Assembly: GCA_003222385.1 (NCBI GenBank)
Contig: QHVV01000071.1
Span: forward strand, 1 to 32,725
Origin: Acidobacteriota bacterium
GTDB lineage: Bacteria > Acidobacteriota > Thermoanaerobaculia > UBA5066 > Gp7-AA6
Length of the DNA stretch: 32,725 nucleotides
Direction of reading: 5' to 3'
Shown: positions 1 through 32,725 of the stretch, piece after piece
Numbering within the stretch: position 1 is the first letter of the stretch
How the letters are laid out: each line of letters opens with the position of its first letter
The notes under the pieces: model-generated
Told to the model about the DNA's origin: nothing
Seen by the model: the letters and a program-made list of their open reading frames with translations, nothing else
Databases searched by the model: none
Translations under genes and position numbers: made by a program

Positions 1-752
1 ATCGGGTCGCCTCCGAGCCGCGGGTCGAAGATGCCGAGGTGGAAGAGCCGTTCGACCGCGACCATCAGGAGCGTGACGGCGATGACCGGCGTCGCCAGCA
101 CGAAGATGAGGCTCGTCGCGTAGTGCGACCACACGAAGAGCGGCAGCCGGAACCAGGTCAGCCCCGGCGCGCGCATGGTGTGGATCGTGACGATGAAGTT
201 CAGGCCGGTCAGGATCGAGGAGAGGCCGGTGATGAAGATGCCGACCGCGGTTGCGATGACGTGCGTGTTCGACGAGGCGGTGCTGTACGGGGTGTAAAAG
301 GTCCAGCCGGTGTCGACGCCTCCGTGGACCACCGCCCACAGAGTGAACATGGCGCCGACCATGTAGATGTACCAGGAGAGCAGGTTCAGCCTCGGAAAGG
401 CGAGATCCCGGGCCCCGATCATCATCGGGATCAGGAAGTTGCCGAGCACCGCCGGGATCGACGGGATCAGGAAGAAGAACACCATCACGACGCCGTGCAT
501 CGTGAAGAGCTTGTTGTAGGTCTGCGACTGCACGAGGTCTCCGGCCGGCGTCAGGAGCTCGAGCCGGATCAACAGCGCGAAGAGTCCCCCGAGGAAGAAG
601 AAGAACGTGATCGACGCGAGGTAGAGGAGCGCGATCCGCTTGTGGTCGCGCGTCAGCAGCCACGACTTCACGCCGTACTGGGCGTTCAGGTAGTGGACGC
701 GCGGCTCGATCGGGTGTTCCGACCGGGGCGGTACGGCGACGACGGAGCTCAC
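1..752 (-). CDS. coxA: Cytochrome c oxidase subunit I (caa3-type), C-terminal part outside the window
   Basis: Subunit I is the catalytic haem-copper subunit that reduces oxygen in the cytoplasmic membrane. The first 250 codons are visible. They start [13 protein letters not shown], then show a first membrane segment (residues about 35-55) and the family signature [18 protein letters not shown], whose His is a low-spin haem ligand. [19 protein letters not shown] and further membrane helices follow. The start is a GTG at 752 that overlaps the coxB stop (GTGA), so translation is probably coupled to coxB. The binuclear-centre histidines and the K-channel lie beyond the left edge and cannot be checked. 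It is the last visible gene of the ACIII-oxidase operon. Family assignment is very secure; a fusion to subunit III cannot be excluded because the end is missing. Confidence 0.96.
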
Positions 753-1747
753 TTTGGCGCCTCCCTCTCCGGAGCGGACTCCTTGACCGCCGGCGCCACC
801 CCCGCCGGCGACGAGCCCGCTTTCGAGAGCGACTTGATGTAGGCAACGAGCTGGAGGAGTCCCTCCTCGCTGATCAGCCCCTGAAAAGTCGGCATGATCG
901 GCTGGAAACCGGTCACGAGCTTCGCGTTGGGCGCGACGATCGACTCGCGGATGTAGCTCTCGTCCGCGACGAGCGTGCGTCCGTCCTGCAGAGTCACGGT
1001 CTTTCCGAAGAGACCCTCGAGGTTCGGACCGCGTGCCAGCGAATCCGGGCGGTGGCAGGTGTTGCACGCGTGCTGGGCGAACAGCTTCGCGCCGGCCGAA
1101 GCCAGCGATTCGCTGCCCGTGCCGCCCGCGAGCCAGTTCTGGAACGCGAGGGGATCCATGGCTTCGACCCAACCGATCATCGCCGAGTGCTTGGTGCCGC
1201 AGTACTGCGCGCAGAAGACGTGGTACCGGCCGGGCCGGGTCGCCTCGAACCACGCGGTCGCGTAGCGTCCGGGAACGACGTCCTTCTTCATGCGGAAAGC
1301 GGGCACGAAGAAGTCGTGGATGACGTCCTCGGAGGTCAGGGTCAGGCGGACCGCGCGGCCCACCGGGACGTGCAGCTCGTTGATCTCCCGCTGTCCGTCG
1401 GCGTGCTGGATCTTCCACATCCACTGCTTTCCGACGACGTAGATCTCGAGCGCATGGGTCGGCGGCCGGTTCATCGCGAAGAAGAGGTTGGCCCCCCAGA
1501 AGAAAAACGTGAGGGTGATGAAGAGCGGAATCACCGTCCAGGCGACTTCGAGCTTCAACGAGCCCTCGACTCCGCGGGGGAGCTCCGACTCCGACCGCCT
1601 CCGATACTTGATCGCGAAGTAGATGACCGCGAGCGCGATCAGCGTCGCGAAGAAGAAGCTGACGAGGAGCAGGTAGAAGTAAAGATGGTCGACGTGCGGC
1701 GCCATCGAGGAGGCCTGCTCCGGAAAGAGCGGGAAGGTCTCTCTCAC
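749..1747 (-). CDS. coxB: Cytochrome c oxidase subunit II fused to cytochrome c (caa3-type)
   Basis: About 332 aa. Subunit II accepts electrons through its CuA centre and passes them to subunit I. Two N-terminal membrane helices (about 22-45 and 68-90) are followed by the cupredoxin domain with CuA ligands H144, C179, C183, H187 and M190 (pattern [12 protein letters not shown]). A C-terminal cytochrome c domain follows, with CNTCH at 228-232 and a later MPTF methionine as likely axial ligand. The fusion makes this a caa3-type enzyme that can take electrons without a soluble cytochrome. I chose the GTG at 1747, which overlaps the Sco stop by GTGA, because the family normally begins with a PLFPEQAS motif and this start retains it (residues 6-13). 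An internal ATG would remove that motif. The short tail after the haem domain is Ala/Pro/Glu-rich. Confidence 0.96.
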
Positions 1748-2568
1748 GCTTCTCCGCTCTGGGAGGCGACCGCCGTCGCATCCCGCCGACGGTCTCTTCG
1801 CCACATCAGCAGGAGAAACACCACCAGCCCGGAAACGATGGCGACTCCCCCGAGGCGCACCATGTTCATCACGACGGCGCCGTAGCGGGCGGCGACGGGG
1901 TCGTAGTGGTAGCAGTAGAGGAGGAGCGCGTCGACGAGCGTTCCGATCTTTCCCCGCGAAGCCTCGATGAGCGCGAGGCGCAGATCGCGCGGCGCGTACT
2001 CGATGCCGAAGAAGTAGCGCGAGAGTCTTCCATCCGGAGTCGCGACGTAGATCGCGCTCGCGTGAGCGAACTGGCCGATCCGCTCGTCCCACGCGTACCG
2101 GAACCCGACGGCGTCGGTCAGGCCGGCGATCGACCGCGGCTCTCCGGTCAGGAAATGCCAGCCACCCGCCGCGCCCCGCCGCCCGTAGCGTCCGACGTAA
2201 GGCTCCTTCTTCGCGCGGGCGGCGGCGGGAGTGTCCCGCGGGTCGAAGCTGACCGTCACGACCTCGAAGTCGCGGCCGACGTCCAACGGGAGGACGCGGA
2301 GAGAGGAGAGGAGGCCGTTCAAGACCTGCGTGCAGAGCATGGGGCAGTTGTAGTAGGCGAGCACGAGCACGACGGGGCGCTTCCCGAAGTAGTCGGCGAG
2401 GTGGACGGTCCGTCCCGCCTCGTCGCGGAAGGGCAGATCGAGGGGGAGGAGGCGCGGCGCGATCCCGACGTTCACGAGGATCGGAGGGCGGGAGTCGGGC
2501 GGGGCCGTCTGCGCGAGAAGCGGCAGGGAAGCCGTAAAGAACGTCAGAGCGAAGACTGCCCGTCTCAT
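1744..2568 (-). CDS. SCO1/SenC-family copper chaperone for the oxidase CuA site
   Basis: A 274-aa membrane-anchored protein. A signal peptide (about 1-20) leads into a thioredoxin-like domain with the Sco copper motif CPMLC (C75, C79) and the partner histidine H169 in [10 protein letters not shown] predicted C-terminal membrane helix spans about 235-255. Sco proteins deliver copper to, or keep reduced, the CuA cysteines of subunit II, which agrees with coxB lying immediately downstream. The ATG overlaps the previous gene's stop (ATGA), and the stop overlaps the coxB GTG. The C-terminal anchor is seen in the versions encoded within ACIII/oxidase operons. Confidence 0.93.
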
Positions 2569-3014
2569 CGTTTCCCGTTTCCCGTTTCCCGTTTCCCGAC
2601 GAGCATCGTCGGCGTCGGTACCGGCGTGACCGGCTTCGTCACCGGTAGACCGCGTTCGACGAGCAGATCCATCGCGCGCGCGATCGGGATCCGCGCCACG
2701 CCGGCATTGCGGTCCACCCAGCCGTAGGTCGTCAGGACCGCGTCTTCGCTCGCGCGCATCCGCCGGCGCGGCGCGAGCGGGTCCGGCTCCAACCTCGGCT
2801 CGGGCGGCGTGCGCCGCAGGCTCGCGGACACGAGTGGAGAGACGGGCTCGTTCTGCTTTCGGTCGTGGGCTTCGAGCGCCCGGAAGTAACCGAAGATCGC
2901 GACGTGGACGAGAATCGCCGCGGCCGCGAGGCCGATTCCAAACTTGACGATCCCGCCGATCGAGACGTCGCTCGTCTCGTGGGTGACGGGGGGCGGCGGA
3001 TCAATGGGCGCCAT
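2565..3014 (-). CDS. Small membrane protein of the ACIII-oxidase operon, function unknown
   Basis: 149 aa with one predicted membrane helix (about 24-48, IVKFGIGLAAAAILVHVAIF), a basic/proline-rich linker, and a C-terminal segment YGWVDRNAGVARIPIARAMD. I recall that segment from unnamed proteins encoded between actF and sco in similar operons. It may be an accessory subunit such as an ActG-like protein or an assembly factor, but the sequence does not prove this. The start overlaps the end of actF by 14 bp, and the stop overlaps the Sco start by ATGA. The last residues ([10 protein letters not shown]) are encoded by the heptanucleotide repeat, so the native C-terminus may be shorter in relatives. 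Confidence 0.8.
   Translation of the reverse strand: MAPIDPPPPVTHETSDVSIGGIVKFGIGLAAAAILVHVAIFGYFRALEAHDRKQNEPVSPLVSASLRRTPPEPRLEPDPLAPRRRMRASEDAVLTTYGWVDRNAGVARIPIARAMDLLVERGLPVTKPVTPVPTPTMLVGKRETGNGKR
2571..2598. repeat. Heptanucleotide simple repeat, four TTTCCCG units
   Basis: Four perfect tandem copies of TTTCCCG (GGGAAAC-type on the coding strand) lie in the last codons of the small membrane-protein gene and end a few bases before the Sco ATG. Because 7 is not a multiple of 3, any gain or loss of a unit would shift the reading frame of the upstream gene's tail and move its stop relative to the coupled Sco start. Confidence 0.95.
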
Positions 3015-4185
3015 GCACCGCCGCCTGCTGCATCTCCGGATCGTTCAGAGGAAGGAGGGGCCGTCGACCGAGCTGCCAGAGAAAAGCTCCGAACCACACC
3101 CCTCCCACTCCGATCGGGGCGAGGAGGTCCATCCAGTGGATCCGCAACCGTCCGCCCGCAAACGCCGGCTGCGTCATCCAGAACACGTTCACGAGCTGCA
3201 TGAAAACGACGAGCCCGGCGACCGCCCCGAGGACTCGCGGGTTCCGGTTGGCGGAGGCGGGCAGCAGCATCAGAAACGGGAGGACGAAGTGAAAGAGGAG
3301 GATCGCGAGCCCGATCCAGCCCCAGCCTCCCTGGAGGCGCCGGAGATACCAGGGGATCTCCTCGGGCAGGTTTCCGGCCCAGATGATCAGGTATTGCGAG
3401 AAGGAGACGTACGCCCAGAACATCACGAAGGCGAGCATCAGCTTTCCCAGGTCGTGGTAGTGCCTCGGTCCGACGTACCCGGCGAACGGTGCGCGGTCCG
3501 AAAGCAGGACCAGGACGACCACGATGAACGCGAAAGCGGAGAGTCCCTGTCCTGCGATGAACAGCACACCGTACATGGTCGAAAACCAGTGCGGCTCGAG
3601 CGACATCGCCCAGTCGATGGACGCGAACGTCACGGTCAGCCCGTAAGCGACGAGCCCGGCCGAGGAGAGGAGCTGCAGCCGTCGCGAGATCGCACGGCCG
3701 CCCGTCGCGTCCTGCTCGCGGGACCACCGATTGAGGAAGTAAGCGAACCCGAGCCAGGCCCCGAAATACAGGAGCGCGCGGATGGAAAAGAACGGGACGT
3801 TCAGGTAGAGGCTCTTGTGGCGCAGAACCGGATCCTGCGCCACGCGCGCCGGGTCCGCCCACTCGTAGATCTTCCGTGCGCCGAAGAGGATCGGCAGGAA
3901 CAGGAGGAGCATCAGCGGCAGCGTGCGCGTCGCCGACTCGAGCGGACGGCGGATCGGAAGCCCCCACGCTCCGCCCGTGACGTGATTGAGCATCGCGACC
4001 GCCATGCAACCGAGCGCGATGCCGGTCCAGAAGAGGTAGGCGGAGAGGTAGGAGCGGAAGAACTGCGCCGGCGCGAAGAACGCTCCGATTGCGCAGACGG
4101 CGAGTGCCCCGGCCCCGAGGAAGAGCGCCGGGCGCTGGAAGCGCTCCAGGGCGTGCGGGGCGGCGACGTCGGTCTCGCCGTTCAT
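3001..4185 (-). CDS. actF: ACIII quinol:electron acceptor oxidoreductase subunit ActF
   Basis: 394 aa, an NrfD/PsrC-related integral membrane subunit of alternative complex III with about ten predicted membrane helices. Recognisable stretches are the N-terminal ERFQRPALFLGAGAL, the central FASIDWAMSLEPHWFSTMYG that is typical of ActF, and GYVGPRHYHDLGKLMLAFVM followed by FSQYLIIWAGNLPEE. In solved ACIII structures ActF and ActC form the two membrane bundles, and ActC carries the better supported quinol site. The start is the ATG at 4185 overlapping the actE stop (ATGA). Upstream in-frame sequence only shadows actE. Confidence 0.94.
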   Translation of the reverse strand: MNGETDVAAPHALERFQRPALFLGAGALAVCAIGAFFAPAQFFRSYLSAYLFWTGIALGCMAVAMLNHVTGGAWGLPIRRPLESATRTLPLMLLLFLPILFGARKIYEWADPARVAQDPVLRHKSLYLNVPFFSIRALLYFGAWLGFAYFLNRWSREQDATGGRAISRRLQLLSSAGLVAYGLTVTFASIDWAMSLEPHWFSTMYGVLFIAGQGLSAFAFIVVVLVLLSDRAPFAGYVGPRHYHDLGKLMLAFVMFWAYVSFSQYLIIWAGNLPEEIPWYLRRLQGGWGWIGLAILLFHFVLPFLMLLPASANRNPRVLGAVAGLVVFMQLVNVFWMTQPAFAGGRLRIHWMDLLAPIGVGGVWFGAFLWQLGRRPLLPLNDPEMQQAAVHGAH

Positions 4186-4769
4186 TTCCGCTCCTTCAAG
4201 CTCCGCCGCTCCGGCTCGGGGACGTCGGCCAGAGCCGCGCGCTGCGACAGCTGCAGCGCCCGGACGTATGCCGCGATCGCCCAGCGGTCCTCCGGAGGGA
4301 TCTGTTGCGCGTAGTCGGGCATCGCGCCCAACCCGCGCGTGATCACGTCGTAGAAGTGGCCGATCGGCGCGTCGCGGAGGCGCTCGATGTGCAACGACGG
4401 CGGGGGACGATAGCCGCGGCGGACGACCATCCCTCCGCCGCCCCCGGTGCGGTCGTGGCACGGAGTGCAGAAGATCTCGAAGCGCTGCCGGCCCCGCGCA
4501 AGCAGCTCGCGGGTGAGCGGCACCGGCATCGTCGTCCGGAGCTCTTCCGCGCTCGGAGCTCCCGCGGCCGGGACCGGCGCCGACGCGAGCGTGCCCCGCG
4601 CGACCGTCCCCTCGACGAGCGGCCGCGACGCGCGCTGGTCCGCGAAGAAATCGCTCTTTTGGAGCGGCCGGTACTTGGGCTGGTCGTACATCTCCTGGCG
4701 GCAGCCGCACGCCGAGATCAGCGCGATCGCTCCGAGGTAGATCGTGGCGCGATGGACCTTCCCCGTCAT
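4182..4769 (-). CDS. actE: ACIII monohaem cytochrome c subunit ActE (lipoprotein)
   Basis: 195 aa. The N-terminal export signal ends in ALISAC with a Cys at 21, which fits lipidation. The segment MYDQPKYRPLQKSDFF is diagnostic of ActE. The single haem motif CTPCH is at 101-105, and a candidate axial Met lies in LGAMPDYAQQIP. It receives electrons from the ActA/ActB side of the complex and hands them towards the oxidase, here plausibly to the cytochrome domain of CoxB. Both ends overlap neighbours by four bases (actD stop/actE start, actE stop/actF start). Confidence 0.95.
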   Translation of the reverse strand: MTGKVHRATIYLGAIALISACGCRQEMYDQPKYRPLQKSDFFADQRASRPLVEGTVARGTLASAPVPAAGAPSAEELRTTMPVPLTRELLARGRQRFEIFCTPCHDRTGGGGGMVVRRGYRPPPSLHIERLRDAPIGHFYDVITRGLGAMPDYAQQIPPEDRWAIAAYVRALQLSQRAALADVPEPERRSLKERK

Positions 4770-5302
4770 TCCTCGACCTCCACGACTTCCCGCGCGCCCA
4801 CGCTCTCGAAGAACGCCCGGATGGACCTCTCGTTGAAAAGCGGATCCTTCGCTTCGATGCAGAGGAAGAAGCGATCCCGCGACGCGAAGGCGAAGCGCGG
4901 CGCGTTGAACACGGGGTGGTAAGGCATCGGCAACCCGTTCATCCCGAGCATGCCGAGAACGGCGAAGACCGCGGCGAAAAGGACCGTCAGCTCGAAGGTG
5001 ATCGGGATGAACGACGGCCAGCTGGCGAGCGGCCGTCCTCCGACGTTGATCGGATAGTGAATCGTGGTCGAAAACCACTGCATTCCGAGCGCGGTCGCGC
5101 AGCCGATCAGGCCGCCGGCCAGGACGACGAGCGGGAGCTTCGTTCGACCGAAACCGAGGGCGTCGGAGAGCCCGTGGATCGGAAAGGGAGTGTAGGCGTC
5201 CATCCGGCGGTAGCCCGCCTCGCGCGCGCGCCGCGCGGCCTCCACGAGCTCCTCGGGTCTCTCGAACTCCGCCAGGAGACCGTAGACGCGCGGAAGGTGC
5301 AT
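4766..5302 (-). CDS. actD: ACIII subunit ActD (DUF3341)
   Basis: 178 aa from the ATG. The cytoplasmic N-terminal domain has YGLLAEFERPEELVEAARRA and the typical MDAYTPFPIHGL. Two membrane helices follow (about 58-80 and 95-120), then NGLPMPYHPVFN and a C-terminal RDRFFLCIEAKDP segment ending in an acidic tail. ActD is a peripheral and membrane-spanning structural subunit. The ATG at 5302 lies 11 bp after the actC stop and has a poor ribosome-binding site. An in-frame TTG at 5317 overlaps the actC stop (TTGA) and lies close behind GGAGGAAGG, so the true start may be five codons earlier. Confidence 0.94.
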   Translation of the reverse strand: MHLPRVYGLLAEFERPEELVEAARRAREAGYRRMDAYTPFPIHGLSDALGFGRTKLPLVVLAGGLIGCATALGMQWFSTTIHYPINVGGRPLASWPSFIPITFELTVLFAAVFAVLGMLGMNGLPMPYHPVFNAPRFAFASRDRFFLCIEAKDPLFNERSIRAFFESVGAREVVEVEE

Positions 5303-5313
5303 CGGGTTCGAGC

Positions 5314-6723
5314 TCAACCTTCCTCCCCGGCGACCGAATGCTCCGGGATCGGCTGCATGGCGAGCGGCCCGGCTTCCGGGACGAGAGTCCGCATTTCGAA
5401 GATCGAGATCATCGGCAGGAACCGGATGAACAGGAACATGAGCGCGAGGAAGAGCCCGATCGTTCCGACGAACGTCGCCCAGTCCCAGATCGTCGGGAAG
5501 TACATCCCCCAGGACGAGGGGAGAAAGTCGCGGTGGAGGCTCGTCACGACGATGACGAACCGCTCGAGCCACATCCCGATCGACACGACGACCGCGATCC
5601 CGAACAGCACGGGCGGGCTCGTCCGCACGCGCTTGAACCAGAGGAACTGCGGCGCGACGATGTTGCACAGCATCAGCGACCAGTAGACCGGCGCATAGGG
5701 GCCGCGCATCCGGTTCCCGATCATGTAGCCCTCGTAAGGGTTCGCGCTGTACCACGACATGAACGCTTCGATGACGTAGCCGTACCCGACGATCAGGCCC
5801 GTCGCGAGGAGAATCTTCGCCATGTTCTCGAGGTGCCGCATCGTGATGAAGTCCTGCAGCCCGTAAACCGCCCGCAGCGGGATCGCGAGCAGGAGGACCA
5901 TCGCGAAGCCGGCGTAGATCGCTCCCGCCACGAAGTAGGGGGGGAAGATCGTCGAGTGCCAGCCGGGGATGATCCCGATCGTGAAGTCGAACGACACCAC
6001 GGTGTGCACCGAAATGACGAGCGGCGTCGCGAGCCCCGCGAGCAGCAGATAGGCGGTCTCGTAGCGGTACCAGTGGAGCGCGGATCCACGCCACCCCATC
6101 GCAAGCATCCCGTAGAAGATCTGGAAGCCTTTCCGCCGCGCGCGGTCGCGCAGCGTCGCTAAGTCCGGGATCATTCCGACGAACCAGAAGAGGAGCGACA
6201 CGCTCGCGTACGTGGAGACCGCGAAGACGTCCCAGACGAGCGGGCTCCTCCACTGCGGCCAGAGCGCCATCGTGTTCGGGTAGGGGAGCAGCCAGTAGGC
6301 GAGCCATGGCCGCCCCATGTGCAGGAGCGGGAAGAGACCGGCGCACGCGACCGCAAAGAGCGTCATCGCCTCCGCGAAGCGGTTGATCGACGTGCGCCAC
6401 TCCTGGCGAAGGAGAAGCAGGATCGCGGAGATCAGGGTTCCCGCGTGGCCGATCCCGATCCACCAGACGAAGTTGATGATCGCGAAACCCCAGCCGACCG
6501 GCTGGTTGACGCCCCAGATCCCGATGCCTTTGGCGAGGAGATAGCTGATCGCCCCGAGCAGGACCATCGTCAGCGTGAAGGAGGCGAAAAAGCCGAGGAC
6601 CCAGAAGAGCGGCGTCCTCCGGGCGAGGACGATCGAGCTGATCTTGTCGGTAACCGTGGCATACGTGTGCCCCGGCTCGATCACCGGCGGCCCGCCCCGC
6701 CCCGGCTGGACGGCTCGGCTCAC
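5314..6723 (-). CDS. actC: ACIII quinol-oxidising membrane subunit ActC (NrfD/PsrC family)
   Basis: 469 aa with about ten predicted membrane helices. Family marks include NQPVGWGFAIINFVWWIGIGHAGTL near the N-terminus (positions about 85-110), LLHMGRPWLAYWLLPYPN, WDVFAVSTYASVSLLFW, and LVISVHTVVSFDF with IIPGWHSTIFPPYFVAGAI. The His and Asp residues in these segments are associated with quinol binding and proton handling in NrfD-like proteins. The start is the GTG at 6723, which overlaps the actB stop (GTGA). It gives the usual short N-terminus before PGHTYATVTDKI. The protein works in the cytoplasmic membrane next to the ActB iron-sulfur module. Confidence 0.94.
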   Translation of the reverse strand: MSRAVQPGRGGPPVIEPGHTYATVTDKISSIVLARRTPLFWVLGFFASFTLTMVLLGAISYLLAKGIGIWGVNQPVGWGFAIINFVWWIGIGHAGTLISAILLLLRQEWRTSINRFAEAMTLFAVACAGLFPLLHMGRPWLAYWLLPYPNTMALWPQWRSPLVWDVFAVSTYASVSLLFWFVGMIPDLATLRDRARRKGFQIFYGMLAMGWRGSALHWYRYETAYLLLAGLATPLVISVHTVVSFDFTIGIIPGWHSTIFPPYFVAGAIYAGFAMVLLLAIPLRAVYGLQDFITMRHLENMAKILLATGLIVGYGYVIEAFMSWYSANPYEGYMIGNRMRGPYAPVYWSLMLCNIVAPQFLWFKRVRTSPPVLFGIAVVVSIGMWLERFVIVVTSLHRDFLPSSWGMYFPTIWDWATFVGTIGLFLALMFLFIRFLPMISIFEMRTLVPEAGPLAMQPIPEHSVAGEEG

Positions 6724-9638
6724 GCGGGTGTCGCCTCGTCCAGGTCGGCGTTGGGGTTGGTCAGCGCCGCGAGGTACTCGGTGCGCGGCCGCGTGCCGAG
6801 CTCCGCGAGGAGGCCATAGGAGAGGTTCGACCGGCGCATCTTCGACACACGGCTCCCGGGATCGGCAATATCTCCGAACACGATTGCCCCCGCCGGACAC
6901 GCCTGCTGGCACGCGGTGACGATGTCGCCGTCGCGCACGGTCCGGTTTTCGAGCTCCGCGCGGATCTTCCCCTCGTTGATGCGCTGGACGCAGTAGGTGC
7001 ACTTCTCCATGACTCCGCGCCAGCGCACGGTGACGTCGGGGTTGGCGAGCATCCGCATGCTCGGCGCGCGGAACTGCGTCGAGTAATGGAAGAAGTTGAA
7101 GCGCCGCACCTTGTACGGACAGTTGTTCGAGCAGTACCGCGTGCCGACGCAGCGGTTGTAGATCATGTCGTTCAGCCCTTCCGCGCTGTGCACCGTCGCC
7201 GCGGTCGGACAGACGAGCTCGCAGGGCGCGTTTTCACAGTGGACGCAGGCGACGGGCTGGAACGAGTGGCGGGGGTTCGCGGGGTCGCCGTCGGCGTAGT
7301 GGTCGATCCGGAGCCACTGCATTTCGCGGCCGCGGACCACCTGGTCCTTGCCGACGATCGGGACGTTGTTCTCCGCAGTGCAGGCGACGACGCACGCGTT
7401 GCAGCCGACGCAGCTCCCGAGGTCGATCGCCATCCCCCAGGCGTAGGTGTTCACCGGGCGCGGCGGGTACATCGAGAGCGAGGCCGGCGGCTTCTCTCCC
7501 ATCTTCGCGATCGCCTCGGGGTCGCGCCGGATTCCTTCGACCGAAGCCGTGCGCGCGAAGTGCCTTCCCTCCATCGAATGGTGCGGCTGGGTCACCGCGA
7601 TCGGATACTTTTCGCCGGTCTTCCGGACCTGGAGCCCCGCGCCCTGCCAGAGCGCGGCGGACGGTCGGATCGAGTACGCATCGAAGCCGGCGCGGGAACC
7701 GAAACGACCCGACTTCGCGCGACCGTACCCGAGCGTCACCCCGATCGAGTCGTCGGGATGCCCGGGCACCACCCAGGCGGGCGCACGAACCCGGCGCCCC
7801 GAGAACGAGAGCTCGAGGACGTCCTCGTTGACGACACCGAGGCGCTGCGCGGTCGCCGGGGAGATCGCGGCGACGTTGTCCCACGTGACCTTCGTGATCG
7901 GTTTCGGGAGCTCCTGCAGCCATCCGTTGTTTGCGAAGCGGCCATCGTAGATCGTCGGGTCGGGCCGGAAGGTGATCTCGAGGCCGGAGTCATGCGACGG
8001 GTTCCCGGCCCCGGTTTGAAAATTTCCGCCCCCCGGCCGCGCGACGACCGCGGCGGCCGCCGTCCCGGCGACGACGCCGTCGTGGAGCGCCCTCCGCCAC
8101 GCCGTCTCGAAGTCGCCGGACATCCGGGTCTTCCAGGTCGCGCGCACGAGCTCGTAGCCCGTCTCCTCAGGCTGGTCGGAGAGGGCCGCGAGGACTTCGT
8201 GGGCGGACTTGCCGCCGTAGAGCGGCGCGATCAACGGCTGCACGATCGACGCGGTGCCGTCGAACGCGCGCGCGTCGCTCCAGGATTCCAGGAAGTGCGC
8301 CTCGGGGACGTGCCATTGACACTCTTCGGAGGTCTCGTCGTTCTCGAGCGAGAGATGGACCCGCCGGACGACCTTCGACAGAGCCGCCCGGAAACCGACG
8401 TCGGCCGGCGCGTCGAAGACCGGGTTTCCCCCCAGGATCAAGAGCGTTCGGACCTTGCCGGCCGCGAGGTCGGCGACGAGCGCGGAGTCGAGCCCGATCT
8501 CGGGTCTCGCTTCGATCGGCTCGGTGTAGAGGACCGTTCGACCCGCGTTCCCGAGCATCCCGTTCAAGGAGTGCGCGAGCGCGTGGACGGCGGGAGGCTG
8601 GTGATCGCCGGCGAGGACGAGGCTCCGCCCCCGGTGACGACCGAGGTCGGCCGCGACGGCCCGCGCGAAACGATCGGCCGCGAACGGACCGCCCGCTTCG
8701 GCGCTTCCGGTCGGAGCCCCCAGCCCGACCGCAGATGCCACGGCGTGGGCGAACGCTTCGATTTCGGAAGCCTTCACCGGCCGTCGGTGGTCCGCGCGCG
8801 CTCCGGTCGCCGACATCGTGCTCTCGACGACGTACAGGCGGTTCATCTCCGCGCCCGCAGCGCCCTCGCGCCGCCGCTCTCCGAACTCCCGGGCGAGGCG
8901 CGACTGCGCGGGTCCGCATCCCAGGAAGTCGGCGTCGAGCGAAAGGATGACGTCCGCTGCGGCGACGCGTGGGATCACGTTGACCGGCGAGCCGACCGCG
9001 AGCGTCGCCCCGGCCCGCGCGTTGTCCGGGGCGCAGGGCTCCCACTGATGCCACCGCGCTTCCGGAAGCGCCGCCAGGAGCTCGGTCAGCTGCCGGGCGA
9101 GCGTGGGCGACGACACCGTACCGGTCAGGATCCGGAGACCCGCCCCGCGGCGCGGTCGTTCCTCTTCCAGGACGATCCGCATCTCGCCGAGGAATGCGGA
9201 CCAGGGCCGGATCTCCCCCAGCTGGATCAGGGTCTGCGAGCGGTCGGGGTCGTAGAGCGAGTACACCGCGGCCTGCGCGAACGCGTCGGTGCCGCCCAGG
9301 CTCGCCGGGTGGAGGGGGTTGCCTTCGACCTTCGTGGGCCGGCCCATGTGGCTCTCGACGAGGAGCCCGGTCGCGAAACCGCCGACCGTCATCGCGGTCG
9401 CGTAGAAGAGCGGCTTTCCGGGGACGATCTCCTCCGGCTGCCGCACGTACGGGACGATCTTCTCGGCCGGCTGGCGCGTGCAGGCGGTCACTCCTGCGAG
9501 CGCGAGCGACACCCCCGCGAACTTGAAGAGGTCGCGTCGGTCGAGGCCGCTCGCCGGGGTGAACGCATGCCCCGCCGGATGCACCGGAAGCGCGTTCTTC
9601 CCGGACACCTGAGACCCGGTACCGGACACCTGCTTCAT
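6720..9638 (-). CDS. actB: ACIII iron-sulfur subunit ActB (molybdopterin-like domain plus ferredoxin-like domain)
   Basis: 972 aa. The N-terminus carries a twin-arginine signal (DRRDLFKFAGVS, RR at 34-35) with a Cys at 53 (VTAC) that could be lipidated. A long molybdopterin-oxidoreductase-like domain follows; in ACIII it is known to lack the cofactor. The C-terminal quarter binds clusters: CVGCNACVVAC, CVHCENAPCELVC, CVGTRYCSNNCP, and CTYC paired with ACQQACPAG. The third group has Thr where a fourth Cys would be, matching the 3Fe-4S site expected in this family beside three 4Fe-4S sites. The subunit links quinol oxidation in ActC to the ActA haems. The first 13 codons include a short duplicated segment (QVSGTGSQVSG) encoded by a DNA direct repeat. 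Confidence 0.95.
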   Translation of the reverse strand: MKQVSGTGSQVSGKNALPVHPAGHAFTPASGLDRRDLFKFAGVSLALAGVTACTRQPAEKIVPYVRQPEEIVPGKPLFYATAMTVGGFATGLLVESHMGRPTKVEGNPLHPASLGGTDAFAQAAVYSLYDPDRSQTLIQLGEIRPWSAFLGEMRIVLEEERPRRGAGLRILTGTVSSPTLARQLTELLAALPEARWHQWEPCAPDNARAGATLAVGSPVNVIPRVAAADVILSLDADFLGCGPAQSRLAREFGERRREGAAGAEMNRLYVVESTMSATGARADHRRPVKASEIEAFAHAVASAVGLGAPTGSAEAGGPFAADRFARAVAADLGRHRGRSLVLAGDHQPPAVHALAHSLNGMLGNAGRTVLYTEPIEARPEIGLDSALVADLAAGKVRTLLILGGNPVFDAPADVGFRAALSKVVRRVHLSLENDETSEECQWHVPEAHFLESWSDARAFDGTASIVQPLIAPLYGGKSAHEVLAALSDQPEETGYELVRATWKTRMSGDFETAWRRALHDGVVAGTAAAAVVARPGGGNFQTGAGNPSHDSGLEITFRPDPTIYDGRFANNGWLQELPKPITKVTWDNVAAISPATAQRLGVVNEDVLELSFSGRRVRAPAWVVPGHPDDSIGVTLGYGRAKSGRFGSRAGFDAYSIRPSAALWQGAGLQVRKTGEKYPIAVTQPHHSMEGRHFARTASVEGIRRDPEAIAKMGEKPPASLSMYPPRPVNTYAWGMAIDLGSCVGCNACVVACTAENNVPIVGKDQVVRGREMQWLRIDHYADGDPANPRHSFQPVACVHCENAPCELVCPTAATVHSAEGLNDMIYNRCVGTRYCSNNCPYKVRRFNFFHYSTQFRAPSMRMLANPDVTVRWRGVMEKCTYCVQRINEGKIRAELENRTVRDGDIVTACQQACPAGAIVFGDIADPGSRVSKMRRSNLSYGLLAELGTRPRTEYLAALTNPNADLDEATPA
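9601..9632. repeat. 11-bp direct repeat at the actA/actB junction
   Basis: CCGGACACCTG occurs at 9601-9611 and again at 9622-9632, 10 bp apart. The repeat lies in the first codons of actB and encodes QVSG twice, upstream of the Tat signal. Short repeats of this kind are usually intergenic, so this looks like a boundary repeat that has been absorbed into the reading frame. Confidence 0.85.
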
Positions 9639-10294
9639 CGGTGGCACGTCGAACAGCTCTCGAGCACGACCCGGTCGCGCACGTGGTACTCGCGCTTCAG
9701 GCGCTCCCCCAGGACCGCCTGCTCGACCGGCGGCCTCCATCCCATCGTGAAGACTTCCTCTTTCGGACGGAGATACCTCTCCGGGTGCCGGTGGCACTCC
9801 AGGCACCACTTCATCTGGAGCGACGCCGCCTGGTACATGAGCGGCATCTGGTCGACGCGGCCGTGGCAGGTCTCGCAGCCCACGCCTTTGTTCACGTGGA
9901 TCGAGTGGTCGAAGTAGACGAAATTGGGCAGGTCGTTGACACGCGTCCACTCGAGCGACTTGTCGGTGCGGAAGCTCTCCCGGACCGGCTCGAGGTACGG
10001 GCTCTGCGCCCAGATCTGCGAGTGGCAGTTCATGCAAGTCTTCGTGGGCGGAATCCCGGCGAACGCCGCCTTCTCGACCGAGGTGTGGCAGTAGCGACAG
10101 TCGATGCCGATCGCGCCGACGTGGTGCGCGTGGGAGAACTGGACCGGTTGCTCGCGGGCGATCGTCTGCTGGGTCGTGTAAGGGGACGCCTCGAGGTCGT
10201 AGAAAAGCCAGAGGAGGATCGCGAGGAAGAAAACCGACCCGAAGATCGAGAATCGGGACAGGAAGTTCGTACTGCGGTGAAAAATTTGGGCCAT
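9635..10294 (-). CDS. actA: ACIII pentahaem cytochrome c subunit ActA
   Basis: 219 aa. An uncleaved N-terminal membrane anchor (about 17-32) is followed by five CxxCH motifs at 66-70, 87-91, 140-144, 164-168 and 214-218. Many additional histidines (SHAHHV, FDHSIHV) are suited as axial ligands. ActA receives electrons from the ActB iron-sulfur clusters and carries them to ActE or the oxidase. The fused C-terminal monohaem domain found in some ActA proteins is absent: this protein stops right after the fifth haem motif. It starts 24 bp after the end of the FAD dehydrogenase gene, and its stop overlaps the actB ATG. Confidence 0.95.
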   Translation of the reverse strand: MAQIFHRSTNFLSRFSIFGSVFFLAILLWLFYDLEASPYTTQQTIAREQPVQFSHAHHVGAIGIDCRYCHTSVEKAAFAGIPPTKTCMNCHSQIWAQSPYLEPVRESFRTDKSLEWTRVNDLPNFVYFDHSIHVNKGVGCETCHGRVDQMPLMYQAASLQMKWCLECHRHPERYLRPKEEVFTMGWRPPVEQAVLGERLKREYHVRDRVVLESCSTCHR

Positions 10295-10318
10295 CGAGTT
10301 GGGTGATCGAAGGCGCCG

Positions 10319-13240
10319 CTAGTCTATACGGGCGGGAGAAGCCGCGAGCCGCATCACTTCCGCGAGATGGAGGGCACGGCGATCGGTGGCCTGCTCGATC
10401 TGCTCCCGGCAGCTGAAGCCGTCCGCGACGATCAGCGTATCGGGCGCGGCGGCTCGCACCGCGGGGAGAAGGACCCGCTCGCCGATCGCGAGCGAGATCT
10501 CGTAATGCGATTTCTCGAACCCGAAGGAGCCGGCCATCCCGCAGCAGCCGGAATCGGGGAGATCCACGTCGAGTCCCGCGCGGTCGAGGAGGCGCCGGTC
10601 CGCTCCAATCCCGAAGACCGCCCGCTGATGGCAGTGGAACGAGACGAGCGCCCGCCGTCCGAGCGCGCGGGGTCGCCATTCCGGAGCTTCCTTTTCGAGG
10701 AGCTCGGCGAAGAGATGCGAGCTTTTGGAGAGCCGCGCCGCGCGCGGGTCGTTCGGGAAGAGCTCGGGAAGCTCGTCGCGGAAGACGGCGGCGCAGCTCG
10801 GTTCCAGGAACACGACCGGCACGCCGGCCTCGACGACAGGCGTCAGGACGTCGAGAACTTCATCCAAGACCCGGCGCGCGCGGCCTAGCATCCCGAAGTC
10901 GTAGAGCGGCCGGCCGCAGCAGAGCGCCGCCGAGGGCAGCGTCACGGCGAAGCCCGCGTCTTCCAGGACTTCGACCGCGGCGCGCGCGATGCCGGTATGG
11001 AAGTGGTTCGTGAAGGTATCCGGAAAGAGGAGGACCGGCCGTCCGCCGCTCCGCCGGGTGCGCCGCGCGAACCACGACCGGAACGTGTCCCGCGAGAACC
11101 TCGGCAGGCGCCTCTCCCGCGCGATTCCACCGACCGCCTTCGCGAGCGCCGCCAGGCCCGGCGTCTGCGTCACGAAGTTCGCCAGGGAGGGCGCCCCCGA
11201 CGCGAGCCTCGCCCAGGAGCCGACGAGGCCCATCGAGTACGCCGCGGCGGGTCGCAGCCGTCCCCGGTAGTAGCGGGAGAGGAACTCGGCCTTCCACGCC
11301 GCGACGTCCACGCCGACCGGGCAGTCCGACTTGCAGCCCTTGCAGGCGAGACACAGATCGAGGGCCTGGTAGACCGATTTTTCACGCCAGCCGCCGGTCA
11401 GCACCTCGCCGCGCAGCATCTCGTCCAAGAGCTTCGCCCGGCCGCGCGTCGAGTGTTTCTCTTCCCGCGTGACCATGTAGCTCGGGCACATCGTGCCGCC
11501 CTTGACGCGGCGGCATTCGCCGACCCCGACGCATCGCTGGAGGGCGCGCGAGAAGTCACCGGCATCATTCGCATACGCGAATGCCGGCTTGGGCAACACA
11601 TTCCGGAGCGGTCCTCGATCCTGCCGCAGGTTCTCGTCGGCGCGGTAGGGGTCGACGATCTTGCCCGGGTTCATCAATCCCTCCGGGTCCCAGATCGCCT
11701 TGAACTCGCGGAACGCTCCGACGAGCTCGGGCCCGAACATCTTCGGCAGGAGCTCCGCGCGCGATTGCCCGTCGCCGTGCTCTCCCGAGAGGGAGCCGCC
11801 GTGCGCGATCACGAGGTCCGCCGCGTCGTCGATGAACGCGCGGAACTTCGCGATCCCTTGGCGCGTCGCGAGGTCGAAGTCCGTGCGCGTGTGGACGCAG
11901 CCCTGGCCGAAGTGGCCGTAAAGATCCCCGGAGTATCCGTACCGGTCGAGCAGAGATCTCAAGTCGCGAAGGTACGCGCCCAACTTTGCGGGAGAGACGG
12001 CCGCGTCCTCCCATCCCTCCCAGGTGAGCGCGGAGCCCGGGACGTGCGCGGTGGCGCCGAGCGCGGCCTGGCGGATCTGCCAGATGCGGGCGGCTTCCTC
12101 ACGGCGGTCGAAGATCCGGGCGGAGACGCGCCCGGCTCGAGAGGTCGCGGACTTCACGAGTCGCTCCGCGGCGGCGAGCGCCTCGGCCGGCTCCGCCGCA
12201 CCCATCTCGACGAGCAGCCAGCCGCGTCCGTCCGGCAGCAGCCGCCGATTCTCGGGGAAGAGCCCGATTCGCTCCATGTCGGAGACGAGCCCGTCGTCGA
12301 AGCCTTCGAGCCCGATGGGCCGGTGATCCAGGATCTCCGGCACGGCGTCCGCCGCCGCGAAGACGTCGGAATATCCGAGGACGACGAGAACCCGGGCCGG
12401 CGGGCTCCAGACGAGGCGCAGCTTCGCTTCCAGGACGAAGGCGCACGTCCCCTCGGAGCCGACGAGGGCGCGCCCGACGTCGAAGCCGTTTTCCGGAAGG
12501 AGGTGCGGCAGGTTGTAGCCGGAGACGCGCCGCGGGATGTCGGGATAGCGGGAACGGATGAGCGGCGCGTATCGGTCGCGCAGGTCGCGGAGGCTCGCGT
12601 AGATCTCGGCGCGGCGACCGCCTTCCGAGAGGATCCGCGCGAGGTCGACTTCGGACGTGCGTGCGACGGTCAGGAGGGTTCCGTCTCCCGCGACGACCTC
12701 GAGCTCCTCCACGTTGTCGTCGGTCTTGCCGGCCATGACCGAGTGGACGCCGCAGGAGTTGTTTCCGATCATGCCTCCCAGCGTGCAGTAGGCGTGCGTC
12801 GCGGGGTCGGGGCCGAACGTCAGGCCATGCCTCTCGGCCGCGTCGCGCAGGTCGTCTAACACCGCGCCCGGCTCGACGCGGGCGGTCTTCGACGCCGGGT
12901 CCACCTCGAGGATCCGGTGGAAGTACTTCGACGTGTCGAGGACGACGGCGACGTTGCAGCACTGGCCCGCGAGGCTCGTTCCGGCTCCGCGCCCGAGGAT
13001 GGGAGCGCCGAAGCGGCGGCAGAGCGCCAGCGTTTCCAGGACGTCGTCGCGGTCGCGCGGAATGACGACGCCGATCGGCACCTGCCGGTAGTTCGAGGAG
13101 TCCGTCGAATACAGGGCCCGGCTCCCGGCGTCGAACCGGACCTCGCCGCGGATCGCGCGCGCGAGGGCCGATTCCAGCCCGCGAGCGTCGACGTCTCTCG
13201 GTCGCTGCAACCGCTCCAAGCTAACAGCTCGATAAATCAA
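10319..13240 (-). CDS. FAD-linked, Fe-S 2-hydroxyacid dehydrogenase (YdiJ / GlcD-GlcF fusion type)
   Basis: Up to 973 aa. The N-terminal half is a PCMH-type FAD domain (GRGAGTSLAGQ; FGPDPATHAYCTLGGMIGNN; GSEGTCAFVLEAKLRL) followed by the FAD-oxidase C-terminal domain with HGGSLSGEHGDGQSRAE. The last third is GlcF-like, with CVGVGECRRV...CP and CLACKGCKSDCP cluster motifs and two CCG cysteine-rich motifs (ALCCGRPLYDFG, SGCCGMAGSFGFEK). Related proteins oxidise D-lactate, D-2-hydroxyglutarate or glycolate and pass electrons to the quinone pool; the substrate here cannot be told. It lies 24 bp upstream of actA on the same strand, so co-transcription with ACIII is likely. No ATG exists at the N-terminus: TTG codons at 13240, 13219 and 13210 are candidates, and the first lies in the U-tract of a hairpin. 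Confidence 0.9.
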   Translation of the reverse strand: MIYRAVSLERLQRPRDVDARGLESALARAIRGEVRFDAGSRALYSTDSSNYRQVPIGVVIPRDRDDVLETLALCRRFGAPILGRGAGTSLAGQCCNVAVVLDTSKYFHRILEVDPASKTARVEPGAVLDDLRDAAERHGLTFGPDPATHAYCTLGGMIGNNSCGVHSVMAGKTDDNVEELEVVAGDGTLLTVARTSEVDLARILSEGGRRAEIYASLRDLRDRYAPLIRSRYPDIPRRVSGYNLPHLLPENGFDVGRALVGSEGTCAFVLEAKLRLVWSPPARVLVVLGYSDVFAAADAVPEILDHRPIGLEGFDDGLVSDMERIGLFPENRRLLPDGRGWLLVEMGAAEPAEALAAAERLVKSATSRAGRVSARIFDRREEAARIWQIRQAALGATAHVPGSALTWEGWEDAAVSPAKLGAYLRDLRSLLDRYGYSGDLYGHFGQGCVHTRTDFDLATRQGIAKFRAFIDDAADLVIAHGGSLSGEHGDGQSRAELLPKMFGPELVGAFREFKAIWDPEGLMNPGKIVDPYRADENLRQDRGPLRNVLPKPAFAYANDAGDFSRALQRCVGVGECRRVKGGTMCPSYMVTREEKHSTRGRAKLLDEMLRGEVLTGGWREKSVYQALDLCLACKGCKSDCPVGVDVAAWKAEFLSRYYRGRLRPAAAYSMGLVGSWARLASGAPSLANFVTQTPGLAALAKAVGGIARERRLPRFSRDTFRSWFARRTRRSGGRPVLLFPDTFTNHFHTGIARAAVEVLEDAGFAVTLPSAALCCGRPLYDFGMLGRARRVLDEVLDVLTPVVEAGVPVVFLEPSCAAVFRDELPELFPNDPRAARLSKSSHLFAELLEKEAPEWRPRALGRRALVSFHCHQRAVFGIGADRRLLDRAGLDVDLPDSGCCGMAGSFGFEKSHYEISLAIGERVLLPAVRAAAPDTLIVADGFSCREQIEQATDRRALHLAEVMRLAASPARID

Positions 13241-13268
13241 AAAGCCCCTCGTCGAGGGGCTTTTTTTC
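13239..13268 (-). terminator. Intrinsic terminator hairpin between the small secreted gene and the dehydrogenase
   Basis: A 7-bp perfect stem, GCCCCTC / GAGGGGC (13244-13250 and 13254-13260) with a 3-base loop, is flanked by A-rich and T-rich runs on both sides, so it can terminate in either direction. It follows the stop of the small secreted protein gene (13322) by about 50 bp. On the minus strand its 3' arm holds a GAGG that would also be the ribosome-binding site for the TTG at 13240. Confidence 0.9.
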
Positions 13269-13321
13269 GACTTCCAGCGACCGAGAACCCCGACGCGCGG
13301 GGGTCTGGATCGTTGGAACTC

Positions 13322-13600
13322 TCAGCGCCGGCCGCGCTGGACCGTCGCCGTGCCCGGCGCCGAAGAGGAACTCACGGTCGGAACCATGTCACAGAAGAAC
13401 GGGCTCACGTACGTGCACAGCCAGGAGTCCGTGCGCTCCGGTTTGAACGCGACCACGCGGCCCTGCACCGCCGCGGAGCGTCTCGCGACGGGCCGCTGTG
13501 TCTGCATGCGGGCTTCGGTGCCGAGAGCCGTGCCGGCGCAGAGGATCGATCCGAAGACTCCGGCGGCCAGAGTCGCTTTCCACTTCCCGCTCGATCTCAT
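13322..13600 (-). CDS. Small exported protein of unknown function
   Basis: 92 aa with a convincing signal peptide: a basic start (MRSSGKWK), a hydrophobic core and possible cleavage after ALG or GTA around residue 27. The mature part is short, basic and Ser/Thr/Arg-rich, with two cysteines in SWLCTYVSPFFCDMVP that could form a disulfide. No known domain is recognised. Expression is supported by a good ribosome-binding site (GGAAGGAGG seven bases before the ATG) and by a strong intrinsic terminator just downstream. It appears to be a single-gene transcript. Confidence 0.7.
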   Translation of the reverse strand: MRSSGKWKATLAAGVFGSILCAGTALGTEARMQTQRPVARRSAAVQGRVVAFKPERTDSWLCTYVSPFFCDMVPTVSSSSAPGTATVQRGRR

Positions 13601-13760
13601 CGCGAACCTCCTTCCCTTTCCTCGCCGCGTTCATCACGCAGCGGAAGGATGGGTTTGCGAGAGATGTGCCAGTGTGCAAGTCACTGAAAAGAGAAGAGTT
13701 CACCCGGTGATCGAGGTCACACCGGTCTTTCTGGCGGAAGAGCTCGCCGATCCGGGAAGA

Positions 13761-13813
13761 GATCCCCCGCTGCGCTCGGGATGAAACGCAAGGCGTATTC
13801 GCCTTGCGTTTCA
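13761..13813. repeat. Dispersed palindromic repeat plus 14-bp hairpin
   Basis: Two linked parts. The first is GATCCC...GGGATGA (13761-13784), which recurs in similar form at 31141-31165. The second is a perfect 14-bp inverted repeat with a 4-base loop (13782-13795 / 13800-13813, arms TGAAACGCAAGGCG and complement). The hairpin includes the stop codon of the serine-hydrolase-like gene and may act as its transcript end, but no T-run follows. Such elements are common between genes in this kind of genome. Confidence 0.75.
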
Positions 13814-14926
13814 CTCCGGTTCGGCGAAGAGCGATGCGATCGAGAGCGCGTGGTCGTCCAGGTGCTCGCCGTCGACGTTGGCGAGCAGCGCGACCGCCAG
13901 TCTCGCTTCCGGAACGAGCACGACGACGGAGCGGCCGCCCGGAGTCCTCCCGCTCTGCACGAACCGCCGGCGGCCGGCGGCGTCCACGCCGATCTGCCAT
14001 CCGAGCCCGTGTCCGGTGCTCTCGCCCGCCGCGGTCTTCTGCGGAGAGAAGAGGACCGGCAGAGATTCACGCTTGACGAGCTCTCCGCGAAGGAGAGCGA
14101 GCCCGAAGCGCGCCAGGTCTTCCGCCGTCGAAACGAATCCTCCCGCGCCGAAGCGGCACGTGTCGTCGATCCGCGGCGTCTCCGAAAGGATGCTCAGAAA
14201 GCCGCGGACATACGGGACCGCCATCCGCGGAGCGGGTGTTCGACCGTCGTCCAGGAACGTCGAGGTCATTCCGGCGGGCCGGAAGACCGCTTCCTGAAGG
14301 CACGAGACGAAATCGCTCCCGCACGCGCCAGCCACGGCAGCCGAGAGAAGAACGTATCCCGGCGCCGAGTAGAGGTACCGCGTGCCCGGGAGGCGCGACA
14401 GCGGGAGCGAAGCGAAAGTCCGGACGGCGTCGGCCGGTTGTGCACAGTGCATCGCGCGCAGCCGCTCCGCGGGAAGCGCCGCCATCCCGCCCAGGTGCGC
14501 CGCGAGCTGGCGAAGAGTGATCGGATAGTTCTTCTCCGGAAATCCCGGAACGTACTTCTGCACGGGCGCGTCGAGATCGACGCGGCCCTCCTCCGACAAC
14601 CGCACGAGCGCGGCGGCGGTCAGGGCCTCGGAGACTCGATCGATCCGGAACTGCGTGGTCGAACTGACCGGAATCTGGCGGCGCACGTTCGCGTAGCCGA
14701 AGCCCGCCGACCAGATGATCCGGTCGTCCCGCGCGACGGCGACCGTCGTTCCGGGGTACAGCTCCAGGACGTCCGCGAGAAGCTTCCGGGACCGCTCGAT
14801 CGCGTGGCGGCGGGCCGGGGTCGACGGCCCCTCGTCGAAGGCGGACTCGACGTCCCCCGAGGCGACGCCGGCGCACGCGAAGGCGAGCACCGCCGCAGTG
14901 CATTTCTTCGCGGAGAGGCGTGACAA
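13811..14926 (-). CDS. Beta-lactamase-fold (class C / PBP4*-like) protein with degenerate catalytic motifs
   Basis: About 371 aa from a TTG at 14926, with a signal peptide ending near ACAGVASG (residues about 8-24). The fold is recognisable: YPGTTVAVARDDRIIWSAGF, LGGMAALP after TLRQLAAH, GAGGFVSTAEDLARFG, and GHGLGWQIG. The catalytic residues are missing. The usual serine-x-x-lysine is RVSE (97-100), the usual Tyr-x-Asn is YSA (186-188), and the usual His/Lys-x-Gly is QSG (324-326). It is therefore probably a non-catalytic exported protein that binds peptidoglycan-like ligands or protein partners; that role is inference. GGAG precedes the TTG by 11 bases, which is weak, so the start is uncertain. 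It is divergent from the TonB receptor across a long intergenic region. Confidence 0.85.
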   Translation of the reverse strand: MSRLSAKKCTAAVLAFACAGVASGDVESAFDEGPSTPARRHAIERSRKLLADVLELYPGTTVAVARDDRIIWSAGFGYANVRRQIPVSSTTQFRIDRVSEALTAAALVRLSEEGRVDLDAPVQKYVPGFPEKNYPITLRQLAAHLGGMAALPAERLRAMHCAQPADAVRTFASLPLSRLPGTRYLYSAPGYVLLSAAVAGACGSDFVSCLQEAVFRPAGMTSTFLDDGRTPAPRMAVPYVRGFLSILSETPRIDDTCRFGAGGFVSTAEDLARFGLALLRGELVKRESLPVLFSPQKTAAGESTGHGLGWQIGVDAAGRRRFVQSGRTPGGRSVVVLVPEARLAVALLANVDGEHLDDHALSIASLFAEPE

Positions 14927-15537
14927 GGTCTCGAGATCTCCAACAGTTCTTAACGAACCGGACGAAAAAAAGATTTTTGGGGATCGGCCTCCGACGTTGC
15001 GGGACAGCAAGCGCGGTGCCGTTCGAACTCGACGCCGGCACCGCCTCCGGACCAATGCCTATTTTCGGAGGACGAGCGCGCCCGGGCGCGGGAAACCGCC
15101 GCGGCGGTGCCCCAAAAAAATCTTCCCGCGCGGACAGATCACGCCCGCCGGACGCGCTGCGGAAAGATCAAAAACATGCCGTACATCCGGTAAACCGGAT
15201 GCGCCGCGGTCGTTCAGAACGGGGTCTCCGCGCCGTCCCGACCGATGGCGTCCCGGTCCTTCCGTTTCGGGCGCGTGTCTCTCCCCGGAAGCGGCGCGAG
15301 GGAGCCGCCGGAGCGGGCGCGACGTTCAAGGATTTGAGGAAACGTCCGGAGAACTGGACGACCGCGCTCGCGCGCGGTTCGAGCCGGGCAATCCGTCCGT
15401 CGCGGGCCCGCGTTCGTCCCCTCCGCGGCGCACTTCGTCGCTCTCGAACAGATGGAAATCGTGGCAACCGCGTTGCTCTTCCGCGGAGCCCAGGGGATGT
15501 GAATCCAGACGAGAAAACAGGAAAGAAAGGAAGAGAC
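14927..15537. other. 611-bp intergenic region between divergent genes
   Basis: No convincing gene was found. It holds an A-rich stretch with a run of seven A (around 14965-14983) and a partly complementary stretch (around 15109-15124), a self-complementary ACCGCCGCGGCGGT near 15098, an 18-bp palindrome at 15184-15201, and a long G+C-rich leader before the TonB receptor. Promoters for both divergent genes should lie here, but no clear -35/-10 pair could be assigned. Confidence 0.6.
15184..15201. promoter_or_regulatory. 18-bp palindrome, candidate operator
   Basis: CATCCGGTAAACCGGATG is a perfect inverted repeat with 8-bp arms and a 2-bp centre. It lies between the divergent serine-hydrolase-like gene and the TonB receptor, about 340 bp before the receptor start. 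The size and symmetry fit a dimeric regulator site. No regulator is assigned. Confidence 0.4.
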
Positions 15538-18240
15538 ATGAGAAATCGATCGATGAGGCTCGCGGCGCTCGCGTTCGTCGGCCTCCTCGCGGCGGCCGGA
15601 GCGTTCGCCGCGACGACCACCGGGACACTCATCGGGATCGTGAGCGACGCGGACGGCAGCGCGCTGCCCGGCGTCACGGTTACGGTCACGAGTCCGGCCC
15701 TCCAGGGAACGCGCACGGCGACGACGACCGCGGCCGGCGAGTACAACATTCCGCTGCTGCCGCCCGGCAACTACCGCGCGGACTACGACCTCGCTTCCTT
15801 CGAGAAGGTCGTCCGCACCGACTTGGTGATCTCGCTGGATCAGACCACGAAGGTCAACGTCACGCTCGCCCTCGCGCGCGTCGCCGAGTCCGTCGAGGTC
15901 AGCGGCGAACGGGTCGTCATCGACCCGACGAGCACGAACACCCAGCTGAACCTGAAGGAAGACCACCTGAAGTACGCGACGGTCGGTCTCGCCAACCGCT
16001 CCTACCAGAACGTCGTACTCGAAGCGCCCGGCGTGGCGAACCAGGCCGGCGCCGGCGGAAACCCGTCCGTCTTCGGATCCAACCTCGGCCAGAACTCCTT
16101 CCTGATCGACGGGCTGAACACGACTGATCCCGTGACGCACACGTTCACCTCGAACTTCACGTTCGACTCGATCCAGGAGATCGCGATCCAGACCAGCGGC
16201 TTCGAGGCCGAGTACGGAAAAGCGATCGGCGGGATCATCAACGTGATCACAAAGTCGGGAGGAAACGATTTCCACGGCAATCTCGACGCGCGGTACACCT
16301 CGGAGAAACTGACCGAGCAGGGCCGGAAAAAGCGGGACTTCCCGCCGGGCACGGACGTCCTCCGCTACGACAAGGACAGACAGGATTTCCGGAATCTCTC
16401 GCCCGACGCGACGCTCGGCGGCCCGATCGTGCGCGACCGGGTCTGGTTCTTCGGATCGGTCGAGCGGCCGGACTTCCAGGTCCAGAGACCGGACCTCTTC
16501 GGGTTCGAGCCGGGCCGCCGCGACTTCAAAGGCTGGACGATCTTCGGGAAGATCACCGCGAGTCCCGCTCCGAGCCACACGCTCGCCCTGAAGTTCAACA
16601 GCGAGACGGCCGACATCACCCACGCCGAGGACAGCTCGTTCTTCAGTCCCGAGGCGGGATACGACCAGTCGCAGGACCTCCGGATCTACAACGGTTCCTA
16701 CGACGCGGTGCTGACTCCGAAATGGCTGGCGAACTTCCAGGTCGGGTATCTCGAGAACAAGCTCGACGCGAAGCCGGCGAGCGGCGACCTCGACACGACC
16801 GGATCGATCGACCAGGTCACCGGGATCTCGACCGTCAACTACACGAACATCCAGACGTCCAAGAGGCCGCGGTTCCAGGTCCTCGGATCGACGAGCTATT
16901 TCGCCGACTTTCTCGGCTCGCACGTCTTCAAAGCGGGGACCGACCTCGAGTGGACGAAGTTCTCGAGCGTCAACAACGTGACCGGCACGCCGATCGACCC
17001 GAGCTTCTGCTCGACCGCCTTCGGTCAGCCGGCGGGCGCCACGTGCGGCGCGATCAACGAGCCGGCGGACGGCGCGAACTTCCTCTACCTCGTGTACACC
17101 GACGTCCCCGAGCAGACCTTCAAGGGCCGGGGGATGGCGTTCTACGGCCAGGACGAGTGGCGTCCGCGTCCGAACGTCACCGCGAAGCTCGGCGTGCGCT
17201 ACGACCAGGCCAACTTCTACCTCCCGGGCGACGAAAAGGTGAAGACCTTCGCCCGGTTCCAGCCGAGGGTCGGCGTGGCATGGGACCTCTTCAACGACTC
17301 CGGCACGATTCTGAAGGCGAACGCCGGGGAGTTCATGGAGGACAACGCCCTGACCCTTCCCAACTTTCTCTCGCGCCAGGGGTCCGTGCTCTCCGCCTTC
17401 CTCTGGAGCAACTCGCGGCAGATGTATCGATTCATCGGCTCTTTCGGAGGCCCGTCGGGCAACACCCTCGATCCGGCGCTCCGTCCGACGTACTCCCAGG
17501 TCGTCTCCGGGGGCGTCTCCCAGCGGATCTTCCGCAACACGAGCCTGGACGTCTCCGGGATCTATCGCCGCAACAAGCACATGTTCGAAGACACGTGCGC
17601 CGACGATGACTGCACGCATTACTGGATCACGAACACGCCGCACGGGCTGGACGTGCTGAAGTCGGACTACCGCGCGCTCCTTCTCAAGGTGGAGAGCCGG
17701 CCCACCAACTCGATGAGCTGGATCCTGTCCTACACGATGTCCAAGTCGCGGGGATCCGTCGAGTACACGCAGAACACCGGAACCGACTTCGACATCTTCC
17801 CCGAGCACTTCGTCAACCGATACGGCTATCTCTCCGACGACGCGCGTCACGTCGTCAAGCTCGACGGTTACGTCCGGCTGCCCTGGGATCTCTTCGTCGG
17901 GACGACCGCCTACTGGGACAGCGGGCTCGCCTACAGCGTGACGCGCCCGGCGTCGGACGCGGGCTACGGAGTCGAGTTCTTAGAAGCTCGCGGATCGCGC
18001 CGGCTGCCGCACTACTACCGGTGGGACGCGCAGCTCCAGAAGGACTTCCCGATCGGTCCCGTCCGCCTCGGTTTGATCGGCGCCGTCTTCAACATCCTGA
18101 ACACCGAGATTCCGATCCAGCGCGACGGGAACGTCGGCGACGGCGGCACGGTGGACGACCCGACCAACCCGAGCTTCAACTTCTCGACCGCGTGGCAGAG
18201 GCCGCGCAGCTACGAACTGGGTTTCCGAGTCGAGTTCTGA
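15538..18240 (+). CDS. TonB-dependent receptor, Oar-like, with N-terminal carboxypeptidase-regulatory domain
   Basis: 900 aa outer-membrane protein. A signal peptide (about 1-26, ending GAFA) is followed by a carboxypeptidase-regulatory beta-sandwich (about 30-115; GTLIGIVSDADGSALPGVTV and LPPGNYRADYDL). A plug domain follows (NSFLIDGLNTTDP; IAIQTSGFEAEYGKAIGGII; NVITKSGGNDFHG), then a large beta-barrel ending in RSYELGFRVEF with a terminal Phe, as expected for outer-membrane insertion. Two cysteine pairs (FCSTAF...TCGA, TCADDDCTH) may form loop disulfides. Receptors of this type usually import oligomers or peptides, but the ligand cannot be read from the sequence. The start is well placed behind AGGAAGAG. 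It appears to be transcribed alone, with a terminator after the stop. Confidence 0.93.
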   Translation: MRNRSMRLAALAFVGLLAAAGAFAATTTGTLIGIVSDADGSALPGVTVTVTSPALQGTRTATTTAAGEYNIPLLPPGNYRADYDLASFEKVVRTDLVISLDQTTKVNVTLALARVAESVEVSGERVVIDPTSTNTQLNLKEDHLKYATVGLANRSYQNVVLEAPGVANQAGAGGNPSVFGSNLGQNSFLIDGLNTTDPVTHTFTSNFTFDSIQEIAIQTSGFEAEYGKAIGGIINVITKSGGNDFHGNLDARYTSEKLTEQGRKKRDFPPGTDVLRYDKDRQDFRNLSPDATLGGPIVRDRVWFFGSVERPDFQVQRPDLFGFEPGRRDFKGWTIFGKITASPAPSHTLALKFNSETADITHAEDSSFFSPEAGYDQSQDLRIYNGSYDAVLTPKWLANFQVGYLENKLDAKPASGDLDTTGSIDQVTGISTVNYTNIQTSKRPRFQVLGSTSYFADFLGSHVFKAGTDLEWTKFSSVNNVTGTPIDPSFCSTAFGQPAGATCGAINEPADGANFLYLVYTDVPEQTFKGRGMAFYGQDEWRPRPNVTAKLGVRYDQANFYLPGDEKVKTFARFQPRVGVAWDLFNDSGTILKANAGEFMEDNALTLPNFLSRQGSVLSAFLWSNSRQMYRFIGSFGGPSGNTLDPALRPTYSQVVSGGVSQRIFRNTSLDVSGIYRRNKHMFEDTCADDDCTHYWITNTPHGLDVLKSDYRALLLKVESRPTNSMSWILSYTMSKSRGSVEYTQNTGTDFDIFPEHFVNRYGYLSDDARHVVKLDGYVRLPWDLFVGTTAYWDSGLAYSVTRPASDAGYGVEFLEARGSRRLPHYYRWDAQLQKDFPIGPVRLGLIGAVFNILNTEIPIQRDGNVGDGGTVDDPTNPSFNFSTAWQRPRSYELGFRVEF

Positions 18241-18260
18241 CGGCGTCGAGCCGCATTTCC

Positions 18261-18304
18261 GCCCGGGGCGCCGGTCCCTCCCGGCCGCCCCGGGCAACTT
18301 TTAG
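18261..18304 (+). terminator. Intrinsic terminator after the TonB receptor
   Basis: The 10-bp arms GCCCGGGGCG (18261-18270) and CGCCCCGGGC (18286-18295) pair perfectly, with further CCGG/CCGG pairing inside, and are followed by AACTTTT. It lies 20 bp after the receptor stop and before the converging kinase gene. Confidence 0.82.
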
Positions 18305-18404
18305 GAGCGAGATCCGGACACGCTGACCGCGAGCGCCCAGACGGTCCCGTCATCAGTTCATCGCCAGGGAAGGAACACGATACGACATTCGCCCAGCCGG
18401 ATCG

Positions 18405-19547
18405 TCAGAGAGGCGACGTCTCCACTCTCCTGCCGTCGGAGCCGGTCGAAAACGGCAAACCCAGAGTCACTTCGAGCCCCCCCGCGGCAACATTCTCGAG
18501 ATGGAGGCGCTGATCGGATCCGTAGAGCTGCTCGAGCCGCGCGCGTGTGTTCGCGAGCCCCAGCCCGGAGCCGCCCGGGCGCGGAGCGTCCCCGAGTCCC
18601 GGCCCGTCGTCGCGCACCCGCAGCACCAGCATCCCTTTTTCTTTCCGCGCCGAGATCTCGACCCTGCCGCATCCGGGCTGCGCCGAGACGCCGTGCTTGA
18701 TCGCGTTTTCGACGAGAGGCTGCAGGATCAGGTTGGGGACGCGCGCCGAGGAAAGCTCGGGGGGCACGTCGAAGGCGACCTTCAGGCGATCCTGAAAGCG
18801 GGTCGTCTGGATCTCCACGTACATCTCGAGGAACTCGAGCTCGCGGGAGAGCGGGACGAGCTGCGCGGCGTCCGCCTCCAGGCTGCGGCGCAGGAGCTCC
18901 TCCAGCCTCGAGATCGTGCGCGCCGCCGCCTCCCGGTCGCGAAAGACGAGCGGCAGGACGCTGTTCAGCGCGTTGAAGAGGAAGTGCGGATGGAGTTGCG
19001 TCTGGAGCCGCACGAGGCGCGCCCCGGCGAGCTGGGCCTCCAGCTGCGACGCCCGGAGCTCGCGCTCGCGGGACAACCGCACCGCCTGGATCGCCCAGCA
19101 CACGCCGACCACGCCCCAGTAGGTCAGGAGGTTCGCGAACAGGAAGATCGTCAGCACCGAAGGCACCGCGCGCAGCTGTCGCAGGAAGCCGAAGGGCATG
19201 CCCATGAGAGCGGGGTAGGCGAGCGCGAAGATCGTGCCGTGTCCCACCGCGAAGACCGCGCTCGCCCCGAGATGGATGGCGAAGATCCGCGGCCGCGGCC
19301 CGCCGGAGATCGGATGCCGGCGAGCGAGATCCGCCACGAGCGGCGTGAACGCCGCCCAGATGTAGGAGAAGAGGAGGTTCTGCGCGAGCGCCTCCCGGAA
19401 CCCGAACTCGAGCCTCTCGCTCGAGACCGGATCGAGCGTGTAGCGCTCGACGGCGCGGAAGAGACCCACGGCGGTCCACGCTCCGATAGTGAAAGCCGCC
19501 TGCTTCCAGGGAGGCGCGCGGCGCGCGGCCCGAGTGGCGGAGCTCAT
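18405..19547 (-). CDS. LytS-type sensor histidine kinase, intact
   Basis: 380 aa. Four or more predicted membrane helices occupy residues about 15-155 with no obvious extracytoplasmic domain, followed by a short coiled linker and the His_kinase domain. The phosphoacceptor His188 is in LHPHFLFNALNS. The ATP-binding part has the N box with N281 (QPLVENAIKHG), the G1 box DDGPGLG (313-319) and the G2 box GSGLGLANTRARL (326-338). These are the residues needed for autophosphorylation. Its ATG overlaps the stop of the neighbouring degenerate kinase (ATGA), so the two are translated together. The partner is probably the LytTR regulator at the head of the operon. Confidence 0.93.
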   Translation of the reverse strand: MSSATRAARRAPPWKQAAFTIGAWTAVGLFRAVERYTLDPVSSERLEFGFREALAQNLLFSYIWAAFTPLVADLARRHPISGGPRPRIFAIHLGASAVFAVGHGTIFALAYPALMGMPFGFLRQLRAVPSVLTIFLFANLLTYWGVVGVCWAIQAVRLSRERELRASQLEAQLAGARLVRLQTQLHPHFLFNALNSVLPLVFRDREAAARTISRLEELLRRSLEADAAQLVPLSRELEFLEMYVEIQTTRFQDRLKVAFDVPPELSSARVPNLILQPLVENAIKHGVSAQPGCGRVEISARKEKGMLVLRVRDDGPGLGDAPRPGGSGLGLANTRARLEQLYGSDQRLHLENVAAGGLEVTLGLPFSTGSDGRRVETSPL

Positions 19548-20674
19548 GGGACGGTCCGGACCGCGAGTCGGCCGACTGCCGGCGAGCCTTCCGCCTCGCC
19601 CGGCACCATCGCGACGAACGGAATCTCGACGACCGCCTCGCCCGTCAGGCTGCTCCACTCCAGGCGGTGTCTTCCCGGATACTCGAGGTCCAGTCGCCGC
19701 CGCGCTCGCGCGATCGCGTCCGCGCTCGCCGCGGGCGGAGCGGGATGGCCCGGTTTCCCGGAGTCCGCCCCGATCCGGAGCGTCATCCTCTCGTCGCGCC
19801 GCTCCGCCGAGATCTCGACCCGCGCCGGCTCGGGGTGCGCCGCGACCGCGGCTTCGACCAGAGGTTGGAGGACGAGACTCGGGACGGCGGCGTCCAGCAC
19901 GTCGCGCGGCACGCGAAGGCGGATCGTGAGGTCCCGCTCGAGCCGCGTGCTCTCGATCTTGAGATAGAGGTCGACGTATCGGATCTCCTCCGCGAGCCGC
20001 ACGAGCCTCTGACCGCCGCTCTTGAGCGACAGCCGCAGCAGGTCGCCGAGCTGGACGATCGTCCGCGCGGCGGCGCGCGGGTCCCGGCGGATCGAGGACG
20101 TGAGCAGGGCGAGCGTCTGGAAAAGGAACGTCGGATGGAGCTGCAGCTTCAGAGCCTCCAGCCTCTCGCGCGCGAGCTGCGCCTGGAGGTGCGACGCGTG
20201 GATCTCTCCTTCGCGCCACGCCCGGTAGTCGTCCAGCCCCCACGTCACGCCGACGATCTGGAGGTAGGTCGCGATGCGCGTGGGCCCCGTCTGGATCGCC
20301 GAGTGGAGGCAGTTGGCCAGGAGCGCCCCCCACGGCACGCCGGGAGCGACGATGAGCTTGTACGCGACGTTGGAGACGAACGTGTGGAGGAGCGCGATCG
20401 CGGCGGCCGCGGGAAGGTGGACGGCCGCGAGGAGAGGGAGCGAGCGCCCCGGAAACGGATACCGGCGCGCGATCCGCATCACGAGCGGCGTCGCCGCCGC
20501 CCAGATCGCCGCGATCGCCAGGTTGTCGCCGAGAGCGCTCCAGAAGATCCACGGATGCGGCTCGAGCTCGCGGCCCCGCAGATAGCGCTGCGTCGCCTGC
20601 AGCACCGCGATGAAAAACCAGACCCCGACGATCCAGGCCGCGGCGACGAGGCGTTCGCGGCGGGATCGACTCAT
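19544..20674 (-). CDS. LytS-like protein with degenerate kinase motifs (probable pseudo-kinase)
   Basis: 376 aa with the same layout as the downstream kinase: an N-terminal membrane domain (about 10-145) then a His_kinase-like domain. The catalytic residues are replaced. The phosphoacceptor motif reads LHPTFLFQT, with Thr182 in place of His and Gln186 in place of Asn. The N box reads QPLVEAAVAA, with Ala275 in place of Asn. The G1 box is IGADSGKPG, and no G2 glycine motif follows. The open frame, coupled start/stop overlap and preserved helix pattern argue against a decaying gene. By analogy with other pseudo-kinases it may heterodimerise with the intact kinase and tune it, which is inference. 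It begins 18 bp after the regulator stop. Confidence 0.88.
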   Translation of the reverse strand: MSRSRRERLVAAAWIVGVWFFIAVLQATQRYLRGRELEPHPWIFWSALGDNLAIAAIWAAATPLVMRIARRYPFPGRSLPLLAAVHLPAAAAIALLHTFVSNVAYKLIVAPGVPWGALLANCLHSAIQTGPTRIATYLQIVGVTWGLDDYRAWREGEIHASHLQAQLARERLEALKLQLHPTFLFQTLALLTSSIRRDPRAAARTIVQLGDLLRLSLKSGGQRLVRLAEEIRYVDLYLKIESTRLERDLTIRLRVPRDVLDAAVPSLVLQPLVEAAVAAHPEPARVEISAERRDERMTLRIGADSGKPGHPAPPAASADAIARARRRLDLEYPGRHRLEWSSLTGEAVVEIPFVAMVPGEAEGSPAVGRLAVRTVP

Positions 20675-20692
20675 CGGGAGAGCCGGCCCGGG

Positions 20693-21460
20693 CTACGTAC
20701 CGAAGCGGCGGAATTCCCTCAGACGGTCGCGATAGCTCGCCGAGAGCGTGAGCTGTGTGCCGTCGCGCAGGATGACCGCGTAGTCGCCGTTGAACCAGGG
20801 GTGCAGCTCGCGGATCCGCTCGATATTCACGATCGCGGAACGGTGAATTCGCAGGAACTTCTTCGGGTCGAGCCGCGACGCGATGGCGGAGGTCGTCTCG
20901 TGCAGCATGTACACGACCGGTCCGACGTGGATGCGGACGTTGTTGCGCGAGGACTCGATCCAGTCGATGTCGCGCACCTTGACGAAGACGTTCTTCCCTT
21001 CGGCCTTCAAGAGCACCCACTCCGGGAACGCGCGGTCGCGCCGGATCTTCTCGACGATCTTCCCGATCGAGTCGCGGAAGTCGTCGAGCGACCGGCCCTT
21101 GACGAGCTCCCGCACGCGCCGGACCGCCTCTTCGACCCGCTCCCGGCTGAAGGGTTTCATCAGGTAGTCCACGGCCTGCGCCTCGAATGCGCGCACCGCG
21201 TACTGATCGAACGCGGTGACGAAGACGATCGCCGGGATCTCTTCGGGCGCGAGCGCCTCGAGGACGCCAAAACCGTCGAGCCCCGGCATCTGTACGTCCA
21301 AGAAAACGAGGTCCGGCTTCAGCCGCCGGATGGCATCGGCCGCCTCGAACCCGTCACCGCATTCTCCGATGACCTCGAGGTCCGGGTCCTCCGCGACGGC
21401 GCTGCGGACCCATTCGCGAGCCAGCGGCTCGTCGTCGACCACGAGTGCACGAATCTTCAT
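20693..21460 (-). CDS. LytTR-family response regulator
   Basis: 255 aa. The receiver domain (about 1-120) has acidic D9/D10, phosphoacceptor D55 (LVFLDVQMPG), the switch TAF and the conserved Lys in DYLMKPF. The C-terminal LytTR DNA-binding domain (about 150-250) contains VFVKVRDIDWIESSRNNVRIH, FLRIHRSAIVNIERIREL and the closing YRDRLREF. It is the first gene of a three-gene minus-strand operon with two LytS-like proteins. I chose the ATG at 21460 because GGAGG precedes it by seven bases; the longer upstream frame has no support. It probably activates a nearby target. The divergent amidase gene is one candidate, but no LytTR-type direct repeat was identified. Confidence 0.94.
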   Translation of the reverse strand: MKIRALVVDDEPLAREWVRSAVAEDPDLEVIGECGDGFEAADAIRRLKPDLVFLDVQMPGLDGFGVLEALAPEEIPAIVFVTAFDQYAVRAFEAQAVDYLMKPFSRERVEEAVRRVRELVKGRSLDDFRDSIGKIVEKIRRDRAFPEWVLLKAEGKNVFVKVRDIDWIESSRNNVRIHVGPVVYMLHETTSAIASRLDPKKFLRIHRSAIVNIERIRELHPWFNGDYAVILRDGTQLTLSASYRDRLREFRRFGT

Positions 21461-21570
21461 CGCCTGCCTCCATTCTGTCCCGGGAGCCACAAAGATGAGT
21501 ACGAATGGGCGGATGGAAGGGTTGCTGTCGCGCGCCGATCCAGGAATCCGAGGACGAAATCCATTTTTCC

Positions 21571-21596
21571 GGGGACGAGTCCACTTGCCACATTAG
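21571..21596 (+). repeat. Single diverged copy of the 27-bp boundary repeat
   Basis: GGGGACGAGTCCACTTGCCA and the following CATT match the 27-bp unit seen at 26055, 26987 and 31078, except for a short change in the first third. It lies in the intergenic region between the LytTR regulator and the amidase gene, 18 bp before the amidase ATG. Confidence 0.7.
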
Positions 21597-21613
21597 AGTC
21601 GCGTCGGGCCAGA

Positions 21614-22687
21614 ATGACCGCGATGAAGCTGCGAACTCTCATCGCGGCGATCGCGGGATGGGCCGCCCTGATCTCCTCGGCCGGAGCCTGCACGACGTTC
21701 TGTTTCGAGCGGAACGGCAGCGTCGTCTTCGGGAAGAACTACGACTTCGGGATCGGGTACGGGATGCTGGTCGTCAACAAACGCGGCGTTGCCAAGGCGT
21801 CCCGGATCGAGCCGCCCGACCGACCCGCTCACTGGACCTCGCGTTACGGCAGCGTGACGTTCAACCAGTTCGGCCGGGAGTTCCCGTCAGGCGGGATGAA
21901 CGAATCCGGCCTGGTCGTCGAGCTGATGTGGCTGGATGCGTCGCAATATCCGCCGCCCGACTCCCGGCCCGCGGTGGGAGTCCTCGAGTGGATCCAGTAC
22001 CAGCTCGACCAGTTCGCGACCGCGGCGGAAGTCGTCGCGAACGCGGACCGCGTCCGCATCGCTTCGAGAACACCGCTCCACTATCTCGTGGCGGACCCTT
22101 CCGGCGGCTGCGCATCGGTCGAGTTCCTCGAAGGGAAGCTCGTGGTCCACGCCGGCCCGTCGCTTCCGGTCCGCGCGCTGACGAACGACACCTACGGTTC
22201 GTCGCTCGCGTTCCTGCGCGAACGGGACCGGAGCGGCGCACGCGATCTTCCGACCGGATCCGGATCGCTCGAGCGTTTCGTGCGCGCGGCCGTTCTGGTG
22301 CGCGCCCTCGAGCGCGACGGGAATGCTGGAATCGCCGGGAACGGTCCCGCGGTCACCGACGCGTTTCGCGTGCTCGAGAGCGCCGCGAGTCCGAGCCGGA
22401 CGCAGTGGTCGATCGCGTACGACCTGAAGAACCTCCGCATCCACTTCCGCACCCGCGCGAACCCGAAGGTCCGATCGGTCGCGCTCGCGTCGTTCGACCT
22501 GTCCTGTCGTGCTCCCGTGCGCACCACGGACGTCGACGGCGGTCTCGTGTTCGGGGACTACTCCTCCCGGGCGAATCGGGCGCTCATCGAGAAGTCCTAC
22601 CGCGGCGTCGACTTCCTTCGCGAGACTCCAGCTGCCGAGCTCGACGCCGCCGCGGCGTACCCCGACACGACCGCCTGCGTCCGCTGA
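21614..22687 (+). CDS. Exported choloylglycine-hydrolase family (Ntn, penicillin V acylase-like) amidase
   Basis: 357 aa. A signal peptide ends ISSAGA just before CTTFCF, which places Cys26 at the mature N-terminus. That is the catalytic nucleophile expected in this family (linear amide C-N hydrolases). Other family marks are FGKNYDFG, the NQFGREFPSGGMNESGL segment, HYLVADPSGGCASVEF, LTNDTYG and the late TQWSIAYDLKNLRIHF. Members cleave bile-salt amides, penicillin V or acyl-homoserine lactones; the substrate here is unknown, and an exported enzyme suggests an external or periplasmic amide. A second ATG three codons later is equally possible. It is divergent from the LytTR operon, and its stop faces the cytochrome gene across only 6 bp. 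Confidence 0.9.
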   Translation: MTAMKLRTLIAAIAGWAALISSAGACTTFCFERNGSVVFGKNYDFGIGYGMLVVNKRGVAKASRIEPPDRPAHWTSRYGSVTFNQFGREFPSGGMNESGLVVELMWLDASQYPPPDSRPAVGVLEWIQYQLDQFATAAEVVANADRVRIASRTPLHYLVADPSGGCASVEFLEGKLVVHAGPSLPVRALTNDTYGSSLAFLRERDRSGARDLPTGSGSLERFVRAAVLVRALERDGNAGIAGNGPAVTDAFRVLESAASPSRTQWSIAYDLKNLRIHFRTRANPKVRSVALASFDLSCRAPVRTTDVDGGLVFGDYSSRANRALIEKSYRGVDFLRETPAAELDAAAAYPDTTACVR

Positions 22688-22693
22688 GGGGCG

Positions 22694-23188
22694 TCAGTCC
22701 TTCCGAATCTCGGCGGGAAGGCTCGCGAACCACTTTTCCAGCGCTGCCCGGTCGCCGCCCTTCAGACGACGGAGAACTCCCTCCGGGTGGGAGCCGACCA
22801 CCCGGGAATCGTCGAACGGCAGGCGCGCGTACATTTTCCCGCCCGGGTCGTGGCAGGCGCCGCAGCGCGCGGAAAGAATTGGACGCACGGTCGTCGTAAA
22901 CGGATCGGCGGCGGACCTGGAAATGGCCGGGCTTCCGGTGTCGGCGGATTTCGCGGCGCTGCCGACCTCGGCGGATTTCGCGGCGCTGCCGACCTCGGCG
23001 GGTTTCGCGGCGAGATCCGGCCCGGCCGCCGCCGAAGCCTTCTCTGCGGCGTACGAGGGAGCGGTTTCCGCAGCCGCCGGCATCGGCCGCGCAGCCGATC
23101 GCGTCTCGTAGCGGGAAACTCTCGCGCACCGCGGGGAAAGGACGAGGCCAGTTACGACCGCGGCAGCCAGGATCGTTCTCGAGCGCAT
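22694..23188 (-). CDS. Small exported monohaem cytochrome c with repeat-rich linker
   Basis: 164 aa. A signal peptide (about 1-18) is followed by a low-complexity Ala/Ser/Pro linker containing the nine-residue repeat AAKSAEVGS about 2.5 times (about 60-86), then a compact C-terminal haem domain. The haem motif is CGACH (109-113) followed by DPGGKMYARLPFDD, with Met119 a possible axial ligand. The closing pattern GVLRRLKGGDRAALEKWFASLP is typical of short single-haem domains at protein ends. It may be an electron carrier or a membrane-tethered haem domain. A Cys at 21 (SPRCARV) is a weak lipoprotein candidate. Confidence 0.82.
   Translation of the reverse strand: MRSRTILAAAVVTGLVLSPRCARVSRYETRSAARPMPAAAETAPSYAAEKASAAAGPDLAAKPAEVGSAAKSAEVGSAAKSADTGSPAISRSAADPFTTTVRPILSARCGACHDPGGKMYARLPFDDSRVVGSHPEGVLRRLKGGDRAALEKWFASLPAEIRKD
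22941..23015. repeat. 27-bp in-frame tandem repeat within the cytochrome gene
   Basis: Two perfect 27-bp units (22941-22967, 22968-22994) and a third partial, diverged unit encode the AAKSAEVGS linker repeats. The length is a multiple of three, so copy change alters linker length without breaking the frame. It is unrelated in sequence to the other 27-bp repeat family in this window. Confidence 0.92.
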
Positions 23189-23259
23189 ATGGATTGCGTC
23201 TCCGGCTTCCGGAATCTTTAACGAAAACGGCGGCGAAGGGTTGCGAAATCTCGCGAGGC

Positions 23260-23274
23260 TGGCACCGGGCTTGC
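23260..23274 (+). promoter_or_regulatory. Candidate sigma-54 (-24/-12) promoter upstream of the DoxX gene
   Basis: TGGCAC, then five bases (CGGGC), then TTGC matches the sigma-54 consensus elements TGGCAC-N5-TTGC with exact spacing. Transcription would start near 23286, about 50 bp before the DoxX ATG, reading in the right direction. No enhancer-binding site was identified upstream. Confidence 0.6.
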
Positions 23275-23334
23275 GGGTTTCCCCCCCAAGGGCCTCCGCA
23301 TCCTGCGAAGACTCGCCCGAAAAGGAGGTGACGG

Positions 23335-23796
23335 ATGTTCCGTCTTTACTCGTTCCCCTGGACGACCTGGCAGAGCCTGGGACTCCTCGCTCTGCGGCTG
23401 GTCGTGGGCCTCGCCTTCATCCTCCACGGCCTGCCGAAGATCCAGAACCCGATGCACTGGATGGGCGACAAGGTCAGCCCGATCCTGCAGCTGGCGGCGG
23501 CCGTCGTCGAGTTCGGCGGCGGGATCGCGCTTCTCGTCGGGTTCCTGACCCCGTTCGCGGCCGCTCTGATCGCGATCGACATGATCTTCGCGCTCGCGCT
23601 CGTGCACCTTCCGAAGGGGGACAAGTTCGTGAACCCCGCCGGCGGGAATTTCGAGCTGCCGCTCGTCTACCTCGTCCTCATGATCGCGCTGATCGCGACG
23701 GGTCCGGGACGCTTCTCGCTCGACGCGCTTCTCTTCGGCTCGCACAACGTGGTGATCGAGCGTAGCGAAGCATGGAGCAAGCCGAACACGGCGTAA
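23335..23796 (+). CDS. DoxX-family membrane protein
   Basis: 153 aa with four predicted membrane helices (about 15-35, 50-70, 75-95, 110-130). DoxX marks are LALRLVVGLAFILHGLPKI near the N-terminus, AAAVVEFGGGIALLVGFLTP in the middle, and the loop KGDKFVNPAGGNFELPLVYL. DoxX-like proteins are linked to redox and membrane stress functions in bacteria, but the biochemical role is unsettled. The ribosome-binding site AAAGGAGGTGA is close to a perfect anti-Shine-Dalgarno match, suggesting strong translation. It is converged upon by the sialidase-like gene, with 15 bp between the stops. Confidence 0.92.
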   Translation: MFRLYSFPWTTWQSLGLLALRLVVGLAFILHGLPKIQNPMHWMGDKVSPILQLAAAVVEFGGGIALLVGFLTPFAAALIAIDMIFALALVHLPKGDKFVNPAGGNFELPLVYLVLMIALIATGPGRFSLDALLFGSHNVVIERSEAWSKPNTA

Positions 23797-23811
23797 CCCG
23801 GTTACCCGGAT

Positions 23812-25246
23812 TCACTCGACTGCGGCGGTGAAGACCTCCTCCATGAGGTACGGCCGGCGGCAACCGGTCGCCGGATCGAGCTGTCGTCGGCTGTCCGTCC
23901 ACACGGGATGAGACACCCCGCCGAACGAGGCCAGGCCCTCGTAATCCCCCTGCTGGTTGCCGTAGTTGATCCCCTGGCAGGGGAACGTCCCGTCGCAGTC
24001 GTGCTCGTTCGAGCTCTGCGTCGTCACGCGGACGTTCGGAGCGAACGTGACGCCGCCGTCCGAGGAGCTCGCCAGGTAGACGTCGGTCTGGAAGCGCTCG
24101 CCGGTCGTATCGTTTCGGGTGTCGTAGAAGGAGACGTTGACTCCGCCGGTCACCGGATCGACGGAGAGCCAGTGGTTGAAGCGGTCGGCGTCGATCGACA
24201 GCTGGTCGCCGACCGATGCGGGGGTCGACCAGGTCGCACCCCGATCGTCCGAGTAAGCGTAGAGGATGTCGGTCGTGCCCGCCTCCGTCAGGTCCATCCA
24301 GGAGCAGGAGAGACGCCCGCGGTGCGGTCCGTTCGAGCGGTCCGCGTCGCAGGCGGGATAGACAAGCGCGCCGCGGAAAGACTCCGCGGGAATCCGGATG
24401 TCGAAGGGAATCGATTTGGAGGCCACGGTCGTCGCCGGCACCCAGGTCGCTCCGCCGTCGAGAGAGCGGCTGAACCCGATGGTGTTTGCGAGGTAGTCGT
24501 TCCACGCGACGTAGACCTCGCCGTTCGGACCAACGAAAGGATCCGCGGCGACCAGATTGCCCTGTCCGTGCGGATCGTCCACGCGGGTCACGGTGAACGT
24601 CGCTCCGCCGTCGGAAGAGCGGGCGAACCGAAGTCCGCCGCTCGCCGAGCCGCCCAGCGCCGCGTCCCACGCGACGTAGACGTTGTCGCGGAACGGACTC
24701 GTCGGGTTCGTGTCCACGGCGACGATCGGCTTGTCGTTGAAGTGGTTGGCGCCTCCCTGGAAGGAGAAATACGTGACGTTCGGGTAGGTGCGACCGCCGT
24801 CACTCGACCTTGCGACGGCCAGCCCGGTGCCGTTGATCCCGTTCCCGTTTCCGAAGAAGACGACGATCGGACCCGAAATCCGTTCCGTTCCCTTTCGGCG
24901 GCGGAAGAGGCAGGTCGACGCCTCCCCAGGAAAATCCGCCGTCGAGAGAGAAATACCCGCGCATCGGGAGGCGGAAAATCTCATTCGATCCGGCCGCGAG
25001 GTTCGACGGGTTCGAAGGGTTGATCGTGATGAACGTCTCGCTCTGCGGCCCGCACTCGTTCGAGACGTCCACGTTCGCGCCGACCGCAAGCGAAGAAATC
25101 CCGCCGGGGCTCGGATCGGAGCCGTTCTTCAGCAGGAACTGGTACTTGTCCCACCACGTCGGGTCTTTGCGGATCGAGTCCGCGCGGGCGAGTTGGAGGA
25201 CGCCGACGGCGACCATCAGAAGCGACGGAACGATTTTCGAGTTCAT
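23812..25246 (-). pseudogene. Exported BNR-repeat / sialidase-like protein, reading frame disrupted
   Basis: The N-terminal part (from the ATG at 25246, behind AGGAGG) has a signal peptide and reads through LPMRGYFSLDGGFSWGGVDLP to NGTDFGSD in one frame. Near 24865 the protein continues in another frame with IVVFFGNGNGINGTGLAVAR. It then shows several BNR/Asp-box-like repeats (RSSDGGRTYPN, RSSDGGATFTV, RSLDGGATWVP, YSDDRGATWST, SSSDGGVTFAP) down to the stop at 23812. From memory of related proteins, roughly 15 residues are missing between the two parts, so an out-of-frame deletion is likely; a sequencing or assembly error remains possible. The intact form would be a secreted beta-propeller of about 480-490 aa of unknown substrate. 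It lies 16 bp downstream of the VTT gene on the same strand. Confidence 0.8.
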
Positions 25247-25262
25247 GGAAACCTCCTGGGTT

Positions 25263-26036
25263 TTAGGGCGGGATGACGGCGTGCGCCTCCCGGGCGATCT
25301 TCTCGAGCCGCATGGCCGCGAGCTCGCGCTTCGCGCCGCGCGCGATCAGGACGGCCGCGACGACGGTCAAGACGAGACCGACGCCGAGAACGACCCATTC
25401 GACGATCGACTTGTGGCCGTGCCCCGCGGCGGCGAGAGCCGCCTGGCGGCCGGCCGCCCCGATCGAGACGTAGACGGCGACCATCGGGATGATCCCGACG
25501 GCGGTCGCGACCAGGTAGTGCCAGAAATCCACGGCGGTGAGCCCGTAGACGTAGCTCGAGATGGTGTAAGGGAGGATCGGCGAGAGCCGGAGCATGAACA
25601 CGACTTTCCACCCGCTCTTCTTGATCGCGCGGTCGACCGCTTCGAACTTCTCGTTCTTTCGCGCGAGCTGTTCGACCTTGTGACGCGCGAGATACCGCGC
25701 GATCAGGAACGCGGCGGCGGCGGCGATCGTCGCCGAGATCCACACGATGATGCTGCCTTTGACGAGCCCGAACGCGAGTCCCGCGACGAGCGCGAAAAGC
25801 CAGGCCGGACCGAGGATGACCGCATCGAGGACGTAGATCAGGATGAAGGCGACGATCGCGAGCGGCCCGAGCCGGTCGAAGAGCGCATCGAGCTTCGCCA
25901 CGACCTTGCCGACCGGCAGCAGCGTGATCACGAGAAAGGGAAACGCGATCGTGAGAGAGCCCGCGACGATCTTCCAGAGCCTGTGCCAGAAGCTCTTCTT
26001 CGGTTCTTCGTTTGCCACTGCCCGCCTGCCCTGCAA
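25263..26036 (-). CDS. VTT / TVP38-TMEM64 (DedA-like) membrane protein
   Basis: 257 aa from a TTG, or 251 aa from the GTG at 26018 (VANEEPKKS), which has AGG six bases upstream; I cannot decide between them. About six predicted membrane segments are present. The VTT core (about 75-200) includes DAVILGPAWLFALVAGLAFGL, the re-entrant region with FLIARYLARHKVEQL, and RLSPILPYTISSYVYGLTAVDF, where the conserved Arg and Pro residues of the family occur. The C-terminus is cytoplasmic, basic and helical. VTT-domain proteins are associated with lipid scrambling and membrane homeostasis. It probably forms an operon with the sialidase-like gene. Its 5' end abuts the repeat at 26055. Confidence 0.88.
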   Translation of the reverse strand: MQGRRAVANEEPKKSFWHRLWKIVAGSLTIAFPFLVITLLPVGKVVAKLDALFDRLGPLAIVAFILIYVLDAVILGPAWLFALVAGLAFGLVKGSIIVWISATIAAAAAFLIARYLARHKVEQLARKNEKFEAVDRAIKKSGWKVVFMLRLSPILPYTISSYVYGLTAVDFWHYLVATAVGIIPMVAVYVSIGAAGRQAALAAAGHGHKSIVEWVVLGVGLVLTVVAAVLIARGAKRELAAMRLEKIAREAHAVIPP

Positions 26037-26054
26037 TTCTCGCGCTTAGAATCC

Positions 26055-26108
26055 GGGGTCAGGTCTCCACTTGCCACATCGGGGGTCAGGTCTCCACTTG
26101 CCACATTG
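26055..26108 (+). repeat. 27-bp boundary repeat, two tandem units (left arm of the inverted pair)
   Basis: Two tandem 27-bp units beginning GGGGTCAGGTCTCC and ending TTGCCACATCG or TTGCCACATTG. The pair is the exact reverse complement of 26987-27040 over all 54 bp. It occupies the space between the divergent VTT and EamA genes. Confidence 0.95.
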
Positions 26109-26115
26109 GAGAGGG

Positions 26116-27044
26116 ATGCCGCCACAACTCGCCGTCCTGGCCGCGGTCACCCTGTGGGGAGTCTCCTTCGTCGCCACGCGCGCCGCGCTCGCGGAGATCT
26201 CGCCGATCCCGCTCGTTTTCACGCGTTTCGCGCTCGGGACCGCCCTCCTTTTGACGCTGCTCACGGTCCGGCGCCGGCTGAAAATCCCTCCCCGGGAATC
26301 CTGGCCCGCCCTCGCCGCGATGGGATTCCTCGGGATCTTTCTGCACCAGATGCTGCAGGCGCACGGCTTGACGCTCACGACCGCGGTCCACACGGGCTGG
26401 CTGATCGGCCTGATCCCGATCTGGTCGGCGCTCCTCTCGGCGGCTGTTCTGCGCGAGAGGTTCGACTCGACGAAGGTCGCCGGTCTGCTGCTCGGCTTCG
26501 CGGGGGCCGCGCTCGTCGTGACCCGCGGCAAGCTCTCCGGCGGATTCCTCTCGCTTCCGACGACCCGCGGTGACCTGCTGATCCTGGCGAGCACGCTCAA
26601 CGTACGCTCGCGCGGCTCGGAAGCGCGCGCGCGACGGCGTTCGCGATGCTCGCCGGCTGGGCGATGCTCGCGCCGTTCTTCGCGTTTCGCGCGGGTTGGA
26701 GGGAATACGCGCGCGTTTCGCCGGCCGGCTGGGGGGCGATCCTGTTTCTGGGGATCGGCTGCTCCGGGCTCGGATACCTCTTCTGGTATGCGGGGCTCGA
26801 GAAGCTGGAGACTTCGCGCGTCGCGGCGTTCCTGTATCTCGAACCGCTCGTGACGCTCGCGGCGGCCGTCGTGCTCCTGGGAGAGCCCGTGCACTGGACA
26901 ACCCTCGCCGGCGGCGCGATCGTCCTGGCCGGGGTCTTTCTCGTCCAGCGCGCGCGGAAACCCGTGGCCGACGGGTTTTCGGGGGGCAATGTGGCAAGTG
27001 GAGACCTGACCCCCGATGTGGCAAGTGGAGACCTGACCCCATGA
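26116..27044 (+). pseudogene. EamA/DMT-family drug/metabolite transporter, frame disrupted
   Basis: The first part, from the ATG at 26116 behind GGAGAGGG, shows EamA helices (LAVLAAVTLWGVSFVATRAAL; FLGIFLHQMLQAHGLTLTTA; TGWLIGLIPIWSALLSA) and reads to LLILASTLN. About 26601-26605 the frame changes, and the rest continues as LARLGSARATAFAMLAGWAM and on through AFLYLEPLVTLAAAVVLLGE. Compared with the usual continuation after STLN (an aromatic-rich start of helix 6), about ten bases seem to be missing. The C-terminal residues VASGDLTPDVASGDLTP come from the 27-bp repeat, and the stop TGA overlaps the ATG of the next gene. It could be a true pseudogene or an assembly error. The intact form would be a ten-helix exporter. 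Confidence 0.85.
26987..27040 (-). repeat. 27-bp boundary repeat, two tandem units (right arm of the inverted pair)
   Basis: Exact reverse complement of 26055-26108. It is translated as the tail of the EamA gene, and its last base immediately precedes the ATG of the CPA2 antiporter gene. The only Shine-Dalgarno-like sequence for that gene (GGAG, ten bases before the ATG) lies inside the repeat. Confidence 0.95.
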
Positions 27045-28990
27045 CCCACGGGCTGCTGTTCGACGTGGCGGTCATCCTCGCGGCCGCCTTTCCGCTCCTC
27101 TTCCTCGGCAAGCGCTTCCACGTCCCCGAGGTCATCGCGTACCTGGTCACCGGCATCGTCATCGGACCGCACGCTCTCGGCTGGATCCGCGACACGCGGG
27201 AGGTCGAAGTCATCGCGGAGCTCGGCGTCGCCCTCATCCTCTTCTTCGTCGGGCTCCACTTGCCGTTCGACAAGCTCCGGTCGCTCGGGAAGACGACCCT
27301 CGTCTCGGGCTCGTTGCAGATGGGGTTGACGGTGCTCCTGGTCGTGCTGGTCGGGATGCCGTTCGGATCGGACCCGCGCCGCAGCGCCTTCTACGGAATC
27401 CTGATCGCGCTCGGGTCGACCGCGGTGGTGCTCCCGCTTCTCGCCACCCGCGACGAGATGGGGGCGCCGTTCGCGCGGAGGTTCCTGGGCGTTTCCCTCT
27501 TCCAGGACCTGGCGGTGATCCCGCTCATGCTGCTGGTTCCGGCTTTCGGCTCTGGAGGAAACGCGCCGCCTCTTCCGCGCGTGCTGACCCGGGTGGCGAT
27601 CGCGGTCGTCGGGGTCTTCGTCCTCATTCTGGTCGCGCGCGTGATCGTGCCGCGCCTCTTCCGCCGCATCGCGGCCCTTGGCAGCCGGGAGGTGTTCACC
27701 GCCGGCGTGATCGTGCTGATCGTCGCCACGATCGCCGCGGCCGGGCGGCTCGGGATCTCGGCGGCGCTCGGAGCGTTCGCCGCCGGGGTCGTGGTCGGCG
27801 ACACGGAGTTCATCCACGAGATCGGCGGGATCCTGCGTCCGTTCCGCGACTTTCTTTCGGCGCTCTTCTTCGCGTCGATCGGAATGCTGCTCGACCCGGG
27901 CTTCCTCTTTTCCGCTCTGCCTCTGGTGCTGGCGACCGTGGTCGCGGTCGTCTTCATCAAGGTCGCGGCGGCGTATCCCGCGTTTCGGGCCGGGTCCGCG
28001 CTGCCGCGCACGTCTTTGCGCGCGGCATTTGCGATCGCGCCGGTCGGGGAGTTCTCGTTCCTGCTCGCGCTGGAGGGCAAGCGCCTCGGGGTCCTCGGCC
28101 CGGAGGACGAGCAGCTCTTCGTTTCGGTCGCGGTGCTGACGCTCGGGACGACTCCGCTCTTCGTGGCGGCGGGACTGAAGCTCGCCGAGCGGCTGCGAAG
28201 CCGGCCGGAGCCTGCCGACGAGCGGGAGCCGCCGCTCTCCGGCCACATCGTGATCATCGGATACGGCCTGAACGGCCTGAACGTGGCGCACGTGCTCACC
28301 GAGACGCGGATCCCGCACGTCGTGATGGAAGAAGATCCGGCTCGCGCGGAGATCGCGCGGGAGAACGGCAGCCGCGTCGTCGTCGCGGACGCGGCCTCGC
28401 CCGAAGGACTGGAGGCGGCCGGGATCGCGCGCGCTCTCGCGCTCGTGATCGCCATCTCCGATCCGGACGGCACTCGCCGGATCGTCCGGCTGTGCCGGCG
28501 CGAGAACGCGAACGTCCATATCATCGTCCGGACGCGCTACGTGTCGCAGGTCGAGCCGTTGAGGGCGCTCGGCGCGGACGAAGTCATCCCGGAGGAGTTC
28601 GAGACCTCGGTCGAGATCGTGTCGCGGCTCATGCGGCTGCTCGCCGTCCCCGGCAACGTCGTGGCCGCGCAGATCCGGGTCCTGCGGGACGAGGCCTACC
28701 GGCTGCTGCGCGACCCCGCCGTGCGGGCCGCCGAGGGGCGGAGGCTCTCCGCGGCGCTCGAGGCCGGCACGGCGCTGACGTTCTTCGTGCTGCCCGAGAC
28801 CACCGCAGCCGGCCGCACGCTCGCCGAGCTCGGCGTCGCCGACGACCGCGTCGCGGTGCCCGCGATGATCCGCCGCGGAGCGCCGTACTCCCCGGCGCCG
28901 GTCGATGAGCCGCTGCAGTCGGGCGACACCCTTTTCCTGGTCGGCGCGCACGAGGACCTGATGCACGTCATGTCCCGCCTGGACGGGTAG
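27041..28990 (+). CDS. CPA2-family (KefB-like) cation:proton antiporter with RCK domains
   Basis: 649 aa. About 11-13 predicted membrane helices span residues 5-385, with LGKRFHVPEVIAYLVTGIVIGP, ELGVALILFFVGLHL, ALGSTAVVLPLLATRDEMG and FQDLAVIPLMLL, all typical of Kef/CPA2 transporters. An RCK N-terminal Rossmann domain follows with IVIIGYGLNGLNVAHVL (about 402-418) and EEDP at the end of the second strand. A TrkA-C-like domain (about 520-645) ends in LQSGDTLFLVGAHEDLMHV. Such proteins exchange potassium or sodium for protons under control of a bound nucleotide. No ancillary KefF/G gene is adjacent. The start is the ATG right at the edge of the repeat. Confidence 0.94.
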   Translation: MTHGLLFDVAVILAAAFPLLFLGKRFHVPEVIAYLVTGIVIGPHALGWIRDTREVEVIAELGVALILFFVGLHLPFDKLRSLGKTTLVSGSLQMGLTVLLVVLVGMPFGSDPRRSAFYGILIALGSTAVVLPLLATRDEMGAPFARRFLGVSLFQDLAVIPLMLLVPAFGSGGNAPPLPRVLTRVAIAVVGVFVLILVARVIVPRLFRRIAALGSREVFTAGVIVLIVATIAAAGRLGISAALGAFAAGVVVGDTEFIHEIGGILRPFRDFLSALFFASIGMLLDPGFLFSALPLVLATVVAVVFIKVAAAYPAFRAGSALPRTSLRAAFAIAPVGEFSFLLALEGKRLGVLGPEDEQLFVSVAVLTLGTTPLFVAAGLKLAERLRSRPEPADEREPPLSGHIVIIGYGLNGLNVAHVLTETRIPHVVMEEDPARAEIARENGSRVVVADAASPEGLEAAGIARALALVIAISDPDGTRRIVRLCRRENANVHIIVRTRYVSQVEPLRALGADEVIPEEFETSVEIVSRLMRLLAVPGNVVAAQIRVLRDEAYRLLRDPAVRAAEGRRLSAALEAGTALTFFVLPETTAAGRTLAELGVADDRVAVPAMIRRGAPYSPAPVDEPLQSGDTLFLVGAHEDLMHVMSRLDG

Positions 28991-29040
28991 TCTGGTATTA
29001 CCGCGCTCTTAACGCCGAAATACCCGCCTGACCCCGAGGC

Positions 29041-29424
29041 TTACATCTTCTTCGCGGGCTTCTTCGCGGGCGCAGCCGCCACCGTCGCCGGGATGTAATC
29101 GCTCTTGCCCGGCTGCTCCTCGAAGTACAAGCAGTCGCTGCCCATCCGGCACTTGGCGGTGTGCTTCACGCCGCCGGGCACGAAGAGGTACGAGCCGGCG
29201 CTTAGCTGTTTCACAGTGTCGCCCTCGAGCTGGATATCGAAGGTGCCGGAGATGGCGACGACCTTCTGGTCAGAGCTGTGGGTGTGCCAGCCGAACTCGG
29301 TTCCCGCGGCGACCTTCTTCATCGCGCCGTAGGGGCCCGTGCTCGGATCGCCCCACAGCGGCGCAACCGACAGCCCCTTCATGGCGGGGCTCGACGTCCA
29401 CTTCACGTCCCCGGCCTGCCACAC
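29041..29424 (-). CDS. Cupin-domain protein, probably exported; start uncertain
   Basis: At least 127 aa. It is a single conserved cupin barrel with metal-binding pattern HTHSSDQK (first motif) and PGGVKHTA (second motif), preceded by LWGDPSTGPYGAMKKVAAG and closed by an Ala/Lys-rich tail. The GTG at 29424 is the only standard start codon in frame. However, conserved-looking sequence (ILLSVSAGAQKGGGKPVV) continues upstream, resembling the end of a signal peptide, and a perfect AAAGGAGG at 29482-29489 points to a start near 29475. There the codon is ATC, followed by CTG. The true protein is therefore probably about 145 aa with a non-standard or mutated start. The role is unknown; cupins of this type include dioxygenases and binding proteins. 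Confidence 0.85.
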   Translation of the reverse strand: MWQAGDVKWTSSPAMKGLSVAPLWGDPSTGPYGAMKKVAAGTEFGWHTHSSDQKVVAISGTFDIQLEGDTVKQLSAGSYLFVPGGVKHTAKCRMGSDCLYFEEQPGKSDYIPATVAAAPAKKPAKKM

Positions 29425-29481
29425 GACCGGCTTGCCGCCGCCTTTTTGCGCTCCGGCCGAAACGGAGAGCAGGATGGAGAG

Positions 29482-29489
29482 CCTCCTTT
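29482..29489 (-). promoter_or_regulatory. Strong ribosome-binding site facing a non-ATG start in the cupin gene
   Basis: AAAGGAGG on the minus strand, six bases before an ATC codon (29475-29473) and nine before a CTG (29472-29470), both in frame with the cupin domain. No ATG, GTG or TTG occurs in frame between the upstream stop (TAG) and the GTG at 29424. Confidence 0.6.
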
Positions 29490-29620
29490 CGTCAGGGGTT
29501 CCGGTTTTTCGCCGATCCTATAACCGCGAGACCGGCGTTCGACGGGCGGACGAAGGCGCGAAACCCGGCATAAGGCGGGCGGACCGGCCTGTTGCGGAGG
29601 GAAAAGCGGAGGTCGGACGG

Positions 29621-31105
29621 ATGCGAACGCTCTCGCGGTCGACCCTGGTGGTCCTCTTCGGCGCCTTCCTCGTTCCCGCTGCTGCGCTCTTCGCCGACGA
29701 GCCCGCCTGGCGCGACTCGACCCGCGACGTCTACGTCGACGGGCGGCTCGATCGCGGCGTGCAGGTGCTGTCGGCTGACTCGGGAAAGCGTCTCGCGCTC
29801 CTGCTGCCCGACTCGAAGAAGGCGCTCCTGGTGGATCGGGAGAGCTCGACGTTCTCGATCGTGCCGCGCAAGGCGTTTCACGTCGCGACCGACGGGATGA
29901 CCGCCGACTTCGCCTCCGACGCCGTCGCGAAGCCCGGCGGAACAGCACAGAAAGTCGATACGTCCTCGACGATCCTCTTCTGGAAGCGCAAGACGGTTCT
30001 CGTCGCCCGCCACCAGGGGCTCGTGGGCGAGATCGACGAAAGGACGCTCTTTTCGACCGTGCCGGCGTGGGGCCGGTCGATGGAGAGCTACCAGCCGGCG
30101 GCCGCCGCGATCGACCGGATCGCGAAGGAGACGCGGCCCGTCTCGATGACGGTCGTCTTCGGGAGCTGGTGCGGCGACAGCAAGGAGTTCGTGCCGCGCG
30201 TCTTGAAGAGCATTCACGCCGCCGCCAACCCGCGCCTTTCGGTGCGCCTGGTCGCGCTCGACAACGACTTCCTGCATCCCCAGGACGTCATCGCCAATCG
30301 ACGGATCATCAACGTCCCGACGGTGATCGTGGACGGCGAAGAAGGGGAGATGGGGCGTATCACCGAAACGCCGGCGGGCAAGACGATGGAGGAGGACATC
30401 GCCGCGATCCTGACCGGACTGCCCGGCGAGCACGAAGGGCGGTACGAGCGCGGCGCCGAGCTCGCGCGCGGCACCTATCTCTACCGCGACGCCTCCGGAA
30501 AGCGCGGCGAGGAGCGCTGGACCATCTTCGGCCGCAGCGACGGCGGCCGGCTCGTCCGCAGCCAGATCGAGATCGGAGACCTCGCCGTCGAAGTCTTCCA
30601 GGGCACGGATGCCGCCGGGAAGCTGAAGTTCGCAGAGATCACGAAACGGCAGGGCGAAGCGGTCGAGCGCGCGCGGTTCTTCGTCGAGGGCGATCACCTG
30701 ACCGGGCGCCTGCGCGGCAGGGAGGCCGGCATCCTGCAGCAGGACCTGGTCCTGCCGCCGTCCTTCGCGTTCGCGGCGCCGGCGATCGCCGCGTCCGGCT
30801 GGATGGGGATCGCCGCGGCGGCGGGTCCCGCCTCCCAGCTCGTCTGTTACATCGCGCCGGCCGGGTTCGACACACCGCTCGGCTCGACGTGTGTCGTGAC
30901 GCGGCGCGTCGCGGGAGAGGAGGCGGTCAAGACGCCGGCCGGCGAGTTCCGTGCGACGCATCTCCTGCGGACGAGCGGCGGCGAGGCCTCGGACTGGTGG
31001 ATCCATCCCGACCTCGGGATCCCCGTGCGCGGCCAGATCCTGGGCGGCATGGAGTATGTCCTCTCCAGCCTGAAAATGGGGTCAGGTCTCCAGTTGTCAC
31101 ATTGA
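29621..31105 (+). CDS. Exported thioredoxin-fold protein with additional C-terminal domain
   Basis: 494 aa. A signal peptide (about 1-25, ending LFADE) is followed by an N-terminal region of unknown fold (about 30-150), then a thioredoxin-like domain (about 160-265) with SWCGDSKEF, where C184 and S187 make a CxxS rather than CxxC active site, and the cis-proline segment INVPTVIV (P233). The C-terminal 200 residues, from YERGAELARGTYLYRDASG to WWIHPDLGIPVRGQI, resemble an outer-membrane-associated beta-rich domain of unknown function. A CxxS motif favours isomerase-like or binding roles over full disulfide reduction. GGAGG eight bases upstream supports the ATG. The last ten residues (KMGSGLQLSH) and the stop are encoded by the 27-bp repeat. 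Confidence 0.8.
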   Translation: MRTLSRSTLVVLFGAFLVPAAALFADEPAWRDSTRDVYVDGRLDRGVQVLSADSGKRLALLLPDSKKALLVDRESSTFSIVPRKAFHVATDGMTADFASDAVAKPGGTAQKVDTSSTILFWKRKTVLVARHQGLVGEIDERTLFSTVPAWGRSMESYQPAAAAIDRIAKETRPVSMTVVFGSWCGDSKEFVPRVLKSIHAAANPRLSVRLVALDNDFLHPQDVIANRRIINVPTVIVDGEEGEMGRITETPAGKTMEEDIAAILTGLPGEHEGRYERGAELARGTYLYRDASGKRGEERWTIFGRSDGGRLVRSQIEIGDLAVEVFQGTDAAGKLKFAEITKRQGEAVERARFFVEGDHLTGRLRGREAGILQQDLVLPPSFAFAAPAIAASGWMGIAAAAGPASQLVCYIAPAGFDTPLGSTCVVTRRVAGEEAVKTPAGEFRATHLLRTSGGEASDWWIHPDLGIPVRGQILGGMEYVLSSLKMGSGLQLSH

Positions 31106-31131
31106 GGGTCAGGTCTCCACTTGCCACATTG
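31078..31131 (+). repeat. 27-bp boundary repeat, two tandem units (slightly diverged)
   Basis: Two tandem units of the family seen at 26055 and 26987. The first differs at two positions (CAGTTGTCAC instead of CACTTGCCAC), the second at its first base. The first unit supplies the C-terminal codons and the TGA stop of the thioredoxin-fold gene. Confidence 0.93.
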
Positions 31132-31140
31132 TCCGGAGAG

Positions 31141-31196
31141 GGATCCCTCGCTTCGCTCGGGATGACCGAGGAAGAAGCTCGGGACGACCGAGAAGG
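31141..31196. repeat. Dispersed palindromic repeat similar to 13761
   Basis: GGATCCC...CGCTCGGGATGA (31141-31165) matches the element at 13761-13784, with ATCCC/GGGAT arms around a TCGCTTCGCTC core. It is followed by a partial second copy of its right half (CTCGGGACGACCGAGA near 31178). It fills the space between the 27-bp repeat and the RraA-like gene. Confidence 0.8.
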
Positions 31197-31199
31197 AAA

Positions 31200-31901
31200 C
31201 TAGACCTCGATCGCGCCGCCGATCTTCTGGAGGTGCCGCCGCAGCGTGTACGACCGGTCCCGCTTTCTCTCCTCCAGGTACTCCGAAAAGCGGAGCTGGT
31301 CCCGCAACGACTTGCCCGCGCGGATGGCGTCGGCCTGACGCCTCTCGGTCGAGGCGATCGTCTCGGCGAGCGACAGTACCTGCGCGACCCCGCTCTCCTC
31401 GACGAACACGACTCCGTCGGCGTCGGCGAAAACGAAGTCCTCGCGCGAAACCGAGACGTCCCCGAACCGGGTTTCCCACGCCCCGTCCGACGCGTCCAGC
31501 CGCCGCGGCCCCGCGGAGCACGTGCCGAGCGAGAACACCGCGATCGGGATCGCCTGCAGCTCCGGCGTGTCGCGGTGCACGCCCCAGACCAGGATCCCGG
31601 CGAGACCGGCGAGGCGCGCCTCGAGCGCCGTCAGGTCGCCGATGCACGCCTCGTCCAGTCGTCCGTGATTGTCGATGACGAGGACGTCGCCCGGCCGCGC
31701 GGTTTCGAACGCCTCGAGGAAGACGTCGACGCTTCCGAAGTGCCGCACCGGAAGAGCGCGGCCGGCCACGGTCTTGAGGCCGGTCGCCGGTCGAATCCCG
31801 AACGGGCCCATCTGAAGGCGAAGTCCGGCGCGCAGGACGGCGTCGGCGACGAGGGGAGTCGAGAGCGATGCGAAGCGGGCGGCGGTCTCCGGGTTGTCCA
31901 T
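31200..31901 (-). CDS. RraA-like / HMG-CHA aldolase family protein
   Basis: 233 aa, one domain. Family marks are LSTPLVADAVLRAG at the N-terminus, GDVLVIDNHG, and GDLTALEARLAGLAGILVWG followed by the conserved Arg110-Asp111 (VHRDT) that bind metal and substrate in the aldolase subgroup. Later come FVFADADGVVFV and a helical C-terminus. Members include 4-hydroxy-4-methyl-2-oxoglutarate aldolases, oxaloacetate decarboxylases and RNase E regulators. Retention of the R-D pair favours an enzyme. It lies 71 bp downstream of the SMP-30/NHL-like gene on the same strand and may share its transcript, which suggests sugar-acid or aromatic-acid catabolism as an inference. Confidence 0.87.
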   Translation of the reverse strand: MDNPETAARFASLSTPLVADAVLRAGLRLQMGPFGIRPATGLKTVAGRALPVRHFGSVDVFLEAFETARPGDVLVIDNHGRLDEACIGDLTALEARLAGLAGILVWGVHRDTPELQAIPIAVFSLGTCSAGPRRLDASDGAWETRFGDVSVSREDFVFADADGVVFVEESGVAQVLSLAETIASTERRQADAIRAGKSLRDQLRFSEYLEERKRDRSYTLRRHLQKIGGAIEV

Positions 31902-31972
31902 TGCCTGTGGTACGCCGGTCGCCGGCGATCGGCTTCCGGCAACATTGACGTTACCGCGCCGCCCCTCTCATT

Positions 31973-32725
31973 TCAACGTCCCGGGCGCGCACTTCGGCGG
32001 CGGGGCTCTCCCGGAGCCTCGAGCGGCACCTTCAGGACCACGACCTCGCGCTGCTCCGATTCCGGGACGCCGTCCGGGCTCTTCAGGAACTTCCCTCCCT
32101 GGCTGTCGGCGACGTAATAGAAGGCGCCGTTCGCCGCGACTCCGAGCGTCGGCTCGTCGAAGAGCGGGTTGTTCATCTCGAGGATCCGCCCTTTGACGAT
32201 CCGCGCTCCGTCGGCGGACAGCGTCAACCGCACGACGCGGTGCGGCTCGATCCCGTTCTGCACGGCGAGGAGCGTTCCGCGGTCGAAGGCGAGCCCGTCG
32301 ATCCCGTTCAGCGGGACGTCCGCCGGCGCGGGCACTTCCCGGACCCGCCGCGACGCCATGTCCACCGCCATCACCCGGCGGTAGTTGGACACGTAAGCGG
32401 TCCGCCCGTCGTCCGACACCGCGATCCCCTGGGGGCGGCCGAGCTCCGGGACGTCGACGAGAACTTCGAGATCCTCTCCATCCGGCCGCAGCACGAACAC
32501 GCGCGTGTGCTCCGTGTCGTTGACGAGGACGGAGCCGTCCGGCGCGAGCGTCAGGTCGTCGCACGCCGACGGCGGCTGGTACGCCTCCGGGTTTCGCGGC
32601 AGCGGGTATTCGCGCACGAGCTTGCCTGAATCGGCGTCGAACGCGACGAGGGCGCTGTCGGGCGCCTTCTCCTTGTCGAAACCCTCCATGTGCGGCATCG
32701 CGCGCGTGCAGACCCAGAGCCGCCG
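31973..32725 (-). CDS. SMP-30/gluconolactonase/NHL-like beta-propeller, N-terminus outside the window
   Basis: The visible 250 codons start in frame at the right edge (RRLWVCTRAMPHMEGFDKE), so the ATG at 32698 is internal rather than the start. Propeller blades are seen as LVAFDADSGKLVREYPLP, DLTLAPDGSVLVND, RPQGIAVSDDGRTAYVSN, NGIDGLAFDRGTLLAVQNG and EPTLGVAANGAFYYVADSQ. The spacing and the closing EVVVLKVPL suit the SMP-30/NHL superfamily. Export cannot be judged without the N-terminus. Members act as lactonases or as binding scaffolds. It is probably upstream of, and co-transcribed with, the RraA-like gene. Confidence 0.85.
   Translation of the reverse strand, partial: RRLWVCTRAMPHMEGFDKEKAPDSALVAFDADSGKLVREYPLPRNPEAYQPPSACDDLTLAPDGSVLVNDTEHTRVFVLRPDGEDLEVLVDVPELGRPQGIAVSDDGRTAYVSNYRRVMAVDMASRRVREVPAPADVPLNGIDGLAFDRGTLLAVQNGIEPHRVVRLTLSADGARIVKGRILEMNNPLFDEPTLGVAANGAFYYVADSQGGKFLKSPDGVPESEQREVVVLKVPLEAPGEPRRRSARPGR

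Follow-up and report, generated by a model that had tools for sequence, protein, structure and literature searches.

LytS-type histidine kinases (PF06580) with a neighbouring LytTR regulator are known from BtsS/BtsR and YpdA/YpdB, and the described systems use one active kinase. Few bacterial histidine pseudokinases have been described so far. Pseudo-histidine kinases that control another kinase are already established, as in DivL and the evolved ChrS. DivL of Caulobacter regulates an active kinase and has kept its N, G1, F and G2 boxes (PMC4211667). The ChrS frameshift pseudokinase of Corynebacterium was evolved in the laboratory and alters signalling via a paralogous kinase; two-hybrid assays detected heterodimers of the native kinases and none with the truncated form (PMC9491836). 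In RetS-GacS, one kinase regulates another through heterodimerisation (review PMC12189002).

We analysed a 32,725-nucleotide stretch of contig QHVV01000071.1 from an Acidobacteriota genome, hereafter the window, in which a LytTR operon encodes both an active and a dead LytS-type kinase. The operon resembles the LytS/LytTR systems in its kinase family, in the PHFLFN box of the intact kinase and in the neighbouring LytTR regulator, but unlike them it produces a dead kinase along with the active one. The dead protein is, like DivL, catalytically inactive and without the phosphoacceptor His. DivL, however, contains PAS domains, belongs to another histidine kinase family and keeps the N and G boxes that the window protein has lost, and the likely partner of the window protein is its adjacent paralogue. 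The ChrS variant shares with it a destroyed CA domain, but is an evolved mutant whose partner kinase belongs to a separate system. RetS-GacS matches the model proposed below in that a kinase controls a kinase as a heterodimer; it differs in consisting of hybrid kinases, which the review does not describe as motif-stripped, and in having no coupled tandem pair. In RcsD, likewise a membrane protein, the kinase domain is inactive and an active kinase stands alongside, but RcsD relays phosphate through an Hpt domain, which the window protein lacks (PMC13317618). What is new here is a recurrent LytS kinase/pseudokinase pair; the literature searches that we made found no natural pair of this kind in the LytS family.

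An intact and a degenerate kinase in one LytTR operon

The operon lies on the minus strand, where the regulator, the dead kinase and the intact kinase follow each other in the order of transcription:

20693-21460, minus strand: LytTR response regulator, first gene of the operon (Pfam Response_reg, E 8.2e-24; LytTR, E 3.6e-23)
19544-20674, minus strand: degenerate LytS-type kinase (pseudokinase) with membrane, dimerisation and shrunken ATPase-like domains (PF06580, no HATPase_c; AlphaFold2)
20117-20137, minus strand: degenerate H box HPTFLFQ, with the phosphoacceptor His replaced by Thr and the Asn at His+4 by Gln (translation, alignment to intact kinases)
19829-19861, minus strand: degenerate N box LVEAAVAAHPE, Asn lost (translation, alignment)
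19685-19777, minus strand: region of the lost G1 and G2 boxes, limits approximate (alignment to intact kinases)
19544-19547, minus strand: ATGA overlap of the dead kinase TGA and the intact kinase ATG, translational coupling (sequence)
18405-19547, minus strand: intact LytS-type histidine kinase, last gene of the operon (PF06580, E 1.2e-21; HATPase_c, E 9.5e-13)

Both the receiver and the LytTR DNA-binding domain of the regulator were recovered by Pfam, and the receiver Asp is kept (VFLDVQMPG). The intact kinase (380 aa) has all expected motifs (HPHFLFN, LVENAIKHG, DDGPG and GSGLGLANTR). It aligns end to end with the dead kinase (376 aa) over 365 residues at 37% identity (E 2e-62). No Pfam sensor domain matched the membrane domain. 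Sequence, Pfam matches and translations thus confirmed the initial annotation of a three-gene LytTR operon with an intact and a motif-dead LytS-type kinase coupled by an ATGA overlap.

The dead kinase still matches the His_kinase profile PF06580 above the gathering score (E 7.3e-17), while Pfam found no HATPase_c domain, and neither DDGPG nor GxGLG is present in its translation or alignment. The alignment therefore bore out the earlier claim that the phosphoacceptor His, the N-box Asn and both glycine boxes are gone from the upstream kinase. BtsS, a LytS-type kinase, autophosphorylates on His382, which stands between a Pro and a Phe (PMC10653868), so the correct phosphoacceptor position had been chosen. 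The dead kinase retains a different, non-catalytic His that precedes the Pro (HP).

An AlphaFold2 model of the dead kinase is confident over the full fold (mean pLDDT 90) and combines long membrane helices with two DHp helices and an alpha/beta domain of the ATPase type. Membrane helices were predicted with high confidence at residues 5-37, 44-71, 79-108 and from 116 onward; hydrophobic segments lie at about 9-27, 43-69 and 78-109, and the protein thus has a multi-pass N-terminal membrane domain. The best PDB match to the model was the GanS kinase domain (6swk, E 2e-8), and the DivL pseudokinase (4q20) was also among the matches. As modelled, the scaffold is retained despite the loss of the catalytic residues. 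The dead protein is a pseudo-histidine kinase: it has the histidine kinase fold, has lost the phosphoacceptor and is retained by selection. We considered and rejected that it is a DivL orthologue, as Thr replaces the His (Tyr in DivL) and no PAS domain was matched.

Orthologous operons share the kinase pair

We compared the window genome (G000) with the genomes of its relatives, which also carry G numbers. Among the genomes examined, G003 (DAHUXD010000024.1, 'Acidobacteria bacterium isolate clean263') is the only one of another genus in the same family with this system. Its operon has the same regulator-dead-intact order, with a GTGA overlap at the place equivalent to the ATGA of the window. 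The dead copy there lacks the same four motifs but carries other substitutions (QPGFLFD and LCEGAIANG), and this recurrence indicates that motif loss in the window kinase is not due to chance. The check on orthologous operons that had been proposed with the initial annotation thus came out in its favour: the G003 orthologue, too, lacks the His, the N box and the G boxes, although the letters differ. When 84,980 bacterial and archaeal genomes were searched with the two dead proteins as queries, only the G003 locus was found.

The regulators nearest to that of the window (self-score 558 bits) are in G003 (379 bits, 64% identity), G013 (352 bits), G011 (338 bits) and G015 (335 bits), and all regulators beyond the closest five score at most 299 bits. 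All five of the closest regulator loci adjoin an intact/degenerate kinase pair. The orthologous regulator and pair therefore extend to three more genomes of the order (G011, G013 and G015). The pair forms a single open frame in G013 (846 codons) and in G015 (809 codons), with the degenerate half first. The only in-frame start codon (ATG, GTG or TTG) of the G015 linker is one GTG, which falls within the dead half's final strand, and G015 is therefore unlikely to make two separate proteins. The joined frame of G013 contains in-frame GTG codons and may yield separate proteins. The gene order in G011 is intact-dead-regulator, with ATGA overlaps at both junctions. At this G011 locus (C231, L049), the pair is followed by two tandem LytTR regulators, which score 338 and 272 bits against that of the window. 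G011 also holds two further intact/degenerate kinase pairs.

Selection and evolutionary history of the dead copy

Selection on the dead gene was assessed by codon-position conservation between G000 and G003 in place of dN/dS; there was no closer relative among the 84,980 genomes. Identity beyond that expected from composition was 0.36, 0.47 and 0.10 at codon positions 1, 2 and 3 of the dead genes, and 0.50, 0.59 and 0.20 at those of the intact genes. Fourfold sites of the dead genes agreed at 53%, against 41% expected, and position 3 is near saturation. Neutral sequence would not show such a contrast between conserved positions 1 and 2 and a nearly saturated position 3, and the dead gene is thus under purifying selection at the protein level. 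Between the two genera, the dead proteins share 35% identity in the membrane domain, 48% in the DHp and 33% in the ATPase core, while the intact proteins share 45%, 64% and 63%. Judged from these alignments, constraint on the dead copy is relaxed most at the ATP-binding region and least in the dimerisation helices. Had the motifs been lost separately and very recently, part of the selection signal would predate the losses; this is unlikely, since all four motifs are lost in both lineages.

In a tree of 91 rows, the intact and dead kinases of the five loci and two further intact kinases of G011 formed one clade (SH-aLRT 95), within which the five dead copies clustered together (83), separate from the intact ones. 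The split between dead and intact copies was also supported in a 24-row tree (72/95). The dead branches are long, and the grouping of the dead copies is therefore no proof of a single origin. Within the G000/G003 pair, the trees showed the dead copies evolving about twice as fast as the intact ones. A duplication private to the window genome was rejected (AU p 0.004), which makes the dead copy older than the split of the two genera. Separate duplications in the two families were not rejected (AU p 0.29 and 0.34), and the dead copy may have had one origin or two within the order. The remaining kinase pairs fall into about four other lineages of the tree, and intact/degenerate pairs appear, from these placements, to have arisen repeatedly. 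The earlier view that the dead protein is not debris was upheld by the same-family orthologue without the same motifs, the conserved codon positions 1 and 2 and the rejected private duplication. Its original ground, an intact frame and membrane domain, holds true of the gene but is too weak alone to carry that reading.

Degenerate LytS domains occur beside intact ones

We surveyed 149 genomes of the class, using the regions around matches, together with further loci of the phylum; the H box could be read in 199 distinct LytS domains. Most of these (167 of 199) are lone domains, and 165 of them have both the His and the N-box Asn; the other two (L156 and L169) are split by frame breaks and their N box is not readable. 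The remaining 32 domains form 16 close tandem pairs with exactly one degenerate member each. All 16 degenerate domains therefore adjoin an intact one, whereas the 165 readable lone domains include no degenerate one (Fisher p 5e-15 for the association of degeneracy with tandem position, relatedness ignored). The lone domains were retrieved with the dead protein as query, and for about half of the degenerate partners the intact neighbour was the only lead to them.

The ATP-binding domain is destroyed or missing in all 16 degenerate members, and loss of the ATP-binding motifs in one partner is thus the step common to all pairs. The His is lost in 11 of the 16; the other five (in G013, G015, G046, G457 and G488) keep it but are without the N-box Asn and G boxes. 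Six have no ATPase-domain match at all, their frames ending past the membrane and dimerisation parts. The pairs thus display stages of degeneration: ATP site lost with the His kept, both lost, and the ATPase domain deleted. In three cases, the intact and degenerate domains share the same open frame.

Later sampling added three tandem clusters (in G133, G388 and G186) with intact members only, one G186 member being partly readable. We therefore dropped as too strong the statement that tandem LytS pairs are always asymmetric, and adjacency alone is no sign of asymmetry. The safe statement is that degenerate LytS domains were found solely beside intact ones, while not every tandem is asymmetric. 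Two of these clusters belong to another subfamily (PHFIFN) and precede a regulator-like gene: four tandem LytS-type kinases in G186 (C24, L217) and two in G388 (C199, L216), all apparently intact.

A probable two-subunit sensor and its alternatives

The dead copy is probably the working regulatory half of a two-part sensor and not debris. The initial annotation had called it a dedicated partner of the intact kinase. This claim gained strong circumstantial support, as the degenerate domains always adjoin an intact one and three share its frame. The heterodimer, also named in that annotation, is inferred from adjacency, coupling, joined frames and the preserved dimerisation domain; as a whole, the annotation's interpretation is partly supported. 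We regard as moderately probable a two-subunit sensor in which the intact kinase is gated by a dedicated dead subunit, pairing with it probably as a heterodimer. The intact kinase would bind ATP, carry the phosphoacceptor His and transfer phosphate to the LytTR regulator. The dead paralogue, with its membrane domain and DHp helices kept, would pair with the intact kinase, and its membrane domain may gate the active subunit and so tune the output to the regulator. Gene coupling would tie together the production of the two chains. The direction of control by the dead chain, be it activation or restraint, and the signal behind it are likewise inferences.

With the His and the ATP site on the intact chain only, the window heterodimer could phosphorylate only in cis; were the kinase confined to trans-phosphorylation, the dead chain would act as a brake. 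Where dead chains keep the His, trans-phosphorylation of the dead half would be possible. The details of loss differ among the pairs, with the His kept in five, and as far as these sequences indicate, one uniform mechanism is not guaranteed. An adaptor or titrator that does not dimerise 1:1 would also be compatible with the adjacency and the selection; RcsC and RcsD, the second of which has an inactive kinase domain, are considered not to pair as a 1:1 heterodimer (PMC13317618).

One rival, which we consider unlikely, is that the dead kinase acts as DivL does, forming homodimers that bind the LytTR regulator and read or sequester it without pairing with the intact kinase. DivL controls another kinase and has a phosphorylated regulator as binding partner (PMC4211667); in the dead copies, conservation is highest in the DHp, which is also the regulator-docking region. 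DivL's other kinase motifs are kept, however, unlike those of the window protein, and the joined frames in G013 and G015 favour a kinase partner over a regulator partner. It is rather improbable that the dead copy is a dominant-negative brake, which would form silent dimers with the intact kinase and set a threshold without sensing of its own. Such a brake would fit a window dead chain without His and ATP site, which makes trans-phosphorylation impossible in the heterodimer, and overlapping genes that would fix the ratio of the chains; yet the dimerisation region would suffice for it, and the membrane domain is kept, with 35% identity between the genera. The brake would follow if the window kinase acts in trans, but it may act in cis instead.

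That the dead copy is a decaying duplicate heading for loss is very improbable. The dead branches are longer than the intact ones and the ATPase core is relaxed, but this reading is contradicted by the equal losses in another genus, the rejection of a genome-private duplication (AU p 0.004), the protein-level constraint with synonymous sites near saturation, the lack of stops and frameshifts in the dead gene and the 16 recurrent pairs. Histidine kinases use the His+4 residue (HisKA) or a Gln (HisKA_3) for phosphatase activity. The window dead copy has a Gln at His+4, as a dedicated phosphatase for the regulator might, but across the dead copies this residue is Gln, Asp, Gly, Ala, Arg, Ser or Asn. 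No catalytic residue is thus conserved, and we think a phosphatase role highly unlikely.

Extending the two-subunit sensor beyond the window, we suggest tentatively, and with some doubt, that obligate asymmetric LytS kinases may have evolved several times in Acidobacteria: one subunit, or one half of a joined polypeptide, would have been stripped of ATP binding and would gate its partner, with intermediate stages still visible. If true, these kinases would be a bacterial counterpart of pseudokinase-kinase receptor pairs. The coupled and sometimes joined pair offers a natural system for asking why kinases dimerise, whether LytS kinases act in cis or in trans and how a dead subunit gates a live one, and the stages of degeneration provide a testable evolutionary series.

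Surroundings of the operon

The genes around the operon are not conserved between the window and G003. A choloylglycine-hydrolase-family (CBAH) gene (21623-22684, plus strand) is divergent from the operon in the window, and none of its relatives turned up next to the G003 operon. Upstream of the regulator, we found no sigma-70-like promoter, and a search for a LytTR site returned one short direct-repeat pair only, without support as such a site.

A dispersed repeat, TCCACTTGCCACAT, occurs at 21580, 26066-26106, 26989-27029 and 31089-31129, mostly as pairs 27 bp apart; chance alone would give 0.03 copies in the window. One of the copies is situated some 120 bp upstream of the regulator gene. 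The sequence CTCCACTTGCCACA has 50 exact copies in the genome, and its reversed control has none. We regard the TCCACTTGCCACAT repeat as a REP-like intergenic element. The label 'REP transposon' for the 27-bp repeats was dropped, as the stretch between them holds an EamA-like transporter frame and no transposase. This transporter (26071-27044, plus strand) is seemingly split into frames at 26071-26853 and 26646-27044. The second frame extends into the 27-bp repeat and has the translation of that repeat, GNVASGDLTPDVASGDLTP, as its C-terminus. The ORF at 22697-23188 (minus strand) encodes a small protein that is predicted to be exported, carries a CxxCH haem-binding motif and matches no Pfam family; the ORF contains an in-frame 27-nt tandem repeat at 22941-23012.
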